A stretch of 64,000 nt of DNA from Cupriavidus sp. P-10 (GTDB lineage: Bacteria; Pseudomonadota; Gammaproteobacteria; Burkholderiales; Burkholderiaceae): the NCBI RefSeq assembly GCF_003402535.2, contig NZ_AP025172.1, positions 1,488,001-1,552,000 of the forward strand. Direction: 5' to 3'. The notes under the pieces were generated by a model. The model saw only the letters and a list, made by a program, of their open reading frames with translations. It searched no databases and had not been told where the DNA came from. Below, piece by piece: positions 1 to 64,000 of the stretch. The translations under genes and the position numbers were made by a program. Position 1 is the stretch's first letter, and every line of letters starts with the position of its first letter.

Positions 1-790
1 CCAAGGCCTTGAATTCGAAATACCCCTCGGCCAGTTTGTGGGTCGATTCGCTGACGAGGATCGATGACGGGGTCGCGACCCCTTCCATCCGCGCGGCGAT
101 ATGGATCGTGTGGCCGACGGGGTCATAGTCGGTGCGCAAGTCATCCTTGCGGATCGAGCGCACCACCACTTCGCCGGTATGGACGCCAACCCGGATCTGT
201 AGCGGGATGCCCTGCTCCAGCCGCACCTTGTCGCTATGGCCGCGCATGGCCTGCTGCATGCGCAGCGCCGCAAACAGCGCCCGCAGCGCATGGTCCTCGT
301 GGGCGATCGGTGCGCCGAACAACGCGAGGATTCCGTCGCCGAGGGATTTGGCGACGTATCCCTCGTAGTGATGCACGGCTTCCATCATCAGCACCACGAC
401 CGGATCGATCAGGCTGCGGGCTTCTTCCGGGTCCAGATCCTGGATCAATGCCGTCGAGCCGGCCATGTCCGCGAACAGGGCGGTGATAGTCTTGCGCTCG
501 CCGCCAGCCTCCCCGCCCTTCGCCTCCATGGCGGCCTGCTCGGCGCGGATCCGTTCGGCCAGATGCGGCGGTGTGTAGAGAATCGGGGCCGGCAAAGGCG
601 ACACCGGGGGCGACAGGCGCGGCGAGGCTGCCGCCGTGTCCCCCAGCAGCGCGCCGCATGCGCCGCAGAATTTTTCAATGGGACTGGATGCGTGGCCGCA
701 TTGCGGGCAGATTAGCGCAAGCCTTTGCCCGCACTCCTGGCAGAACTTGGCTGCCGAGGGGTTCTCGAACTGGCAATTTGTGCAGCGCAT
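1..790 (-). CDS. Class III adenylate/guanylate cyclase, N-terminal part (runs off the window)
   Basis: The open frame starts at an ATG at 790 and is still open at base 1, giving 263 codons. Residues 1-46 form two zinc ribbons: Cys3/6/17/20 and Cys28/31/42/45. A class III cyclase domain begins near residue 99. It has the metal aspartate in FADMAGST (Asp108) and a second in SLGDGILALFG (Asp152), and it ends with the VGHTIHIAARMEG stretch typical of these domains. In known relatives with double zinc ribbons the cyclase is followed by an AAA ATPase and TPR repeats, so the missing C-terminus is probably large. It should make cAMP or cGMP, but the purine specificity cannot be read here. Its divergent neighbour is unrelated. 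Confidence 0.85.
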   Translation of the reverse strand, partial: MRCTNCQFENPSAAKFCQECGQRLALICPQCGHASSPIEKFCGACGALLGDTAAASPRLSPPVSPLPAPILYTPPHLAERIRAEQAAMEAKGGEAGGERKTITALFADMAGSTALIQDLDPEEARSLIDPVVVLMMEAVHHYEGYVAKSLGDGILALFGAPIAHEDHALRALFAALRMQQAMRGHSDKVRLEQGIPLQIRVGVHTGEVVVRSIRKDDLRTDYDPVGHTIHIAARMEGVATPSSILVSESTHKLAEGYFEFKAL

Positions 791-1070
791 CTCGTCTCCC
801 AACTGCCTGTGCCTGCCACGCAGCCATTACAGGCGCATTCCCGGCGGTTGGCAAGGCGGCGCTACGCACGAAGCTGCCCTCTAAGGAGGTTAGAGCTGAT
901 TGGGGCGAATACGACACCCATGGTGGACAAAGCCCACTGAATTGGCCATACCTCGACAAAGCGTCCAGTCCTATTCGCAAACAGCGGTTCGCCGTAGCCC
1001 GCGTTAGCCCCATTAACGGGCGTGGCGATCGAAGTGAAGGCCGCGTCGTGCCGAAACCGCACACGGCCAG

Positions 1071-2009
1071 CTATGCCTGCGCCAGATTCCCGGCCATTGC
1101 CAGCTGCCAGCTCGGCGGGGCGCCAATGCTGGCAGTCAGGTGGGTGCAGAACGCCTTGACCTTGGCGCTCGCACGCTGCGTGGCACGCAGCAGGTAGATG
1201 CCGCCGGGCGCCTGCGGCAGCAGGCCATCGAGCGTCAGTTCCACCAGCCGGCCCGCACCGATGTCTGGCCCGACCGACCAGTCTGGCATCAGCGCGATGC
1301 CAAGTCCCTGCAGCACCGACAGGCGCCGCGCGTCGCAGTCATCGCACTCCAGTGCGAACGTCGCGCCGGCCGCATGTGCGGGAGTCAGCAATTCGCGCCA
1401 CCCGCGCATGCTGTTGCTGTGGCCGCGGTCGATCAGGCGGTGCCGTCCGATCTCGTCGGCATGGTGCGGCCGCCCGTACTGGGCAAGGTAAGCCGGCGTC
1501 GCGCAGATGATGTAGCGCTGATTCGATATGCAGCGCGCCACCAGCGAGCTGTCAGCCTGCTGGCCGACGCGTATCACCACATCGAAGCGTTCCACCACCG
1601 GATCCACCACCCTCTCGGTCAGCGCAAGCTCAATGGTCAGCCGGGGGTATTGCGCATAGAGCGCGCCGAGGTGCGGCACGACGTGGCGCCGGCCGAAGGC
1701 GGGCAGGCACGCTACCCTGACCAGGCCGCTGACGCCCTGCTCCAGCGCGGTGACGGCGTCGCGCGTATCGCTGAGTTCATGCAGGATGCGCGTGGCTCGC
1801 GCGAACAACAGTTCTCCGGCATCGGTGCGCACCAGCGCACGGGTCGAACGCGTGAACAGCGGCACGCCAAGCTCGCGCTCCAGGGTATCGATCTGCCGCG
1901 CCACCGACGACGCGACCAGGCCACGCTGTCGCGCAACCGCCGAGAAACTGCCGGATTGCGCCACTTCGACAAAGATGGACAGGTTTTCGGCGAATCGGCT
2001 GAATTCCAT
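1071..2009 (-). CDS. LysR-family transcriptional regulator
   Basis: 312 aa. An N-terminal winged HTH (FVEVAQSGSFSAVARQRG, then SSVARQIDTLERELG) is followed by a LysR substrate-binding domain from about residue 90. I start at the ATG at 2009 (MEFSRFAENL), because this matches the LysR N-terminus; the frame is open further upstream without LysR-like sequence. The gene is divergent from the Bug receptor at 2167 and is probably its regulator. A small inverted repeat, TTGC-N7-GCAA at 2012-2026, has the T-N11-A spacing of LysR sites and overlaps the start region, which would suit autorepression. The effector is unknown. Confidence 0.9.
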   Translation of the reverse strand: MEFSRFAENLSIFVEVAQSGSFSAVARQRGLVASSVARQIDTLERELGVPLFTRSTRALVRTDAGELLFARATRILHELSDTRDAVTALEQGVSGLVRVACLPAFGRRHVVPHLGALYAQYPRLTIELALTERVVDPVVERFDVVIRVGQQADSSLVARCISNQRYIICATPAYLAQYGRPHHADEIGRHRLIDRGHSNSMRGWRELLTPAHAAGATFALECDDCDARRLSVLQGLGIALMPDWSVGPDIGAGRLVELTLDGLLPQAPGGIYLLRATQRASAKVKAFCTHLTASIGAPPSWQLAMAGNLAQA

Positions 2010-2166
2010 TTTTGCAATCTCCGCAAAGGCGTTACGCAGACGAGCAGCTTCACAGGTAGATGCCGGCGAGTCTAACATCCACCTGAACCAATGCAACCGG
2101 CCAGCTTGGCAAAAAAAGCAAAAATAGTGATGGCCGGCACCCATGACCAACAACGGAGCGAACCCG

Positions 2167-3171
2167 ATGGAGACAACCCCGGCAAAGACGCCAGTGCGCC
2201 CTGCCCTGTGCCGCCGTGCGGCGGCGGCGATGGTGACGGCTGGCGCCGTGATGCTTGTGGCGACCGGCACGCATGCCGAGACATGGCCTGCAAAGCCGGT
2301 CACGCTGATCGTGCCATATGCTGCCGGCGGCACCGTGGACAAGGTTGCGCGCCAGATTCAGGACGGCTTGCGCAAGCGGCTGGCGCAACCGGTAATGATC
2401 GACAACCGCGCCGGCGCGGGCGGCACCATTGGCACCGCGCAAATCGCGCGCAGCACCGCGGACGGCTACACCATCGGCATGGTGTTCGACGCGTTCGCCA
2501 CCGAGTCGTACATCTATCCCAAGCTGCCATACAGTTCGCAAAAGGACCTGACCGGCGTCTCGTACATGGTCCGCTCACCGATGGTGCTGGTGGTTCCCGC
2601 GAGCTCGCAATACAAGACGCTGCAGGACTATGTCGCGGCAGCAAAGAAGCCGGACACCGTGTCCTACGCCTCGGTCGGTGCCGGCAGCTCTAACCAGCTG
2701 GTGGCCGAGCTGTTCCACGAAGCAGCGGGGACCAGCGGCACCCATACCCCATACAAGGGTGGCGGCCCCGCCATCAATGACCTGCTGGGAGGCCATGTCG
2801 ACTCGATGATCGCCAGCCTGCCGCTGGTGATGCCCTACATCGCGGCCGGCAAGCTGCGCGCACTGGCAGTGACCGCGCGGCAACGCGATGCGCGCCTGTC
2901 AGGCGTGCCCGCCGTGGCCGAGGTCTACAAGGGGTTCGAGGCCTATTCGTGGGTCGCGATGATCGCGCCGTCCCGCACGCCGCCCAATGTGGTCGGCAAA
3001 CTGGCGGCGGAGGTCAACGCCACGCTGCGCGACCCGGCCATCGCCAAAGTGCTGCGCGAGGGTGGCTTCGAAATCATCGCCGGGGACGGGGCCCAGGCCA
3101 ACAAGCTGATCCAGGAAGAATCCGTGCGCTGGGGCCGGCTGATCAAGGCGCGTCACATTGCCACGGAATAG
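2167..3171 (+). CDS. Bug/TctC-family periplasmic solute-binding protein
   Basis: 334 aa with an N-terminal signal peptide (hydrophobic run ending THAETWP) and the Bug hallmark that follows it: P-x-K-P-V, then VPYAAGGTVDKVAR and the NRAGAGGTIGT loop. Bug proteins bind small carboxylates in the periplasm, some for TctAB-type transport and some as sensors. No TctA or TctB gene is in the window. I prefer the ATG at 2167 because a GGAG sits 8 nt upstream; an in-frame ATG at 2143 lacks a good site. The stop at 3171 is followed within 12 nt by the maleylacetate reductase start, so the two are co-transcribed. Confidence 0.9.
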   Translation: METTPAKTPVRPALCRRAAAAMVTAGAVMLVATGTHAETWPAKPVTLIVPYAAGGTVDKVARQIQDGLRKRLAQPVMIDNRAGAGGTIGTAQIARSTADGYTIGMVFDAFATESYIYPKLPYSSQKDLTGVSYMVRSPMVLVVPASSQYKTLQDYVAAAKKPDTVSYASVGAGSSNQLVAELFHEAAGTSGTHTPYKGGGPAINDLLGGHVDSMIASLPLVMPYIAAGKLRALAVTARQRDARLSGVPAVAEVYKGFEAYSWVAMIAPSRTPPNVVGKLAAEVNATLRDPAIAKVLREGGFEIIAGDGAQANKLIQEESVRWGRLIKARHIATE

Positions 3172-3183
3172 GTGCCAGACAAC

Positions 3184-4254
3184 ATGCGAACCTTTATCCA
3201 TCAGACCCATCCGCAACGCGTCGTTTTCCGTGCCGGCGCGCTGGCCTCGCTTGGCGACGAGGCCGATGCCATCGGCGCACGCAGACTGCTGGTCCTGTGC
3301 ACACCGGCGCAACGCAATCTAGCCGATCGCGCCGCGGCGGTGCTTGGCGCACGCTGCGCCGGCGTCTTCGACGGGGCGGTGATGCATGTACCGATGGAAC
3401 AGGCGCGGCTGGCGCGCTCGTGCGCCGCCGAACTCGGCGCCGATGGCGTCGTGGCGATCGGGGGCGGCTCGACCATAGGCCTCGGCAAGGCGATCGCGCT
3501 GGAATCGGATCTGCCAATCATTGCAGTGCCTACCACCTACGCCGGATCGGAAATGACGCCGATCTACGGCATGACCGAAGGCGGGCTCAAGCGTACGGGC
3601 CGCGATCCGCGCGTGCTACCTCGCTCCGTGGTCTACGATCCCGACCTGTCGATGGCGCTGCCCGTGACGGTCAGTATCACGAGTGGCATCAATGCTATCG
3701 CACATGCCGCCGAAGGGTTGTATGCCGGCGACCGTACCCCGGTCAGCGACTGGATGTGTCGCGAGGGCATTGCGGCGCTAGGCCGGGCGCTGCCCATTAT
3801 TGCCGGGCCGGACAGCGTGCACGTCGCGCTGGCGCGTGCCGACGCGCTTTACGGCGCGTGGCTGTGCGGCGCGGTGCTGGGAAGCGTTGCCGTGGGGCTG
3901 CACCACAAGCTGTGCCACACCCTCGGCGGCAGCTTCAACCTGCCCCATGCCGAAGTGCACACCATCGTGCTGCCGCACGCGCTCGGCTACAACGCGCCGG
4001 CGGCGGCCGAAGCCGTGGCAGCCATCGCGGCAGCACTCGGACGAGAGGATGCCAGCGGTCCGCAGGCGGTGTTCGATCTGGCGGCCATGCTTGGCGCGCC
4101 TGTAGCACTGCGCGACATCGGCATGCGCGAGCAGGACCTGGACAGGGCGTGCGAGCTTGCCATGCAGCAGCAGTATCCGAACCCCCGTGCGCTCGATGCT
4201 ACGGGCATACGGGCATTGTTGGACGATGCGTTTCATGGCCGGCGACCGCGGTGA
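3184..4254 (+). CDS. Maleylacetate reductase-like iron-containing alcohol dehydrogenase
   Basis: 356 aa from the ATG at 3184; a GTG at 3172 is possible, but the family usually begins near FIHQTHPQRVVF. The Fe-ADH fold is shown by the nucleotide loop GGGSTIGLGKAIAL, the PTTYAGSEMTPIYG motif and LHHKLCHTLGGSFNLPHAEVH. The INAIAHAAEGLYA stretch, with Asn where classical Fe-ADHs carry a metal-binding Asp, is typical of maleylacetate reductases (TfdF/ClcE/MacA). Those reduce maleylacetate to 3-oxoadipate at the end of chlorocatechol or hydroxyquinol catabolism. No ring-cleavage dioxygenase lies next to it, so the substrate pathway is unproved. It forms an operon with the upstream Bug gene. Confidence 0.85.
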   Translation: MRTFIHQTHPQRVVFRAGALASLGDEADAIGARRLLVLCTPAQRNLADRAAAVLGARCAGVFDGAVMHVPMEQARLARSCAAELGADGVVAIGGGSTIGLGKAIALESDLPIIAVPTTYAGSEMTPIYGMTEGGLKRTGRDPRVLPRSVVYDPDLSMALPVTVSITSGINAIAHAAEGLYAGDRTPVSDWMCREGIAALGRALPIIAGPDSVHVALARADALYGAWLCGAVLGSVAVGLHHKLCHTLGGSFNLPHAEVHTIVLPHALGYNAPAAAEAVAAIAAALGREDASGPQAVFDLAAMLGAPVALRDIGMREQDLDRACELAMQQQYPNPRALDATGIRALLDDAFHGRRPR

Positions 4255-4346
4255 CAAGCCACCTGGCCCTGCAGACGGCGCGGTGGCTCGAGGCACGAAT
4301 CTTGCGCAGCCTTAGTACCTTACGACGATACAAAGGAGACCTGAAC

Positions 4347-4580
4347 ATGATGAGCGATTCCGACTTCCGCCAACGCGTCAGGGAAACTCTTGTAGCCGGC
4401 GTCCCGGTCGATGTGCGCAGAGCCTGGAGCGAAGCACAACTGAGAACCTGGTGGGCGACCGTCTCTAGCCAGGATAGCGCGCTGGGCGCTTACCTCCCGA
4501 AGGATGACTCACCACCAATCGAGTGCGTCATAGAAATCTGTGAAGATTTGGTGGGCCCACAAGCAGAGCAGACGTCCTGA
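4347..4580 (+). CDS. Small hypothetical protein
   Basis: 77 aa starting MMSDSDFRQRV, with an excellent ribosome binding site (AAAGGAGA about 6 nt upstream). It is acidic at the C-terminus (IECVIEICEDLVGP), Trp-rich in the middle (TWWATV), and has no membrane segment or signal peptide. It lies 92 bp after the maleylacetate reductase gene on the same strand. I do not recognise a family. The strong ribosome site is the main argument that it is translated. Confidence 0.55.
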   Translation: MMSDSDFRQRVRETLVAGVPVDVRRAWSEAQLRTWWATVSSQDSALGAYLPKDDSPPIECVIEICEDLVGPQAEQTS

Positions 4581-4702
4581 GTATCCTGGGGAAAAGCGGC
4601 GGAATGGGCGCGTGTCGAGTGATTTTTACAACGATTGGGCAAGGCACGAGATTCCTGATGCCGGCGTGCACTGAATCCTGCGGACGAGTCCGTCTGTGGA
4701 CT

Positions 4703-4744
4703 CCCCACCCGCAGGCGTTTTGCTGTGACAGCCTGCATGTGGGG
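4703..4744. repeat. Long interrupted inverted repeat in the 4581-5009 gene-free stretch
   Basis: The arms CCCCAC, two mismatches, GCAGGC (4703-4716) pair with GCCTGC, two mismatches, GTGGGG (4731-4744) around a 14-nt loop. No T-run follows on either strand, so it is a weak candidate terminator at best. It lies about 120 nt after the small gene at 4347. The remaining 4581-5009 sequence shows no convincing gene. Confidence 0.5.
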
Positions 4745-5009
4745 TCGCGATCCTCAATTGTGTCAATTTCGCCATAATCCGTGGTGACCTCAACGCGGGG
4801 TGATTTTCATTTTGGGTCTCTGGCGGACGCGATTTGCCGGAATCCTGGGTGCCCTGCCATTGGACCTCAAGGTTTTTAACGCTCCCCTGCCGCCCGTTGA
4901 TCCCAAAGCGGAGAACGCGTCTAATCATCCAGACACATAGACCTGAAGTGATGAGGTGCGACTGCCGCGGCAAGGGCAGTCCGCGACTCGGCCAAAGGAG
5001 CAGATTGCG

Positions 5010-5918
5010 ATGTCAGGCGACCTGGTGATTCGGAACATGACACGCGCCGAGCTGGATCGACTAATCGGCTGGGCGGCAACCGAGGGGTGGAACCCCGGCC
5101 TTCACGACGCGGCGCTATTCTGGGCCACGGACCCGGATGCTTTCATCGCAGCCGAGCTGGACGGGGAGTTGATCGGCGCCGGCGCGATCACGTCCTACGG
5201 CGGAGCGTTCGGCTTTATGGGTTTCTTTATCGTACGCCCGGCATTTCGCGGCCGGGGACTGGGCAACGCGCTGTGGCATGCGCGCCGGGACCGGCTGATT
5301 GCCCGGCTGCGGCCCGGAGCAAGCATTGGGCTGGATGGCGTTTTCGCGATGCAGGATTACTACGCCAGGGGTGGCTTCGTTTTCTCCCATCGCAATCTGC
5401 GCTTTCGTGCCGAGGTACCGGATAGCCCGCCCCACTCGCCCCACTGGCCCCACTCGCCGGACTCGCCGGACCCGTCGCGCTCGGATGACGTGATTGTCCC
5501 GCTGGATGAGGTGCCCTTCGACGACGTGCTGGCCTACGACCGCACGTGCTTTCCCGCCGCGCGCGAGGCCTTCCTGCGCGGATGGATCCGGCAGGAGGAA
5601 GGGCTTGCGCTGGGGTGTCTGCGGCAGGGCCGGCTGGGCGGATTCGGCGTGGTGCGCCGGTGCGGGGATGGCTGCAAGATCGGGCCGCTGTTTGCCGACG
5701 ACGCCGATGCGGCCGAAGCGCTCTACGCACACCTGGCCGCCTTTGCGGCGGGTGGCCCGGTGTTCCTCGATGTCCCGGAAAACCACCCCGCGGCCATGGC
5801 GCTGGCCCATCGGCACGGCATGACGGAAGTCTTCGGCTGCGCGCGCATGTATCTCGGGCCTGCGCCAGGCCTGGTGCACAAGCGCATCTTCGGCATTACG
5901 ACCTTCGAGCTGGGATGA
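5010..5918 (+). CDS. Two-domain GNAT N-acetyltransferase
   Basis: 302 aa. The N-terminal half is a GNAT domain with the acetyl-CoA loop RPAFRGRGLGNALW near residues 78-91. The C-terminal half (after about residue 165) resembles the second domain of the YitH-type acetyltransferases, with GPLFADDADAAEALYAHLAA and a C-terminal HRHGMTEVFGCARMY. The start at 5010 has AAAGGAG upstream. A proline-rich linker (PPHSPHWPHSPDSPDPS) encoded by a 9-bp tandem repeat joins the halves. Its stop overlaps the next start (ATGATG), so the allantoinase-like deacetylase is translationally coupled to it. The acceptor amine is unknown. Confidence 0.85.
   Translation: MSGDLVIRNMTRAELDRLIGWAATEGWNPGLHDAALFWATDPDAFIAAELDGELIGAGAITSYGGAFGFMGFFIVRPAFRGRGLGNALWHARRDRLIARLRPGASIGLDGVFAMQDYYARGGFVFSHRNLRFRAEVPDSPPHSPHWPHSPDSPDPSRSDDVIVPLDEVPFDDVLAYDRTCFPAAREAFLRGWIRQEEGLALGCLRQGRLGGFGVVRRCGDGCKIGPLFADDADAAEALYAHLAAFAAGGPVFLDVPENHPAAMALAHRHGMTEVFGCARMYLGPAPGLVHKRIFGITTFELG
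5431..5475 (+). repeat. 9-bp coding tandem repeat in the acetyltransferase linker
   Basis: Five 9-bp units in frame: CCCACTCGC, CCCACTGGC, CCCACTCGC, CGGACTCGC, CGGACCCGT. They encode Pro-His-Ser, Pro-His-Trp, Pro-His-Ser, Pro-Asp-Ser and Pro-Asp-Pro. Whole-unit gain or loss would change linker length without breaking the frame. Confidence 0.8.
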
Positions 5919-6811
5919 TGCAGGCGCGCGACCTCGCCGGCTACGGCAGCTCCCCGCCCGATCCACGCTGGCCCGGCGGCGCGCGCGTGGCGGTGCAGTT
6001 TGTGCTGAACATCGAGGAAGGCGCGGAATCGTGCATCCTCAACGGCGATGTGCGCTCCGAAGCGTACCTGCACGAACTGCCCGGACGGCCGCCGCGTGAG
6101 GCCGAGCGCGACTGGAGCGTCGAAAGCATGTACGAATATGGAGCGCGTACCGGCGTCTGGCGGCTGCTGGACCTGTTCGCCGAGCGCGGCCTGCCGCTGA
6201 CCGCGTTCGCAGCCGGTCGCGCGCTGGAGCTAAATCCGCGGATCGGACAGGCACTGAGTGCCGCAGGACACGAGGTTGCGGGGCATGGCTATCGCTGGAT
6301 CGATTATCGGGACGTCCCGGAAGATGAGGAGCGGCGCCATATCCACCTGACAATCGCGGCAATCGAACGCACCTGCGGCAGGCGGCCGGTAGGCTGGTAC
6401 ACCGGGCGGGTCAGCGCCAACACCCGGCGCCTGGTCCATGAGGCAGGCGGGTTCCTTTACAGCTCGGATACCTACAACGATGACCTGCCGTACTGGCTCT
6501 GCAGCTCCCCGCCGCTGCTGGCAATCCCATATACGCTGATCAACAACGACGCACGCTATCTATTGTCCGACGGCTTTGCCTCGGGGGAAGATTTCTACCG
6601 CACGCTGCGGGACGCATTTGACCAGTTGTGGCACGAGGGTGCGCGCGCGCCGAAGATGATGAGCGTCGGACTGCATCCCCGCATCAGCGGCCATCCGGCG
6701 CGCGCCATGGCCCTGGCACGGTTCCTTGACGACGTACGCGGCCATGACGCCGTGTGGATCTGCCGCCGGGAGGACATCGCCAGGCACTGGCTGACCGAGC
6801 ATCCGGCGTAG
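5915..6811 (+). CDS. PuuE-type allantoinase / polysaccharide deacetylase family protein
   Basis: 298 aa, starting MMQARDLAGYGSSPPDPRWPGGARVAVQFVLNIEEG, the signature N-terminus of the PuuE/CE4 group. It carries HEVAGHGYRWIDY and the conserved C-terminal block VGLHPRISGHPARA. PuuE allantoinases hydrolyse allantoin to allantoate in purine salvage; others in this group are N-deacetylases of unknown substrate. No other ureide genes are in the window, so the substrate stays open. The start overlaps the stop of the acetyltransferase by 4 nt. An acetyltransferase coupled to a deacetylase-fold enzyme may act on one substrate. Confidence 0.85.
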   Translation: MMQARDLAGYGSSPPDPRWPGGARVAVQFVLNIEEGAESCILNGDVRSEAYLHELPGRPPREAERDWSVESMYEYGARTGVWRLLDLFAERGLPLTAFAAGRALELNPRIGQALSAAGHEVAGHGYRWIDYRDVPEDEERRHIHLTIAAIERTCGRRPVGWYTGRVSANTRRLVHEAGGFLYSSDTYNDDLPYWLCSSPPLLAIPYTLINNDARYLLSDGFASGEDFYRTLRDAFDQLWHEGARAPKMMSVGLHPRISGHPARAMALARFLDDVRGHDAVWICRREDIARHWLTEHPA

Positions 6812-6975
6812 CTGCCTTTTGCGTCGGTCATTTCATCACCGTGAAACTGTGGCACCAACAGGCGCGCTATGATGACCCCCTGTCATCTCACCGGCGTTGC
6901 AACCGGCCCCACCACATGGGGATTCGCCATTTGTCGAACGACGCCCGCGCTCCCCGCCAGCCAAGGCACACCATC

Positions 6976-7776
6976 ATGGATCTCGAACTTCGCAATCAAC
7001 GCGTGCTCATCACCGGCGGCAGCCGTGGCATCGGCCTGGCTTGCGCGGCCGGCTTTCTGCGTGAGGGCGCGCGCGTGGCCATCGTTTCGCGCAGCGCCGA
7101 AAACCTGGCGCAGGCCTGCGCCAGGCTGGCCGAAGGCCAGGGCGAATTTGCCAGGGACGTGGTCGCGGTATCCGCGGATCTGACCCATATCGCCGAAGCC
7201 GCACGCGCGGTGGAAGAAGCGGTGGCAGGACTTGGCGGCATCGACATTTTGGTGACCTCCGCCGGCGCGGCCAAGCGCCGGCCGCCTGACGAGCTGACCC
7301 CGCAGCTGTGGCAGGAAGCCATGGCCGCCAAGTACTTCAGCTACATCAATGTGATTGACCCGGTGGTCAAGCGCATGGCGCAGCAAGGGCGTGGCGCCAT
7401 CGTCAACATCGTGGGCATGGGTGGCAAGATGGCCAACCCCGCCCACCTGGCGGGTGGCGCAGCTAACGCTGCACTGATGCTGGCCAGCGCCGGACTGGCC
7501 AATGCCTATGGCAAGCAGGGTGTGCGCGTGAACGCTGTCAATCCGTCGGCTACGCATACCGAACGCCTGCAGCAAGGCATGGAAGTGGATGCGCGTATCG
7601 GCGGCATGACAGTGGAACAGGCGCTGGCGCGCGCCAACGCGCGCACCGGCCTGGGCCGCCTGGCCACGCCGGAAGAGGTGGCGGACGCCGTGCTGTTCCT
7701 GTCCTCGCCACGCGCCAGCTATATCTCGGGCTCCATCCTGTCGATCGATGGTGCTACCACGCCGATGGTAGTCTGA
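6976..7776 (+). CDS. Atypical short-chain dehydrogenase/reductase (SDR) lacking the YxxxK motif
   Basis: 266 aa. The Rossmann loop is normal: TGGSRGIGLACA at residues 14-25. Where classical SDRs have Tyr-x-x-x-Lys, this protein has HLAGGAANAALML, so Tyr becomes Gly and Lys becomes Asn, and the catalytic Ser position reads IVGMGG. The C-terminus (ASYISGSILSIDGAT) is ordinary. Such atypical members are known in the family and some are still active, but the usual proton relay is absent. It is a single gene, 164 bp after the deacetylase, and is followed directly by a pseudogene. Confidence 0.85.
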   Translation: MDLELRNQRVLITGGSRGIGLACAAGFLREGARVAIVSRSAENLAQACARLAEGQGEFARDVVAVSADLTHIAEAARAVEEAVAGLGGIDILVTSAGAAKRRPPDELTPQLWQEAMAAKYFSYINVIDPVVKRMAQQGRGAIVNIVGMGGKMANPAHLAGGAANAALMLASAGLANAYGKQGVRVNAVNPSATHTERLQQGMEVDARIGGMTVEQALARANARTGLGRLATPEEVADAVLFLSSPRASYISGSILSIDGATTPMVV

Positions 7777-7778
7777 GG

Positions 7779-8108
7779 CTGCCAGCCAATATTGCCCGTT
7801 ACGAGCATGATCTGCTCGAATATGCCACCCGGTTGCTGGCGCCCGTCGCGGGAGGCCGGCTGATCGGCACTGCGCAAGACAAGGCCAGCGTGCTCTCCTT
7901 CGTGCTCGAGGGCTATGAGACGGAAGAAGTCGGCCGCGCGCTCAATGAGGAGGGCACTGCCGTGCGCTCGGGCCATCACTGCGCCCAGCCCATTCTGCGC
8001 CGCTTCGGCGTCGAGGCCACGGTCCGTCCGTCGCTGGCTTTCTACAATACGACCGAGGAAGTGGACCGTTTCATTTCGGTGATCCGCCGTCTCGCGGGCC
8101 GGCGCTAA
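7779..8108 (+). pseudogene. C-terminal fragment of a SufS-like cysteine desulfurase
   Basis: An open frame from 7779, right after the SDR stop, encodes LPANIARYEHDLLEYATRLL and on to the stop at 8108. This is about the last quarter of a class V aminotransferase of the SufS type. The mobile-Cys loop is present (RSGHHCAQPILRRFG), but the PLP-lysine and the whole N-terminal domain are missing. The sequence resembles cysteine desulfurases carried as cargo of family 2A encapsulins, though that call is tentative. An in-frame ATG at 7833 exists, but a 91-aa product could not bind PLP. An intact intrinsic terminator follows, so the original 3' end is preserved. Confidence 0.85.
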
Positions 8109-8137
8109 CTGGCGCTGCCGTCGGGTCACCATCCTCG

Positions 8138-8165
8138 CCCGCCGGGCTTGCCGGCGGGAATTTTT
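8138..8165 (+). terminator. Intrinsic terminator after the cysteine desulfurase fragment
   Basis: A perfect 8-bp stem, CCCGCCGG with CCGGCGGG, and a 5-nt loop (8138-8158) are followed by AATTTTT. It lies 29 nt after the fragment's stop. Confidence 0.85.
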
Positions 8166-8233
8166 CCTCCATGAGCAATCTCCACCGGCAAACCGTACTC
8201 TCAGTTCACCACTGGACAGACCTCCCCTCTACG

Positions 8234-9415
8234 TCAGCTCTCGCTCACGCCCGCATCGAGAATGCGCTTGTAGAAGCCCAGTTCATTGATGATGGCCTTT
8301 CCAGTGTTGGCCCTGAGCAAAGCCATCTGCTGCTGCGCCCGCGCTTTATCCCCCCGCTTCGCCGCCACATAGCCCAGCAGCATCCATGGATAACCGGCGC
8401 TTGGTTCAATCTGTGTGGACCAGGTTGGCGCATGCTCGTTCAAATAGGCATAACCAACGTCATACCGGCTTTGCGTTGCCGTGGTATCCGCGGACAGCGG
8501 AACGTCATACAACTGCGGAAAAACCTGGGTGACAGTGCCGGGATAGAAGCTCGGACTGACGGTCTGTTCAACATCGGCGGCATAGAAATTTGTACCGTTG
8601 GACAACTGTTGCATGCCGGCCGAGACCGAGGCGGCCACTTGTTTGTAGTAACCGGAATCCCCATCGCCAATCGAGTCTAGCGCACGGGCAAAGTCAACCA
8701 GGCCGCGGTAGTTCTCGGTATTGTCTTCGGTGTATGCGATGTCCGACTGCTTGAAGACCGGACAATAGCTTGGATCGGTGGGTGGTGCGTAGTCCTGCCG
8801 GAATACCGGAATCAACCCGTTCGGTTTTTGCACCGCCGCGAGGTTTGAGTAAGCAATGGACTTGAGGATCGGCAGGTTATCGCGGAACCATGCGACATCA
8901 CCCGTGACCTTAAGATATTCGGACGCCAGCGAAAGGAAGCTTGAGGCATACGAATCATTAGAGTCCGCCGGACACGCAATTGGCAAATTGGTATCACCGC
9001 CAAATTTTACGTCATTGATGGTGTAGTTCGACCTGTCTACGTTCCGGATGTAGACGTTCATATAATCCCGAACCTCGCTGGGTCGTTCCTTGATGAACGG
9101 GAACAATCCAATGCTCGCGAAATACCAGTTCAGGGAGTTGCTGCCGACGCCAACCTGATAAGCGCCGGCGAATGGGCCGGTAGCAATCCTCAGCGCATCC
9201 AGGTGGGCGAGGATATTAAATCCTACCGTCGAGGTATTCTGCGAGGAAACGGTTCGATTCGTTGAATTATTACCGGACAACGCAGAGGATGAATCCTCCC
9301 CGCCACCGCCACAAGCAGCCAACGTCACCGGGAGGGCTGTCATCAATATCAGATTTTTGAAAGAGAAGCACTCACGGAAACATTTGGTTTCTTTTACATT
9401 CATACTACATTTCAT
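8234..9415 (-). CDS. Secreted lipoprotein with a six-hairpin glycosidase-like fold
   Basis: Up to 393 aa. The signal region ends in the lipobox LAAC, followed by GGGG and a Ser/Asn-rich linker, so it should be an outer-membrane or surface lipoprotein. The body has the helix-pair pattern and SNDSYASSFLSLASEYLK and TGDVAWFRDN motifs of (alpha/alpha)6 glycosidases. I cannot name the family or substrate. The start is uncertain (9415, or an in-frame ATG 12 nt later), and no clear ribosome site is visible. The base composition is visibly less GC-rich than its neighbours, with Asn- and Ser-rich coding. It sits between two truncated genes, so it looks acquired. Confidence 0.7.
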   Translation of the reverse strand: MKCSMNVKETKCFRECFSFKNLILMTALPVTLAACGGGGEDSSSALSGNNSTNRTVSSQNTSTVGFNILAHLDALRIATGPFAGAYQVGVGSNSLNWYFASIGLFPFIKERPSEVRDYMNVYIRNVDRSNYTINDVKFGGDTNLPIACPADSNDSYASSFLSLASEYLKVTGDVAWFRDNLPILKSIAYSNLAAVQKPNGLIPVFRQDYAPPTDPSYCPVFKQSDIAYTEDNTENYRGLVDFARALDSIGDGDSGYYKQVAASVSAGMQQLSNGTNFYAADVEQTVSPSFYPGTVTQVFPQLYDVPLSADTTATQSRYDVGYAYLNEHAPTWSTQIEPSAGYPWMLLGYVAAKRGDKARAQQQMALLRANTGKAIINELGFYKRILDAGVSES

Positions 9416-9665
9416 TTAATAGGAACGATAATGTCCCTTCCGCCCGGAGGGCAGATTTTTTTGAAAGGCTGGGGTTGCCGGACTGGTTTGACCGCGGTAG
9501 CGGTCTCGCGTCGCGCGTAATAACGCGCTAGCGGAAAGTGAAAAAAGCGCTACTTCGAGGCGAATTCGTCACAGAGTGCTGAAACTACCTCTTGACGACT
9601 CGAATGGGTCGTAATTTGCAAGCGAGACGGAATGATAACCGATTGCGTCGGTCTCAGGTCAGAGC

Positions 9666-9893
9666 ACCAGCTCGCTGGTCTACGGCTACATCGCTACGCA
9701 CTTCCCCACTTCCTGCCGGGGCTCGGCGCGCGGGGCTTCGCAGGCGCTCGTCCGGTTCGGCTCGGTCCTTGGTCCGCTGATCGGCGGGTGGATCGTCGGC
9801 TCGAACCTGGGGATGCATTGGAATTTCTATGCGTTCATTATCCCGGCGGTGATGGCGGCCGTGTTCGTGCCGCTGATCCCGAAGACCCGTTAA
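9666..9893 (+). pseudogene. C-terminal fragment of an MFS transporter
   Basis: The frame TSSLVYGYIATHFPTSCRGS runs on through ALVRFGSVLGPLIGGWIVGS and a last transmembrane helix to a stop at 9893. This is the final two to three helices of a major facilitator protein of the AAHS/aromatic acid type. No start or upstream part is present. The fragment and the cysteine desulfurase fragment bracket the lipoprotein gene. Confidence 0.8.
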
Positions 9894-9921
9894 GTACGGA
9901 ACGGGGCCCCGACCCGGCACA

Positions 9922-10701
9922 CTAAGCCTCGCTGCCGACATCGCGCAGCAGCACCATCAGCTCCACCGCGGCAGCCTTCAGTTCCGGCACGATGCGGGCC
10001 CGAATCGCGTCGACGTCCGGGCGCAGCTCGACCGCCCCACAGTTCAGTGCCATCAGCCTGTCCGCGCGCCCCACTCTGAGCGGCAGCGCGATGCCATAGG
10101 CATTGCGCTGGTATTCGCCGAACGACATGCACACGCCGCTCGTGCGCAGGTCCTCGAACGCCGCCTCAATGTTCTTCTGCACCTCTTCGGCCTGCGGCCC
10201 CGCGGCCTCAACCACGGAGCCAATGTAGCGGTCCCGTGTGTCCTCGGGCAAACCCCACAGCCACGCCCGTCCGATCGCCGTCAGGCCCATCGGCAGCAGC
10301 GATCCTACGCCCAGCCGCAGCGTGGCGATGCGCACGCTGGTGCGATACGCGACATAGAGCATGTCGAGCTGGTCGGGCACCGCCAGCGCCACCGAAACGT
10401 TGAGCCGGTCGGCCAGTTGCTGCAGGAACGGATGGGCCAGCCGCGTGACCGCGCTGGTTTCCAGGTAGGCGTGGCCAATGCCGAGCGGGCCGCTGGCCAG
10501 CTCGAATTGCCGCCCCCCCGCCACGCGGCGCAGGAAGCCCGTGCTGACGAGCGTCATGGTCAGGCGCGACACCGTGGATTTGGACAGTCCCGTGCGGCGC
10601 ACCAGTTCGCCGTTGGTCAGGGGCACGCGCTCCGCGCGAAAGGCACGCAGTACCTGAAGGCCACGCTCCAGCGTCATGGTGACGGGTGAGGAAGGGATCA
10701 T
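9922..10701 (-). CDS. IclR-family transcriptional regulator
   Basis: 259 aa. It has an N-terminal HTH (LVRRTGLSKSTVSRLTMTL) and a C-terminal IclR effector domain. The ATG at 10701 (MIPSSPVTMTLERGLQVLRAF) is preceded by GAGTCGCAA and gives the normal IclR length. It is the last gene of the minus-strand acyl-CoA operon, 37 bp after the CoA-transferase, and may regulate it. The promoter region of that operon, however, also carries a palindrome more suited to a LysR protein. Confidence 0.88.
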   Translation of the reverse strand: MIPSSPVTMTLERGLQVLRAFRAERVPLTNGELVRRTGLSKSTVSRLTMTLVSTGFLRRVAGGRQFELASGPLGIGHAYLETSAVTRLAHPFLQQLADRLNVSVALAVPDQLDMLYVAYRTSVRIATLRLGVGSLLPMGLTAIGRAWLWGLPEDTRDRYIGSVVEAAGPQAEEVQKNIEAAFEDLRTSGVCMSFGEYQRNAYGIALPLRVGRADRLMALNCGAVELRPDVDAIRARIVPELKAAAVELMVLLRDVGSEA

Positions 10702-10738
10702 TGCGACTCCGTACAGCTTGCAGAAAGGGCAGCAGACG

Positions 10739-11896
10739 CTAGCGGATCGCCCCCGCGTCGCGCAGCGCCGCGAGCTCCTGCGCGGAGAACCCCCAATCGC
10801 CCAGCACCTCGTCGGTGTGCTGTCCGCGGCGGGCCGGTGGCCGCTGGATGCTTCCCGGCGTGCGGCTGAAGCGTGGCGCCGGCGCGGGCTGCACCACGCC
10901 ATCGATTTCGACAAAGGTCTTGCGCGCCTGCAGGTGGGTGCTGCCTGGCGCCTCCCCCATCGACAGGATGGGCGTGATGCAGGTCTCGGCACCGGCCGCC
11001 AACGCTGCCCACTCATCGCGGGTGCGCGTGCGGAACGCAGAGGCAAACTGCTCGCGCATCTCCGACCAGCCGGCGCGGTCGTGCTGGCCCGGCAGCTTGT
11101 CTACGTCGAGTCCGAGCAGCTTCACGGCATTGCGGTAGAAGCGCGTCTCATTGGCGCCAATACCGACATACTTGCCGTCCTTCGTCTCGTACACGTTGTA
11201 CCAAGGCGCGCCCGAATCGAGCCGGTTGGTGCCTCGCTCGTCGGTCCAGTACCCCGCTGCCCGCAGCCCGTAGATCAGCGTCATCAGCGATGCAGATCCG
11301 TCGACCATCGCCGCATCGACCACCTGGCCCCGCCCCGACATTCGGCTCTCGAGGATGGCGCTGACCACGCCAAGCGCGAGGTAAAGCGAGCCGCCGCCGA
11401 AATCGCCCGCGAGATTGAGCGGGATGGACGGTGCCTCGCCGGCCTTGCCAACCGAATGCAGCACGCCCGTCAGCGCGATGTAGTTGATGTCATGCCCGGG
11501 CTCCTGCGCGAGCGGCCCGTCCTGCCCCCAGCCGGTCATGCGGCCATAGACCAGTCGCGGGTTGACCTTGTGGCAGTCGTCCGGACCGAGCCCGAGCCGT
11601 TCCGCCACGCCGGGACGGAAACCCTCGATCACGGCATCGGCCTGGCTGGCCAGGCGCAGCACCGCCGTGACTGCCTCCGGCTGCTTCAGGTCCATTGCGG
11701 CGCTGCGGCGGCCGCGATTGAGCAGGTCGAAGCGTGCCTCGACCGGCGCGCCGCCGTCGGACGGCGACGGACGGTCAATGCGGACGATGTCGGCGCCCAG
11801 GTCTGACAACAACATGCAGCAGAACGGGCCCGGGCCGATGCCGCCCAGTTCCACGATCCTGATGCCCGCGAGGGGCCCGGTGGGTTTTTGCGCCAT
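10739..11896 (-). CDS. CaiB/BaiF family CoA-transferase (class III)
   Basis: 385 aa from the ATG at 11896, which has AGGAGA 7 nt upstream; the frame opens at a TTG at 11920. The N-terminal block LAGIRIVELGGIGPGPFCCMLLSDLGADIVRIDRP resembles alpha-methylacyl-CoA racemases as well as CoA-transferases. The nucleophile position (VVDAAMVDGSASL) carries the expected Asp. It would move CoA onto, or epimerise, a carboxylic acid entering the beta-oxidation-like operon upstream. It lies 93 bp downstream of the Bug receptor gene. Confidence 0.88.
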   Translation of the reverse strand: MAQKPTGPLAGIRIVELGGIGPGPFCCMLLSDLGADIVRIDRPSPSDGGAPVEARFDLLNRGRRSAAMDLKQPEAVTAVLRLASQADAVIEGFRPGVAERLGLGPDDCHKVNPRLVYGRMTGWGQDGPLAQEPGHDINYIALTGVLHSVGKAGEAPSIPLNLAGDFGGGSLYLALGVVSAILESRMSGRGQVVDAAMVDGSASLMTLIYGLRAAGYWTDERGTNRLDSGAPWYNVYETKDGKYVGIGANETRFYRNAVKLLGLDVDKLPGQHDRAGWSEMREQFASAFRTRTRDEWAALAAGAETCITPILSMGEAPGSTHLQARKTFVEIDGVVQPAPAPRFSRTPGSIQRPPARRGQHTDEVLGDWGFSAQELAALRDAGAIR

Positions 11897-11989
11897 GGCG
11901 TTGGTCTCCTGGGAATTCAATGGCCTGTTCCACCCATGATGAAGTGCGCGAAAGTCTTGTACGTACGCCCTCGAGTGGTCCTGACATCG

Positions 11990-13006
11990 CTACTCCGGCT
12001 TGTAGTTCATGTCAGTAAAGAGGTTCTTCCAGACGTTGGCCTCTTCAGCAAGTTGCTTCGCGAACGCCGATGGCGAAGACGCCACCATGCGCCCGCTCAG
12101 GCGCGACTCGACGCTGTTCCGGAATGCCTTGTCCGCTTGCAGCGTGCTGAAGTCGTGCGAAATGCGGTCCACCACTGCGGCCGGCGTTCCCTTCGGGACA
12201 AAGATGCCGGCCCACAGCAGCGGCAAGTAACCCTTGTAGCCCACCGCCTCGGCCAGTGTGGGCAACTCAGGGAAGCTGGCGTAACGCTCGGCGCTGATGG
12301 CAGCCAGCGGCTTGAGCTTGCCCGAGTCGATCTGCGACTTCATCGAGCTGGGCGTATTGACCAGGAACTGCGCATCGTTGCGCATGGCGGCCAGGTTCAT
12401 GGTGCCGATGCTGTTGAAGTCCAGCGGCGTGTACTTCATGCCCAGCGACTTGTTGAGCAAGGCCATGGTCAGGTTGAAGACCGAAGTCTGGCCCGTTCCG
12501 GCGAAGAACAGCCCGTTGGGGCTGCCCTTGCTCAGGTCGATCAGCTCGCGCAGCGTCTTCGCCTTTGGGGCGGTTTCGGCATTCACCGCAATGACGAGCT
12601 GGTAGTTGATGACCTTGTACACCGGCACCAGGTCGGTCATCGGGTCGAACTTCAGGTTCTTGGTGGTGAACTTGGGCAGGATCGAACTTTGCGTGCCCAG
12701 CAGGAGCGTATGGCCATCCGTGGCATTGACCACATATTCCGTGCCGATGACGCCGCCCGCGCCCGGCTTGTTCTCGACGATCACCGGCTGCTTCCAGATG
12801 CCTTCGAGACGCTGCGCCAGGCTCCGGGCCAGGATATCGCCGGTGGAGCCCGCCGCGACCGCGATCACGATCCTCACGGGCCGGGTCGGCCATTCCGTGG
12901 CCGCGGCGGGCCTGGGCAGCGATAGCGCCGCGCAGGCGGCCAGGCCGGCGGCGCCCGCCAGCCGTAGCCAGCGCCGGCGGCCGGGCGCTGCTAGTCGTAC
13001 TGTCAT
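11990..13006 (-). CDS. Bug/TctC-family periplasmic solute-binding protein
   Basis: 338 aa with an Arg-rich N-terminus and a Tat-like or Sec signal ending AAATEWPTRPVRIV. The Bug markers are IVIAVAAGSTGDILARSLA, NKPGAGGVIGTEYV and the C-terminal FTDMNYKPE. The leader AACGGAGAGAGACATGAC is identical to that of the collapsed Bug stub at 21747, which links the two operons. It is embedded in the acyl-CoA operon, so its ligand is probably the acid activated by the neighbouring CoA-transferase. Confidence 0.92.
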   Translation of the reverse strand: MTVRLAAPGRRRWLRLAGAAGLAACAALSLPRPAAATEWPTRPVRIVIAVAAGSTGDILARSLAQRLEGIWKQPVIVENKPGAGGVIGTEYVVNATDGHTLLLGTQSSILPKFTTKNLKFDPMTDLVPVYKVINYQLVIAVNAETAPKAKTLRELIDLSKGSPNGLFFAGTGQTSVFNLTMALLNKSLGMKYTPLDFNSIGTMNLAAMRNDAQFLVNTPSSMKSQIDSGKLKPLAAISAERYASFPELPTLAEAVGYKGYLPLLWAGIFVPKGTPAAVVDRISHDFSTLQADKAFRNSVESRLSGRMVASSPSAFAKQLAEEANVWKNLFTDMNYKPE

Positions 13007-13043
13007 GTCTCTCTCCGTTCTATCTGTTTTGTCTTGCGCTGTG

Positions 13044-13454
13044 TCAGGCCTGGGTGAACACGGGTAGCGCCTGCCCGCCGCGTTCGATCATGTGCGCTTG
13101 CACGCGGTTGCCGATCTGCATCGACTCGGGCGGGCCTTCGATCTGCGTGAACAGGAAGTAGCCTTCGTCCATCTCGACAAAGCCGACCGTGTACGGCGCG
13201 ATCGCGGCAAAGGCCGGCGTCGGCCCCCGCATCACCGTGCTGAACGAATACAGCTTGCCGCGGCCGGTGGAGACTTCCCAGGCGAGCTGGTCGGCGCTGC
13301 AGTGCGGACAGAAGGAATGGGCCGGCCAGACCGCCTGGCCGCATCCGCCGCAACGCTGGTATTTCAGCAGTCCCGCGCCGAGGCCCTCCCAGTAGGGCCT
13401 GGCATCGAGAAGCTGGTACGGCTGCGGCCAGCCGTCTTGCGTTTGGATCATCAC
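13044..13454 (-). CDS. DUF35 / OB-fold zinc-ribbon protein
   Basis: 136 aa. A rubredoxin-like zinc ribbon (Cys35, Cys38, Cys49, Cys52) is followed by an OB-fold domain with GKLYSFSTVMRGPTPAFA and PYTVGFVEMDEGYFLF. DUF35 proteins pair with thiolase-fold enzymes. In steroid side-chain degradation the DUF35 part of ChsH2 activates the thiolase-like aldolase Ltp2. The gene follows the thiolase-like gene by 15 bp, as expected for an obligate partner. Confidence 0.9.
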   Translation of the reverse strand: MMIQTQDGWPQPYQLLDARPYWEGLGAGLLKYQRCGGCGQAVWPAHSFCPHCSADQLAWEVSTGRGKLYSFSTVMRGPTPAFAAIAPYTVGFVEMDEGYFLFTQIEGPPESMQIGNRVQAHMIERGGQALPVFTQA

Positions 13455-13469
13455 ATGCTCCGATGAGGT

Positions 13470-14690
13470 TCAGGTGGAGGAAGACAGCAACAGCACGCTG
13501 CCGGCGGCCAGCATGCCCCCGGCACCCTGCACCAGCACTGTCTTCGGCCGACGCGCGGGCGCCAGCCCAAGCGCTTCGCCGCGCAACTGGCGCATGGCCT
13601 CAACCATGCTGTCCATGTTGCAGGAGATGCCCGGCTGGCCGAACGACAGCCAGCCGCCGTTGGTGTCGGTGGGCAGGTCGCCGTCCACACCGGTGCGTCC
13701 TTCGCGGTACATGTCGATACCCCGGCCCTTCTTCGCGAAGCCCAGGTCTTCCATAACGATCGGTCCCATGTGCGCGAAGTTCACCGAGATCTGCGCCATG
13801 TCGATGTCGGCCGGCGACAGTCCGGACATGGCGTAGGCCTGGCTCGCCGCCGCGGCCGTCGCCGTATAGGTCAGGTTCGGCATCGGCCCGAGCTCCGGGA
13901 ACTTGCACGAGCGCATGTTCATGCGATCGCCCAGGTACTCATGGGTCGTGGCTGACCCGTAGCCCATCAGGTAGACCGGGTTGCGCGCCGCCTTTGCCCG
14001 TTCCGGCGAGGTGATCACCAGCGCGCCCCCGGTGCCGCCGCCCCAGGTGGAGCACATCCATCGCCGTAGCGGCGTGGCCACATAGGGCGACGCAAGCACG
14101 GCTTCGCGGTCAATCTCGCCAAAGCGCGCCTTGGCAGCATGCGGGTGATGCACGCCCCAGCGCTGGTTGGCCACCGCGACCTCCGCGAGGTCGGCTTCGG
14201 TCAGGCCAAACTCATGGAGGTAGCGGCATGCGGCCTGGCCATACAGCGCCGGGATGATCGGGCCATACGGCACCTCGAACTGCGGATCGGCATCGGCCTC
14301 GGCGCCCATTGCCACGGCATCGACAAAGAGCTCGGTGGCGTCACTCTGCAGGCACAGTACGTACTCTGCATGGCCCGCGGCGATCATCTCCGAGGCCACC
14401 GCCAGCGTGGCAGTGAGCCCGGCGCCGTGCATGGTGATCTCGCTGGTGCGCTTCACCGGCATCTGCATGTGCGAGATGAAGATGTTGCTCCACTGCGAGC
14501 GCTTGTCCGCCCAGGGCGAGCGTCCCGTGTAGACGGCATCAACCTGGTCCTTGGTGATGCCCGCGTCCTGCAGCGCACGCCGCGTGGCTTCGGCGGCGAG
14601 CTGCAGCGGGTCCTTGCGGTTCGCCCGGGATGCGTAGGCGTCGCCCATCCCGATAATGGCCGCTACTGGCTTGGTCGACATGGCCGCCAT
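13470..14690 (-). CDS. Thiolase-fold protein without the nucleophilic Cys (Ltp2-like aldolase candidate)
   Basis: 406 aa; an in-frame ATG at 14681 is an alternative start. It is an SCP-x/lipid-transfer type thiolase by layout. At the usual nucleophile site, however, it reads EITMHGAGLTATLAVASEM, with no Cys. The C-terminal thiolase Cys motif is replaced by VLVQGAGGMLAAG. Thiolysis is therefore unlikely. With the DUF35 partner next door, a retro-aldol role like Ltp2 is the better guess: cleaving a 3-hydroxyacyl-CoA made by the dehydrogenase and hydratase upstream. The Ltp2 analogy is inference. Confidence 0.85.
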   Translation of the reverse strand: MAAMSTKPVAAIIGMGDAYASRANRKDPLQLAAEATRRALQDAGITKDQVDAVYTGRSPWADKRSQWSNIFISHMQMPVKRTSEITMHGAGLTATLAVASEMIAAGHAEYVLCLQSDATELFVDAVAMGAEADADPQFEVPYGPIIPALYGQAACRYLHEFGLTEADLAEVAVANQRWGVHHPHAAKARFGEIDREAVLASPYVATPLRRWMCSTWGGGTGGALVITSPERAKAARNPVYLMGYGSATTHEYLGDRMNMRSCKFPELGPMPNLTYTATAAAASQAYAMSGLSPADIDMAQISVNFAHMGPIVMEDLGFAKKGRGIDMYREGRTGVDGDLPTDTNGGWLSFGQPGISCNMDSMVEAMRQLRGEALGLAPARRPKTVLVQGAGGMLAAGSVLLLSSST

Positions 14691-14694
14691 TGCC

Positions 14695-15210
14695 TCAGGC
14701 CGCCTTCAGTTCGGGCAGCGACGACGCGATCAGCGCATCGAGGTCTTCGCGCTTGCGCAGCATCAGCAGGCTCCATTCGCCTTGCTGCAGCAGGTCGCCG
14801 TTCTGGTTGATCGCGCTGATGCGGAACTTGATCACGCCGTATTTGTCGTCCTTCTCCTTCTTGCCGATCACCTCGCACACCGCGTAGATGGTGTCGTTGA
14901 TATACACCGGGCTGCGGAAGCGCATGTTGTCGATGCCGTAGTTCGCCTGGATGCCCAGGCCAAACTGGATCAGACCGGTGACGATCGAATAGGTCAGCGA
15001 ACCCTGCACCAGGCGCTGGCCGAAGCGGGTCTTCGACGCGTAGTGCGTGTTGGAGTGGATCTCGATCCAGTTGCCGGTCAGTGCGCAGTAGTTAACCACG
15101 TCCGCTTCGGTGACAGTGCGCCCGCCCGAGCGGAACACCTGGCCCACCTGCAGCTCGTCAAAGGTCTGGTCGATGCGGTTGTTGATAATCCGCTTGGTCG
15201 TGTCAGTCAT
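14695..15210 (-). CDS. MaoC-family enoyl-CoA hydratase
   Basis: 171 aa from the ATG at 15210 (MTDTTKRIINNRIDQTFDEL). It has the MaoC hot-dog signature: VTEADVVNYCALTGNWIEIHSN with the catalytic Asp/His region, then FGQRLVQGSLTYSIVTGL. It should hydrate the trans-2-enoyl-CoA produced by the acyl-CoA dehydrogenase 29 bp upstream. The downstream thiolase-like gene starts within 5 bp, so translation is coupled. Confidence 0.88.
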   Translation of the reverse strand: MTDTTKRIINNRIDQTFDELQVGQVFRSGGRTVTEADVVNYCALTGNWIEIHSNTHYASKTRFGQRLVQGSLTYSIVTGLIQFGLGIQANYGIDNMRFRSPVYINDTIYAVCEVIGKKEKDDKYGVIKFRISAINQNGDLLQQGEWSLLMLRKREDLDALIASSLPELKAA

Positions 15211-15239
15211 GTTGCTGGTTCCTTGATGAAGTTGCGCGA

Positions 15240-16388
15240 TCAGCCCAGGCGCATGGACTTGGCGATGATGGTCTTCTGGATCTGCGAGGTACCACCGCCG
15301 ATGGTGGACTGGACAGATTCGCGCAGGTAGCGCTCCATGTCGGCTTCCGGCAGGTTGGCGTAGCCGCCCAGCACCTGCATGCCGGTCAGCGCGCACTGCT
15401 TGAGCGTCTCGGATCCATACAGCTTGGCCATCGACACTTCACGGCTGCACGGCACGTCGGCGGCTGCCATTTGCGCGGCGCGGTAGCACAGCAGGCGCGC
15501 GGCATCCACCTCGGTCTGGCGGTCGGCCAGCATATGCTTGAGCACCTGGAAGTCCCACAACTGTTTGCCGAACTGGATACGCTCGTGGGCGTACTGCGTG
15601 GCCTTCGACACCGCCGTCTGCGCGTTGCCGACATAAGCAGCGGCCACCGCGCAGCGCTCAAGCTCCAGATGCTTGGTGATGATTTCCCAGCCTTGGCCTT
15701 CTTCGCCGAGGATCGCATCGGCCGGCACGCGCACTTCGTCCAGGAAGATCTCGGTGGTGCCGGTCGCGTGCCGCGACAGGGTCGGCAGCTTGTTGATCAC
15801 CAGGCCGGGCGTGGTGTTCGGGATCAGCAGGACGGACAGGCCGCCGTGCTTGTTGTCGGCGTCCGTGCGCACCAGCATGGCAATGACCGTATCCCTGGCC
15901 GCAGCACCGCTGCACCACAGCTTCTGCCCGGAAACGATCCAGTCGCCGTTCTCGTCGCGGCGCGCGCGGGTCTTCGTGTTGGATGCATCGGAGCCGGCGT
16001 CGGGCTCGGAGATCGACACGGAGAAGCGGATCTTGCCCTCGATGAACGGCTTGATGTACTTGTCCTTCTGCGCGGCCGTGCCGTACTTGGCAATGTTCAT
16101 CGCGGTGAAGGTCGGGACCAGCACCGCCGCAGCAAAGTCGAAGCCGAACTTGCCCAGGCCTTCGGCCATCAGGGTGTAATCGAAGATGTCGCCACCCGCA
16201 CCGCCCTCTTCCTCGCTGAACAGCAGCCCGAGCCAACCCTGCTTGGCGATCTTGTCGTAGGCCTCGTAGGGATAGCCGCGGTTCTGGTCGCACTTGCGCA
16301 CATACTCGACCGTGACTTCGTTATCCATGAATCGGTTCACGGTATCCAGCCACAAGGCCTGCGATTCGTCCAGGAAATTCGGTTGCAC
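15240..16388 (-). CDS. Acyl-CoA dehydrogenase
   Basis: 382 aa from a GTG at 16388, chosen because GGAGG lies 7 nt upstream and this gives the usual family length; upstream in-frame ATGs at 16418 and 16412 lack a site. FAD and substrate motifs are present: SVSISEPDAGSDASNTKTRA, LWCSGAAARDT, HERIQFGKQLWDFQ. At the place of the catalytic Glu in the common IYEGT motif it has TIGGGTSQIQ, so the base must come from elsewhere, as in isovaleryl-type enzymes. It is the first gene of the operon. The conserved promoter lies about 83 bp upstream. Confidence 0.9.
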   Translation of the reverse strand: MQPNFLDESQALWLDTVNRFMDNEVTVEYVRKCDQNRGYPYEAYDKIAKQGWLGLLFSEEEGGAGGDIFDYTLMAEGLGKFGFDFAAAVLVPTFTAMNIAKYGTAAQKDKYIKPFIEGKIRFSVSISEPDAGSDASNTKTRARRDENGDWIVSGQKLWCSGAAARDTVIAMLVRTDADNKHGGLSVLLIPNTTPGLVINKLPTLSRHATGTTEIFLDEVRVPADAILGEEGQGWEIITKHLELERCAVAAAYVGNAQTAVSKATQYAHERIQFGKQLWDFQVLKHMLADRQTEVDAARLLCYRAAQMAAADVPCSREVSMAKLYGSETLKQCALTGMQVLGGYANLPEADMERYLRESVQSTIGGGTSQIQKTIIAKSMRLG

Positions 16389-16470
16389 TGTATTGCCTCC
16401 ATTGGTTTGCATTGGCATCTGCCTGCATGGCAGCGCGTTGCTGCGATACGTTGCTGCGATGCGTACTGGA

Positions 16471-16536
16471 AGCGTAGAGGTGTGCAGCCGGCAAGCCAAC
16501 TGGCCTTTTCCGAAGCGGCGATTCGGTGAGATCGAA
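16471..16536 (-). promoter_or_regulatory. Operon promoter with palindromic activator site (copy 1)
   Basis: Read on the minus strand, a palindrome CCGAA-N7-TTCGG (16510-16526) lies just upstream of -35 TTGGCT (16494-16499), with a 17-nt spacer and -10 TACGCT (16471-16476). The 42-bp block 16495-16536 recurs at 23019-23060 with two mismatches, also upstream of a CoA-transferase operon. The palindrome sits where LysR activators bind, and the LysR gene at 16611 is the nearest candidate. Confidence 0.7.
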
Positions 16537-16610
16537 GTGAGGCGGAGGAGGCGCCCGGACGGGCAGGCGCGCAGTGTTGCGCCGTGGTGCGCGGTAATGC
16601 GCAGTGGCGC

Positions 16611-17552
16611 TCAGCCCTGTCCTGAAACTGCGGGCTCGCCGCGTGGGCGGTCGAGCAGCTGCTTCATCAGCGCGGCGGCAGGCGGACTCAGGACACGGCC
16701 GCGAGCCGTGGCGATATGGGTGGTGCGCACGGCCCATGACTCGTCGATGGCAATGCTGGTGACCTGGTCGAACATATCGTGGCTGAGCAGGCATTCGGGC
16801 AGCACGGTCACGCCCAGCCCGGCCTGTACCAGGCTGATCGCCACCCCGGCACTGACGACGTGGAACGGTGGGGCGAATTCGGCGCCCAGGCGTTTTGCCG
16901 CGGCGCGGAACATGCCCAGCATCGATTCCACCGGGATCAGCCGTTCCGGCAGCAGGTCTTCGAACCTGACCGTTTCGCGCGCACTGAGTGCGTGCGTGTT
17001 GGGCACCACGGCGACCAGCCGGTCGCGGCGGTACGGTGTCACGTCAACGCCCCCAAGCTCAAGCTCGTGGGCCATGGCGAACACCCCTACGTCGGCGTCG
17101 CCGCGCGACACAGCCTCGATGATCGCGGCGTTCTCGACTTCGCGCACCACCAGTTCCACCAGCGGGAAATCGCGTGCGTAGTCGCCCAGCTCGCGGGCAA
17201 GAAATGGTGCGATGATCGACCGCGCCGAAGCCACCACTACCTTGCCGCGCATGCCTTCGGTGAAGGCGGAAATCTCGGAGCGCAGGTTCTCGATGCTATC
17301 CAGGATCTGGCGCGCATAGCGCACCAGCACCGCGCCCGCGGGGCTGGGCACGACGCCCTTGGGCCCGCGTTCGAGCAGCTTGACGCCCGCGATATCCTCC
17401 AGGTCCTGGATCCGCTTGGTCGCCGTCGAAGCAGCGATATTCTCGCGGACCGCGGCGCGGCCGATCTGCTGCTCTTCGACAGCGGACAGGAACAGGCGCA
17501 ACGTAAACAGGTCGACTTGCCGGATCAGGTGCAGGCGGTTGAATTCGGTCAT
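16611..17552 (-). CDS. LysR-family transcriptional regulator
   Basis: 313 aa, starting MTEFNRLHLIRQVDLFTLRLF. The HTH (EEQQIGRAAVRENIAASTATKRIQDLE, residues 27-53) differs slightly from the canonical helix but fits LysR. It is followed by a substrate-binding domain with PYRRDRLVAVVPNTHAL. Its start overlaps the IclR stop by 4 nt, so the two regulators are co-translated. It lies directly upstream of the acyl-CoA operon on the same strand and is the best candidate to bind the duplicated promoter palindrome. Confidence 0.88.
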   Translation of the reverse strand: MTEFNRLHLIRQVDLFTLRLFLSAVEEQQIGRAAVRENIAASTATKRIQDLEDIAGVKLLERGPKGVVPSPAGAVLVRYARQILDSIENLRSEISAFTEGMRGKVVVASARSIIAPFLARELGDYARDFPLVELVVREVENAAIIEAVSRGDADVGVFAMAHELELGGVDVTPYRRDRLVAVVPNTHALSARETVRFEDLLPERLIPVESMLGMFRAAAKRLGAEFAPPFHVVSAGVAISLVQAGLGVTVLPECLLSHDMFDQVTSIAIDESWAVRTTHIATARGRVLSPPAAALMKQLLDRPRGEPAVSGQG

Positions 17553-18448
17553 GGAAGGCTGGCGGGATGGTGAGGCGCCAGCCTATTTTGCCCGCCTGAT
17601 TCGCGCGATGCCAGCCGTTCCTGCAGCACCTGCGCCATTGCCAGCAGGCGCGGCCCCAGCTCGCGTTCGACGCGGGCGCGCGCCATGCGCGCGGTGCGCC
17701 CGATGCAGGCCAGCACCAGCGGCGGCTGCTCCGGCACGCAGACCGGTACGGCGACGGTGGCCAGCTCGGGCTCCCATTCACCGAGCGACATGCAGAAGCC
17801 GAGCTCATGAACCTGCCAGATCTTTTCGGCCATGCGCCGCCGCAGCATGGGCCAGTCGCGGCCCGCCCTGCGCTCCACATTGCCCTGCAGGTAGCAACGC
17901 TCCAGTTCCGGGATCGCTGCAAGCAGCGCCGATCCCATCAGCGATGACGCGATATTCAGGCGCTTTCCTGGCGTCAGGCGCAAGTCCAGCACCGCCTGGC
18001 TGCCGACGCGGCTGTCCAGCACGCTCACATCGAGCCGGTCGCGCGTGCCGAGCACTACGTAGGTATCGGTCGCTTCGGCGAACTTGCACATTTCGATGCT
18101 GGCCTCGCGCTGCACGGCAGGATCGGCGATCGCCGCATAGCCGAGCGCCAGCGAGGCGGCCGCGAGCCGGTATTTGCGCCGCGCCTCGTCGTGGTGCAGG
18201 TAGCCCAGTGCCACCAGCGACTGCAGCAACCGCGTGACCGTGGACGCGGGGATGCCGGTTTCCAGCGAGATTTCCTGGTTGCCCAGCCAGGCCTGCTCCG
18301 GGCCGAAGGCGGCCAGCACGGCCAGGCCGCGGGCCAGCGGCATTACCCGCACCTGGCATTCCGCTGTAGCGGACCGGCCTGGCGTGGGCCAGATCGCGCC
18401 GATCCCGGGTTGATGGCCTCGCGGCCTCGCGCCTGCCTGCTGCAACAT
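17549..18448 (-). CDS. IclR-family transcriptional regulator
   Basis: 299 aa. About 35 residues of poorly conserved N-terminus precede the HTH (ISLETGIPASTVTRLLQSL), then the IclR effector domain with GFCMSLGEWEPELATVAVPV. An internal Met (MPLARGLAVLAAFG) is an alternative start that would give the standard length. It forms a two-gene regulatory operon with the LysR gene, an uncommon pairing that suggests two-signal control of the acyl-CoA genes. Confidence 0.85.
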   Translation of the reverse strand: MLQQAGARPRGHQPGIGAIWPTPGRSATAECQVRVMPLARGLAVLAAFGPEQAWLGNQEISLETGIPASTVTRLLQSLVALGYLHHDEARRKYRLAAASLALGYAAIADPAVQREASIEMCKFAEATDTYVVLGTRDRLDVSVLDSRVGSQAVLDLRLTPGKRLNIASSLMGSALLAAIPELERCYLQGNVERRAGRDWPMLRRRMAEKIWQVHELGFCMSLGEWEPELATVAVPVCVPEQPPLVLACIGRTARMARARVERELGPRLLAMAQVLQERLASRESGGQNRLAPHHPASLP

Positions 18449-19025
18449 GGGCGTCTCCGTATCCGTGGATGTGCTTGCGCCCTATACCCACGAGCATGCG
18501 GCGCATAGCGTCGCCCGTACCTGACGAACGTTAGGTAGAGTTTGATGGTCGGTTCGATGGAGCTCCATGGGGGTTAACCCCTTTTTTGCGCGCGCCGACC
18601 ACGCGCCGCGGGCGCTATGTGCAAGGCACGGCGCCCGCGCAAGCCTTGCTTGAGGATGGGAGGAGGCTCGCCAACGGCGCGAACAAAAAAAGAAGCCCCG
18701 CGGCAAGCCGGTCGGGGCATAAGCTCGCTCGGAGGCGAGCATGGAGACAACAGATGCCGTTTCCGGCATGCACGGCTTCACTATGCTGCAGCGGCGCCAG
18801 ATAACCAATGGCGATGCGCGAACTCTCCCGTACTTTGAAACATCCTGGCAAACACGCGCCCGTCAGAGCTGCAGCCGCAGTGGGGCGCCCGCTGGAGCCG
18901 GTCGCATCCTGACCTGCAACTGCGGGCGCCGGCCGTGGCATTCCAAGGTACGGAACTCCCTGTCTTTTCGGTTGAGCTAGCGGGCGTCATCGTCGTAGCA
19001 TTGCCCGCAACGCCACAAGAAGGGC
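18449..19025. other. 577-bp stretch without a convincing gene
   Basis: It lies between the IclR start and the DUF4440 gene and should hold the promoters of both. A GGGGTTAACCCC palindrome is at 18570-18581. A strong minus-strand intrinsic terminator is at 18684-18718. No open frame here looks like protein. Confidence 0.5.
18684..18718 (-). terminator. Orphan intrinsic terminator
   Basis: On the minus strand, GCCCCG and CGGGGC (18713-18718 and 18695-18700) frame an inner CGG/CCG pair and are followed by a run of U (18684-18691). No minus-strand gene ends nearby: the closest stop is at 19572, beyond an opposite-strand gene. Confidence 0.7.
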
Positions 19026-19505
19026 ATGGCCGGGAACGCCCGGGCCGCGCCAGGCAATGACATGGCAACCATGAGCGAACACCATGCCACGAGCACGAAC
19101 GCCTCGCGCGTGCAGGCAGCCCTCCAAGACGTCGAGCGCCGCTGGAACGCCGCCGCGCTGACGTGGAACGCCGACGCGCTGGCAGCGCTGTACGCGCCCG
19201 AAGCGCTGTTTTTTGGGGGCCGCCCGGGCCACGCCGTGGGCCGGGCGGCGATCCTGGGGTACTTTGCCTCTTACGCCGGGACGCTGCGCTCGGCATCAAT
19301 GTCCCTGGTCGACCAGACCCTGGTTGAGCTTGGCGCGGACACGCTGCTGGCGCAGGGGCACGCAAACTTCCGCTTTGTGCTCGCCGACGGGCGCGAAACC
19401 GCGTCGGCACTGCGGACGACCTGGGTGCTGGTCAGGCGCCTTGGCGTGTGGCAGATTCTGCAGCACCACTTTTCCCCGACACCGGAAGCACCGCCTATCC
19501 AATAG
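19026..19505 (+). CDS. DUF4440 / SnoaL-like (nuclear transport factor 2 fold) protein
   Basis: 159 aa at most; in-frame ATGs at 19062 and 19071 would trim the first 12-15 residues. The cone-shaped NTF2 fold is suggested by VERRWNAAALTWNADALAALYAPEALFFGG, VGRAAILGYF and the C-terminal WQILQHHFS. This family includes ketosteroid isomerase-like enzymes and many proteins of unknown role; no substrate can be assigned. It stands alone, convergent with the minus-strand SDR at 19572. Confidence 0.75.
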   Translation: MAGNARAAPGNDMATMSEHHATSTNASRVQAALQDVERRWNAAALTWNADALAALYAPEALFFGGRPGHAVGRAAILGYFASYAGTLRSASMSLVDQTLVELGADTLLAQGHANFRFVLADGRETASALRTTWVLVRRLGVWQILQHHFSPTPEAPPIQ

Positions 19506-19571
19506 CCGGCGCCCCCTTCATCGAGAAGCACGCTGCTGGAGGGACTTTCTGCATCTGACGACGCAGTTGCC

Positions 19572-20372
19572 TCAGTGAATGGTCAACCCACCCGTCGGAC
19601 TGAGCGTCGCCCCCGTGAGGTAGTGCGCGCCATCCGAAGCCAGGAATGCCACCACCTGGCCAATGTCTTGCGGCGCCGCCACGCCAAGTGGGCTGCTCGC
19701 GATGATCTTTTCATACTGCTTCCGGTGGCGCTCCGAGACCCCACTTTCCTTCTCGAACGCAGCCTGCCAGGAGGGGCTGTCGCGCACCACCGTCACGCAC
19801 ACGCAGTTCACGCGGATCCGGTCTCCGGCGAGCTCCCTGGCAAGCACCTTGCTCGCACTGATCAGGCCGCCAGCGAAGGTCGCGACCGCTGTCTGGGTGG
19901 GCGTGGGCACCCGGCCACCCTCGGATGTCACAAATACGACGCTTCCGCCCCCGCGCTGGCGCATGAAGGGCAACGCCGACTGTACCGGGAGCAGCTTCGC
20001 AGCGGTGTTCTCTGCCACCACGGCGCAAACACGCGACAGGTCGATATAGCCGAACGGTCCCCTGACGTCGGGGCGGCGTGCCTCGTCGTCGTTGCCGCCG
20101 GCGTTCGCGACAACAATGTCGATACCGCCATGGCGGCGGGCGGCCTCGGTGGCCAGCGCATCCATGTCCGCTTTCGAGCGGACATCGCCTGACAGGAAAT
20201 CCCCGGTACCTCCAGCCTGGCGGATCTCGGCGAGCACAGCTTCAGCCTTCGCTGCCGTTCTGCCACTGATGACGACGATGGCACCGAGAGCGGCAAGCTG
20301 TAGCGCGATCCCCTTCCCGATCCCGCCTGTACCGCCGGTGACGATGGCGACCTTCCCTTCAAGACTTGTCAT
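19572..20372 (-). CDS. SDR-family protein lacking the catalytic Tyr
   Basis: 266 aa. The NAD(P) loop (TGGTGGIGKGIALQLA, residues 12-27) and VANAGG are standard. The YxxxK motif reads ISASK in FAGGLISASKVLAREL, so Ile stands in place of Tyr while Lys is kept. The C-terminus has SDGAHYLTGATLSPTGG. It closes the second CoA-transferase operon, 60 bp after the CoA-transferase at 20433. It probably acts on the same acyl-CoA or hydroxy acid, if active. Confidence 0.85.
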   Translation of the reverse strand: MTSLEGKVAIVTGGTGGIGKGIALQLAALGAIVVISGRTAAKAEAVLAEIRQAGGTGDFLSGDVRSKADMDALATEAARRHGGIDIVVANAGGNDDEARRPDVRGPFGYIDLSRVCAVVAENTAAKLLPVQSALPFMRQRGGGSVVFVTSEGGRVPTPTQTAVATFAGGLISASKVLARELAGDRIRVNCVCVTVVRDSPSWQAAFEKESGVSERHRKQYEKIIASSPLGVAAPQDIGQVVAFLASDGAHYLTGATLSPTGGLTIH

Positions 20373-20432
20373 TGCGGAGAACCTCTATGCATTGAGACGT
20401 TGATTGCTTCGAGCCAGAGGCCCAGGCGCTGG

Positions 20433-21686
20433 TCAGGTGACCTCCGACGAGTGCAGTGCGTCGAGCTGCTGCGCATTCATATGCAGCCAGTCGCCCAGCA
20501 CGCTATCGGTGTGCTGGCCTAGCCGGGGTGGCAGGCCAGCCTCCGGCTCGGGAGTATCCGACATCTTGATCGGATTACCCGCGACCTGGACGGCGCCCCA
20601 TGCCGGGTCCTGCAGGGTCATCAGCATTTGCCGCGCGGCAACGTGCGGGCATTCGAAGACATCGGCAATGTCATTGACCGCGGAGGCCGGAACTCCGCCT
20701 TCACGCAGTGCTTCGACGGCCTCGGCGCGGGTGCGCGTGGCCAGCCATGCGTCGATATGCGGGTTGAGCGCGTCGCTGTTGGCACTGCGGGCCATACCGT
20801 CCTGGAAGCGCGCATCCTCCAGCAGGGCCGGCATGCCGATCACGTGGCAAAAGCGCTGCCAGATATGATCCCCCAGCACGGCGATGACGATATACCCGTC
20901 GCTGGCGCGGAAGGTGCCGAACGGCGCCGTCACGGCGTGCAGCCCCGGCGGCGCGGGCTTATGGAATGCGGAGTACATCGCAACCGAGATCTCGTTCTGC
21001 ACCAGGGAGGCGTCGTAGAGCGAAATGTCGACCTTCTTGCCCAACCCGGTTCGTTCGCGCTGGTAAAGAGCCAGCAGCGCCCCCTGTGCGGCAAGGATGC
21101 CGCCCTGCAGGTCGGTCATCGAGAATCCGAGGTAAGTCGGCCGGTCTCCCTGGCGTTCGGGCCGGTACATCAGCCCGCTCAGCGCCTGCCCGATGATGTC
21201 GAAGGCCGGGTAGTCGGTGTACGGGCTCGGCATCACATCTTCATGCCCGAAACCGGAGATCGCGACGTAGATGAGGCGCGGGTTGTGCTCGCGCAGCGCG
21301 CCATAGCCAATGCCGAGACGGTCCATCACGCCGGGCCGCAGGTTCTCAAGAACGATGTCCGCCTCGCATGCCAGTTGCGTGAATATCCGCTTGCCTTCGG
21401 GATGCTTGAGGTCCAGCGTGACGCTTTTCTTGTTCCGGTTGTTGCGCAGGAAGGACAAGCTCTGCACGGAGCCGTCCTCGGCGCTCTTCACCGGCGTGGT
21501 ACCGCGCGCAAAATCCCCGCCGTCACGCGACTCCACCTTGACGACTTCGGCACCGGCATCGGCGAGCCACATCGAGGCAAACGGCCCGGCAACAAAATTC
21601 TCGACCGCCAGGACTCGCACGCCGCTCAGGGGTCGATCGGGGTTGTTCGTGGTGGCTGCGGTAGCAGTATTCGCGTTGGTGCTCAT
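20433..21686 (-). CDS. CaiB/BaiF family CoA-transferase (class III)
   Basis: 417 aa. The N-terminal block LSGVRVLAVENFVAGPFASMWLADAGAEVVKVES and FLRNNRNKKSVTLDLKHPEG are typical. The nucleophile region KKVDISLYDASLV has the expected Asp. It resembles succinyl-CoA:mesaconate/citramalate-type enzymes only at family level, so its substrate is unknown. It starts 3 bp after the stub of a deleted Bug gene. It is the second CoA-transferase in this operon. Confidence 0.9.
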   Translation of the reverse strand: MSTNANTATAATTNNPDRPLSGVRVLAVENFVAGPFASMWLADAGAEVVKVESRDGGDFARGTTPVKSAEDGSVQSLSFLRNNRNKKSVTLDLKHPEGKRIFTQLACEADIVLENLRPGVMDRLGIGYGALREHNPRLIYVAISGFGHEDVMPSPYTDYPAFDIIGQALSGLMYRPERQGDRPTYLGFSMTDLQGGILAAQGALLALYQRERTGLGKKVDISLYDASLVQNEISVAMYSAFHKPAPPGLHAVTAPFGTFRASDGYIVIAVLGDHIWQRFCHVIGMPALLEDARFQDGMARSANSDALNPHIDAWLATRTRAEAVEALREGGVPASAVNDIADVFECPHVAARQMLMTLQDPAWGAVQVAGNPIKMSDTPEPEAGLPPRLGQHTDSVLGDWLHMNAQQLDALHSSEVT

Positions 21687-21688
21687 GG

Positions 21689-21747
21689 TTACTCGGGTTG
21701 GTCATGCATCTCGGCGAAGAGACTCACCGTTTCTGGAATCCGGTCAT
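21689..21747 (-). pseudogene. Bug/TctC gene reduced to its first and last codons
   Basis: On the minus strand, the leader AACGGAGAGAGACATGAC (start ATG at 21747) is identical to that of the intact Bug gene at 13006. It encodes only MTGFQKR before a stop. Immediately after, in another frame, the sequence reads VSLFAEMHDQPE and ends TAA at 21689. This closely matches the C-terminal LFTDMNYKPE of the Bug protein ending at 11990. The simplest reading is an internal deletion of about 1 kb that left the ribosome site, the start and the last dozen codons. The order Bug then CoA-transferase is the same as in the first operon. Confidence 0.75.
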
Positions 21748-21780
21748 GTCTCTCTCCGTTGCTATATGTCGTCGTAGTCG

Positions 21781-22929
21781 TCAAGCCTTGGCCCGCTTGG
21801 TCAGGCACTCAAGGTCCGCGTTGTCGTGGCCGACTACCCGCGCCGCCGACAATGGCGGCGGACGCTTGCCGTTGAACGACAGCGGCAAGCCGACGACAGC
21901 GAGCTCATCGTCTGACGGCTTGCCGATGATGCCCAGCGCCTCCGTCTGCGCGTGGTGAACCAGTTCCTCGGTCGTCTGGATCGGGGCGCACGGCAGCCCG
22001 GCGGCGCCAAGCCGCTCCTGCCAGTAGGCGCGAGGATGCTCGGCCAGGCGATCGCCGATGAGTCCGTCAATCAGGGCGCGATGGCGCAGGCGTGCCGCAT
22101 TGGTGGCGAAGCGTTGGTCGATGGCCAACTCGGGCCGGTCCAGCGTCGCGCAAAGCCGCGCGAACAGGGCGTCGTTCGCGCAACTGATGATCAGGTCACC
22201 GTCCGCAGTCGGGTAAGCGCGATGCGGCACGATAAAGGCGACGCCAGACCCATGGCGTGAGCCCGGCTCGCCGTCGGCATTGTAGTTGGCGACGCCGATC
22301 GACATCCAGGCAATGGCGGTTTCCAGCAGCGAGCTGTTGACGGTCGCGCCGACGTGCTTCTCTTGCCGGCGAAACAGTGCAGCGAGGATGCCGATGACAG
22401 CCCACATACCTGTGCCAAAGTCGACAATGGACACCCCGGCGCGTACGGGCGACTGGCCCTCTTCCCCCGTGATGCTCATGATCCCCGCAAACGCCTGCAT
22501 CAGCGGGTCATAGCCCGGCGCGGTATTCAGCGGGCCCTGGTGCCCGAAGGCGCCAACTTCGCAGCAGATCAGCTCCGGCTTGGTCACGCGCAGGCTGTCG
22601 GCATCGAGCCCGTACTGCGCCGCCGAACCGGGCCGCAGGTTGTGGAAGAAAACGTCGGCGCGCTCCGCAATCAGCTGGTGCAGCTGGGCCAGCTCGCCGG
22701 GGTCCTTGATGTCAAGGCTGATGAAGCGCTTGCCGCGGTTGATGGCATGGAAGGCCGCGCCGCTGCCCTTCCACTTGCTCGGTCCCCAGCCCCGCGCCGA
22801 ATCCCCCGCGGGCCGCTCGATCTTCCACACGTCCGCGCCGAGCGCTGCCAGGATCTGGCCGGCGAACGGCGCCGAAGCGCTGTCGCTCAGCTCGACCACC
22901 ACCACACCGTCGAGAGGCAAGTCATGCAT
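21781..22929 (-). CDS. CaiB/BaiF family CoA-transferase with Glu at the nucleophile position
   Basis: 382 aa from the ATG at 22929, preceded by AAGGAG. The N-terminus MHDLPLDGVVVVELSDSASA, LGADVWKIERPAGDSARGWG and GKRFISLDIKDPGE mark the family. At the expected nucleophilic Asp the sequence is VNSSLLETAIAWM, with Glu. It is the first gene of the operon under promoter copy 2. Two non-identical CoA-transferase genes in one operon may encode a heteromer or act on two acids. Confidence 0.88.
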   Translation of the reverse strand: MHDLPLDGVVVVELSDSASAPFAGQILAALGADVWKIERPAGDSARGWGPSKWKGSGAAFHAINRGKRFISLDIKDPGELAQLHQLIAERADVFFHNLRPGSAAQYGLDADSLRVTKPELICCEVGAFGHQGPLNTAPGYDPLMQAFAGIMSITGEEGQSPVRAGVSIVDFGTGMWAVIGILAALFRRQEKHVGATVNSSLLETAIAWMSIGVANYNADGEPGSRHGSGVAFIVPHRAYPTADGDLIISCANDALFARLCATLDRPELAIDQRFATNAARLRHRALIDGLIGDRLAEHPRAYWQERLGAAGLPCAPIQTTEELVHHAQTEALGIIGKPSDDELAVVGLPLSFNGKRPPPLSAARVVGHDNADLECLTKRAKA

Positions 22930-22994
22930 TGCTGATACGCTCCTTCGATTGTTATGCGTTGTGTTGCATCTGCTTGGATCGGATGCATGCGGGA

Positions 22995-23060
22995 AGAGTA
23001 GAGGCGTGACGACGTCTGGCCAACTGGCCTTTTCCGAAGCGGCGATTCGGAGGGATCGAA
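22995..23060 (-). promoter_or_regulatory. Operon promoter with palindromic activator site (copy 2)
   Basis: On the minus strand, the palindrome CCGAA-N7-TTCGG (23034-23050) is followed by -35 TTGGCC (23018-23023), a 17-nt spacer and -10 TACTCT (22995-23000). The 42-bp block 23019-23060 matches 16495-16536 with two differences. The -10 lies about 66 bp upstream of the CoA-transferase start at 22929. Confidence 0.7.
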
Positions 23061-23318
23061 ACGGGGGCGCCGCGGGCCCAACCGCGTTACGACGGCTTGG
23101 GCGCGGCAGCGTTGTCGCGCGCACCTCAGGTAGTTGCCTGACCAAAGTAGCGGACCACCGTGTTCGTTTAGAAACGTGAATTTATAGGCGCTTTCAGACT
23201 ACGGTCCCAATGAATCCGTACATTGAGTACCGAGCGCAGACTACAAGGGCTCCTCGGACCACCCAGATTGTCGCGCCACGAAATAGGCGATTAATTGCAT
23301 TTTGACATCACGATGCAA

Positions 23319-23610
23319 TCATGAAAACTGGTACAGACGCGTTGGGTTGTCGACCAGGATTTGCCTGCGGACTTTCTCGTCCGGTGCCCATCGCTTCAGC
23401 AGGTCGAAGAGCACCGCGTCAGCGGGCTTCTGCTTCTCCGTGGGGTGCGCCTGTTGCGGTATCCATGTAGGCGCCTGACAGTCGAGCTGCGGCCACGGCA
23501 TCGGCCGGCCGCAGCTTCGCCCCGACGCCACCGGATAGCGGCTGTGGTAGACGTGCATGGCAATCGCAAGCGCCTGTGAAGCCGATGAGGGGCCGCGGCT
23601 GGCCGGTCAT
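23319..23610 (-). pseudogene. Amidohydrolase (2-pyrone-4,6-dicarboxylate hydrolase-like) with the core deleted
   Basis: The start ATG at 23610 overlaps the SMP-30 stop. It reads TGQPRPLIGFTGACDCHA, the family N-terminus, then shifts frame into MHVYHSRYPVASG, and shifts back into AKLRPADAVAA. The sequence then jumps to the C-terminus HPTEKQKPADAVLFDLLKRW through ILVDNPTRLYQFS and stops at 23319. Intact family members are roughly 270-300 residues, so some two thirds, including most metal and lactone-binding residues, is missing. It must be inactive. It was the last gene of the Bug/RraA/SMP-30 operon. Confidence 0.85.
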
Positions 23611-24533
23611 GCCACAAGCCCGCCATGCACAGGCGCGCCGCCTTCGGGCACCTCGGCACTCAGGATCGTGCCCGTGGTGGATTCGGTCATCAGCAGCGTC
23701 TTGCCGTCGGTGCCCCCAAAGCACAGGTTGGTCAACGATGCACCAATGGGCGTGCGAATCACTTCGACCGGCTCGGCACGATGGTTCAGCACCCAGACAT
23801 AGCCGAGACCCGGATTGGCCACCAGCAGGAATCCGTCGGCACGCATGGCCAGCCCGTCAGGACCGCTCGGCCCGTATGACGTAAAGAACTGCCCAACCTT
23901 GCTGACAGAGCCATCATTTTGCAGCGGTACACGCCACACGCAGTTACCACGCGTCATGGCGACATACAGCACTTTCTCGTCGGGCGACAGCACCAGGCCA
24001 TTCGGGCTCGGCGCATTGTCCAGCAGCACATCGAGCTTGCCCTCCGGCGAAAGGCGGTAGACGCGGCCAGTGGGGTCATGCATGCCGGTCTGGCCCTGGT
24101 CCGTGAAGTACAGGTTGCCGGCCGAATCGAAGGTCAGGTCGTTGACACCGCGGAAGCGCTCTGAATTCCTGCGTTCGAGGAATGGCGTCACCGCACCGGT
24201 CCTCGGGTCCAGCCGCATCAGCCCGTTGCGGTAGTCGGTAATCAGGAAGTCGCCACTGGCCAGGCGCTTCATGCCGTTCGGCTCGCCGTGGTACTCGGCC
24301 ACCAGTTCCCAGTTGCCCTGCAGCGATACGCGAAACACGCGGCCATAGGGAATATCGGTCACCCACAGATGGCCTTCCGCCCACACGGGGCCTTCCAGAA
24401 ACGACTCGGTTACCGCGCCGCCGCGATTGGCCAGCGACCAGGCGTTGTTCTGATCCTGCCGGCGAAACGATTCCGGCAGCCGGGTAAGCACCGTGGCGTC
24501 ACGGAAAGTGGGTGGCTGAAGCATCAGCATCAT
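23607..24533 (-). CDS. SMP-30/gluconolactonase family hydrolase
   Basis: 308 aa six-bladed beta-propeller. Signature blocks are FLEGPVWAEGHLWVTDIPYGRVFR (metal Glu), GVNDLTFDSAGNLYFTDQGQTG, PSPNGLVLSPDEKVLYVA and GPDGLAMRADGFLLVA (metal Asp). These enzymes open sugar or other lactones with a divalent metal. The neighbouring RraA-type aldolase, 2-hydroxyacid dehydrogenase and former lactone hydrolase suggest a hydroxy-acid or lactone pathway. The start at 24533 follows GGAGAG closely. Confidence 0.9.
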   Translation of the reverse strand: MMLMLQPPTFRDATVLTRLPESFRRQDQNNAWSLANRGGAVTESFLEGPVWAEGHLWVTDIPYGRVFRVSLQGNWELVAEYHGEPNGMKRLASGDFLITDYRNGLMRLDPRTGAVTPFLERRNSERFRGVNDLTFDSAGNLYFTDQGQTGMHDPTGRVYRLSPEGKLDVLLDNAPSPNGLVLSPDEKVLYVAMTRGNCVWRVPLQNDGSVSKVGQFFTSYGPSGPDGLAMRADGFLLVANPGLGYVWVLNHRAEPVEVIRTPIGASLTNLCFGGTDGKTLLMTESTTGTILSAEVPEGGAPVHGGLVA

Positions 24534-24544
24534 GGCTCTCCGTG

Positions 24545-25519
24545 CTACTGCTTTTCAATAACGGCCTTCTGTGCAACGGGCGCCCATTGCGCAGTTTCCC
24601 GCTGGATCAGTTGCGCAAACGCGGTGCTGTCCAGATTGCCCGGCTGCGAACCCATTTGCGCCAGGAACTGCTTCATGTCAGGCGACTGGAGGGCTTTCTG
24701 GACCTCGGCCTGCAGGCGGGCGATCACCTCTTTTGGCGTTCCCTTTGGCGCGGCCAGGCCAGACCAGTTGAACAGGCTGAACGTCGGCAGTCCGGCTTCC
24801 GTGAATGTCGGCACATTCGGGAACACATCGACCCGGCTCTTGCCGCTGATGCCAAGCAGGCGCATCTGGTTGCCCTTGACCGGCGCCAGCGCGGTCGGCG
24901 TTGAGACCACCAGCAGATCGACGCTGCCGCCCAGCAGGCCCACCATTGCTTCGCCGGCGCCCTTGTATGGCACGTGCATCAGCTTGATCCCGGCGGCCTG
25001 CTGAAACGCCTCGGCGGAAAAGTGCGGCGAACTGCCCGGGCCACCGGTACCGAACGTCACTTCACCTGGATGGGCCTTGGCGTAGCTGATCAGCGAGGCC
25101 AGGTCCTTAAAGCGCGAATCGGCCTTGACCCCGACCACGACCGGCGAAAACGCGAACGGGGCGATCGGCACCAGCGCGGTCTGGTGGTCCCAGTTCAGCT
25201 TCTTGAAGACATAGGGCAGCGTGGTGTAGGAGTTGTCGTTAGCCAGCAGCGTATAGCCGTCGGCCGGCGCATTGACGACCTGCGTGGTACCGATGGTGCC
25301 GGAAGCGCCCGGCTTGTTCTCGACTACGAAACTCTGACCCGTCTGCACGGTAAGCTTCTGCGCGACCTTGCGGGTCACCACATCCACGGCGCCGCCGGGG
25401 GGATTCGGCACGACAATGCGTACGGGCTTGTCCGGGTAGGCCGCCAGCGCGGGTGACGCGCTGGCAGCGGCCATTGCCGCGACGACAGCAAAAAGACCAA
25501 ATGTGCGATGAACCATCAT
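24545..25519 (-). CDS. Bug/TctC-family periplasmic solute-binding protein
   Basis: 324 aa from the ATG at 25519, with AGGAGA just upstream. The signal peptide VHRTFGLFAVVAAMAAASASPALA is followed by AYPDKPVRIVVPNPPGGAVDVV and the NKPGASGTIGTTQVVNAPADGYTLL loop. It is the second Bug gene in this operon. Having two different receptors suggests capture of two related acids, or of one acid by a transporter-type and a sensor-type receptor. Confidence 0.92.
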   Translation of the reverse strand: MMVHRTFGLFAVVAAMAAASASPALAAYPDKPVRIVVPNPPGGAVDVVTRKVAQKLTVQTGQSFVVENKPGASGTIGTTQVVNAPADGYTLLANDNSYTTLPYVFKKLNWDHQTALVPIAPFAFSPVVVGVKADSRFKDLASLISYAKAHPGEVTFGTGGPGSSPHFSAEAFQQAAGIKLMHVPYKGAGEAMVGLLGGSVDLLVVSTPTALAPVKGNQMRLLGISGKSRVDVFPNVPTFTEAGLPTFSLFNWSGLAAPKGTPKEVIARLQAEVQKALQSPDMKQFLAQMGSQPGNLDSTAFAQLIQRETAQWAPVAQKAVIEKQ

Positions 25520-25608
25520 TGTCTCCTGGCGGTCGCGGCCGGTCCGGCTTCCTGTCAGCCGGCCGCGATACCTGCATTTTTTTGACCAGTAAAGCTTCGA
25601 AGCTTCGC

Positions 25609-26544
25609 TCAAACCGGAGTGGCAGTGTCTTGCAGCACCGCAAGAACGTTTTTCGCAGCACCCACACCCATGTTCACGTAAGCCACATCGCTCACGCCTC
25701 CGATATGCGGCGACAGGATGACGTTCGGAATTTGCTGGAACGGATGCGGCACGGCCATCGGCTCGACGGCGAAGCTGTCCAGGCCAGCCGCGTAGAGCTT
25801 GCCGTTGAGCGCCTCGGCCAGCGCCGACTCATCGATCAGTCCGCCGCGCGCCGTGTTGACCAGGATCGCGCCGTCCTTGAACAAGGCCAGCGTCTCGCGG
25901 TTCAGCATGCCGCGGTTCTCGTCGGTCAACGGGCAATGCAACGACACCACGTCCGATTCCTTGTAGAGCTGCGGCAGATCGCTGACCAACGTGACACCTG
26001 CGGGCAGTGTCTTCGCATAAGGATCGAAGGCAATCACGCGCATACCCAAGGCCACCCCGGTCATCGCGGCGCGGCGGCCGATCTCGCCAAGGCCGACGAT
26101 GCCCAAGGTGCGGCCATTAAGTTCAATGGTCTTATGGGTCGATTTGTCCCAATGGCCCGCACGCATGCGCTCGTTCAGTTGCGGCACGGCCTTGGCACAG
26201 GCCAGGATCAGCGCCCATGCATGCTCGGCCACGGCGGCGGCGTTGGCGCCCACCGCAGCCTTCACGGCAATGTCGCGCTCGGCGGCGGCCTTCTGGTCGA
26301 TGACGTCGATGCCGCTGCCATGCTTGGAGATCACCTTCAGAGCCGGTGCTGCATCCATGACTTCGGCGGTCACGCTGCCATAGCGGACAATAATGCCGAC
26401 AGGGTTGTGCTGCCGCGCCAGGTCGACCAGATCGGCGGTCTGGGGTTTCTTTCCCGCAAATACGACCTCATAGTCGCCAAGCAGCGCGAGGGCTTCCGGT
26501 GCCAGGTCTGCACCTGTGACAATAATGACGTCCTTGTTTGTCAC
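25609..26544 (-). CDS. D-2-hydroxyacid dehydrogenase (phosphoglycerate dehydrogenase-like)
   Basis: 311 aa starting with GTG at 26544, whose GTGA overlaps the RraA stop. It has the NAD-binding GxGxxG (GIVGLGEIGRRAA, about residue 148), the catalytic Arg in LVNTARGGLIDE, Glu in SFAVEP and His in LSPHIGG. It interconverts a 2-hydroxy acid and a 2-oxo acid with NAD(P). In this operon the 2-oxo acid could be a substrate or product of the RraA-type aldolase. Confidence 0.9.
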   Translation of the reverse strand: MTNKDVIIVTGADLAPEALALLGDYEVVFAGKKPQTADLVDLARQHNPVGIIVRYGSVTAEVMDAAPALKVISKHGSGIDVIDQKAAAERDIAVKAAVGANAAAVAEHAWALILACAKAVPQLNERMRAGHWDKSTHKTIELNGRTLGIVGLGEIGRRAAMTGVALGMRVIAFDPYAKTLPAGVTLVSDLPQLYKESDVVSLHCPLTDENRGMLNRETLALFKDGAILVNTARGGLIDESALAEALNGKLYAAGLDSFAVEPMAVPHPFQQIPNVILSPHIGGVSDVAYVNMGVGAAKNVLAVLQDTATPV

Positions 26545-27224
26545 AGTGCTTCTCCCTGCTTCAGGACGCCAGCCGTCACCAGCGATGCCAGCAGCCAGGG
26601 CGCGGTGGTATTGCCCTCCTTGATCTGCGCAATGCGCCTGGCTTCCGCCTCTTCCTTCTTTGCGGCGGCATCGAGCAGGGCTTCGATCTTCTCGCGCTCC
26701 ACCACCACCAGGCCATCGGCGTCGCCGCAGATATAGTCGCCCGGGTTCACCGTCACGCCCCCGACGGAAATGGGGTGTCCGATGCGGCCGCCGACTTCCT
26801 TGGTCGGGCCATTGGGATTCGTGCCTACCGAGAAGACCGGGAACCGCATGTCTTCCAGTTCCAGGCTGTCCCGCACGGCGCCATCGATGACGACACCGGC
26901 AAGGCCACGCTGGCGGGCGGCATGCATCATGATGGTTCCCATCAGCGCCGAGGTCTGGTCGCCCTTGCCGTCCACGACCAGCACATCGCCGGGCTGCGCC
27001 AGCGCCAGGGCTGCATGGATCATCAGGTTGTCGCCCGGACGGACTTCGACAGTGAATGCCGGGCCGGCGACTTTCATGGTCGGGCGCAAGGCCTTGATCC
27101 GGCCATGCAAGGCGCCGCGGCGTCCGCCGACATCCGACAGGATCGCCGGTTGGAATCTCGCGGCACGCTCGACGATGTCGGCAGGGACGCGATCGAACGA
27201 TTTGATGATGTTGGGCAAAGTCAT
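26541..27224 (-). CDS. RraA-like 4-hydroxy-2-oxoacid aldolase / oxaloacetate decarboxylase
   Basis: 227 aa from the ATG at 27224. The family core is ILSDVGGRRGALHGRIKALRP, GDVLVVDGKGDQTSALMGTIM and the Mg/substrate motif VVIDGAVRDSLELEDM, with the Arg-Asp pair. Relatives (HMG/CHA aldolase) cleave 4-carboxy-4-hydroxy-2-oxoadipate to pyruvate and oxaloacetate at the end of protocatechuate 4,5-cleavage and gallate routes; others are unexplained. It is longer than RraA of E. coli by a helical, Glu-rich C-terminal extension. It overlaps the next gene by 4 nt. Confidence 0.88.
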   Translation of the reverse strand: MTLPNIIKSFDRVPADIVERAARFQPAILSDVGGRRGALHGRIKALRPTMKVAGPAFTVEVRPGDNLMIHAALALAQPGDVLVVDGKGDQTSALMGTIMMHAARQRGLAGVVIDGAVRDSLELEDMRFPVFSVGTNPNGPTKEVGGRIGHPISVGGVTVNPGDYICGDADGLVVVEREKIEALLDAAAKKEEAEARRIAQIKEGNTTAPWLLASLVTAGVLKQGEAL

Positions 27225-27274
27225 GGTGAACTCCAGCAATATGAGAGAAATGGTTGGATGGATACGGGTGCCGC

Positions 27275-28252
27275 TCAATCCAGCTTCGTGCCGGAGGCCT
27301 TGATGACCGCTGCCCAGCGTCCGATGTCCTGCTTGATCAGCGCGGTAAATGCTTCCGGTGTGCCGCCGAGCACCGATGCCCCTTGTTCATTCAGCTTCCT
27401 GGCGAGCGCCGGCGACTGGAGCGCCTTGTTGAACTCGGCATTCAGGCGCACGACGATCTCCTTCGGCGTCGCGGCAGGTGCGACAAACCCGAACCAGGTC
27501 GCCGTCTCGAAGCCGGGATAGCCCGACTCGGCAACGGTCGGCACCTGCGGCAGGTCTTGTACGCGCTTCGATGACGTCACCGCGAGCGGCCGCAGCTTGT
27601 TGTTCTTGATATGCCCGATCAGCGTCGGCACGGATGCCATGTAAAGGTCGACCTGCCCGCCCATCAGGTCGTTGACCGCCTGCGCCGCGCCCTTGTAAGG
27701 CACGTGGGTGAACTTCACTTTCGCGGTGCTCTGCAATTGCTCGCCTCCCAGGTGCGCAACCGTGCCATTGCCCGGCGAGGCGAAATTCAGCGATCCGGGC
27801 TTTGCCCTGGCGGACTGGATCGCGTCCTTGATCGTCTTGTACGGCGAGTTGACGTGCGTCACCAGCACGAGCGGCGCGGAGGCGACCAGGCTGATCGGTG
27901 CAAGATCCTTCAGCGGGTCATACGGCAGCCGTTCGTACAGCGAGGCATTAATGGCAAGGTTGCTGGTCTGCCCCAGGGCGATGGTGTAGCCATCGGCAGG
28001 CGCTTTCGCTGTGGCGTCCACGCCCAGGTTGCCACCGGAACCCGGCTTGTTCTCCACCACAAAGACCCACCCGGTCGACTTGGCAACGGTAGTGGTCACT
28101 TCCCGCGCGATGATGTCGGTGCCGCCACCGGCGGGAAACGGGACGATGACCCGGATGGGCTTGCTGGGATATTGCGGCGCGGCATGGGCAACGGCGGTTG
28201 CCATCAGGAGGCCTGCAAGGGCCAGGACGCCGCGAGGGGAAATTGCCTTCAT
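27275..28252 (-). CDS. Bug/TctC-family periplasmic solute-binding protein
   Basis: 325 aa, with a clean signal peptide MKAISPRGVLALAGLLMATA ending VAHA and Bug motifs QYPSKPIRVIVPFPAGGGTD, NKPGSGGNLG and FTHVPYKGAAQAVNDLMGGQ. It is the first gene of the operon that runs to 23319, and it is divergent from the IclR gene at 28349. No membrane transporter genes accompany it. Confidence 0.93.
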   Translation of the reverse strand: MKAISPRGVLALAGLLMATAVAHAAPQYPSKPIRVIVPFPAGGGTDIIAREVTTTVAKSTGWVFVVENKPGSGGNLGVDATAKAPADGYTIALGQTSNLAINASLYERLPYDPLKDLAPISLVASAPLVLVTHVNSPYKTIKDAIQSARAKPGSLNFASPGNGTVAHLGGEQLQSTAKVKFTHVPYKGAAQAVNDLMGGQVDLYMASVPTLIGHIKNNKLRPLAVTSSKRVQDLPQVPTVAESGYPGFETATWFGFVAPAATPKEIVVRLNAEFNKALQSPALARKLNEQGASVLGGTPEAFTALIKQDIGRWAAVIKASGTKLD

Positions 28253-28286
28253 TGGGTGTCTCCGAATCTGGTTTCGTTGTGACTGG

Positions 28287-28325
28287 ATTGTGGTCGACCG
28301 TTTCACGACATACAATGCCGTTTCA
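28287..28325. promoter_or_regulatory. Candidate IclR operator region
   Basis: The 96-bp gap between the divergent Bug and IclR genes holds two direct CCGTTTCA repeats at 28298-28305 and 28318-28325, exactly 20 bp apart. It also holds an imperfect inverted pair ATTGTGGTCG and CGACATACAAT (28287-28296, 28306-28316). A regulator dimer spanning two helical turns would fit. Confidence 0.4.
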
Positions 28326-28348
28326 TACTGCGCACCGGATTTCGCCTT

Positions 28349-29119
28349 ATGAACCAGAAAAGTGATACAGGTGCCGCTTCTGCAGGCACTGAGGGGGCAA
28401 GCGCCGTGATAGCGGTGACGCGGGCGTTGCGCGTGCTGGAGGCCTTCGGCGTCAATGACCCGCAACTGTCACTGGCCGAGCTGAGCCGGCGCACCGGCAT
28501 TCACAAGACCACCGTGCTGCGGCTGGCCCGTACGCTGGCGGCGGACAACTACCTGGTGCAGAAGGAGGACGGCAGCTGGCGGCTGGGTCGCGCGGCGGGA
28601 TGGCTGGGCGCGTGCTACCAGGCAACGTTCAACGTGCAGGAAGTGGTGGAGCCGGTCCTGCGGGAACTGACGATCCGGACCGGTGAGAGCGCTTCGTTCT
28701 ACGTCCGCGAAGGGCAACAGCGAACCTGCCTGGTCCGTGTCGAAGGCCCGCAGGCCATCCGCCATCACGTCAGGATCGGCGCGGCCCTGCCGCTGGACAG
28801 CGGCGCGCCTGGCCGGGTCATCCTGGCGTTCTCGGGAGAGCCAGGGGAGCCTTATGAAATGATCCGGCGCCGCGGATTTCATCTGTCGCTAGGCGAGCGC
28901 GAACCTGAAGTCTCCAGCGTCTCTGCGCCGGTATTCGGATTGCACTGGCGCCTGCTAGGCTCGATGTGTATTTCGGGGCCAACCTCTCGGCTCAACGAAG
29001 CGCGCTTGCTGGAGTTGGCGCAGACAGTTGTCGACGCCGCCAACAAGCTTTCGTATGCCATGGCAGGAAGTCAACGGCCTGCGACGCAATTCGAGAGGCC
29101 GGCAACATGGCATCCTTGA
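28349..29119 (+). CDS. IclR-family transcriptional regulator
   Basis: 256 aa. The HTH (LSRRTGIHKTTVLRLARTLA, residues 46-65) and the effector domain with SASFYVREGQQRTCLVRVEG and LPLDSGAPGRVILAFSG are typical. It is transcribed divergently from the Bug/RraA/SMP-30 operon with a 96-bp shared control region, the classic arrangement for IclR control of a catabolic operon. The inducer may be a hydroxy acid handled by that operon. Confidence 0.92.
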   Translation: MNQKSDTGAASAGTEGASAVIAVTRALRVLEAFGVNDPQLSLAELSRRTGIHKTTVLRLARTLAADNYLVQKEDGSWRLGRAAGWLGACYQATFNVQEVVEPVLRELTIRTGESASFYVREGQQRTCLVRVEGPQAIRHHVRIGAALPLDSGAPGRVILAFSGEPGEPYEMIRRRGFHLSLGEREPEVSSVSAPVFGLHWRLLGSMCISGPTSRLNEARLLELAQTVVDAANKLSYAMAGSQRPATQFERPATWHP

Positions 29120-29186
29120 TCCTGCGGCCCGCGCGATCTCCGGGCACCGATGGCGGCCAAGCCGCCGGGTGGTTATCCAGGCCGGC

Positions 29187-30581
29187 TCAGTTGGCGAAGT
29201 TCACCAGCGAACTGACATAGCCGGTCCCGCCCTTGCCCATGTCCTCGACCTCGACGTAGTACGCCAGCCGGTAGCCATCCTTCATTGGCACCCCGCCCGC
29301 ATAGCCGTCGGCGTCTCGCCGCATCGGCACCGACTCCCACTTGGCCTTGCGCCAGTCTGCGCTCACGGGGTTGTAGGCGTAGAAGAGCCGCACGCCGACT
29401 GGCGCCGTTGCGGCCCTGATTCGCGCCTGCACGGTGAACTGCCCGCCCTGCGCCGCCCCGCTGGTTTCGATCGCGGGCAGCTTCCGGCCCAGGAACGTAT
29501 GCGCCAGCCACATGCGCCATGCAGCCAGGTGCTTGGCCGAGACCCAGGAGTGCGGCAGGTTGTCTACCGCCAGGAAGGCCTTGTCGCCGGACATCTCGGC
29601 CAGCATGCTGTTGGGCGTGCCCAGCGCGAAGAACTCGTCGTTGGTGCCGAGCGCGACCAGGAAGCTGGATCGCATCTGCTTGCGCCACATGTACGGGTCG
29701 AAGTGCGTCAGCATGCGAAATCCCGTGGGGTTGTTGATCGTGCGCAGCACGGCGTCGGCGGGCTGGAAGCCGGGCCCGGTGCGCTGCTGCGCGGGGCCGC
29801 CGACGCCAGGGCCGAACTCGGCGTACTTGCGCGCGAGGAAGTACAGGCTGTTGCCGCCGTAGTAGCAGGTGGCCATCACCCCCGCGACGCGGTCGGGATC
29901 GGCACCGGTGGCGATGCTGACGGCGAAGCCGCGCTTGGAGCAGCCCATCAGCACCGCGCGCTCGGTGCGCACGCCGGGCAGGTTGTGCATCAGGGTGATC
30001 GCGCGCAGGTAGGCCATTGCGATCGGGTAATAGCCGTTCCAGGTCAGGTCGCCGGTCTCCATCACCTTCTTCAGCGCATAGCCGGTCAGGTCGGATTCAT
30101 TCATGCCCCAGTAGTCTTCGGCCGGGTTGGAGAACAGCATGACGGGCATGCCCAGGTCGATGGCGGTGCCTTCGGCGTATTCGGCTTCGGTGTCCAGGCC
30201 GGTGCCGGGAATGGTGTGGCGCGGCCAGGCGGGCTCGTCGAAGAACTGTCGCTCCGTGCCGATGATGCCGGCATTGCCGCCGCCCTGGTAGCCGTCGGGC
30301 ACATAGATGCGCGCTGGGTGCGTCCATGGCAAGCCCTTCCAGTCCTGGCTGGTGAAGCGCAGTTCGATCACGCGCACGCGCTTGCCGGGGCGCGCGCGGC
30401 TGGGCACCAGGGCATCGCGGGAAATCACCGGTGCCAGCGTGCTTTCGTCACGTACGGCCTGCATGTCGAAGAACGCCGACGGTCCGACCGGTTGCGCTTG
30501 CGCCCCGGCGATTCCGGGCAGCAGCAGCGACGCAAGCAGCCAGGCCGCTTGCCGCGCAATGCCCATGATCCGTGTTCTCAC
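29187..30581 (-). CDS. Secreted PhoPQ-activated pathogenicity-related (PqaA-type) alpha/beta hydrolase
   Basis: 464 aa starting with GTG at 30581, which has GGAAGGAGA at good distance; an ATG at 30566 is possible. A signal peptide ends near AGAQA. The alpha/beta-hydrolase triad appears as the nucleophile Ser in VLMGCSKRGFAVS, Asp in ALGTNDEFFALG and His in DNLPHSWVS, in an order typical of the PhoPQ_related family. The natural substrate of this family is not established. The C-terminal 110 residues form a beta-sandwich-like tail. It is monocistronic and divergent from the MarR gene at 30825. Confidence 0.82.
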   Translation of the reverse strand: MRTRIMGIARQAAWLLASLLLPGIAGAQAQPVGPSAFFDMQAVRDESTLAPVISRDALVPSRARPGKRVRVIELRFTSQDWKGLPWTHPARIYVPDGYQGGGNAGIIGTERQFFDEPAWPRHTIPGTGLDTEAEYAEGTAIDLGMPVMLFSNPAEDYWGMNESDLTGYALKKVMETGDLTWNGYYPIAMAYLRAITLMHNLPGVRTERAVLMGCSKRGFAVSIATGADPDRVAGVMATCYYGGNSLYFLARKYAEFGPGVGGPAQQRTGPGFQPADAVLRTINNPTGFRMLTHFDPYMWRKQMRSSFLVALGTNDEFFALGTPNSMLAEMSGDKAFLAVDNLPHSWVSAKHLAAWRMWLAHTFLGRKLPAIETSGAAQGGQFTVQARIRAATAPVGVRLFYAYNPVSADWRKAKWESVPMRRDADGYAGGVPMKDGYRLAYYVEVEDMGKGGTGYVSSLVNFAN

Positions 30582-30824
30582 GATGTCTCCTTCCTGTGAT
30601 GGGAAGAGGCATTGTCGTTAGCGTCGCCATCACCGGCAATTCGCCAGTTTGCATGGGGCCATCACGAATCGATATGACCCACAGCGGCACCGCCCGATTC
30701 GCCCTGGCACGGTGCCGGCGTTCGGTCTGGCCGCGATCGGGCGACCAAGATGGGTAACAAAGGAAGGAGTTTGATAGAATTTTTCTTGGAAGCTTGCAGT
30801 GAAAGCTAAGTGAGAACTCCGCTC

Positions 30825-31367
30825 ATGGCGACGACATCCGGAAACAAGACACTGACGATCACGAAACCGGCCTGCCTGATCGATGGCTCAGACCGCGCGT
30901 TTCGGCACCTTGTGAATGGCCTGCTGCCGTTTGCTGCGCGTCTACTGTCGGTGCGCGACGGATTTGGCAGTCTGATCGGCCTGACGGGGGTTCAGTACTC
31001 GCTCCTTCGGTCGATATCCCACCTGTCTCAAGCAGGCGAGGTGACGGTAAACCAATTGGGCGACCATCTTCATTTAAGCGGCCCCTTTGTTACTATCGAG
31101 ACCAACAAGCTGAAGGAGCTTGGCCTGATCGAGAAGAAGGCACACCCGGAAGACAAGCGCAAGATGCGGCTCACCATGACCGGGCCAGGATCAAAACTAC
31201 TTGGTGAATTGCTGCCCGTGCAGCAGCAGATCAATGACGTGCTGTTCGATGGCATCACCCGGTCCGAGTTCAAGGTGCTCTGCTCCGTTGTTGACCGGCT
31301 CGTCGAAAATGGCGACCGCGCCGCGCTTGATCTGGAACATTTGAAAGCCCGTAGACAAAAAAGCTAG
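30825..31367 (+). CDS. MarR-family transcriptional regulator, paralogue 1
   Basis: 180 aa from the ATG at 30825 (a GTG at 30810 is in frame). The winged helix is clear: GEVTVNQLGDHLHLSGPFVTIETNKLKELGLIEKKAHPEDKRKMRLTMT. It is strongly similar over its length to the protein at 38186, sharing CLxDGSDRxFRHLVNGLLPFAARLLSVRDGFG and the C-terminal SEFKVLCSVxDRLVxNGDRAAxDLEHLxARR. The two genes border the HpaB/amidase module. It is convergent with the MFS gene and likely controls the transporter and monooxygenase promoters. Confidence 0.88.
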   Translation: MATTSGNKTLTITKPACLIDGSDRAFRHLVNGLLPFAARLLSVRDGFGSLIGLTGVQYSLLRSISHLSQAGEVTVNQLGDHLHLSGPFVTIETNKLKELGLIEKKAHPEDKRKMRLTMTGPGSKLLGELLPVQQQINDVLFDGITRSEFKVLCSVVDRLVENGDRAALDLEHLKARRQKS

Positions 31368-31384
31368 TCCCTCGACTCACCAAT

Positions 31385-31418
31385 CCCGCACGCCCGCCCG
31401 CAAGTCATTGGGTGCGGG
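31385..31418. terminator. Hairpin between convergent MarR and MFS genes
   Basis: A 7-bp stem, CCCGCAC (31385-31391) and GTGCGGG (31412-31418), with a 20-nt loop, lies in the gap between two convergent genes. There is no T-run, so factor-independent termination is doubtful. Confidence 0.3.
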
Positions 31419-31505
31419 ACGCGCAGGGATTTCTGCTCAGAGCCAGTTCAGTACCCTGCCGAATCCAAGACGCGGCAAGGCACTGGCGCTGGGAGTTCGA
31501 CGGGG

Positions 31506-32888
31506 TTACTGGCTCAAGATTGTCGTCTGCTTGCCGGCGACGCCGCCTTGGAAAGCCTCGCCCTTCCTGCTTCCAGGACTGCCCGAAGCGCAGCGCCCGT
31601 GATCTACCAAGGCGATGCTGATCATGGCTACGAGGGCGGGCAGAGCGATTGCCAAGAAATTCTGCTGCAACGGCAGATGCATCCCGACCAGGGTGCCAAT
31701 CGCAATCGGTGCAAGAATTGCACCGCTGCGACCGACTCCCGACGCCCAGCCGATCCCTGTGGAGCGTACGGCCATCGGGTAGAACTGCCCGACGTAGGCA
31801 TATGCCAGGATCTGCGTGCCGATGGTGGTGGCGCCGGCCATACCAACCAGGAAATAGACCACCTCGATGGGCGCCTTGTAGCCCAGCATCGAAATCGACA
31901 CCGCAGCCAGTGCAAAGAAGGCCATCAATACATACTTGATGTGAAAGCGGTCGGCCAACCAACCACCACCGATGGCTCCAAAGATTGCGCCGAAGTTGAG
32001 CACCAAGACAAAGGTCAGGGCAGAACCCAGGCTGTACCCAGCGGTGGCCATCAGCTTGGCAAGCCAGGAGCTGAGGGCATAGACCATGAACATGCACATG
32101 AAAAACGATGTCCAGAACATGGCGGTACTAAAGCCCCGCCCTTCCTGGAACAGGTGACGAATCGGTGCCTCGTCTGCCTTGTCTTGCGCCGGCAGCACGA
32201 ATCGATCATCTGCCTGTGGCCGGTAGCTGGGTTCGATCCTCGCGACCGTGCTGCGCAGTTCGTCAAACCGGCCTGCTTTGATCAGGAACGGCATTGATTC
32301 AGGCAACGACTTGAGGACAAACGGGATCAAGAGCACCGGCAGGCCAGCGGCGACGAAGACAGATTGCCACCCGTAGGTTTCGATCAGGCCTTTGCCAAGG
32401 ATCGCTGCCAGGACGCCTCCGACCGCGTAGCCGCTGAACATCAGGGTGACCATCGTGCTGCGGATGCGCTTTGGTGAATACTCCGTCATCTGCGCTACCA
32501 CGTTGGGCATGACCCCACCGATGCCCAAACCGGCAAGGAAGCGGGTAATGCTGAAGAGTACCGGATCGCTGGTAAAACCAGCCGCGGCGGTGAAGATGCT
32601 AAACAGTGCGATGCAAATCGCGATGGCGCGGCGGCGGCTGATTCGATCCGCGACCGTGCCGAGGAAGATGGCACCAATCATCATTCCGAAGAGTGCCGAG
32701 CTGACCATGAATCCGGCACTTGTTGAATCGACACCCATGTCTTTCATGATGGACGGCAGCGCAATGCCGGCGACGGCTAGATCGTAGCCATCGAAAATAA
32801 TGATAAGCGCACACCAGAACAGCACTAGCCCATGAAACCTGTTGAAGCGGGCCTCGTCGGCCAACTTATGAACGTCAATGTGACGCAT
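31506..32888 (-). CDS. MFS transporter, aromatic acid:H+ symporter (AAHS) type
   Basis: 460 aa from the ATG at 32888 (AAGGAGAG upstream). It shows twelve hydrophobic segments, the AAHS marker IFDGYDLAVAG in helix 1, the loop 2-3 motif GTVADRISRRRA and the loop 8-9 motif GGWLADRFHIK. PcaK/BenK-type relatives import benzoate, 4-hydroxybenzoate and related aromatic acids. It is divergent from the flavin reductase/monooxygenase operon and probably imports its substrate. The conserved promoter block lies 168 bp upstream. Confidence 0.9.
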   Translation of the reverse strand: MRHIDVHKLADEARFNRFHGLVLFWCALIIIFDGYDLAVAGIALPSIMKDMGVDSTSAGFMVSSALFGMMIGAIFLGTVADRISRRRAIAICIALFSIFTAAAGFTSDPVLFSITRFLAGLGIGGVMPNVVAQMTEYSPKRIRSTMVTLMFSGYAVGGVLAAILGKGLIETYGWQSVFVAAGLPVLLIPFVLKSLPESMPFLIKAGRFDELRSTVARIEPSYRPQADDRFVLPAQDKADEAPIRHLFQEGRGFSTAMFWTSFFMCMFMVYALSSWLAKLMATAGYSLGSALTFVLVLNFGAIFGAIGGGWLADRFHIKYVLMAFFALAAVSISMLGYKAPIEVVYFLVGMAGATTIGTQILAYAYVGQFYPMAVRSTGIGWASGVGRSGAILAPIAIGTLVGMHLPLQQNFLAIALPALVAMISIALVDHGRCASGSPGSRKGEAFQGGVAGKQTTILSQ

Positions 32889-33014
32889 TGCTTCTCTCCT
32901 TGGTGCGTTCCGCACAGATAAAGAATGCCTACCTAGCTTCTTGCGGCAGGTACTTTTGATGATGACCACAGGGCGCTTTTACTAGTTTTAATACGTAACT
33001 TTCAAAGCTTTTAA

Positions 33015-33069
33015 ACTTCCGTAAAATATAGGTCACGACTGAGATGGATACATAGGGGAGAAACCCTAA
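33015..33069 (-). promoter_or_regulatory. Shared control element upstream of the AAHS transporter (copy A)
   Basis: This lies in the 466-bp gap between the divergent transporter and flavin reductase genes. Plus-strand ACTTCCGTAAAATATAG (33015-33031) and GGGAGAAACCCTAA (33056-33069) recur at 43008 and 43049, with the same 41-bp offset and unrelated sequence between. On the minus strand the first block gives a -10-like TATATT and the second would be an upstream operator. A related AGGGTTTCCACC at 33247-33258 faces the flavin reductase gene. The rest of the gap shows no gene. Confidence 0.65.
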
Positions 33070-33354
33070 GAGCCCCCCGGGTCCATCCGTTGGGCGTGTA
33101 CGGACTCTGCCGAGCATTCAGCACGCGGCAACCGCCCCCTCCATTCCCCGAACGCCGCCGCGCCGGCGTAGCCGCTCCGACCGCCTTCCCAATCGTTGTT
33201 TGCGGCCGTTCAACGCCGCTGCAGCGCATCCGCGCAAGCTCTCTTCAGGGTTTCCACCAACTTGAACGCCGCGCAAATCTAACGTTCAATCAAAACTAAT
33301 TTACAAAGCTATTCTTCAAAGTAGCACATGGGTGGAACAAACTTAGGAGTTGTG

Positions 33355-33885
33355 ATGGCTGAGTCATCTGTCGATCGCGGCGTCGAATCAGACGCCGAGG
33401 CGCAGCGCCGCTTCAGAAATGCGCTGGCAATGTTCGCGACGGGCGTGGCAGTGATTACGGCGCCCCGGGCGGAAGGCGCGCCCGTCGGCATCACGGTGGC
33501 GTCGTTTAATTCGGTATCGCTGGATCCGCCCTTGGTTCTCTTCTCGGTGGACCGGCGTTGCCTGAGCCTTCCTGACCTGCACGGCGCGCGGCGCTACGCC
33601 GTCAACGTGCTCGCCGAGGCGCAGCGGGATATCTCGAACCGCTTCGCCAAGGCCAACACCGGCAAGTGGGACGGAATCGACTTCGCCTCCGACGGCGGCG
33701 ACCACGTACTGCTGCCGGATGCGCTGGCTACCTTCGAGTGCGAGCCCTATGCGCAGCACGATGGGGGCGACCACGTCATCTTCATCGGCCGGGTGGTGCG
33801 TCACCAAGCCCGCCATGACGGCAGGCCTCTCATCTTCTTCGGCGGCAAGTACCGGGCTTTGGAAGACAGCCGGGTAGCGGCCTAG
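33355..33885 (+). CDS. Flavin reductase (HpaC-type) of a two-component monooxygenase
   Basis: 176 aa from the ATG at 33355, which has TAGGAG upstream; a start at 33328 is in frame but less likely. The FMN-binding split-barrel fold is shown by FATGVAVITA, PVGITVASFNSVSLDPPLVLFSVDR and RYAVNVLAEAQ, with the GDHVIFIGRVV strand. It should reduce FAD or FMN with NAD(P)H and hand it to the oxygenase encoded 36 bp downstream. Confidence 0.92.
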   Translation: MAESSVDRGVESDAEAQRRFRNALAMFATGVAVITAPRAEGAPVGITVASFNSVSLDPPLVLFSVDRRCLSLPDLHGARRYAVNVLAEAQRDISNRFAKANTGKWDGIDFASDGGDHVLLPDALATFECEPYAQHDGGDHVIFIGRVVRHQARHDGRPLIFFGGKYRALEDSRVAA

Positions 33886-33921
33886 ATCCACAACAACTGG
33901 CAAACAGGACAGGAGCAAAAC

Positions 33922-35406
33922 ATGATCAAGAACGGCAACCAGCACATCGCCATGCTGCGCGATGGGCGCGAAGTGTACCTCGATGGCAAGCGCGTCACCG
34001 ACGTCACGGCGCACCCCGCCTTCCGCAACTCGATCCGCAGCTACGCCAATCTCTATGACTTCCAGGCGCGGCCCGAGAACGTCGACAAGATGACCTTCCA
34101 GCCGGCAGGCGGCGACCGGCGCGTCAGCCGCATCTGGGAGCTTCCCACCAGCTACAACGAACTGGTCGGGCGCCGCGAGATGCTGGAAGCCTGGACCGCC
34201 CTGCACTACGGCTTCATGGGCCGCTCGCCTGATCATGTCGCGTCCTGCATCTCCGGCATGTACATGGGGATAGAAGTGTTCGAGCAGGCCGACCCGGCAC
34301 GCGCCGGCGCCTTGCGCGACTACTACCGCTATGCCCGCGACAACGACCTGTTCCTCACCTATGTGATCGTCAACCCGCAGGCCAACCAGGCCAAGGCCGC
34401 GCACGAGCAGGAAGACAAGTACCTGGCGGTGGGCATCGTCGACCAGGACGCGGAAGGCATTACCGTGCGCGGCGCCAAGATGCTCGCCACCAGCGGCATC
34501 ATGGCCAACGAGGTCTTCTGCAGCTGCATCCAGCCGCTGCGCGAGGGCGACGAGATGTACGCGCTGTCCTTCGCGGTGCCGATGAACACCAAGGGCCTGA
34601 AGGTAATGTCGCGCAAGTCCTACGAGGCCAGCGCCACCTCGGTCTTCGACAACCCGCTGGCCAGCCGCTTCGACGAGAACGATGCGGTGCTCTACTTCGA
34701 CGACGTCAAGGTGCCGTGGGAGCGGATCTTCGTCGCGGGCGACGTCGGCATGTGCGCAAAGCAGTTCCATGCCACGCCGGCGCATGTGTACCAGAACTAC
34801 CAGTGCCAGGTGCGGCTGATGGTCAAGCTGCGCTTCCTGGTCGGCCTGGCGCACCGCATCACCGAGATCAACGGCACTGCCGGCTTCCCGCAGGTCAAGG
34901 AACTGCTAGGCCAGCTCGCCGCCGAGGCGGGCATGGTCGAGGCGTGGGTCTATGGCATGGAAGCCAAAGGTCAGGTCAACCACAACGGCTATTTCATCCC
35001 CGACCGCGGCATGCTGTACGGCTCGCAGGTGGTGACGCAGCAGCTCTACGCCAAGGTCCTGAACACGCTGCGCGAGCTGGCCGGCGGCGGCATGATCATG
35101 CTGCCCTCCAGCATCGAGGATTTCGCCAATCCCACGCTGGCCGAGATCATCGCCAAGACGCAGAAGTCGCCGGTCTGCAGCCCGGAGGAGCGCGTCAAGT
35201 TCTTCAAGCTCGCCTGGGATGCCGTGGGTTCCGAGTTTGCCTCGCGCCACAACCAGTACGAGATGTTCTACGCCGGTGCCACCTTCGTCACCAAGGGCCA
35301 CGCCTACCGCACCTATGACTGGAAGCGCGCGTCGGGCCTGGTCGACAACATGCTCGGCAGCTATTCCCTGCAGGACGAACTGGCCCGCCTGCCGCAGGCG
35401 GCCTGA
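33922..35406 (+). CDS. HpaB-family FAD-dependent aromatic monooxygenase
   Basis: 494 aa with AGGAG before the ATG. It is full length for the 4-hydroxyphenylacetate 3-hydroxylase family, with TFQPAGGDRRVSRIWELPTSYNELVGRREMLEAWT near the N-terminus, FDENDAVLYFDDVKVPWERIF and GRADHNQYEMFYAG-like residues SRHNQYEMFYAG near the C-terminus. It hydroxylates a phenol ortho to the OH using reduced FAD from the partner reductase. Relatives include HpaB and chlorophenol or nitrophenol monooxygenases (TftD/HadA type). No homoprotocatechuate ring-cleavage genes are present, so 4-hydroxyphenylacetate is not a safe substrate call. Confidence 0.9.
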   Translation: MIKNGNQHIAMLRDGREVYLDGKRVTDVTAHPAFRNSIRSYANLYDFQARPENVDKMTFQPAGGDRRVSRIWELPTSYNELVGRREMLEAWTALHYGFMGRSPDHVASCISGMYMGIEVFEQADPARAGALRDYYRYARDNDLFLTYVIVNPQANQAKAAHEQEDKYLAVGIVDQDAEGITVRGAKMLATSGIMANEVFCSCIQPLREGDEMYALSFAVPMNTKGLKVMSRKSYEASATSVFDNPLASRFDENDAVLYFDDVKVPWERIFVAGDVGMCAKQFHATPAHVYQNYQCQVRLMVKLRFLVGLAHRITEINGTAGFPQVKELLGQLAAEAGMVEAWVYGMEAKGQVNHNGYFIPDRGMLYGSQVVTQQLYAKVLNTLRELAGGGMIMLPSSIEDFANPTLAEIIAKTQKSPVCSPEERVKFFKLAWDAVGSEFASRHNQYEMFYAGATFVTKGHAYRTYDWKRASGLVDNMLGSYSLQDELARLPQAA

Positions 35407-35450
35407 CGCTCCAATTGTCCCCACCCTTGCCTCGAAGACGGAGATCAGCA

Positions 35451-35831
35451 ATGGCAATCAACAAGCTTCACGACGAGTTCCATACCCTGGACCTGGCCTC
35501 CGGCTGGGAAGTGCCCGAAGGCTACCCCGCCGGCATCCAGCAGAAGATCCTGTCCGGCGCGCTGGACGAAGGCGGCCGAAGCGGCAGCCGTACCCGCCTG
35601 CTGCGCTTCGACCCGGGCATCTTCACCAAGGCCCCGTTCGTCCACGAGTACTGGGAGGAGGTGTACCTGCTCAGCGGCGACCTGACCGTCGGCAACGATG
35701 CCAACGGCAACGGTGGCGAAGCCTTCGAGCCCAACACCTACGCCTGCCGCCCGCCCGGCGCGTTCCACGGCCCGTTCCGGTCCAACGGCGGCTGCATGCT
35801 GCTGGAAATTCACTACTACGACCCGGCCTGA
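35451..35831 (+). CDS. Cupin-domain protein
   Basis: 126 aa (MAINKLHDEFHTLDLASGWE). It has one cupin barrel: motif 1 around FVHEYWEEVYLLSGDLTVG and motif 2 around ACRPPGAFHGPFRSNGG, with His and Glu ligands for a metal. Similar small cupins accompany amidases and oxygenases and may be isomerases, lyases or dioxygenases. The reaction here is unknown. It is 44 bp after hpaB and overlaps the amidase gene's ribosome site, so it belongs to the same operon. Confidence 0.8.
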   Translation: MAINKLHDEFHTLDLASGWEVPEGYPAGIQQKILSGALDEGGRSGSRTRLLRFDPGIFTKAPFVHEYWEEVYLLSGDLTVGNDANGNGGEAFEPNTYACRPPGAFHGPFRSNGGCMLLEIHYYDPA

Positions 35832-35833
35832 CC

Positions 35834-37177
35834 ATGGAAGCCACTATTGCGGCCGCCAGGCGCCAGCTCGCCGACGGCAGCGCCAACGCGCTGTCCCTGC
35901 TGGCCTCGTGTGTCGAACGTATCCGCAATCCCGACGGCGAAGGCGCGCGCGCCTTCCCTCACGGTGTCAGCATGGCCGCCCACATGCAGGCCCAGGCCAG
36001 CGACATGCTACGTGAGCAGGGCGTGGCCGGCGTCCTGGCCGGGATACCGGTGTCGGTCAAGGACCTGTTCGACGTGCAGGGCGACGTGACCCGCGCCGGC
36101 GCGAAGGTGCTGCCCGAGCGCCCCGCCAGCGCCGATGCCCCGGCGATTGCGCGGCTGCGCGCCGCGGGCGCCGTCTTTGTGGGGCGCACCAACATGACCG
36201 AGTTTGCCTACTCGGGGGTTGGCATCAACCCCCACTATGGCACGCCGCGCAACCCGTTCGACCGGCAGGGCGGCCGCATTCCGGGCGGCTCGTCGTCCGG
36301 CGCTGCGGTGTCGGTGACCGACGGCATGGCGCTGGCCGCGATCGGCTCGGACACCGGCGGCTCCTGCCGCATCCCGGCGGCGCTGTGCGGCATCGTCGGC
36401 TTCAAGCCCACTGCCAGCCGGGTGCCGCTGCAAGGCACGGTTCCGCTGTCGCCCAGCTATGACTCGATTGGCTGCCTGGCCAACACCGTGGAATGCTGTG
36501 CGGCAGTGGATGCGGTGATGGCCGGCGAGGCACCGCCCACGGCTCCCCTGCCGCTTGCCGGGCTCCGCCTGGCGGTACCCACCGGCCTGGTGCTGGAGGG
36601 CATGTCGGACGAAGTGGCCGAGGTCTTCAGCCGCACGCTGCGCCGGCTGTCGGCGGCAGGCGCGCTGCTGCAGGATGTGAGCTTCGAGAGCTGGAACCAG
36701 TTGGCCGAACTTGGCGCCAACGGGGGGCTTGTGGCTGCCGAGGCCAGCGCCTGGCACCAACAACTGCTTGCCGAGCATGCGAATCGATACGACCCGCGCG
36801 TGCTGTCGCGCATCCGGCTGGCCGACGAACAACGTGCCGCTGACTACCTGCGCATGCAACAACGCCGTCGTGAGCTGTGCCGGCAGGCCGACGTCGAGCT
36901 GGCAGCCTTCGATGCCGTAGCTTTGCCTACGGTGCCAATCGTGGCGCCTTGCATCGAAGCGTTGGGTGACGACGAATCTTTCTTTTCCACAAACCGATTG
37001 CTACTGCGCAACCCGTCTATCGCCAACATGCTGGACCTCTGTGCACTGTCGCTCCCCTGCCATCGCCTCGCCGACGCACCGGTGGGCCTGATGCTGTTTG
37101 GGCGACACCTGTCCGACCGGAGGCTGTTGGCTATCGGGATGGGCATCGAGGCGGTATTGCGGCGCGAACGTCGGTAG
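35834..37177 (+). CDS. Amidase signature family hydrolase
   Basis: 447 aa. The Ser-cisSer-Lys triad is visible: Lys in PVSVKDLFDVQGDVTRAG, the cis-Ser in PGGSSSGAAVSV and the nucleophile in GSDTGGSCRIPAALCG. It starts 2 bp after the cupin stop. Amidases of this group hydrolyse aryl or alkyl amides and carbamates; candidates here are an amide-bearing aromatic or its ring-opened product. The C-terminus FGRHLSDRRLLAIG is normal, so the gene appears intact. Confidence 0.9.
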   Translation: MEATIAAARRQLADGSANALSLLASCVERIRNPDGEGARAFPHGVSMAAHMQAQASDMLREQGVAGVLAGIPVSVKDLFDVQGDVTRAGAKVLPERPASADAPAIARLRAAGAVFVGRTNMTEFAYSGVGINPHYGTPRNPFDRQGGRIPGGSSSGAAVSVTDGMALAAIGSDTGGSCRIPAALCGIVGFKPTASRVPLQGTVPLSPSYDSIGCLANTVECCAAVDAVMAGEAPPTAPLPLAGLRLAVPTGLVLEGMSDEVAEVFSRTLRRLSAAGALLQDVSFESWNQLAELGANGGLVAAEASAWHQQLLAEHANRYDPRVLSRIRLADEQRAADYLRMQQRRRELCRQADVELAAFDAVALPTVPIVAPCIEALGDDESFFSTNRLLLRNPSIANMLDLCALSLPCHRLADAPVGLMLFGRHLSDRRLLAIGMGIEAVLRRERR

Positions 37178-37249
37178 GGACCGAGCAAGGCCCGACATTG
37201 GATACCAGGCGCCCGTAGCCGGCGCGATCACCAACCAAGAGGAACAATC

Positions 37250-37939
37250 ATGAAGACACTCATCTTTGACATCGAAAGCAACCACGGAAAGCAGCAGCGC
37301 GCCCTGGCCATCAGCCAGCTTGTCGTGGCGGGCTGGACTGGCCGCGACGTGAACGCGATGGAAGCGCACATCAAGGAGCTGGAAGAACTGGGCGTGAAGC
37401 GCCCCCCTTACACCCCAGTCTTCTATCGCGTCGCGGCACAACGACTTGGCCCGGCCTCTGAAATCCAGGTGAGCGGCGAGGCCAGCAGTGGCGAAGCTGA
37501 GTTCTTGCTGGTGAGCGACGGCCACGAGATCCTCGTCGGCATTGCCTCAGACCATACCGACCGCGAAGCCGAAACCTATGGCATCACGGTTTCCAAGCAA
37601 ATGTGTGAGAAGCCCTGCGCGTCGACCCTGTGGCGCTTATCTGAAGTCGAGGACCATTGGGACCAGTTGGTCCTGCGATCCTATGCCACCATCGACGGCG
37701 AGCGGGTGCTGTACCAAGAGGGTCCCGTGACAGCCATGCGCTCGCCGGCTGACCTGCTAGAGCGGTTCGCCAGCCATGGCGGTGCATTTGGCGAAGGCAC
37801 CGCCATGCTGTGCGGCACATTGCCCGCGATTGGTGGAATTCGTCCTGCCGAGCGCTTCGACATCGAACTGGACGACCCGGTTCTGCAGCGCACACTGCGC
37901 CATACGTACGCTGTTGCAACGTTGCCCATTGCCGGGTAA
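37250..37939 (+). CDS. DUF2848 family protein
   Basis: 229 aa with AGAGGAA upstream. It has the typical central block EAEFLLVSDGHEILVGIASDHTDREAETYGI and the C-terminus FDIELDDPVLQRTLRHTYAV. DUF2848 proteins resemble the fumarylacetoacetase-fold hydratase/decarboxylase group in their C-terminal layout, but no function is established. It is the last gene of the HpaB/cupin/amidase operon (72 bp after the amidase). It may act on a ring-cleavage or deamidated product, which is inference. Confidence 0.82.
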   Translation: MKTLIFDIESNHGKQQRALAISQLVVAGWTGRDVNAMEAHIKELEELGVKRPPYTPVFYRVAAQRLGPASEIQVSGEASSGEAEFLLVSDGHEILVGIASDHTDREAETYGITVSKQMCEKPCASTLWRLSEVEDHWDQLVLRSYATIDGERVLYQEGPVTAMRSPADLLERFASHGGAFGEGTAMLCGTLPAIGGIRPAERFDIELDDPVLQRTLRHTYAVATLPIAG

Positions 37940-38185
37940 GCGCGCCGCGAGGTCGATTCCTTCGATAGCTGCGACCGAACGACACCATGCTTCACCAGCT
38001 GGCCTCGAGATCAAACCCACGGGCAAATCCATCCGGAACCACCGTTTGATACGAGGTCAGCTTGCCCACCTGGCAAGCTGCCGTATTGAGGCACTGCAAC
38101 CAGCGCATAAGCGGAGCCACACGTCCACTGCTTCCTGGAAACCATCAAGGCCGGCCGTCGAAGTCAGGAAGAACCATTCTCGCCG

Positions 38186-38728
38186 CTAGTTATGGTTCCT
38201 TCGTGCCTGCAGATGCTCCAGGTCGATCGCGGCGCGATCGCCATTGGCGACGAGCCGGTCTATGACGGAACACAGTACCTTGAATTCAGAAAGGGAAACG
38301 CCGTAAAACAGCACATCATTGATCCGTTGCTGAACCGGCAACAACTCGTTCAAGAGCCTATCTCCCGCAATCGTAACGGTCAGGCACATCTTGCGCCTAT
38401 CTTCCGCGTGAGCTGTCTTGTCGATGAGTCCGAGCTTCTTCAGCTTTCCCGTCTCGATGGTGATAAACGCCCCGCTGAGATGCAGATGGTCGGCGAGTTG
38501 GTTCACGGTCACCTCACCCAGTTCGGATAGCGTCGAGATAGAGCGGATCATCGAATACTGGGCGCCAGTCAGGCTGATCAGGCTGCCAAAGCCATCCCGC
38601 ACCGAAAGCAGCCGGGCTGCAAACGGCAGCAGACCATTTACCAGATGACGGAACTCTCGATCTGAGCCATCCACCAGGCAGACGGGATGCGTTACTGTCC
38701 AAGGTGTGATTGCAGTCTTTGTTTCCAT
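38186..38728 (-). CDS. MarR-family transcriptional regulator, paralogue 2
   Basis: 180 aa (METKTAITPWTVTHPVCLVDG). The winged helix is GEVTVNQLADHLHLSGAFITIETGKLKKLGLIDKTAHAEDRRKMCLTVT. It is clearly homologous to the protein at 30825 from end to end, apart from the first 14 residues. It lies between the HpaB module and the Rieske module, convergent with the former. The two paralogues probably recognise the same element, found upstream of both modules. Confidence 0.88.
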   Translation of the reverse strand: METKTAITPWTVTHPVCLVDGSDREFRHLVNGLLPFAARLLSVRDGFGSLISLTGAQYSMIRSISTLSELGEVTVNQLADHLHLSGAFITIETGKLKKLGLIDKTAHAEDRRKMCLTVTIAGDRLLNELLPVQQRINDVLFYGVSLSEFKVLCSVIDRLVANGDRAAIDLEHLQARRNHN

Positions 38729-38888
38729 TGGGGGGCACCTCAGTTTGCCGCGTTAGCAGACCATGGTCAAAGTAGGGAAATCGTGCAGGCATTCGGGCCA
38801 GTGACGGCTCTGAGCTGGATCGAGCTGCTCACGCCCACAGGAACATCCATCCAGCCTCGGACACGTCCGGGTTGCCAGATTAGCGGGC

Positions 38889-38923
38889 AAAAAAAGCCGC
38901 GACGGGCGGGTACCGGCGCGGCT
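38889..38923 (-). terminator. Intrinsic terminator of the Rieske operon
   Basis: On the minus strand a 7-bp GC-rich stem, AGCCGCG (38917-38923 read in reverse) and its partner at 38895-38901, is followed by seven Us (38889-38895). It lies 111-145 nt after the stop at 39034. The rest of the 38729-39033 stretch holds no gene. Confidence 0.75.
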
Positions 38924-39033
38924 TAAAGGTGACCAACCCGCGTCGCGTCATCTGGAAGCTACCGGGCAGACGGGCTTGTTCGGACTGGATGCGCTATTGA
39001 TGCAGGACCGCAACCCGGGATTGCTCGCCTCGA

Positions 39034-39876
39034 TCAGATCGCCTGGGCGTGTCGCAAGCCCACGCGGTACGCAATCTCGTTGTTGTAGGCGTCCGACATC
39101 AGCAGGTGCGGATAGTGGCCGCCGGCGGGCAGCCGGACCTGGCGCGCGTCGGGATAGGCGCTAACCAGTTCCCGCCATGTCTCCGCGCTGATGACCTTGT
39201 CGTCTTCGCACCATAGGATAGTGACTCGGTCTGCCGGCAGGTTCAGTGCGCGCGTGGGCTCGGCGAGCGAAATTGTCCGCGAACGACCATCAAGTTCCGC
39301 CGCGGATTGCCGCTTACCAACCGCTTCGAGCAGAAAATCTCTCAACTCCAGGTCAGGCAACGCCTGCACGAAATCAAGCCATTCCGCCTTGACGCCATCA
39401 GGTTCATGCGAGGCAAGGAAAGAAGGACTGAACATTCTCAGAAAGCGCAATCGCGATGGATCAATGAATGTATTGCCAAGCATGAGGCTTTTCACTCGTG
39501 CCGTGTCGTTGCGCAGAAGCACCTGGAGCCAGTATCCTCCGAGCGAGGATCCGACAAAGTGAGCGGTATCGATACCCAGCTCTCCGAGAAGCGCGTGGAA
39601 GCTTGCAGTCATTGCTTCCGGGTCGCACTCCCCTGGGTAGCCAAGGATCACGACGCGACAGTGCTCCGAGAACTTCAGCAACTGCTTGTAGAAGATCTCA
39701 ACGGTCCCCAAAGTTCCCGGCAAGAAGACAAGCGTCTCACTGCCCTGGCCAGCTTCAAGCACCGACCAGGACAGATCCCGGGCGACAACGGTTCTCGAAC
39801 GGGACCGACCGCGCAAGGCTTCCGTCACGTTCCACGGTCTCTCGGCGTTCGCGTCCAACAGCGTATGTGAATTCAT
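39034..39876 (-). CDS. Alpha/beta-hydrolase fold protein
   Basis: 280 aa. The nucleophile elbow GSSLGGYW (Ser in HFVGSSLGGYWLQVLL), an acid in LWCEDDKVISAETW and a His in GGHYPHLLMSDAYN give a full triad; LGYPGECDPEAM is near the oxyanion side. It could be a meta-cleavage product hydrolase or an ester hydrolase. As the last gene of the SDR-Rieske-reductase operon it probably cleaves an ester or C-C bond in the oxidised product. The substrate is unknown. Confidence 0.85.
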   Translation of the reverse strand: MNSHTLLDANAERPWNVTEALRGRSRSRTVVARDLSWSVLEAGQGSETLVFLPGTLGTVEIFYKQLLKFSEHCRVVILGYPGECDPEAMTASFHALLGELGIDTAHFVGSSLGGYWLQVLLRNDTARVKSLMLGNTFIDPSRLRFLRMFSPSFLASHEPDGVKAEWLDFVQALPDLELRDFLLEAVGKRQSAAELDGRSRTISLAEPTRALNLPADRVTILWCEDDKVISAETWRELVSAYPDARQVRLPAGGHYPHLLMSDAYNNEIAYRVGLRHAQAI

Positions 39877-39894
39877 GGCTTTGCCGTCTCGGAC

Positions 39895-40857
39895 TCAGAG
39901 ATCAAGGACCAGTCGACCGCTCAAAGACCGCGAGCAGCACGGCGTGATGCACTGGCTCGCTGCGCCCTTCTCTTCATCAGTCTGAAACATGTCTCGATGG
40001 TCGGGCGACCCTTCAATGACACGGGTCAGACAAGTGCCACATACGCCCTGCTCGCAGGAGATCGGAACAACAACGCCAACACGCGCCAGGGCCTGGACGA
40101 TCGTTTCCTCTTTAGAAACGACGACCTCCGCCTGGCTCCGAGCCGCAACCACAACAAACGACTCACCCGTGACATCTACGTTGGCACTAAAGCGCTCGAC
40201 ATGCACTTGTGGCGTCGCCCACCCTGCAGCCTCCGCGCCGTCCACGACGTGATTGATAAAGCCCTCCGGCCCGCAAATATAGAGATGCGTGTCAGCATCC
40301 ACGTCCGGCAGGCAATCCGCTAATACGAATCGCTGGTCTGGGGTGCCGTCATCCAAATGGAGATGGAAATCATTGCCAAGATTCAGCGCATTGATCTCGT
40401 CCAGGAAAGCTGCCTTGTCCAATCCTCTGCAGCAATAATGAAGCGAAAACGCTTGCCCCAGGGCGGCCAGTTCGCGCGCCATGGACAAGATTGGGGTGAT
40501 GCCGATTCCTCCGGCGAAGAGGATCGACCTCTTCGCCGAAGTCAGCAGCGGGAAGTTGCAGCGCGGGGCTCCAATGCGGACCGAGCGCCCTACCTGAAAG
40601 TCTGCATGGATCGCTTTCGATCCGCCCCGGGACTTTGCATCCAGCAACACGCCGATCACATAGTGACCGCGCTCGCCAGGATGGTTTACCAACGAATATT
40701 GTCTGACAAGGCCCGAGTCGACATGGACGTCGATGTGGGAACCAGCGACAAACTCGGGAAGCTGTGCGCCGTCCGGCGACGCCAGCGTAATACGAACGAT
40801 ATCGCTCGCTGCCCGCTCCCTGGCGATGACGGACACCTGCAAACTGTTGGTAGTCAT
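39895..40857 (-). CDS. Rieske oxygenase reductase (VanB-type, FMN/NADH + C-terminal [2Fe-2S])
   Basis: 320 aa, AGGAGA before the ATG. The N-terminal flavin domain has VRQYSLVN and the NAD site FAGGIGITPILSMARELA. The C-terminal plant-type ferredoxin has Cys in ISCEQGVCGTC plus a fourth Cys near SQCITPCC. This domain order is that of phthalate dioxygenase reductase and VanB (class IA). It passes electrons from NADH to the oxygenase encoded 47 bp upstream. Confidence 0.92.
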   Translation of the reverse strand: MTTNSLQVSVIARERAASDIVRITLASPDGAQLPEFVAGSHIDVHVDSGLVRQYSLVNHPGERGHYVIGVLLDAKSRGGSKAIHADFQVGRSVRIGAPRCNFPLLTSAKRSILFAGGIGITPILSMARELAALGQAFSLHYCCRGLDKAAFLDEINALNLGNDFHLHLDDGTPDQRFVLADCLPDVDADTHLYICGPEGFINHVVDGAEAAGWATPQVHVERFSANVDVTGESFVVVAARSQAEVVVSKEETIVQALARVGVVVPISCEQGVCGTCLTRVIEGSPDHRDMFQTDEEKGAASQCITPCCSRSLSGRLVLDL

Positions 40858-40904
40858 CGTATCTCCTCGCGCTCTCTACCCTTAGCCAAAACGAACCACT
40901 CTCT

Positions 40905-42041
40905 TCACGACGCCTTCCTCGTATCCCCGACCAGTTCCTGACTTGCCTCATTGGCTTCACGCTCTTGCTGCAACAAGCGATCCAGGACGCGGCGATACCG
41001 CATCGGACCTGCGTCGATCGCGAGCAGGGTCGGGTTCAGAGGGGTTGGCGATTCATCCATGCGGCGCTGCTGCGCTTCGATGATGGGGGCATCCTGCTCG
41101 GCGAATGCGAAGGTCCGGAGTTTGCCGATTTTTTCCCGGATTTCCTCGTTCGACTCCTTCCCTTCCGTGATCACGTTCCACCGCACAGCGCTGTAGCGAT
41201 AGTGCGTCGAACGCTCCGTTTCCGGAGTCAGCAGATGCAGGGCGAAATAGCCCGTTCCTTTCTCCTTCGGCTCGCCCACCTTGCTGACCCCGTATTCCAG
41301 AATGAGGTTGGACGGGGCATACCAGGAGATCGTGCTCCACTGGTCGCCGCGCTCGAAGCCGCTCAGCATTTTCAGCATGCCCGGCGTCTCCGCATCCTTG
41401 GACGGGCGGCTCACGACCACCACATCGCCGCTCTGCTCGACGGCGATGTTGGCGACGACCGTTCCGGCGGTGCCCAGGATGCCTTCGTGCACGTAAGTGG
41501 TATGCGAAAGATCCAAAAGGTTGTCGACGATGAGCTCGAAATGCGCTGCGATCTTCAGGTAACCCGGATTCGTGACGTGCTCTTCGGGACTCGTGTCGAG
41601 GCAGCCATAGTCCGGAATCGCGGCGGGATCTGCGACACGGTCACCCATCCAGATCCAGATGAAGCCATGCTTCTCGACGACGGGAAATGACCGTAGATGC
41701 GCCGCATTCGGGATGGTGCAGTTGCCATGCGGATTTTTGACACATGCGCCAGTCGCGCCAAATTCGAGCCCATGGTAGGGACACTGGACACGGTCGCCTG
41801 GCAAGAGCTTGCCCATGGACAGCGGCGCGAAACGGTGCGAACAACGGTCAAGGATCGCTGCAGCCGTGCCATCCTCTTTGCGGAAGAAAACCACGGGCTC
41901 GCACAGAATAGTCTGCGGTACAAGCTTGCCCTCCGGCAGTTCGTGGGCCCAAAGACCTACGTACCATGCGTTGCGCGGAAACCGATCCGCACCTTGCTTC
42001 ATCGCGGCGGGGCCCTTCACTTGCGTAATCACTGCGGTCAT
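40905..42041 (-). CDS. Rieske non-heme iron oxygenase, alpha subunit
   Basis: 378 aa from the ATG at 42041 with CGGAG upstream; the frame extends to a TTG at 42059. The Rieske [2Fe-2S] ligands are Cys/His in LDRCSHRFAPLSMG and QCPYHGLEFG. The mononuclear iron site is ELIVDNLLDLSHTTYVHEG (two His, with Asp). It belongs to the VanA/phthalate-dioxygenase clade, which does O-demethylation or aromatic hydroxylation without a beta subunit. A C-terminal charged tail of about 20 residues is extra. The substrate is unassigned. Confidence 0.92.
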   Translation of the reverse strand: MTAVITQVKGPAAMKQGADRFPRNAWYVGLWAHELPEGKLVPQTILCEPVVFFRKEDGTAAAILDRCSHRFAPLSMGKLLPGDRVQCPYHGLEFGATGACVKNPHGNCTIPNAAHLRSFPVVEKHGFIWIWMGDRVADPAAIPDYGCLDTSPEEHVTNPGYLKIAAHFELIVDNLLDLSHTTYVHEGILGTAGTVVANIAVEQSGDVVVVSRPSKDAETPGMLKMLSGFERGDQWSTISWYAPSNLILEYGVSKVGEPKEKGTGYFALHLLTPETERSTHYRYSAVRWNVITEGKESNEEIREKIGKLRTFAFAEQDAPIIEAQQRRMDESPTPLNPTLLAIDAGPMRYRRVLDRLLQQEREANEASQELVGDTRKAS

Positions 42042-42110
42042 CTCAAAGCTCCGAATCAATCTTCAGTGGATTGGGGAACGCCAGAACCGATGTCCCGGCG
42101 AGCGCCTGCC

Positions 42111-42869
42111 TCAGTACATGATGTGTCCGCCGTCAACGACGATGGTCTGCCCCGACACGAATCCCGAGAGATCCGAAACCAGATAGATTGCCGTCCCGAC
42201 CAGATCGTCAGGACGCTGCTCACGCGACAGCGCACGAGCCTTGAGGAAAGATTGCTGCCACTCTGCCGGTCGATCCTTGGTAGCGTCGGTCAGCACGAAG
42301 CCCGGTGCAATACAGTTCACCCGCACACCATGCTGCCCGACTTCCTTGGCCAGCCCCTTGGTCATCGCCAATACGGCGCCCTTGCTCGACACGTACTGCA
42401 GATAACCCGGCTGACCGGCGATGGCGACCACGGAGGCGATGTTCACAATGGCGCCCCGGCGCTGCTCGCGCATAGCGGGCAGCACAGCCTTGCAGCATTG
42501 CCAGACGCCTTTCACGTTCACGGCAAAGATGCGGTCCCACTGAGCAGGATCAATCTCTTCGAAGCTGGTGAGTTTGACTTCGCGGAAGTAGGCGGCGTTG
42601 TTGACCAGTCCATCGATGGCGCCGAACTTCTCCAGTGCCGCTTTGGCCATATCCCGCACTGACTGCTCGTCGCTTACGTCTGTCCGAACGTAGAGCGCGT
42701 CGCAATTCATGCCTTTGAGGCCCTCCATGGTTTCATCCGCGGCGCCCATGTCTGCAACCACAACATTTGCCCCTTGCGAAGCGAGGCCATAGGCAAAGGC
42801 CTGCCCGATACCCGTCGCCGCGCCGGTGACAATGACGGTACGACCGTCCAAAAGATTCGCATTGCTCAT
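42111..42869 (-). CDS. Classical short-chain dehydrogenase/reductase
   Basis: 252 aa from the ATG at 42869, with AAGGAGG upstream. All classical SDR elements are intact: TGAATGIGQAFAYG, NNAA, catalytic Ser in IVNIASVVAIAG and Tyr/Lys in QYVSSKGAV. It is the first gene of the Rieske operon. It could oxidise a cis-dihydrodiol or a hydroxymethyl/aldehyde intermediate made by the oxygenase. Its promoter contains the element shared with the AAHS transporter. Confidence 0.9.
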   Translation of the reverse strand: MSNANLLDGRTVIVTGAATGIGQAFAYGLASQGANVVVADMGAADETMEGLKGMNCDALYVRTDVSDEQSVRDMAKAALEKFGAIDGLVNNAAYFREVKLTSFEEIDPAQWDRIFAVNVKGVWQCCKAVLPAMREQRRGAIVNIASVVAIAGQPGYLQYVSSKGAVLAMTKGLAKEVGQHGVRVNCIAPGFVLTDATKDRPAEWQQSFLKARALSREQRPDDLVGTAIYLVSDLSGFVSGQTIVVDGGHIMY

Positions 42870-43007
42870 GTCCAACCTCCTTAGTCGAAGTCTGATTTCT
42901 TCCGTGCCGTCGCTGAAGTGACACCATGTTCCTGACGGCTTTGAACAGTGACGGTCGTAGTGCTTCTTACGTATCACCAAGATATACTTAATAAAAATAG
43001 CTTGGTA

Positions 43008-43062
43008 ACTTACGTAAAAATATAGCTAGTGCCTCGGCCACTGTCCATGGGAGAAACCCTAA
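43008..43062 (-). promoter_or_regulatory. Shared control element upstream of the SDR-Rieske operon (copy B)
   Basis: Plus-strand ACTTACGTAAAAATATAG (43008-43025) and GGGAGAAACCCTAA (43049-43062), 41 bp from start to start, match copy A at 33015-33069. On the minus strand TATATT serves as -10, and TGGACA, 17 nt upstream, is a plausible -35. The second block sits just upstream of that -35. The start codon at 42869 is 180 bp downstream of the second block. The 42870-43235 gap has no gene. Confidence 0.68.
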
Positions 43063-43102
43063 CTATCTGTGGTTGGCTGCCAGGCAGCTTGTGTGCACGA
43101 GT

Positions 43103-43118
43103 ACAGCACTAGTGCTGT
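43103..43118. repeat. Perfect 16-bp palindrome with adjacent hairpin
   Basis: ACAGCACTAGTGCTGT is a perfect palindrome. A second hairpin, TGCCTCG-TAC-CGAGGCA, follows at 43126-43142. Both lie between the porin 3' end and the SDR promoter. They could be an operator or a weak porin terminator. Confidence 0.5.
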
Positions 43119-43235
43119 GCAGGCGTGCCTCGTACCGAGGCATGGGTACCAACACGGAACGGCTCTTCGCCAGGCGGAAGCGATGCTCACCTCTCAGTTG
43201 GCCGCCCTCTCGGGGGTGCCTTCGCGCAGGTGCAA

Positions 43236-44381
43236 TCAGAAGAAGTGGCGAATCGCTGCCCGGATAAGGAGTTGGTTCCCATTCGACGAGACATTGGCCG
43301 CCCCGGGGACATATGCAACGTCAAGCACCGAACCGGTGGAATCCCCGCCGACGCGTTGGTAGATGGTCTGAATGTAGATATCAGTCCTCTTGGAAAAGGC
43401 ATAATCAGCCATCATCCCGAACGAGTGGTACACAGGATGCTGCTTGCCTGCCGTTGAGTCGAAGCGACCGCGCGTGTAGGTGTACATGGCACCAAGCCAG
43501 AATGCCGAGGTGAACTTGTACTTTCCGTTGACCTCGAAGTTCTGGAACCGGAGAGACGATAGCGTACCGGTCGGCGGCACAATCGGCCCTACGTAGCCTG
43601 AACTCTGCGGATCATTGACGTTGGTGTTCGAGTAAGTAAATCCCACATCCACCACACCCGCTTCGTAAATGACCCCCGCGCCAAAGATTCGCAGCTTGCT
43701 GCCCAGGAGGTTCTGGTCACCACTGTTGTTGATGGCGCCATACGACGTCGACGATGGATTGTCGGCCTGCAGGTAGCCCGTCGAAACGAGGATGCTACCG
43801 GCCTTGTACTGCGCGCCGAAGCTGAACTGCCGATTCTTCGCAAAGTTCGTATCGTCGCTGAAGCTGTACGTCCCGCCGACTTTGAAGCCGCCCAGCGCGG
43901 GACTCGTGTATTTCACGGTGTTGTTGACGCGGAAAGTGTTGATCAGGTTGTCATTGTCGTACGGGTGAGCAAACGCATAGCCACCCCATGTCCCCCCGAC
44001 CGACGTCTGCGCCAGGAAATCAACCACCGCGTCATACTGGCGGCCCAGCGTAATCGAGCCCAATGCCTGGTCCGAGAGGCCAATATACGCCTGACGTCCG
44101 AACAGCAGCCCGCCTTGAAACGCTCGGCCCGTATCCACGTCGAAGCCGTTCTCCAACTGGAACAAGGCCTTGACACCGCCGCCGAGGTCCTCCGTACCCT
44201 TCAGCCCCCAACGGCTACCGTGTGGAAAGCCACTCGCCATCTCGACTTGCCGGTGCCCGCCAACGTTGCTGGTGTAGTTGATACCCTCATCAAGCACGCC
44301 ATACAGCGTCACCGTGCCCTGTGCGGACGCGGTACCGGACATCGCCACGAGGGCAGCCACCAGCGATAAGCGAACTTTCAT
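43236..44381 (-). CDS. General porin (Burkholderiales OmpC-like trimeric porin)
   Basis: 381 aa from the ATG at 44381 with AGGAGAG upstream. The signal peptide MKVRLSLVAALVAMSGTASA is followed by QGTVTLYGVLDEGINYTSNV, GSRWGLKGTEDLGGGVKALF and QLENGFD, the hallmarks of the Gram-negative porin_4 family. It ends in RAAIRHFF, with the C-terminal Phe needed for outer-membrane insertion. It probably admits aromatic acids for the adjacent Rieske operon. Confidence 0.95.
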   Translation of the reverse strand: MKVRLSLVAALVAMSGTASAQGTVTLYGVLDEGINYTSNVGGHRQVEMASGFPHGSRWGLKGTEDLGGGVKALFQLENGFDVDTGRAFQGGLLFGRQAYIGLSDQALGSITLGRQYDAVVDFLAQTSVGGTWGGYAFAHPYDNDNLINTFRVNNTVKYTSPALGGFKVGGTYSFSDDTNFAKNRQFSFGAQYKAGSILVSTGYLQADNPSSTSYGAINNSGDQNLLGSKLRIFGAGVIYEAGVVDVGFTYSNTNVNDPQSSGYVGPIVPPTGTLSSLRFQNFEVNGKYKFTSAFWLGAMYTYTRGRFDSTAGKQHPVYHSFGMMADYAFSKRTDIYIQTIYQRVGGDSTGSVLDVAYVPGAANVSSNGNQLLIRAAIRHFF

Positions 44382-44488
44382 GTCTCTCTCCTGAATCCTT
44401 GTCACGCTCGACCGTGGCAAGAAGGCGAGCGCGTGCCAGCTGGCCAGTCGAATCTGGCCAGGGTGACTTTTTTTAGTATTGAAATTGG

Positions 44489-44509
44489 GGCGCTGCCGCG
44501 GGCAGCGCC
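44489..44509. terminator. Hairpin between the YddG-like gene and the porin gene
   Basis: A perfect 9-bp stem, GGCGCTGCC and GGCAGCGCC around GCG, lies 9 bp from the porin-proximal end of the exporter's neighbourhood. Both flanking genes are on the minus strand, so it sits after the porin start and before the exporter stop at 44518. It has no T-run and may instead be a stabilising 3' structure. Confidence 0.35.
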
Positions 44510-44517
44510 GGTGATGC

Positions 44518-45462
44518 CTACTGACTTTGCAAGCGCTCGTCCGGATGGGACTGTTTCGACGATGGCGATGGTCTCGTGCCCTGCCCTCGTGTAGCAAACC
44601 AGCAAAGAATGGAGCCTGCGCAAACCATGGCAGCCCCCTTCCAGAAGGCAAACGAGAGCGGTGCCTGGAGAAGCGCAGCCGCCAAGGCTGCGGACAACAC
44701 GGGAATGAAGTACGAGGCGCCCGCAAGGATCGTCACGTTCCCGTGCAGAATGCCGACATTCCAGGCGGCGTAGCCAAATCCCATGGCTGCCGCCGCCAAC
44801 GCGAGGTAGACGATCCCGTGATAGGTAACTTCTATCCCGCCGCTTTCTGTCGTGAAGTACTTCAGCCACAACGCCAGCGCCGTCAGCGCGAAGAACAGCG
44901 TGATGCCATTCTTGCCATTAGCCATCCTGGTGGTCACGGTGCAATAGGCCGCCCAGATCAGCGCACCTGAAAATGCCAGCCCATAGCTGAGGGGATTGGT
45001 CTTGATGTTCTCGACCATGCCAGCAACGTCCAGGCCCTGGTCTCCGCCCAGTACCAGGCAGATGCCGATAATCGCTACAGCGAAGCCTGGCACGATCAGC
45101 CAGTTGGACTTCTGTTTATTGAACGCAATGGCAGCCAGCATCGTGAAGCTCGGCCAGAGATAGTTGACCATTCCGACCTCGATGGCTTGCCGGCCGCTGT
45201 TTGCATAGCCGATAGACAGCGACAGGCAAAGCTCGTACGCAACGAAAAGGATGCTGCCCCAGAACAGATAGCGCCCGGTGAATTGCCGGACCTTTGTGAG
45301 TCCGACCGTGAAAGACAGCAATATGGCGCCGACCGTATAAATGAGAGCGGCACCGCCGGTAGCGCCGAAGCTTTCACTCACGCCACGAATCAAGCCGACA
45401 ATCGAGCTCCATAGCAGAACTGCGATCAGCCCAATCAGCGTTGCTTTTCTCTTGCCTTGCAT
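44518..45462 (-). CDS. YddG-like DMT/EamA-family exporter
   Basis: 314 aa with ten predicted transmembrane helices. MQGKRKATLIGLIAVLLWSSIVGLIRGVSE, SGRQAIEVGMVNYLWPS and FGYAAWNVGILHGNVTIL match YddG, an inner-membrane exporter of aromatic amino acids and toxic aromatics. The C-terminal 25 residues are polar. It is the gene before the porin on the same strand. A role in exporting an aromatic intermediate is plausible but inferred. Confidence 0.9.
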   Translation of the reverse strand: MQGKRKATLIGLIAVLLWSSIVGLIRGVSESFGATGGAALIYTVGAILLSFTVGLTKVRQFTGRYLFWGSILFVAYELCLSLSIGYANSGRQAIEVGMVNYLWPSFTMLAAIAFNKQKSNWLIVPGFAVAIIGICLVLGGDQGLDVAGMVENIKTNPLSYGLAFSGALIWAAYCTVTTRMANGKNGITLFFALTALALWLKYFTTESGGIEVTYHGIVYLALAAAAMGFGYAAWNVGILHGNVTILAGASYFIPVLSAALAAALLQAPLSFAFWKGAAMVCAGSILCWFATRGQGTRPSPSSKQSHPDERLQSQ

Positions 45463-45637
45463 GACAGCACTTACGGTTGGTCATCGAACGAGAGCGGAGC
45501 AGCTGCTTGATCGACGAGGATAGTTGACGACTGATTAACGAGTTTCGACCAGTATTGCGCCCTGGTTGCCCAGCGTGGCGTCGAGGGCAGCGCCATGGCA
45601 TTCGTCCATGGCGCCCTCCCCCGACGGCCGCTACCTG

Positions 45638-47131
45638 CTATGCCGGCACGTCGATCCAGATGGTTTTCATCTCGGTGTACTGGTCATGAGCCCAAATCGA
45701 CTTGTCCCGCCCGCCGAATCCCGACTCCTTGTAGCCGCCAAAAGGCGTGGTGATATCGCCTTCCCCAAAACAGTTTACCGTTACAACGCCGGCGCGGATT
45801 TCCCGCGACAGTCGAATGGCACTGTTCAGGTTGCTCGTGTAGACCGAGGCAGCCAGGCCATAGACCGAATCATTCGCCAGCGCAATGGCTTCTTCAGTGC
45901 TGTCAAACGTCGTCACGGACAGGATCGGCCCGAAGATTTCCTCCCTGAACAGGCGACTATCCTTGCCCACGCCGTCCACCACCGTCGGCTCGACGAAGTT
46001 ACCTGCTTGCGTACTTCCGCCAAATGCTACGGACAGTTTTTCGTCTGCAGCCTGTTCGATGTAGGAGCGAACCTTCTCGAAGTGCGCTTCACTTACCAGC
46101 GAACCAACGCGGAATTCCGGATCGATCGGGTTGCCCATCTTCCATTCGCGCATATGAACGCCAATTCGGGTCAACAGTTCGTCCTTGATATCGGCATGAA
46201 CGATCAGACGCGAGGAAGCCGAGCAGTTTTCGCCCATGTTCCAGAACGCACCGTTGACGACATGCTGTGCCACGGCATCGATGTCCTCGATGTCCTTCAT
46301 CACGACCGCGGGATTCTTCCCCCCGCATTCGAGGACAATGCGCTTCAGGTTCGATTCCGCGGCGTACTTGAGGAAGAGCCGCCCGGTGGCCGTCGAACCC
46401 GTAAAGCTGACCATGGAGACGTCCATGTGCATGCCCAGCGGCTCGCCTACTTCCTTGCCACCGCCTGGCAGGACGTTAAAGACCCCGGCCGGGACGCCGG
46501 CTTCATGGGCAAGCTCTGCCACCCGAAGGGCCGTCAACGTGGTTTCCTTGGCCGGTTTGACAACAACGGAGCATCCGGCCGCCAGGGACGGACCAATCTT
46601 CCAGGCGAGCATCAGCAGCGGAAAATTCCACGGCAGAACGAGACCGACCACGCCAATAGGTTCGCGCACGACCAGTGATAGCGCATTCGAGCCGACAGGC
46701 GCGGTGCTGTCATAGATCTTGTCGATGAGTTCGGCATGCCACCGGATGGTATGGATGGTCTCCGGGACGTCGGTGTTCTGGCACTCCCGGATCGGCTTGC
46801 CGCTGTCCAGGCTTTCCATGACCGCCAGTTCGTGCGCGTGCGCCTCGAGCAGGTCGGCGAACCGGAGCAGCACGCTCTTGCGCTCGCCTGGCGAGCGACG
46901 ATGCCAGCGGCCATCCTCGAACGCGGCCTTGGCCTTCGCCACGGCGATATCGACGTCGCGCGCATCGCAGGCGGAGATTTCCGTGAGGACTTCTCCGGTT
47001 GCCGGATTGGTGGTCTGGAACGTTTTGCCAGACACCGAACGGACAAAGGCTCCGTCGACAAATGCCTGCGTCGGCAGTTTCAACTTTCCGGCCAGCGCGG
47101 CGTATTCGGCAGCAGTGAGAAGTTGTGCCAT
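45638..47131 (-). CDS. NAD(P)-dependent aldehyde dehydrogenase (PuuC/GabD-like)
   Basis: 497 aa, full length. It has the cofactor and catalytic motifs PLGVV-type block IGVVGLVLPWNFPLLMLAWK, FTGSTATGR, the Glu in LECGGKNPAVV and the Cys in FWNMGENCSASSR. Closest family features are those of gamma-aminobutyraldehyde or gamma-glutamyl-aminobutyraldehyde dehydrogenases. Its ATG shares a base with the stop of the DapA-family gene (TGATG), so it is coupled to it. 2-Oxoglutarate semialdehyde or an aminoaldehyde is the likely substrate. Confidence 0.92.
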   Translation of the reverse strand: MAQLLTAAEYAALAGKLKLPTQAFVDGAFVRSVSGKTFQTTNPATGEVLTEISACDARDVDIAVAKAKAAFEDGRWHRRSPGERKSVLLRFADLLEAHAHELAVMESLDSGKPIRECQNTDVPETIHTIRWHAELIDKIYDSTAPVGSNALSLVVREPIGVVGLVLPWNFPLLMLAWKIGPSLAAGCSVVVKPAKETTLTALRVAELAHEAGVPAGVFNVLPGGGKEVGEPLGMHMDVSMVSFTGSTATGRLFLKYAAESNLKRIVLECGGKNPAVVMKDIEDIDAVAQHVVNGAFWNMGENCSASSRLIVHADIKDELLTRIGVHMREWKMGNPIDPEFRVGSLVSEAHFEKVRSYIEQAADEKLSVAFGGSTQAGNFVEPTVVDGVGKDSRLFREEIFGPILSVTTFDSTEEAIALANDSVYGLAASVYTSNLNSAIRLSREIRAGVVTVNCFGEGDITTPFGGYKESGFGGRDKSIWAHDQYTEMKTIWIDVPA

Positions 47132-48039
47132 CAGACCTTCTCCCCGACGATCGCGGCGACTTGCCGCTTGAGTTCGACGACGATTGCCTGCAGCCGGCGC
47201 TTCTCGGCGTCATCGAGGTCCTGCAGCGGCGCCCTCACCCCGCCCGGGCGCAGGCCTGCCAGCGCGCAGCCATGCTTGATAGACTGCACAAACTTTCCAC
47301 CTTCCAGGAAGTCCATCAACGGCATCAGGGCAGACATGATGCGGCGCCCCTTGTCGAAGTTCTTTTCAATCACGCATGCTTCGTACAGCGCGATATGTTC
47401 GCGAGGGATGAAGTTCGACCCTGCGCAAACCCAGCTTTGCGCGCCCCAGGCAAAGAACTCCAGAGCCTGGTCGTCCCAGCCGCACGAAATGCCGATGTCA
47501 TGGAACTCGGTGGCGAGCATGTGCAGTTGCGACGCCTGGCCGGAGCTTTCCTTGATGGCCACAAAGTTCTTCGACGCCGACGTAACGGTACGGAAGTACT
47601 CGCGCCCCATCGACACGCCCATTCTCCCGGGGTAGTTGTAGAGCATGATGGGCAAACCCGCGGCTTTGTCGATAGCGAGTGCGTGGGCGGCATTCTCCGC
47701 TTCGGTAGGCAGCGCATAGGGCGGCGAGCCAACGAGAATGGCGTCGGCCTTGATGGCCCTGGCTGCGGTGGCGTATTGAATCGACTCTTCCGTACGCACA
47801 GCACCGGTCCCGACGATAAGTTGGGCCCGCGAACCGATGACCTCTTTGGCGTGCGCGGCGAGTGCCAGGCGCTCTTCCGTCGTGTGCGCATAGTACTCGC
47901 CAGTCGAGCCGGCGACGATGATGCCGTGCACGCCTGCCTCGATCAGCGATTCCAGCACTTCCGCGTAGGCTGTATGGTCGATATTGCCTTCCGAAGTCAG
48001 CGGCGCGATAGCCGGGGTGTAAATGCCTTGAAATTTCAT
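47131..48039 (-). CDS. DapA (N-acetylneuraminate lyase) family aldolase/deaminase
   Basis: 302 aa. The Schiff-base Lys is in FVAIKESSGQ, the Tyr in IMLYNYPGRMG, and STGEYYAHTTEER is the typical early loop (GSTGE). The family includes dihydrodipicolinate synthase, KDG aldolase/dehydratase and 1-pyrroline-4-hydroxy-2-carboxylate deaminase. Next to an amine oxidase and an aldehyde dehydrogenase, a deaminase/dehydratase role in amino-acid or hydroxyproline breakdown is plausible. True lysine synthesis is unlikely here. Confidence 0.9.
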   Translation of the reverse strand: MKFQGIYTPAIAPLTSEGNIDHTAYAEVLESLIEAGVHGIIVAGSTGEYYAHTTEERLALAAHAKEVIGSRAQLIVGTGAVRTEESIQYATAARAIKADAILVGSPPYALPTEAENAAHALAIDKAAGLPIMLYNYPGRMGVSMGREYFRTVTSASKNFVAIKESSGQASQLHMLATEFHDIGISCGWDDQALEFFAWGAQSWVCAGSNFIPREHIALYEACVIEKNFDKGRRIMSALMPLMDFLEGGKFVQSIKHGCALAGLRPGGVRAPLQDLDDAEKRRLQAIVVELKRQVAAIVGEKV

Positions 48040-48082
48040 GGTTGCTCCGTAAAACGGGAAATAGTGTGATGGGATGTTCGGA

Positions 48083-49411
48083 CTAGCGGCTCAGAGATGC
48101 CGCTTCCTGAAGACTCAGCGAGCGGGTCTCGGGAGCAAGTGCCACGGACACGAGCAAGCCAACCAGCGTGACGCCTGCAGCGGCGTACATCGTGAAGCCG
48201 ATGCCGTAGCTCTGCAGCGCGATGGGTACCAACCAGGTCCCGATGGCGGCGCCGATCCGGGACAGCGATGCCCCCAAACCTACGGCGGCAGAACGGATTT
48301 CAGTGGGGAAGAGTTCGTTGGGATAGACCAGTTGCAGCACCTGCGCTCCACCAATGATGACGGCGTAGGCACCGAACAGGACCAGCACGAGCATTTCCGT
48401 GCCATCGGAGAAAGCGCCGAGCCCCAGCAGTGCCAGACCCGACCACAGGAAGCTGTGGATCAGCATGCTGCGCCGGCCGATGACGTTGATTAGCTTCGTA
48501 GCGATATAGCAGCCGACAACGAAGAGCATGGTGATGGCGACAGATCCGTAGGAAGCCCATGCACCTTTGAGATTCAGTGCTGCCAGCACCGTCGGTGCGA
48601 ATGCATACACCGCAAACACCGGAATCACGGAGCAGCTCCAGAAAACTGAAACGAAGAGCATGCGTTTGCCGTATCCGGAATGCAGCAGACTGAGAAGAGA
48701 TACTTTCGTCTCGGCGGGCTGCTCGGGAAGGTTCTTCAGCGAGAACGCCGGCCCATAGACCTTCTTGATGACCCGTTCGGCCTCCGCGGTCCGGCCCTTG
48801 CTGATGAGCCAGCGCGGCGACTCGGGTGTACCGAGACGCAGCAGGAGCAGCACTACCCCAATGACCGCCGGACTGGCGAGCACCAGACGCCAGGCGTCGG
48901 TGCGACCGGTATCGAGAAGCGCATTACCGACAACGTAAGCCAATGCCGCCCCTGCGAACCACAGGATAGTCAGCATGGCCAGCCGAGGACCCCGATACTT
49001 CTTCGGCATGAACTCCACCAGCAGGGAGCCGGCGACGGGATATTCGAATCCGACGCCAATCCCAATCAGGAACCGGAGCGCGAAAAGCTCGATGCCGGAA
49101 CTCGCCCAGAACTGCGCCAGCGAGCACAGGACGAAAATTGCCGGCCCGAAGAAATACAGCTTCTGGCGTCCAAGGCGACCGGTCAGAAGCCCGCCGAGAA
49201 AGCCACCGAAGAAGATGCCGATGAGCGCCGACGCCGCAATCATGCCCTGCCAGAAGCTTGTCAGCTCCAGGGCGGCAGCCAGCGGCACCATGGCGACACC
49301 AATGATGCTCAGCACGTAGCCATCCAGGACCCAGCCACCGCCTGAGCGCACGCAGAGCAACTGATGAAAAGCATTGAGAGGAACGTCCTCGACCGACTGA
49401 TGATTCGCCAC
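48083..49411 (-). CDS. MFS transporter (sugar-porter/SV2-like)
   Basis: 442 aa starting with GTG at 49411, AGGAGA upstream. Twelve helices are visible, with WVLDGYVLSIIGVAM in helix 1, GGLLTGRLGRQKLYF in loop 2-3, PESPRWLISKGRTAEAE after helix 6 (sugar-porter style) and LFPTEIRSAAVGLG in the second half. It should import the substrate of the flanking amine oxidase/DapA/ALDH genes. It is co-directional with them, 43 bp upstream of the DapA gene. Confidence 0.88.
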   Translation of the reverse strand: MANHQSVEDVPLNAFHQLLCVRSGGGWVLDGYVLSIIGVAMVPLAAALELTSFWQGMIAASALIGIFFGGFLGGLLTGRLGRQKLYFFGPAIFVLCSLAQFWASSGIELFALRFLIGIGVGFEYPVAGSLLVEFMPKKYRGPRLAMLTILWFAGAALAYVVGNALLDTGRTDAWRLVLASPAVIGVVLLLLRLGTPESPRWLISKGRTAEAERVIKKVYGPAFSLKNLPEQPAETKVSLLSLLHSGYGKRMLFVSVFWSCSVIPVFAVYAFAPTVLAALNLKGAWASYGSVAITMLFVVGCYIATKLINVIGRRSMLIHSFLWSGLALLGLGAFSDGTEMLVLVLFGAYAVIIGGAQVLQLVYPNELFPTEIRSAAVGLGASLSRIGAAIGTWLVPIALQSYGIGFTMYAAAGVTLVGLLVSVALAPETRSLSLQEAASLSR

Positions 49412-49548
49412 GCTTTGTCTCCTGCTAGTGCCCGGAAATCGCGTTGCGCGCGATTCCGAGTCTCGTCAATGAAATAACTGGTTATCCGGTTTCCGTGAAC
49501 CGACTGCTATGCGGCTTGATTTCAGGCCTGGTCCTGGCAAGCCTGGTG

Positions 49549-50865
49549 CTAGACCTCCCTCCCCGCTCGATGCTGGCCGAGCCAAAGATTGGCGTTCACC
49601 CCCAGGGACAGGAGCGGCTCGGGAGGGTTCTTGTTAGGTTTCGGTGAGGCAAGCAGGAAGTCGATCAGCGGGTCTCGCTTCCCGGCCAGATGGTCAGCCA
49701 GCAGCTTGCCCGTTACGGTTCCGCGGGTGACCCCCAGACCGTTGCAGCAGAGCGCGCCATAGACATTCGGGGCTAGCTGGCCAAAGTGGCCCATGTGATT
49801 GCGCGACATCGCCAGCGAACCGCCCCACGTGTACTCGAATGCGACATCCGGCAGCATCGGAAAGCGCCGTTCAAATGAAGTCCGATGGCATTGGACAAAC
49901 CGGTCCAGATACTCCTGTTTGCTGCGCCCGTCGCGATTGAAGCTGAAGCTGTTGCGGACCAGGATGCGGTTGTCGTGGGTGCGGCGCAGCGTCGTGCCGA
50001 ACGGATCGGCAGGAATCAGCCCCCAGAATTCCTTCCCCCCCAGGCGCTCCTGCTCGGCCGTCGTCAGCGGACGGGTGAGGCTGGCGTAGGTAAAGATGGG
50101 CAGCATCGTGCCCTGCAGGAAGCCGAAGCGCTGGCCAAAAGCATTGTTTGCGAGCACCAGGGTGTCAGCGATGATGCGGCCATTCGCATGGGACAGAACG
50201 ATCTTGTCGCCGTACTCCACGTCCGTGATGGGCGTGTGTTCGTACAGGCTGACATTCGGAGGCAGGCAGTTCGCCAGTCCTTTAACCAGCGCTGACGGCT
50301 GGACGAGCGCCGTTCCCGGCGTGAACAAGGCTTTCTTGTAGAACGAGATCCCGATGTGGTCGGGCAAGCCTGCGCCCTCGATCATTTCGTAGGGCTGACC
50401 CAGCTTGTCCAGGCCCCGGCGATACGCGTCCAATACCGCGATACCCCTGTCTTCGACCGCTGCCTGGTACTTGCCGGACGGCCGGAGATGGCAATCGATC
50501 TGGAATTCCTCAACCAGCGACTTCAGGATCTTCTGCCCAGTCAGATTGAGGCTCAGGCACTTCTGCGCAGTTGCGATATCGCCGATGTAGTCATCAGCCC
50601 CGATGTCGTGGGGCAGGTCAATCGCAAATCCTGCGTTTCGTCCGGACGCGCCATACCCGACTTCTTGCGCTTCCACCAGCACGATTTCGTCGTGCGGGAA
50701 GTTGAGGGCCAGTTGCCGGGCCGACGCGAGTCCCGTGAACCCTGCGCCGACCACCACCCATCGTGCCTTGGTCGTCCCGGTATGGGACGGCATGGGCTTG
50801 CGCGGAGGGCTCAAATGAAACCAGCCGCAGGTCGAATCGTCGGCTGGAAGGGCTGTAACTCGCAT
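49549..50865 (-). CDS. FAD-dependent amine/amino-acid oxidoreductase (DAO family, PuuB/OrdL-like)
   Basis: 438 aa; an in-frame ATG at 50793 is an alternative. The Rossmann motif WVVVGAGFTGLASARQLA is followed by VEAQEVGYGASGRNAGFAID and the C-terminal GALCCNGLGVTRGTVTGKLL. PuuB-type enzymes oxidise gamma-glutamylputrescine; relatives oxidise secondary amines and cyclic amino acids. It is the first gene of the operon 50865-45638. A GntR-type operator lies 57 bp upstream. Confidence 0.9.
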   Translation of the reverse strand: MRVTALPADDSTCGWFHLSPPRKPMPSHTGTTKARWVVVGAGFTGLASARQLALNFPHDEIVLVEAQEVGYGASGRNAGFAIDLPHDIGADDYIGDIATAQKCLSLNLTGQKILKSLVEEFQIDCHLRPSGKYQAAVEDRGIAVLDAYRRGLDKLGQPYEMIEGAGLPDHIGISFYKKALFTPGTALVQPSALVKGLANCLPPNVSLYEHTPITDVEYGDKIVLSHANGRIIADTLVLANNAFGQRFGFLQGTMLPIFTYASLTRPLTTAEQERLGGKEFWGLIPADPFGTTLRRTHDNRILVRNSFSFNRDGRSKQEYLDRFVQCHRTSFERRFPMLPDVAFEYTWGGSLAMSRNHMGHFGQLAPNVYGALCCNGLGVTRGTVTGKLLADHLAGKRDPLIDFLLASPKPNKNPPEPLLSLGVNANLWLGQHRAGREV

Positions 50866-50921
50866 GGTCTATCGTCTCGCTCGGATCGCCTCGATGCTCG
50901 TAAGACATCCTGTCGGCGATG

Positions 50922-50940
50922 TGTCTATCATTTGTAGACA
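50922..50940. promoter_or_regulatory. GntR operator site 1
   Basis: TGTCTATCATTTGTAGACA, a 19-bp palindrome TGTCTA-N7-TAGACA, lies 57 bp upstream of the FAD oxidase start. It is matched by site 2 near the GntR start. The rest of the 50866-51216 gap shows no gene. Confidence 0.75.
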
Positions 50941-51186
50941 GAGAATAGTTCAACGATAGGCTAGCTCCTATCCGGGTTTACGCGCGTTATCTCGCGTCAA
51001 ATAGTGCTGCATTAGCTACTAAATAGACGGATTGCTGGGGAATACGTGGGGAGGCAGATGGACAGGAACGGGCGCAAGCGCAGCCGTCGCCGCGGCTTGG
51101 GAGGCAAAAGCGGCGTATGAGTAGTCGCTTCGAACGTGAGCCAGGAGTTGGGCCCCCACGGAACGATCCCTGAATTTTTAATATAC

Positions 51187-51205
51187 TGTCTACGATTGAT
51201 AGACA
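51187..51205. promoter_or_regulatory. GntR operator site 2
   Basis: TGTCTACGATTGATAGACA has the same half sites and 7-bp spacing as site 1. It ends 11 bp before the GntR start codon, so binding would block its own expression. Confidence 0.75.
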
Positions 51206-51216
51206 TTGGACCGCGA

Positions 51217-51948
51217 ATGCCCAAGACCCGAGAACGCGCAGAAGCCGACCCGCAAACGGCGGATGGCTCTGTTGACCGTAAGACGCTTCTGAGCGAAACG
51301 CTGCGGCGACGCATTGTCAGCATGGAGCTGGCTCCCGGCGCCGTTGTGGACGAACTGGCACTAAGCGAAGAATTCGGGCTATCCAGGCCGCCGGTACGCG
51401 AACTCATGAGGCAGATGGCGGCCGAGGGATACATCGAACTAGAAGCCAATCGGGCTGCTCGCGTGTCCTCGATGAACCATCAGTCGCTGCGGAATTTCTT
51501 TCTCGCTGCACCGCTGATATACGTTGCGACAACGCAGCTTGCGGCCTCAAATGCCACGGCCAAGGAAATCGATGAGCTGAAAGCTATCCAGGCCAAGTTC
51601 CGTGAAGCGATCGAGAACAACGATGTCGACAATCGCGTCTTATTCAACGACCAGTTTCACCTGCAGATCGGGAAAATGGCGCACAACCCCTATCTGATGC
51701 CCAGCCTGCGCCGCGTTCTGATAGACCACGCCCGGCTGGGAAAGCTCTTCTACCGGCATCCAACTTCGGCAGACCTGCACCCGGAGATGAACAAGGCGGC
51801 GGACCAGCATGACGAAATCATCAGCGCCATCGAGCGACATGATGCCGGCGCTGCGGGGGAAATCGTGCGGGCTCATATGGATTTGTCGCGCCGACGAATG
51901 ACTGAATATGTCGCACCGCCCGCCATGGACGTACCGTTGACGGCCTAG
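51217..51948 (+). CDS. GntR-family (FadR/FCD subfamily) regulator
   Basis: 243 aa from the ATG at 51217 (MPKTRERAEADPQ). The N-terminal winged helix LALSEEFGLSRPPVRELMRQMAAEGYIE is followed by an all-helical FCD domain with metal or ligand residues in NDQFHLQIGKMAHNPYLM and HDEIISAIERHDAGAAGEIVRAHM. It is divergent from the amine oxidase operon and is its probable repressor. Two identical palindromes bracket the shared control region. Confidence 0.92.
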   Translation: MPKTRERAEADPQTADGSVDRKTLLSETLRRRIVSMELAPGAVVDELALSEEFGLSRPPVRELMRQMAAEGYIELEANRAARVSSMNHQSLRNFFLAAPLIYVATTQLAASNATAKEIDELKAIQAKFREAIENNDVDNRVLFNDQFHLQIGKMAHNPYLMPSLRRVLIDHARLGKLFYRHPTSADLHPEMNKAADQHDEIISAIERHDAGAAGEIVRAHMDLSRRRMTEYVAPPAMDVPLTA

Positions 51949-52054
51949 CTCAGAAGTAGTGCGCGGCAAATTCCGATGGTTCCAACTGGCACATGAAAGT
52001 GGCGCCCCTTCACGAACACAAGCTATATTCGGCGAAACACAATCGTGAGCGAGA

Positions 52055-52975
52055 ATGGAACTCAGGCAATTGCGCTATTTCGTCGCCGTCGTAGAGTTGG
52101 GAAGCTTGTCCAAAGCCGCAGACGCAGTTCATATCTCGCAGTCGGCATTGAGTCTCCAGATCGCAAGACTGGAGGACGAACTTGACACACAACTCTTGAG
52201 CCGTAGTTCTCGCGGGGTGCTCCCCACCGAAGCCGGAATAGAATTCTGCCGGCGCGCGCGCGCAGTGCTGCAGCAGATCAGTCAAATGAAAGAGAAGGCG
52301 CCGCAAAGCGCCACCGGACTGCGAGGCACCGTGACCATTGGCCTGCCCGCAAGTGTCGCGCAAGCGATTTCGGTCGAGTTCATCAAGCGCGTCAAGGCGC
52401 TATACCCGGCTGTCACCCCCTGCATATTTGAATACCCAAGCTCGTACCTGGCTGAGCTTTTGGTTAACCATCGCCTGGACCAGGCACTCCTCTTCATGGA
52501 GGACCTGGCTCGAGGCATTGAGGCGATTCCGCTTTTGATCGAGGACTTCTACCTGGTTGGTATCCCAGTGGAGGATCCGAGCGAGGCACAGGCCCTCACA
52601 CTCATCCAGGATCACCCGATGGTCATGCCAGCGCTACCGAATAATGTCAGGACAATCGTGGAGGACGCTTGCCGTGCCGCAGGCATCCGCCCGAATATTG
52701 TCGCCGAGGGTTCCAATCCACAGACATTGCTGAGACTGGTGAGGGCCGGAGTGGGAGGCACGGTGCTCCCGCTGTCGGCCCTGTTGCCAACCGACATCGA
52801 ATGCACACCGGCAATTCATATCGATCCTCCCCTGTGCCGAAAGCTCGCCCTCTGCAGAGCAGTGGACGTACCTCAGGAACCGCTGCAACTTGCCATCCGC
52901 GACCTGGTAGTCGAGGTAATAGATAACCTCGTTGCGCGTGGCGACTGGCCCGGGGTCAGGCGATTTGCACCGTAA
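52055..52975 (+). CDS. LysR-family regulator (Nac/Cbl-like group)
   Basis: 306 aa, beginning MELRQLRYFVAVVELGSLSKAADAVHISQSALSLQIARLEDELDTQLL, which is canonical. The ligand domain (RGTVTIGLPASVAQ onward) is complete. Its last 20 bp overlap the convergent CoA-transferase gene, whose stop is at 52956. It may regulate that operon, although the usual divergent layout is absent. Confidence 0.92.
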   Translation: MELRQLRYFVAVVELGSLSKAADAVHISQSALSLQIARLEDELDTQLLSRSSRGVLPTEAGIEFCRRARAVLQQISQMKEKAPQSATGLRGTVTIGLPASVAQAISVEFIKRVKALYPAVTPCIFEYPSSYLAELLVNHRLDQALLFMEDLARGIEAIPLLIEDFYLVGIPVEDPSEAQALTLIQDHPMVMPALPNNVRTIVEDACRAAGIRPNIVAEGSNPQTLLRLVRAGVGGTVLPLSALLPTDIECTPAIHIDPPLCRKLALCRAVDVPQEPLQLAIRDLVVEVIDNLVARGDWPGVRRFAP

Positions 52976-54245
52976 ATGCCTCAGCGCCGCCGCTCGCCTG
53001 ATCTGGCAGCGCCGAAGAGCCCTCATAGCCCAGGCACACGCCTGCGGAGCATAGGGATGTATAGTCTTCTGGCCCTACTCCGATTGTGCTCAGCAACTCC
53101 CTGGTGTGTTCGCCAAGGAACGGCGCGGCGGTGCGCGCAGGTTTATTCTCCCCATTGAAATGCAGCGGCAGGCCAATCGCCTGTGCGGTACCGCCATTGG
53201 CGTTATCGACGTCAATCACCATGCCAACCGCTCGTGTTTGTGCATGGTTCAAAGCTTCGTCGACCGTCTGCACGGGGCCAACCGGAACACCAGCGACTAT
53301 GAATGCATGCTCCCACGCCGCACGGGTACGCATGGCAAGGACGCTGTTGAGCGCGCTCTCCAATGCGGCCCGATTCTCCAGGCGGGACTTCGGCGTCGCA
53401 AAGCGGACGTCATTTTCCCATTCCGGCCTCTCCAGAACCTTGCAAATCTTCCTCCAGTTCGTGTCGTTGCCTCCGCCTATGGCCAGGTCGCCATCGGCGC
53501 ACCGATAGGTTTGGTAGGGAGCAATGATCGGATGCGCCGTGCCCAATCGCTCCGGTAGTTTCCCCGCCGAGAAAAACAGGGCAGCGTACCAATACAGTTG
53601 TTGCACGGATACCTGCAGGAGCGACGTCTGAACCCATTGACCCTCCCCTGTCCTTAGTCGGTGAACATACGCAGCGAGCGCGCCGAGGGCCGCCATGACG
53701 CCGGCATTGATGTCCGCGATGGGCACGCCTGGCTTAACTGGCGGCCGATCCGCCTCCCCCGTGACACTGATCAGGCCAGAAAACGCCTGCAGCACGAGGT
53801 CGAACCCTCCATGATCCGCCATGGGTCCTTTGGGCCCGTACCCGCTCACCGATACACAGATAAGCCGTGGATTTTCCTTGCGCAAGACATCCGGCCCCAA
53901 ACCAAGACGTTGAAGCGTGCCAGGGCGGAAATTTTCCGTCAGGATGTCGGCGTCCTTCACCAGCCTGAGCAAGAGCATCCGCCCCTCTTCGGTACGGATG
54001 TCGATCGCGACGGATTTCTTGCCGCGGTTGATCATCTGAAAGGACGCCGGCATTTCGTTGGGCGTGCCGGAGTTATTGAAGGCCCGAGCGTCATCGCCAC
54101 CCGAGATCTTTTCGATCTTGATGACTTCCGCACCCAGATCGGCCAGCATCAGGCCGCAGATTGGGCCAGCCATAATCTGGGATAACTCGAGAACCCGAAC
54201 GCCCTCGAGTGGACGCTGCGCTGTCAAGTGAAGTTGATCCATCAT
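52956..54245 (-). CDS. CaiB/BaiF family CoA-transferase with Gln at the nucleophile position
   Basis: 429 aa. The N-terminal block LEGVRVLELSQIMAGPICGLMLADLGAEVIKIEK and INRGKKSVAIDIRTEEG are standard. The nucleophile region reads QWVQTSLLQVSVQQL, so the Asp of formyl-CoA transferase is a Gln here; a recognisable subgroup shows this. The start ATG overlaps the hydratase stop (ATGATG). The C-terminal 30 residues are a loose extension. It activates a carboxylate for the enoyl-CoA hydratase upstream. Confidence 0.88.
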   Translation of the reverse strand: MMDQLHLTAQRPLEGVRVLELSQIMAGPICGLMLADLGAEVIKIEKISGGDDARAFNNSGTPNEMPASFQMINRGKKSVAIDIRTEEGRMLLLRLVKDADILTENFRPGTLQRLGLGPDVLRKENPRLICVSVSGYGPKGPMADHGGFDLVLQAFSGLISVTGEADRPPVKPGVPIADINAGVMAALGALAAYVHRLRTGEGQWVQTSLLQVSVQQLYWYAALFFSAGKLPERLGTAHPIIAPYQTYRCADGDLAIGGGNDTNWRKICKVLERPEWENDVRFATPKSRLENRAALESALNSVLAMRTRAAWEHAFIVAGVPVGPVQTVDEALNHAQTRAVGMVIDVDNANGGTAQAIGLPLHFNGENKPARTAAPFLGEHTRELLSTIGVGPEDYTSLCSAGVCLGYEGSSALPDQASGGAEAFTVQIA

Positions 54246-55042
54246 GCACCCTTGAAGTTGGGAATGCGCTTCTCGGCCCAGGAAGCAAGCCCCTCGCGCA
54301 GATCCTGGCTCCCGAGGCTTAGCTCAAAGCCTCCGCGGGCAAACTCGTCGTCATACTCCTGGCGCGCCACTGCATTGAGTACCTGCTTCATACGCGCAGA
54401 TACCGTAGGAGCCTGGGCGAGAATCTTGTCGACGAGTGTGTTCACCGCGTGATCCAGCCGGGCACTTTCATGTACCTCGTCGAGGTAGCCGATTGCCAGC
54501 ATTTCGGCATGGCTGATGGTGCTCGAGGTCAGAAATAGCTTCTTGGCAGCGCCGAGCCCGAGTCGGCTTACCCAACGACGAAGGCCATGCGGATAGTAGT
54601 GAAGTCCCAGCTTGGCTGCTGGCATGAACATCTGGACGCCAATCCTGCCATAGCGGAAATCGCAGGACATAACGAGGTCTGTAGCTCCGCCGTAGACGGG
54701 CCCATTCACCTTTGCGATAGTGATCGGGCGAAGGCTCTCCAGTCGATCCGTGAGTGCCTCGAACTGTCGCGCTCCATCGCCGGAGCCACGCAGCACGCCG
54801 AGATGAAACCCTGAGCTGAAGGCCTTTTCGGAGCCGGAGAACACCACAACTCGTACCGCCGGATCCGCTTCGATGCGGTCAAAGTGTCGATTCAACTCGA
54901 CAATGTCTTCCGGCTGGACTCGGTTGTGGACGTCCGGGCGGCGAAAGCAAATCTCCGCCCTGGGCCCGAGAATCTCCAACGACGGCAGGCTACCAGTCGA
55001 CTCAACGTTCGCCTCAACGGCCATGGCACTAGCATTCGACAT
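54242..55042 (-). CDS. Enoyl-CoA hydratase/isomerase (crotonase) family
   Basis: 266 aa from the ATG at 55042; a GTG at 55045 is also possible. The oxyanion hole is built by FSGSEKAFSSGFHLG and VNGPVYGGATDLVMSCDFRYG. At the usual catalytic Glu position it has PAAKLGLHYYPHG, with no Glu, which suggests an isomerase, decarboxylase or hydrolase variant. It is coupled to the CoA-transferase downstream and follows the Bug gene by 18 bp. Confidence 0.88.
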   Translation of the reverse strand: MSNASAMAVEANVESTGSLPSLEILGPRAEICFRRPDVHNRVQPEDIVELNRHFDRIEADPAVRVVVFSGSEKAFSSGFHLGVLRGSGDGARQFEALTDRLESLRPITIAKVNGPVYGGATDLVMSCDFRYGRIGVQMFMPAAKLGLHYYPHGLRRWVSRLGLGAAKKLFLTSSTISHAEMLAIGYLDEVHESARLDHAVNTLVDKILAQAPTVSARMKQVLNAVARQEYDDEFARGGFELSLGSQDLREGLASWAEKRIPNFKGA

Positions 55043-55060
55043 CACTATCCCCTTCCTGGT

Positions 55061-56038
55061 TTAGTTTGCCCGCAGTCCTGCACTGCGAACAAGTTGAGTC
55101 GATACGGCGTAGTCCGCATCGATGAAGGCTTTCACGGCTGTCGTTTCGATGGGATCAACCTCCCCGCCGAGCTCCGTAATCTTGCGCTTGACTTCCCTGT
55201 CGGCGAGGGCCTCACTGGTTGCCTTGTTGAGACGGTTGACCACCTCGGGTGACGTGCCCTTGGGGGCAAACAGTGCCAGCCAGGTCAGATGCTCGTACTC
55301 CGGCATCCCTGTCTCCGATGCAGCCGGAATGCTTTCCGCGCCTGGCCAACGGTGCTTTGATGTCACCGCGAGCGCTCTGACCTTGCCCGCCTTGATGAGG
55401 GGTCTGGCTGCAACCAGCGTGGCGACCGCGACCGGAATCTGGCCTCCGGCGACATCGCTCAATGAAGGCCCGGATCCTCGGTAAGGCGCGTGAACGAGCC
55501 TGATTCCCGCCGCACGCGCAAACAGCTCGCCTGCGATATGGCTTGGCGTTCCAATGCCTGCGCTGCCGTACGCTATCGTGTCCGGGCGAGCCTTTGCGGC
55601 GTCAATGAGCGCTTGCAGCGAAGTGTAGGGAGAGTTCGCTGGGACTACGATCACGGAGGGCCCGCGCATGAGGATGGCCACCGGCTTCAGATCATCGATC
55701 TTGTAGCCGGCATCCGCATAGAGGGTCGGGTTTATCGTATGATTGTTCGACGAAACCAGCAGCGACGCACCGTCAGGAGCAGAGCGCGCAATGGTTTGCG
55801 TTGCGAGATTCCCTCCCGCTCCAGGCTTGTTCTCTACGATCACTGGCCGTCCCAATTGTCCGGTCAGCTTTGCCGCCACCAACCTGGCAACGGCATCCCC
55901 ACTACCCCCCGGTGCAACGATCACCACCAGCTTCATTGGCGTGTCATGCGCATCCGCACGTGCCCCATGCATAGTTGTCGCCAGCAGGATGCTGGTGATC
56001 GTGGAGGCGAGGCTCCGGCAGAATCGAGTACGGTGCAT
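55061..56038 (-). CDS. Bug/TctC-family periplasmic solute-binding protein
   Basis: 325 aa (MHRTRFCRSLASTITSILLA signal, cleavage near GARADA). The Bug markers are MKLVVIVAPGGSGDAVARLVA, NKPGAGGNLATQTIA and LVHAPYRGSGPSLSDVAGGQ. It heads the Bug/hydratase/CoA-transferase operon, AGGAGA upstream. Its ligand is probably the acid that the CoA-transferase activates. Confidence 0.92.
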   Translation of the reverse strand: MHRTRFCRSLASTITSILLATTMHGARADAHDTPMKLVVIVAPGGSGDAVARLVAAKLTGQLGRPVIVENKPGAGGNLATQTIARSAPDGASLLVSSNNHTINPTLYADAGYKIDDLKPVAILMRGPSVIVVPANSPYTSLQALIDAAKARPDTIAYGSAGIGTPSHIAGELFARAAGIRLVHAPYRGSGPSLSDVAGGQIPVAVATLVAARPLIKAGKVRALAVTSKHRWPGAESIPAASETGMPEYEHLTWLALFAPKGTSPEVVNRLNKATSEALADREVKRKITELGGEVDPIETTAVKAFIDADYAVSTQLVRSAGLRAN

Positions 56039-56360
56039 GTTGTCTCCTGACTATCTGGCTCTAACGGCCCGATGAGTGACTACTCTATGAATGCCGCACG
56101 TTTTCCACAATTAGCGATTCAAGCTGCCGGTATCTCGAAAACTCATGGCTTCAGATCAGGGCGGTCCTGGCCCGCCACGCTTCGTCGAATTCAGCAGACG
56201 AGCGTCCAGGGATTGATTCAGCGTCCCGATCACAGCCTCGCCCACCCGAGGCGAACGCACGCCCGTATGCAGGTAGCAAATGCCGGGAAAGGTCGGGCCT
56301 TCGGGGGGGAATGAGCAGCTGAGCGGGGCGCCGCTTGGTGCGCGTGGCTGGAACGCGTGC

Positions 56361-56394
56361 CAGACCTCGGTCTGAAGGCGATCGGTTCAGACCG
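56361..56394. repeat. Three-arm inverted repeat after the second RraA gene
   Basis: CGGTCTGAA (56368-56376) and TTCAGACCG (56386-56394) form a perfect 9-bp stem with a 9-nt loop. A further CAGACC at 56361-56366 can pair with the same GGTCTG, so two alternative hairpins are possible. It lies 15 bp after the stop at 56409. The remaining 56039-56408 gap shows no gene. Confidence 0.5.
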
Positions 56395-56408
56395 GTTACG
56401 TCCTGGAA

Positions 56409-56909
56409 CTAGAAGCCTGGGTCGATTTCAGTCTTCGACAGGAGAATGCCGTCGGCGTCGCAATAGGCGTAGAAGCCCGGCGTGAAAACGATTCCGGCAA
56501 TAGTGAGGGCGATGTTGCACTGTCCGCCGCCCTGAAAGCCCCCCCGGATCGGGACGGCGCCCATTGCCAGGACACCGAAATCCATACCCGCGAGTGCTTC
56601 ACAATCCCGGATCGCGCCATTGACTATGACGCCGGTCCATCCATTGTTCAGTCCCAGTTGGGCCATCTTGTCGCCCAGGACCGCAACCCTGCGAGAGCCG
56701 CCCGCGTCAACCACGAGCACCTTGCCGTGGCCCGGCTCCGCGAGGCGAGACCGAAGCAGCTTGGCATCCTCGAAGCACTGGAGGGTTTCGATTCTTCCGT
56801 AGAATCCGGCCCTCCCTCCATAGCTTGAGAAGGGACTCTCGAAGCCGCATACGAGGTCCGGATACTGGTCCGCCATGTCGCTTGTGAATGATGAGCTGAC
56901 TTGCTTCAT
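56409..56909 (-). CDS. RraA-family protein (HMG/CHA aldolase or regulator of RNase E)
   Basis: 166 aa, starting MKQVSSSFTSDMADQYPDLV. The length and the blocks FSSYGGRAGFYGRIETLQCFEDAKLL, VVDAGGSRRVAVLGDKMAQL, VIVNGAIRDCEALAGMDFGV and FYAYCDADGILLS are those of the short RraA class. Members are annotated as RNase E inhibitor RraA or as 4-hydroxy-4-methyl-2-oxoglutarate aldolase; the Arg-Asp pair supports aldolase potential. It is monocistronic or loosely linked to the Bug operon 370 bp away. Confidence 0.88.
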   Translation of the reverse strand: MKQVSSSFTSDMADQYPDLVCGFESPFSSYGGRAGFYGRIETLQCFEDAKLLRSRLAEPGHGKVLVVDAGGSRRVAVLGDKMAQLGLNNGWTGVIVNGAIRDCEALAGMDFGVLAMGAVPIRGGFQGGGQCNIALTIAGIVFTPGFYAYCDADGILLSKTEIDPGF

Positions 56910-57274
56910 GGTTGGGTAGGGCTTGTCGAAGGCTATGCGACGGAGTGTAGTGCCCCCTCTGGTCGATCGAAGAGTGCTAAATCGACGGATCGGCTATCTC
57001 ACTCTGGCATATCGTCCCCAGGTGGTGTGCGAAGCGCCTCGATAACCGTGGAAATCACACCCAGCCGCGGCCGCTTTATGGGGCACAAGAAAAGTGCCGG
57101 ATCATGACCGACTTCAGAACGAGCAGACGCAAATGCAGCTTCAGTATGCGCGCGACGTGCGCATTCGGAATAGTGTGCGCTCCGATATCTATACTGCGAG
57201 GCTCGCCTCTGCGTTTTGAAGACTGACAGCGTTAGTTTGCCCGCGTCGAGCCATTCGACGACCGAGGTCCGTCG
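56910..57274. other. 365-bp stretch without a convincing gene
   Basis: It lies between the RraA start and the sigma-factor stop. A short frame near 57100-57225 ends LQYARDVRIRNSVRSDIY-like and could be a protein stub, but I recognise no family. No promoter or hairpin stands out. Confidence 0.4.
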
Positions 57275-58000
57275 TCAATGCGGCGTGAGCAGTCCGCGCA
57301 CGTCGAGTTGCCCAAGCACGTGGCTGACCACGGCATCGCAGCGAGACCCTGCGAACTGGAAGGTCCCGTGCAGGTAGGGCGCCGCCTGCTCGGCAAGGAT
57401 GGCGCGCAGCATCATGCGCGCGCGCAGGAAGCGGGTCTTCACCACGTCGCCGCTCACGCCAAGGCAGAATGCCGCTTCGTCGACGCTCATGTCCTCGACC
57501 GCGCGCAGCATGAATACACTGCGGTACATCGCTGGCAGCCGCTCGATCGCGGCTTGCAGGATGTCGCGCATCTGGCCGCGTTCTGCCATCGCGTCGGGTC
57601 GTTCGCTGTCTGCGCTGCCCATTGCCATCAGTGTCTCCTGCCAGGAATCCGCGCCTTCTTCTTCACTCTGTTTCATCGGCACGAAACGCCCCCTGGTGCG
57701 CTGAGCGCTCAACGCCGTGTTGATGGCGATGCGCACCAGCCAGGTGCTCAAAGCGGCGTCGCCCCGAAACGTGTCCAGGCTGGTGAATGCCCGCAGGTAG
57801 GTCTCCTGGACGATGTCCTGGGCTTCGGCGTCGTCCGCCACCACGCCGCGCGCCGCACGGAACAGAAGGCGATTGTTGAGGCGCATGATGACCGCGAACG
57901 CGTCGGCGCTTCCCGCCCGCGCACTTGCCACCAGGTCGGCATCGGGCCGGGGATCGGCCATTAGCGGCGGGGGACGCAGGTCGATCCGGTCATTTGGCAT
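57275..58000 (-). CDS. ECF-type RNA polymerase sigma factor with C-terminal extension
   Basis: 241 aa from the ATG at 58000, with GGAGG upstream. Sigma region 2 (LLFRAARGVVADDAEAQDIVQETYLRAF, then STWLVRIAIN) and region 4 (LPAMYRSVFMLRAVEDMSVDEAAFCLGVSGDVVKTRFLRARMML) are clear. About 35 extra residues follow, with AGSRCDAVVSHVLGQL, a tail shared by ECF groups that are linked to heme enzymes. No anti-sigma gene is adjacent. It is divergent from a di-heme cytochrome gene and shares near-identical promoters with it, so it should drive both genes. Confidence 0.92.
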   Translation of the reverse strand: MPNDRIDLRPPPLMADPRPDADLVASARAGSADAFAVIMRLNNRLLFRAARGVVADDAEAQDIVQETYLRAFTSLDTFRGDAALSTWLVRIAINTALSAQRTRGRFVPMKQSEEEGADSWQETLMAMGSADSERPDAMAERGQMRDILQAAIERLPAMYRSVFMLRAVEDMSVDEAAFCLGVSGDVVKTRFLRARMMLRAILAEQAAPYLHGTFQFAGSRCDAVVSHVLGQLDVRGLLTPH

Positions 58001-58085
58001 CGTGGGGTTCCTCCTCCCTTCCCGTTCCTTCTTGTCGTGGCTATTGCGCCGCTTCCCTGTCCGCTTCGCATACGTTCCGCGTCCA

Positions 58086-58115
58086 TTAGACGCATGGAGC
58101 CGCGCAAAGGTGACA
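58086..58115 (-). promoter_or_regulatory. ECF sigma-dependent promoter of the sigma gene
   Basis: On the minus strand, -35 TGTCACC (58109-58115), a 16-nt spacer and -10 CGTCTAA (58086-58092). It lies 86 bp upstream of the sigma start codon at 58000. It is the mirror of the promoter at 58183-58212. Confidence 0.85.
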
Positions 58116-58182
58116 GGCAAGGCCACCCTGTCTTTGACAATAGTCCGCTGCCTGCCTTTCGACACGCTCGCCCGGTGCGGCT

Positions 58183-58212
58183 TGTCACCTTCGCGCTGGC
58201 TCCTGCGTCTAA
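58183..58212 (+). promoter_or_regulatory. ECF sigma-dependent promoter of the cytochrome gene
   Basis: -35 TGTCACC (58183-58189), a 16-nt spacer and -10 CGTCTAA (58206-58212), identical to the divergent promoter. The cytochrome start codon at 58272 is 60 bp downstream. Confidence 0.85.
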
Positions 58213-58271
58213 TGACAGTGAGCCGCTGCCCGGCTGTCCGGCGCTGCGAGACCCAACCACCGGGAGGAGTC

Positions 58272-59579
58272 ATGAAAATGAAGCCGCATCCGTCCAGCCC
58301 CGCGCCTCGCGCGGCGGCAACGGCGACCGGGCGCCCTATTCAACGGATGCGCGGGGCATCCCGATACTGGCAACTGCTGACCGTCCTGGCAACAGGCGCC
58401 GCGATCACTGCAATCACTGGGTGCGGCGGCTCCTCCGGCGATTCCGCCCCGGCCAGCAATGACGCGGCGAGGCAGGCGGCACTCGTCGAGCAGGGCAAGC
58501 AGATTTTCCGCTTCGATACGTTCGGCGATGAAGCGCATTGGACCGATACGCTGAAGATGCATGAGGTCATCAGCACCATGGTCGACCCCGTGACCGCGCT
58601 GTCCGTCGGGTTGAAGGTGGATGCCGAAGCCTTGCCGGCAGCGGTCGCAGACGGCATCGCCAACGGCACGGTCGACCTGAACAGCCCGGCCACCACGGTG
58701 GCGCTGCTGAAGCTGAACGCGGTCGTCGGCGTCCAGGGCACGGTGCAAACGGTGAATGGAGTCGACAAGCTGGTTCGCGTCGGCATTACCTGCGCGCTGT
58801 GTCATTCCACCGTCGACAATTCGTTCGCACCGGGCATCGGCAAGCGCCTGGACGGATGGCCCAATCGCGACCTCAATCCGGGCGCCATCATCGCGTTGTC
58901 GCCTGCCGTCGATGCTGCCAACAAAGCCGTGCTCAATGCCTGGGGCGCAGGCAAGTTCGATCCGAGGAACAATGTCGACGGACTCAGCAAGCCCGTGGTG
59001 ATTCCGCCCGCCTACGGCCTGGACGGCATCCATCGCATTACCGTCACCGGCGACGGCGAAGAGATCGCCTACTGGAACCGCTATGTCGCCGTGGTCGAAA
59101 TGGGCGGCCTCGGCACCTTCACCGAGCCCCGGCTGAACCTGTCGATCACGCATGGCACGGAAGATCTGGTCACCAGCAAGCTGCCGGCCCTGCAAGCCTA
59201 CCAGCTGTCCCTGAAAGCACCGGCGCCGCCCGCCGGCAGCTTCGACGCCGTGGCGGCCCAGCGAGGCAGGCTGGTATTCGAAGGCGCCGGCCGCTGCGCC
59301 ACCTGCCATAGCGGCGCACTGTTTACCGACGCCAATGCGCGCCTGCACCCGCCAGGCGACTCGATGGTCGAACCGGAATCGCCCAGCTATGCCTCACGTT
59401 CGGCAAGCAAGCAGTATCGAACCAGTCCGCTCAGGGGTGTGTGGCAGCATCCGCCCTACTTCCATGACGGGTCGGCTGCAACGCTGGAGGACGTTGCTCA
59501 GACCTATAACACCAGGCAAGGGCTGGGGTTGACCGCTGAGCAGATTGCGGATCTGGCGGAGTATCTGAAGTCGTTGTAG
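58272..59579 (+). CDS. Di-heme c-type cytochrome lipoprotein (cytochrome c peroxidase-like)
   Basis: 435 aa from the ATG at 58272 with GGGAGGAG upstream. A long signal region ends in the lipobox AITGC, followed by a Ser/Gly linker, so the protein should be lipid-anchored in the cell envelope. Two heme c sites are present, CALCH and CATCH. Near the C-terminus TSPLRGVWQHPPYFHDGSAATLEDV matches the bacterial CCP/MauG group. Peroxide reduction or electron transfer is likely. Expression should depend on the divergent ECF sigma factor. Confidence 0.9.
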   Translation: MKMKPHPSSPAPRAAATATGRPIQRMRGASRYWQLLTVLATGAAITAITGCGGSSGDSAPASNDAARQAALVEQGKQIFRFDTFGDEAHWTDTLKMHEVISTMVDPVTALSVGLKVDAEALPAAVADGIANGTVDLNSPATTVALLKLNAVVGVQGTVQTVNGVDKLVRVGITCALCHSTVDNSFAPGIGKRLDGWPNRDLNPGAIIALSPAVDAANKAVLNAWGAGKFDPRNNVDGLSKPVVIPPAYGLDGIHRITVTGDGEEIAYWNRYVAVVEMGGLGTFTEPRLNLSITHGTEDLVTSKLPALQAYQLSLKAPAPPAGSFDAVAAQRGRLVFEGAGRCATCHSGALFTDANARLHPPGDSMVEPESPSYASRSASKQYRTSPLRGVWQHPPYFHDGSAATLEDVAQTYNTRQGLGLTAEQIADLAEYLKSL

Positions 59580-59659
59580 GCGCGGCTGCTGTGAATGACG
59601 CGTTTTCCGCGCAGGGTGCCGCCAGTGGAGCGGCACCGGATCGGCTTGGGAACGGGGCG

Positions 59660-60592
59660 CTAGGTCAGGCTACCGCCTTCGATCGGAGCCTGCTCCATCC
59701 CGGAAACCCGCCTGATTTCCTCGGTCACGATGGCGATAAACGCCTCAGTGGCTGTGCTTAACGGCCGTTGCGGATGGCTCACGCAGACCAGATGCCGGAC
59801 GATACGCGGCGCGACGATGGTATGCATGCGCAGCCGGCCATCTTCCACTGCGCGCTGCACCACGATGCGCGGCAGCACCGTGACAAAGCGCGTGGCTTGC
59901 ACGAACCGCACGATGGTGCCGAGGATGTCGATCTCGAACTTCGGCGCAAGCGTGACGTCCTGCGCCTGCGTGGCCGTGTCCAGCACGACGCGCAGGCCAT
60001 GGCGCTTGGTCGGCAGCACCAACTCCAGTGCCGGTAGCTTTGCCATCTCCACGGATTCCGGCAGGTCCGGCCCGTGCTCTGCGCTGGTCACCAGCACCAT
60101 TTCCTCGTCGTGCATCGGCTGCACCTGCAGCGCCAGGCGGCCGCGCTGGCGATGGACCACCGCCGCGTCGAGCTGGCCGGCGGAAACCAGATCGATCAGA
60201 GCGGTACTGAAGCCGTCCGCGACCGATACCTCTACGTTCGGATAGCGCGCGTTGAAACGCGCCAGCGAATCCACCAGCACGCTCTCCGTCTCGGACGCCA
60301 CCATGCCAAGCGTGATGCGGCCGGCCATCTGCTCTTCTCGCTGCATCATCTGCTGCCGGGCGCCGGAGATGTCACGCACGATGGGCAGGAACAGACGGTA
60401 CATCATGCGACCCGCAGCCGTCGGCACCATGCCGTGCGGAATGCGCTCGAACAGCTTCTGACCGAATTCCTCTTCCAGCCGTGCGATCTGCATGCTGAGC
60501 GCCGGCTGCACGATGTTCAGCCGCTTGGCCGCACGCGTGACGGAGCCGTCCTCGAACAGCGCGATGAAGTATTGGATTTGCTTGAGGTCCAT
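59660..60592 (-). CDS. LysR-family transcriptional regulator
   Basis: 310 aa, canonical N-terminus MDLKQIQYFIALFEDGSVTRAAKRLNIVQPALSMQIARLEEEFGQKLFER. The effector domain is complete to GGSLT. It is divergent from the CoxL-CoxG molybdenum hydroxylase gene, with a strong LysR-type palindrome between them at 60735-60769. It is thus the likely activator of the molybdoenzyme operon. An AAAACAA-C-TTGTTTT repeat at 60670-60684 near its own start may be an autoregulatory site. Confidence 0.92.
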   Translation of the reverse strand: MDLKQIQYFIALFEDGSVTRAAKRLNIVQPALSMQIARLEEEFGQKLFERIPHGMVPTAAGRMMYRLFLPIVRDISGARQQMMQREEQMAGRITLGMVASETESVLVDSLARFNARYPNVEVSVADGFSTALIDLVSAGQLDAAVVHRQRGRLALQVQPMHDEEMVLVTSAEHGPDLPESVEMAKLPALELVLPTKRHGLRVVLDTATQAQDVTLAPKFEIDILGTIVRFVQATRFVTVLPRIVVQRAVEDGRLRMHTIVAPRIVRHLVCVSHPQRPLSTATEAFIAIVTEEIRRVSGMEQAPIEGGSLT

Positions 60593-60734
60593 GTGCGGGC
60601 AGATATCAATAGAAGTACAGCATCGGCATCAATTTCCATGATGGCGCCCGCAAATGCTGGCGCCCCTACAAAACAACTTGTTTTCTTGCAGCCGGTGTCA
60701 CCAAGGCAGCGCAAGCCTGGCTATCGCCACATCA

Positions 60735-60769
60735 TAATATTTGATTGCGCGGATCAAAAAACAATATTA
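60735..60769. promoter_or_regulatory. LysR-type operator between regulator and Mo-hydroxylase gene
   Basis: An inner palindrome TTGAT-N7-ATCAA (60741-60757) is nested in outer arms TAATAT (60735-60740) and ATATTA (60764-60769). The inner element has the T-N11-A spacing of LysR boxes. It is AT-rich against a GC-rich background and lies 94 bp upstream of the hydroxylase start. Confidence 0.7.
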
Positions 60770-60862
60770 GTCGTTATATCGGAATCTCCCTAATCTCCGT
60801 TTGACGTTGAACGGTTCCGCTGGCCGCCCGGCCCGAGACCGTCTCGCAACACGGAGTCGCAA

Positions 60863-63800
60863 ATGAAGAGATTCGATGCTGGCGAAACGACCGGCACGGT
60901 TCAGGAGACACAGGAGATCCGGCGTGCGCCGCACGTTGGGCGCCCGATGCAGCGCGTCGAGGACGCCGCCATCCTGACCGGCCGTGGACGCTATGCCGAC
61001 GACCTGGGCGTGAGGCCCGGTACCCTGCACGCCGCCATCCTGCGCTCGCCGCACGCGCACGCCGAACTTGGCGCCATCGACTGCGCCGCCGCGTTGAAGG
61101 CGCCGGGCGTGCATGCCGTGCTGACCGGGGCCGACCTGCCCGGCTGGTCGAGGCCCTTCGTGGTGGGCGTGAAGGCGCCGATGGAGCAGTGGGCACTGGC
61201 CATGGAGCGCGTGCGCTATGTGGGCGAGCCGGTGGCCGTGCTGATAGCCGAGAGCCGCGCGCTGGCGGAGGATGCGCTCGACCTCGTGCGGGTGGAGTAC
61301 CGCGTGTTGCCGCCGGTGGTATCGATCGAGGCCGCCGTCGCCAACGACGCGAGCGTGCTGCATCCCGGCCTCGGCAGCAACGTGGCCAGCGACCGCCATT
61401 TCCGCTACGGCGACCCCGAGGCCGCCTTTGCCACCGCGCCGCACCGCGTGGCGCTGACCGCCCATTACCCGCGCAACACTTGCACGCCGATCGAGTGCGG
61501 CGTGGTGATTGCCGAACACTTGCCGGCCAATGAGGGCTACCAGGTCACTTCCAACTTCATGGGGCCGTTTTCGCTGCACGCCGTCATGGCAATGGCGCTG
61601 CAGGTCCCGGCCAACCGCCTGCGCCATGTCGCGCCGCGCGACTCGGGCGGCAGCTTCGGCGTCAAGCAGGCGGTGTTCCCCTACGTGGTGCTGATGTGCC
61701 TCGCCTCGCGCAAGGCGGGCGCGCCGGTGAAGTGGGTGGAAGACCGGCTCGAGCACCTGAGCGCCGCCACTTCTGCTACCGCGCGGCTTTCCACCCTGGA
61801 AGCCGCGGTCGAGGCGGACGGTCGGATCGTCGCGCTCTCGTACGACCAGCTTGAGGACTGCGGCGGCTATCTTCGCGCCCCGGAGCCCGCCACCTTCTAC
61901 CGCATGCATGGCCTGCTGACCGGTGCCTACGCGATTCCCAACCTGCTGGTGCGCAACCGCGTGGTGCTGACCAACAAGACGCCTACCGGGCTCGTGCGCG
62001 GTTTCGGCGGTCCGCAGGTGTACTTCGCGCTGGAGCGGCTGGTGCAACGGATCGCGGCGGAGCTGGGCCTGGATCCCCTCGACGTCTACCGGCGCAACTT
62101 CGTTCCCGCCGATGCCTTTCCTTATCGCGCCGCGGCGGGCGCGCTACTCGACTCCGGCAACTACCAGCTGGCAATGTCGCGTGCGCTGGACGCGGGTGGC
62201 TACGGCGAGCTGAAGCGCCGCCGCGACGCCGCGCGTGCCGAGGGCAGGCTGTACGGCATCGGCTTTGCGGCCATCGTCGAGCCCTCGGTGTCAAACATGG
62301 GCTATATCACTACCGCCACGCCGGCCGACGCGCGCCGCAAGGCGGGTCCGAAGAACGGCGCCATCGCCAGCGCCACGGTCAGCGTGGACCTGCTCGGTGG
62401 CGTGGTGGTGACCATCGCTTCCACGCCGGCGGGACAGGGACACATGACCGTGTCGGCGCAGGTCGTAGCCGACGTGCTCGGCATCGATCCGGCCGACGTC
62501 GTGGTCAACGTCGAATTCGACACGCACAAGGATGCGTGGTCCGTGGCCGCCGGCAACTATTCCAGCCGCTTCGCGGGGGCCGTGGCCGGCACCGTGCACC
62601 TGGCGGCCACCCGCGTACGCGACAAGCTGGCGCGCATCGTGGCCTCGCACGTGGGCTGCGACCCCGCCGAACTGGCCTTCGCGGATGGCCGCATCCAGCG
62701 CCGGGGCGCGCCCGATACCGCCGTGCCCTTTGCACGCGCGGCCAGCAATGCGCCGCACTGGTCGCCGCAGCTGCTGCCGGCCGGCGAGGAACCCGGCCTG
62801 CGCGAAACCGTGTTCTGGTCGCCCCCCAACCTCGACGCCCCGGACGAACAGGACCGCGTCAACACCTCCGCCTGCTACGGCTTTGCCTTCGACCTGTGCG
62901 GCGTTGAGATCGACCGCGCTACCGGCCGCGTGCGCATCGACCGCTACGTGACCGCGCACGATGCCGGCAAGCTGCTCAACCCGGCGCTTGCCGACGGCCA
63001 GATCCGCGGCGCCTTCGCGCAGGGACTGGGCGCGGCGCTGATGGAGGAATTCCGCTACGGCCCGGACGGCAGCTTCCAGTCCGGCACGCTGGCGGACTAC
63101 CTGATCCCGACGACGTGCGAGGTGCCCGACCCGCTCATCGTCCATCTGGAGACGCCGAGCCCGTTCACGCCGCTCGGCGCCAAGGGGCTGGGCGAGGGCA
63201 ACAACATGAGCACGCCGCCATGCGTCGCCAACGCGGTGGCCGATGCGCTCGGCGTGCGTGACATCCGCCTGCCGCTCACGCCCGCCAGGGTAATGGCGAT
63301 GATCGGCTTCGACGACCCGCCGCCGTCGCGTCCCGAACTGGCCGAGGCAGCAAGTGCAGCCTCGGCGAGCGGCAGGGGTGGCGGCAAGAGCGGCAAGGCC
63401 CTGAGCGCGCGTGGCACGGTCGACCTGGACGCCACGCCCGAGGCCGTCTTCGCCGTCCTGCTCGACCCGCAGGCGCTGGCCAATGTCGTGCCGGGCTGCC
63501 ACGCGCTCGTGCCCATCGGCGACAACCGCTACCGCGCCGACGTGACCGTGGGCGTGGGCATGATCAAGGCCCGCTACGAAGCCGAGATTGCGCTGTCCGA
63601 CCTGGAGCCGCCGCACCGGCTGCGGCTGGCGGGCGCCGGCCTGTCGTCGCTTGGCAGCGCGCGGGGCGCGGGCCTGGTCGAGCTGGCCCCGCACGGCGCC
63701 GGCACCCGTCTCACGTACGACTACGAGGCCGAGGTGTCCGGCAAGGTCGCCGCGGTCGGCGGCCGCATGCTCGAAGGCGCGGCCAAGGTGGTGTTGCGCC

Positions 63801-63898
63801 AGTTGTTTGAATCGCTCGGCCGGCAGGCCGGGGGCAAGCCCGTGCGCAAGCCGGGCTGGATCGCGCGCCTGCTGGCGTTGCTGGGAGTCCGTCGATGA
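60863..63898 (+). CDS. CoxL-type molybdenum hydroxylase large subunit fused to a CoxG/SRPBCC domain
   Basis: 1011 aa. Residues 1-830 are a xanthine-dehydrogenase family large subunit: GRGRYADDLG, RDSGGSFGVKQAVFPYVVLM, TPTGLVRGFGGPQVYFALERLVQ and the catalytic Glu in GAKGLGEGNNMSTPPCVANAVADAL. After a Ser/Gly-rich linker, residues from about 846 (SARGTVDLDATPEAVFAVLL) form an SRPBCC/CoxG domain with GVGMIKARYEAEIALSDLEPP, ending in a basic tail. CoxG-like proteins anchor or mature CO dehydrogenases and relatives; here it is fused. The substrate is an unknown N-heterocycle or aldehyde. The next gene overlaps by 4 nt. Confidence 0.92.
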   Translation: MKRFDAGETTGTVQETQEIRRAPHVGRPMQRVEDAAILTGRGRYADDLGVRPGTLHAAILRSPHAHAELGAIDCAAALKAPGVHAVLTGADLPGWSRPFVVGVKAPMEQWALAMERVRYVGEPVAVLIAESRALAEDALDLVRVEYRVLPPVVSIEAAVANDASVLHPGLGSNVASDRHFRYGDPEAAFATAPHRVALTAHYPRNTCTPIECGVVIAEHLPANEGYQVTSNFMGPFSLHAVMAMALQVPANRLRHVAPRDSGGSFGVKQAVFPYVVLMCLASRKAGAPVKWVEDRLEHLSAATSATARLSTLEAAVEADGRIVALSYDQLEDCGGYLRAPEPATFYRMHGLLTGAYAIPNLLVRNRVVLTNKTPTGLVRGFGGPQVYFALERLVQRIAAELGLDPLDVYRRNFVPADAFPYRAAAGALLDSGNYQLAMSRALDAGGYGELKRRRDAARAEGRLYGIGFAAIVEPSVSNMGYITTATPADARRKAGPKNGAIASATVSVDLLGGVVVTIASTPAGQGHMTVSAQVVADVLGIDPADVVVNVEFDTHKDAWSVAAGNYSSRFAGAVAGTVHLAATRVRDKLARIVASHVGCDPAELAFADGRIQRRGAPDTAVPFARAASNAPHWSPQLLPAGEEPGLRETVFWSPPNLDAPDEQDRVNTSACYGFAFDLCGVEIDRATGRVRIDRYVTAHDAGKLLNPALADGQIRGAFAQGLGAALMEEFRYGPDGSFQSGTLADYLIPTTCEVPDPLIVHLETPSPFTPLGAKGLGEGNNMSTPPCVANAVADALGVRDIRLPLTPARVMAMIGFDDPPPSRPELAEAASAASASGRGGGKSGKALSARGTVDLDATPEAVFAVLLDPQALANVVPGCHALVPIGDNRYRADVTVGVGMIKARYEAEIALSDLEPPHRLRLAGAGLSSLGSARGAGLVELAPHGAGTRLTYDYEAEVSGKVAAVGGRMLEGAAKVVLRQLFESLGRQAGGKPVRKPGWIARLLALLGVRR

Positions 63899-64000
63899 AA
63901 CCCGCCGCCTTTGACTACCTGCGCGCCGAATCCGCGCAGCATGCGCTGGAAGCGCTGGCCCGTGCCGGCGAGGGTGCCCGCGTGCTGGCCGGCGGCCAGT
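63895..64000 (+). CDS. CoxM-type FAD-binding subunit of the Mo-hydroxylase (start only)
   Basis: An ATG at 63895 overlaps the large-subunit stop. The 35 visible codons encode MKPAAFDYLRAESAQHALEA and on to VLAGGQ, the beginning of the FAD-binding medium subunit with its AGGQ(S) flavin motif. The gene continues beyond the window. The [2Fe-2S] small subunit is probably further downstream. Confidence 0.9.
   Translation, partial: MKPAAFDYLRAESAQHALEALARAGEGARVLAGGQ

Follow-up and report, generated by a model that had tools for sequence, protein, structure and literature searches.

What reads a pair of short sequence blocks that recurs, at one fixed distance, before two sets of aromatic-pathway genes? 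The window considered here is the whole analysed stretch of 64,000 nt from Cupriavidus sp. P-10 (contig NZ_AP025172.1; whole genome, 9.08 Mb). The original prediction was that an A/T block and a GGG block occur twice in the same orientation, 41 bp apart and separated by unrelated sequence, once before an AAHS transporter and once before an SDR-Rieske operon, and that a common regulator thereby makes one regulon of the HpaB/amidase and Rieske modules. The geometry proved exact to the base: the A/T blocks are ACTTCCGTAAAATATAG (33015-33031) and ACTTACGTAAAAATATAG (43008-43025), the GGG block GGGAGAAACCCTAA stands at 33056-33069 and 43049-43062, and the start-to-start distance is 41 bp at both places. 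The 24 and 23 intervening bases match at 5 or 6 of 23, i.e., at chance level, and a predicted promoter lies at each place, before the genes that had been named.

Module A comprises the AAHS-like aromatic acid transporter (31506..32888, minus strand; TIGR00895 score 393.7 bits, short of the 418.55 cut-off) and a plus-strand group (33355..37939) encoding a flavin reductase (33355-33885), an HpaB-family oxygenase (33922-35406), a cupin (35415-35831), an amidase (35834-37177) and a DUF2848 protein (37250-37939). Module B lies on the minus strand (39034..42869), with an SDR (42111-42869), a Rieske oxygenase (40905-42059), a ferredoxin reductase (39895-40857) and an alpha/beta hydrolase (39034-39876). 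The two modules probably form one pathway for the degradation of an aromatic compound. We propose, with a probability of about 0.7, that one MarR-controlled promoter type drives each operon of this two-module pathway.

Architecture of the shared promoters

The AAHS and SDR genes are both on the minus strand, so that the GGG box lies upstream and the A/T block downstream in the direction of reading. Read on this transcribed strand, the two blocks are, by sequence comparison, the two ends of one conserved promoter: the A/T block is the predicted -10 together with half of a predicted operator, and the 41-bp offset reflects the geometry of the putative core promoter. Farthest upstream is an AGGGTTT box; the core promoter follows, and last, on the predicted start or immediately behind it, comes a palindrome-like operator of 19 bp. 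For the AAHS, flavin reductase and SDR promoters, the starts are predicted near 33018 (minus strand), 33297 (plus strand) and 43012 (minus strand). The operator consensus, TAGCTAAGTTACAAAGCTA, is a 19-bp inverted repeat whose centre was computed. The same arrangement, conserved in relatives, is found at three promoters of the window (AAHS, flavin reductase-HpaB and SDR-Rieske); elsewhere in the P-10 genome, the full arrangement recurs only at a second HpaB cluster.

At the AAHS promoter, the box AGGGTTTCTCCC (33056..33067, minus strand) is GGGAGAAACCCTAA read on the other strand and is conserved in LEh25 and amp6. The predicted -10, TATATT (33025..33030, minus strand), is without a good -35 (TATGTA, 33049-33054, spacer 18), and the predicted MarR operator TACGTAACTTTCAAAGCTT (32992..33010) lies on the plus strand, reverse relative to the gene; its matrix score, 27.3, is the second best in the window. 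The SDR-Rieske promoter carries the same box (43049..43060, minus strand), a predicted core of TGGACA, a 17-bp spacer and TATATT (43019..43047, minus strand; conserved in three genomes) and the predicted operator TACGTAAGTTACCAAGCTA (42998..43016, minus strand; 20.7, third best). The flavin reductase-HpaB promoter, on the plus strand, has the box AGGGTTTCCACC (33247..33258), a predicted core of TTGAAC, a 17-bp spacer and TTCAAT (33262..33290; conserved in relatives) and the predicted operator AAACTAATTTACAAAGCTA (33293..33311; 29.9, the best place in the window). This box had been placed correctly, facing the flavin reductase gene, but was described as a variant; it is rather the canonical, widely conserved form, preceding flavin reductase/HpaB genes in 19 of the 20 named loci fetched with MarR1 (17 genomes), and it makes the flavin reductase-HpaB operon the third member of the proposed regulon.

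A sigma-70 consensus scan calls the SDR promoter only (10/12; 1 found, against 0.4 in shuffled sequence), and the region 32880-33380 yields no call. Since it misses both the AAHS and the flavin reductase core promoters, these rest on conservation.

Specificity in the genome and distribution in relatives

Alone, the GGG block is not rare in the window (five occurrences with up to 3 mismatches vs 2.0 expected, and as many or more in 7 of 100 shuffles); the strength of the block evidence lies in the pairing and in conservation elsewhere. The exact 14-mer GGGAGAAACCCTAA occurs at two places in the whole genome, the two window sites, and in 1 of 59 other genomes searched. One mismatch adds 3 further places genome-wide, about the chance level (by a rough estimate, ~3 in total with at most one mismatch), and by reading the A/T block is absent from the 41 bp before each of the three.

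Three profiles were searched. R1, trained on 25 promoters from relatives and none from the window, matches the flavin reductase promoter in the window (33246-33322, including the box; 56.6 bits, E 1.2e-16). Over the whole genome (E up to 1), it reports this site and that of the second HpaB cluster, on contig C2, and no other; it gives no full match at the AAHS or SDR promoters in either search. R2, for which LEh25 and amp6 supplied four AAHS and SDR promoters, detects the AAHS site (E 2.9e-10) and the SDR site (E 1.3e-10) in the window, and these two only in all 9.08 Mb at E up to 10. The blocks are not common at unrelated loci of the genome, which would have refuted the original prediction. 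R3, limited to the operator, has no genome-wide hits (E up to 10) apart from the two flavin reductase promoters (0.127 for the window one); the AAHS and SDR operators are not among its hits there and are weak matches in the window alone (E 0.15 and 0.9). An operator matrix made from 18 non-redundant sites of relatives ranks the flavin reductase, AAHS, SDR and MarR1 promoters as the best four places in the window, the fourth at only 6.8. Column-permuted matrices never reach four of four (0 of 300) and reach three of three in 4 of 300, within region limits set after the first matrix scan. Palindromes with up to 3 mismatches number 2 in the window vs 0.59 expected, and 13 of 100 shuffles reach 2; since this count is not significant, the palindrome evidence is one of ranking.

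The element stands at each separately transcribed group of both modules in three genomes (three promoters in the window, four in LEh25 and four in amp6), the groups being judged from gene direction with the MarR genes set aside. In larger panels, in which few candidates were scored per genome, the MarR gene is present in 46 of 299 genomes of the family and the R1 promoter in 44, all within the 46, and both occur in the same 18 of 60 genomes of the genus; these counts are not independent, as the genomes are related and the genes usually linked, and some of them contributed training promoters (11 of the 18 and no fewer than 9 of the 44, identified by contig position). In two genomes (G480 and G579), the MarR gene is present but the R1 promoter is not. 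In another (G648), the sole MarR match is ~306 kb from the promoter, so linkage does not explain every co-occurrence.

Further away, Roseateles sp. XES5 encodes a MarR protein 41% identical in the same cluster and has the operator before its flavin reductase gene (R3 E 2.7e-4), with no AGGGTTT within the 423 bases before that gene. Operator-like sites near MarR relatives in Thioclava and Paracoccus have 4 of 17 mismatches, about the chance level, and are not reported by R3. The Rieske protein is scarce, with a close relative in 3 of 60 genomes of the genus, and the HpaB-amidase module is more widespread. Among 166 plasmid records, none holds a match to the Rieske protein at 60% identity or more, and across 399 genomes of the order (E 1e-100, at most 4 candidates scored per genome) only the window's own genome and one at no more than 50% were found.

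Regulators and rival readings

Both MarR1 (30810..31367, plus strand, start probably at ATG 30825; Pfam MarR_2 42.6 bits vs a cut-off of 27) and MarR2 (38186..38728, minus strand; 73% identical to MarR1) exceed Pfam MarR cut-offs and are thus MarR-family winged-helix regulators encoded beside the pathway genes; the genome has a third paralog on a different contig, C2. At the MarR1 promoter, where an operator would point to autoregulation, an operator-like site, GAAGCTTGCAGTGAAAGCTAAGTGA (30789..30813, plus strand), lies shortly after a predicted -10 (TAGAAT, 30775-30780). It is conserved in the MarR promoters of relatives, and in the window it is a weak match (matrix 6.8, R3 E 6.5). No operator was seen before MarR2. 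We hypothesize that, as long as inducer is absent, the operator would be occupied by a dimer of MarR1, MarR2 or both, blocking transcription, and that an aromatic substrate or intermediate would release this dimer, so that the operons switch on together. The AGGGTTT box would probably be a separate positive input beside the -35, read by another factor.

That the promoters are alike by chance is next to negligible and already disfavoured: every block is short by itself, and 12 of 100 shuffles contain two or more copies of AGGGTTTNTCCC with one mismatch, but independent profiles single out these sites genome-wide and the permuted-matrix control points the same way. Recent copying of one promoter, implying no shared control, would fit the longer stretches that the AAHS and SDR promoters have in common, compared with what each shares with the flavin reductase promoter. 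We regard it as disfavoured too, and very improbable, given that between the blocks the two window copies agree no better than by chance and that, in the SDR promoter of three genomes, the spacer has diverged (6/17 invariant columns) while the blocks are kept (20/22 from box to -35, 26/27 from -10 to operator; the next 40 bases, 18/40). A more serious alternative, doubtful nonetheless, is a pair of regulons in which MarR1 governs module A and MarR2 module B in response to separate inducers, the operators being alike through a common MarR origin. Each module does have its own MarR gene, and the AAHS and SDR operators differ from that of the flavin reductase. However, the AAHS promoter, in module A, is closer to the SDR promoter of module B than to that of its own module; the putative recognition helices, assigned from the fold, agree in 14 of 18 residues; and both LEh25 and amp6 keep the modules together despite a differing gene order.

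As to the box, one MarR protein might read it as a second site, the two occupied sites cooperating, which is what the common regulator of the original prediction would imply. Box and operator do co-occur in the Burkholderiaceae promoters used, and in an annotated Caballeronia cluster the only regulator adjoining the module A genes is a MarR protein, besides a LysR-domain gene further out. We consider this unlikely: the box sequence is unlike the operator, the Roseateles operator stands without it, and AGGGTTT is present in only 1 of 25 stretches upstream of MarR genes (L033; a 26th stretch, L025, came from the wrong gene end and was excluded), directly before the -10 and outside the box position. 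The Roseateles case is why box and operator probably have different readers, and why the element looks, from its sequence, like a promoter of separable parts rather than a single two-block site for one regulator. In some Burkholderiaceae promoters, AGGGTTT is altered or absent. By itself, the box (AGGGTTTCCACYARCTTG, up to 3 mismatches) has 42 matches genome-wide vs 21 for the pattern read backwards; the exact matches are two, both at flavin reductase promoters. To our knowledge, no reader of it has been described. Somewhat short of even odds, we suggest that AGGGTTT is the target of a Burkholderiaceae activator, in a two-input gate needing both release of MarR by an aromatic compound and the activator; if true, the MarR operator would be the older part, which gained the box as a further promoter element in Burkholderiaceae.

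Taken together, the regulon part of the original prediction is well supported, with R2 finding only two sites genome-wide, the element at every gene group in three genomes and MarR proteins 73% identical, whereas the idea of a single two-block site gives way to separable promoter parts.

Relation to known systems

The MarR-controlled regulon preferred here is ordinary in kind as regulation. A bare pair of repeated blocks has become a set of candidate operators, predicted starts and a probable three-operon regulon; a scarce Rieske module and the HpaB-amidase module, which is more widespread, are joined into one probable pathway, and one conserved element, the AGGGTTT box, is singled out. In the open-licence PMC literature, no paper was recognised as describing the present gene set or promoter.

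The Variovorax auxin-degradation locus (PMC9613470) is a catabolic locus that likewise has two MarR genes, encoding IadR (MarR_73) and MarR_50. MarR_73 is reported to recognise a 24-bp sequence ahead of the main operon and to leave it when the aromatic ligand is bound; of the two proteins, it alone had a known ligand and DNA site. The window differs in having a predicted operator common to three or more promoters and the added AGGGTTT box. An iad auxin locus was rejected as identity for the present one, the IadD structure (9o71) matching the window Rieske enzyme weakly and over residues 25-203 only (E 1.5e-8); the nearest solved structures are 7qwt and dicamba O-demethylase (E 9.1e-65).

With the HpaR/hpa system for 4-hydroxyphenylacetate, the locus shares a MarR-type regulator, an HpaB-family oxygenase and a flavin reductase. 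An hpa operon was also rejected (HpaR model 30.3 bits vs a cut-off of 121.2; HpaB-1 model 355.6 vs 480.2); the hpa gene set includes ring-cleavage genes, in place of which the window has the amidase, cupin and DUF2848 genes. Other close systems are Burkholderiaceae clusters with the order MarR, flavin reductase, HpaB, cupin, amidase and DUF2848, such as that on plasmid pNK83 of Caballeronia sp. NK8, in which relatives of module A stand behind a promoter of the same type (R1 E 1.4e-14). The pNK83 cluster encodes an ABC transporter of the branched-chain type along with a cysteine desulfurase, whereas the window has the AAHS-like transporter and module B.

Promoters of the two modules

Module A comprises an AAHS-like transporter, a flavin reductase, an HpaB-family oxygenase, a cupin (below the Pfam cut-off), an amidase and DUF2848; module B comprises an SDR, a DdmC-like Rieske oxygenase, a ferredoxin reductase and an alpha/beta hydrolase. 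The two blocks that the original prediction placed 41 bp apart before the AAHS and SDR genes lie exactly where they were reported, and the exact GGG block, GGGAGAAACCCTAA, occurs only at these two places in the whole 9.08-Mb genome (five contigs).

Aligned on the strand that is transcribed, the relatives' flavin reductase-HpaB promoters share a single layout: AGGGTTTCCACYARCTTGAAT, 17 bp, a TTCAAT-like −10 and then CTAAGTTACAAAGCTAA. Of the 20 named loci retrieved with MarR1, the regulator gene beside module A, 19 (from 17 genomes) had this promoter; none was obtained from the remaining locus, L051, a short match. The site at 33247, previously taken for a variant, is instead the window's copy of this common form, and a sub-type, with AGGGTTTNTCCC and TATATTTTTACG(T/G)AAGT, is represented by the AAHS and SDR promoters. 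Because of the alignment with relatives' promoters, the A/T block is read as the −10 plus the first half of a predicted operator and the GGG block as an upstream box, with the core promoter between them setting the 41-bp offset.

Conservation in the relatives LEh25 and amp6 follows these boundaries. In the SDR promoter of the three genomes, 20 of 22 columns are kept from the box to the −35 and 26 of 27 from the −10 to the operator; only 6 of 17 are kept in the spacer and 18 of 40 in the bases that follow. The AAHS promoter has a pattern of the same kind. Both relatives arrange their genes differently, with cupin and DUF2848 as a separate divergent group; that group bears the element too, so that in each genome all four gene groups have it (MarR genes aside).

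Profile searches and co-occurrence

A profile trained on 25 promoters from relatives, the window itself being excluded, recovered the window's flavin reductase site (E 1.2e-16); at E up to 1, it reported two sites only genome-wide. A second profile, for which the LEh25 and amp6 AAHS and SDR promoters (four in all) served as input, recovered both corresponding sites in the window and, genome-wide at E up to 10, these sites only among the 150 of 181 candidates that were scored. In the genus panel, the MarR gene and the first profile pick the identical 18 of 60 genomes, 11 of which had supplied training promoters. In the family panel, the MarR gene is found in 46 of 299 genomes and the promoter in 44, all inside the 46, at least nine of the 44, identified by contig position, having supplied training promoters. 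As the genomes are kin and the genes mostly linked, these counts do not represent independent events, and few candidates were scored in each genome. The two family misses, G480 and G579, show no HpaB gene in the 7.5 and 8 kb of sequence around their MarR genes, and G579 has a partial match to the first profile close to its MarR gene. In one genome (G648), the sole MarR match is about 306 kb from the promoter.

The predicted operator and the upstream box

A matrix of 18 non-redundant operator sites of relatives centres on a 19-bp inverted repeat, consensus TAGCTAAGTTACAAAGCTA. Its top places in the 64-kb window are the flavin reductase (29.9), AAHS (27.3), SDR (20.7) and MarR1 (6.8) promoters, followed by a site at 4.6. 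With region limits set after the first scan, none of 300 column-permuted matrices reached four of four promoters and four reached three of three; the best score in 30 block shuffles of the window was 22.4, above that of the SDR site. With a limit of E 10, an operator-only profile from the same 18 sites reported, within the window, exactly these four promoters (E 0.00088, 0.15, 0.9 and 6.5). Genome-wide, it reported only the two flavin reductase promoters and not the AAHS and SDR operators, which are therefore weak matches alone.

The proposal that both modules form one regulon is well supported. The single two-block site proposed as its mechanism is better described as a promoter with a predicted MarR operator plus a separate box.

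We think that box and operator would have different readers, since the operator occurs without the box in Roseateles, the box is nearly absent before MarR genes, and it is variable. Roseateles sp. XES5 encodes a MarR of 41% identity within the same gene cluster; there the operator overlies a TTGACA-17-TATAAC promoter (by reading) that lacks AGGGTTT. Of 25 stretches preceding MarR genes, a single one (L033) contains AGGGTTT, immediately ahead of the −10 and outside the box position, and in some Burkholderiaceae promoters the box is changed or absent. Operator-like sites near Thioclava and Paracoccus MarR relatives have 4 of 17 mismatches, near chance for such stretches, and were not reported there by the operator-only profile.

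Box-like sequences were also seen elsewhere. At 1501-1518 of locus L182 (G000:C1:3610482-3610499, minus strand, in the window's own genome), outside both modules, CTAGGGTTTTTTCTAGCTTG is followed by TTGTCC, 17 bp and TACATT (by reading); it resembles the box plus core promoter and is a lead to other uses of AGGGTTT. Within 520 bp before the flavin reductase, TAGGGTTG, one base off the box, is found in 13 of 17 loci (L033-L050) and CAGGGTTG in three, one of them shared with the 13. The former lies between the flavin reductase and a divergent upstream gene, a cysteine desulfurase in annotated loci, seemingly at that gene's own promoter. Whole promoter elements stand in tandem before the flavin reductase in L044 (12067 and 12401, 334 bp apart) and L050 (11863 and 12074, 211 bp apart).

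Regulators, gene content and known systems

MarR1 (30810..31367) and MarR2 (38186..38728, minus strand, between the modules) are 73% identical; a third MarR, 85% identical to MarR1, adjoins a second HpaB cluster on another contig, C2. An operator-like site overlaps the GTG at 30810 and orthologs begin MAT, so MarR1 probably starts at the ATG at 30825. No operator was seen before MarR2 (38728-39034), where a GC-rich hairpin followed by a T run separates it from the alpha/beta hydrolase gene (minus strand, by eye); this is present in LEh25 and amp6 too and was not listed by the terminator scan. MarR2 may be transcribed from a promoter of its own.

Among 60 genus genomes, three were found to encode a close relative of the Rieske protein and one more a 45% relative; LEh25 and amp6 carry theirs together with the rest of module B, adjoining module A. 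The two modules are likely one pathway. The HpaB-cupin-amidase stretch (about 33956-36500) is 89–100% identical to its counterpart in the second cluster (G000:C2, L082 7490-10731), with HpaB protein at 100%, cupin at 99% and both flanks at 55–85%, as if gene conversion had recently taken place between the paralogous clusters.

Systems of this kind are already known. Among described control systems, IadR of Variovorax (PMC9613470) comes nearest; the present one is analogous to it and, judged by its oxygenase, is not a member of that system.
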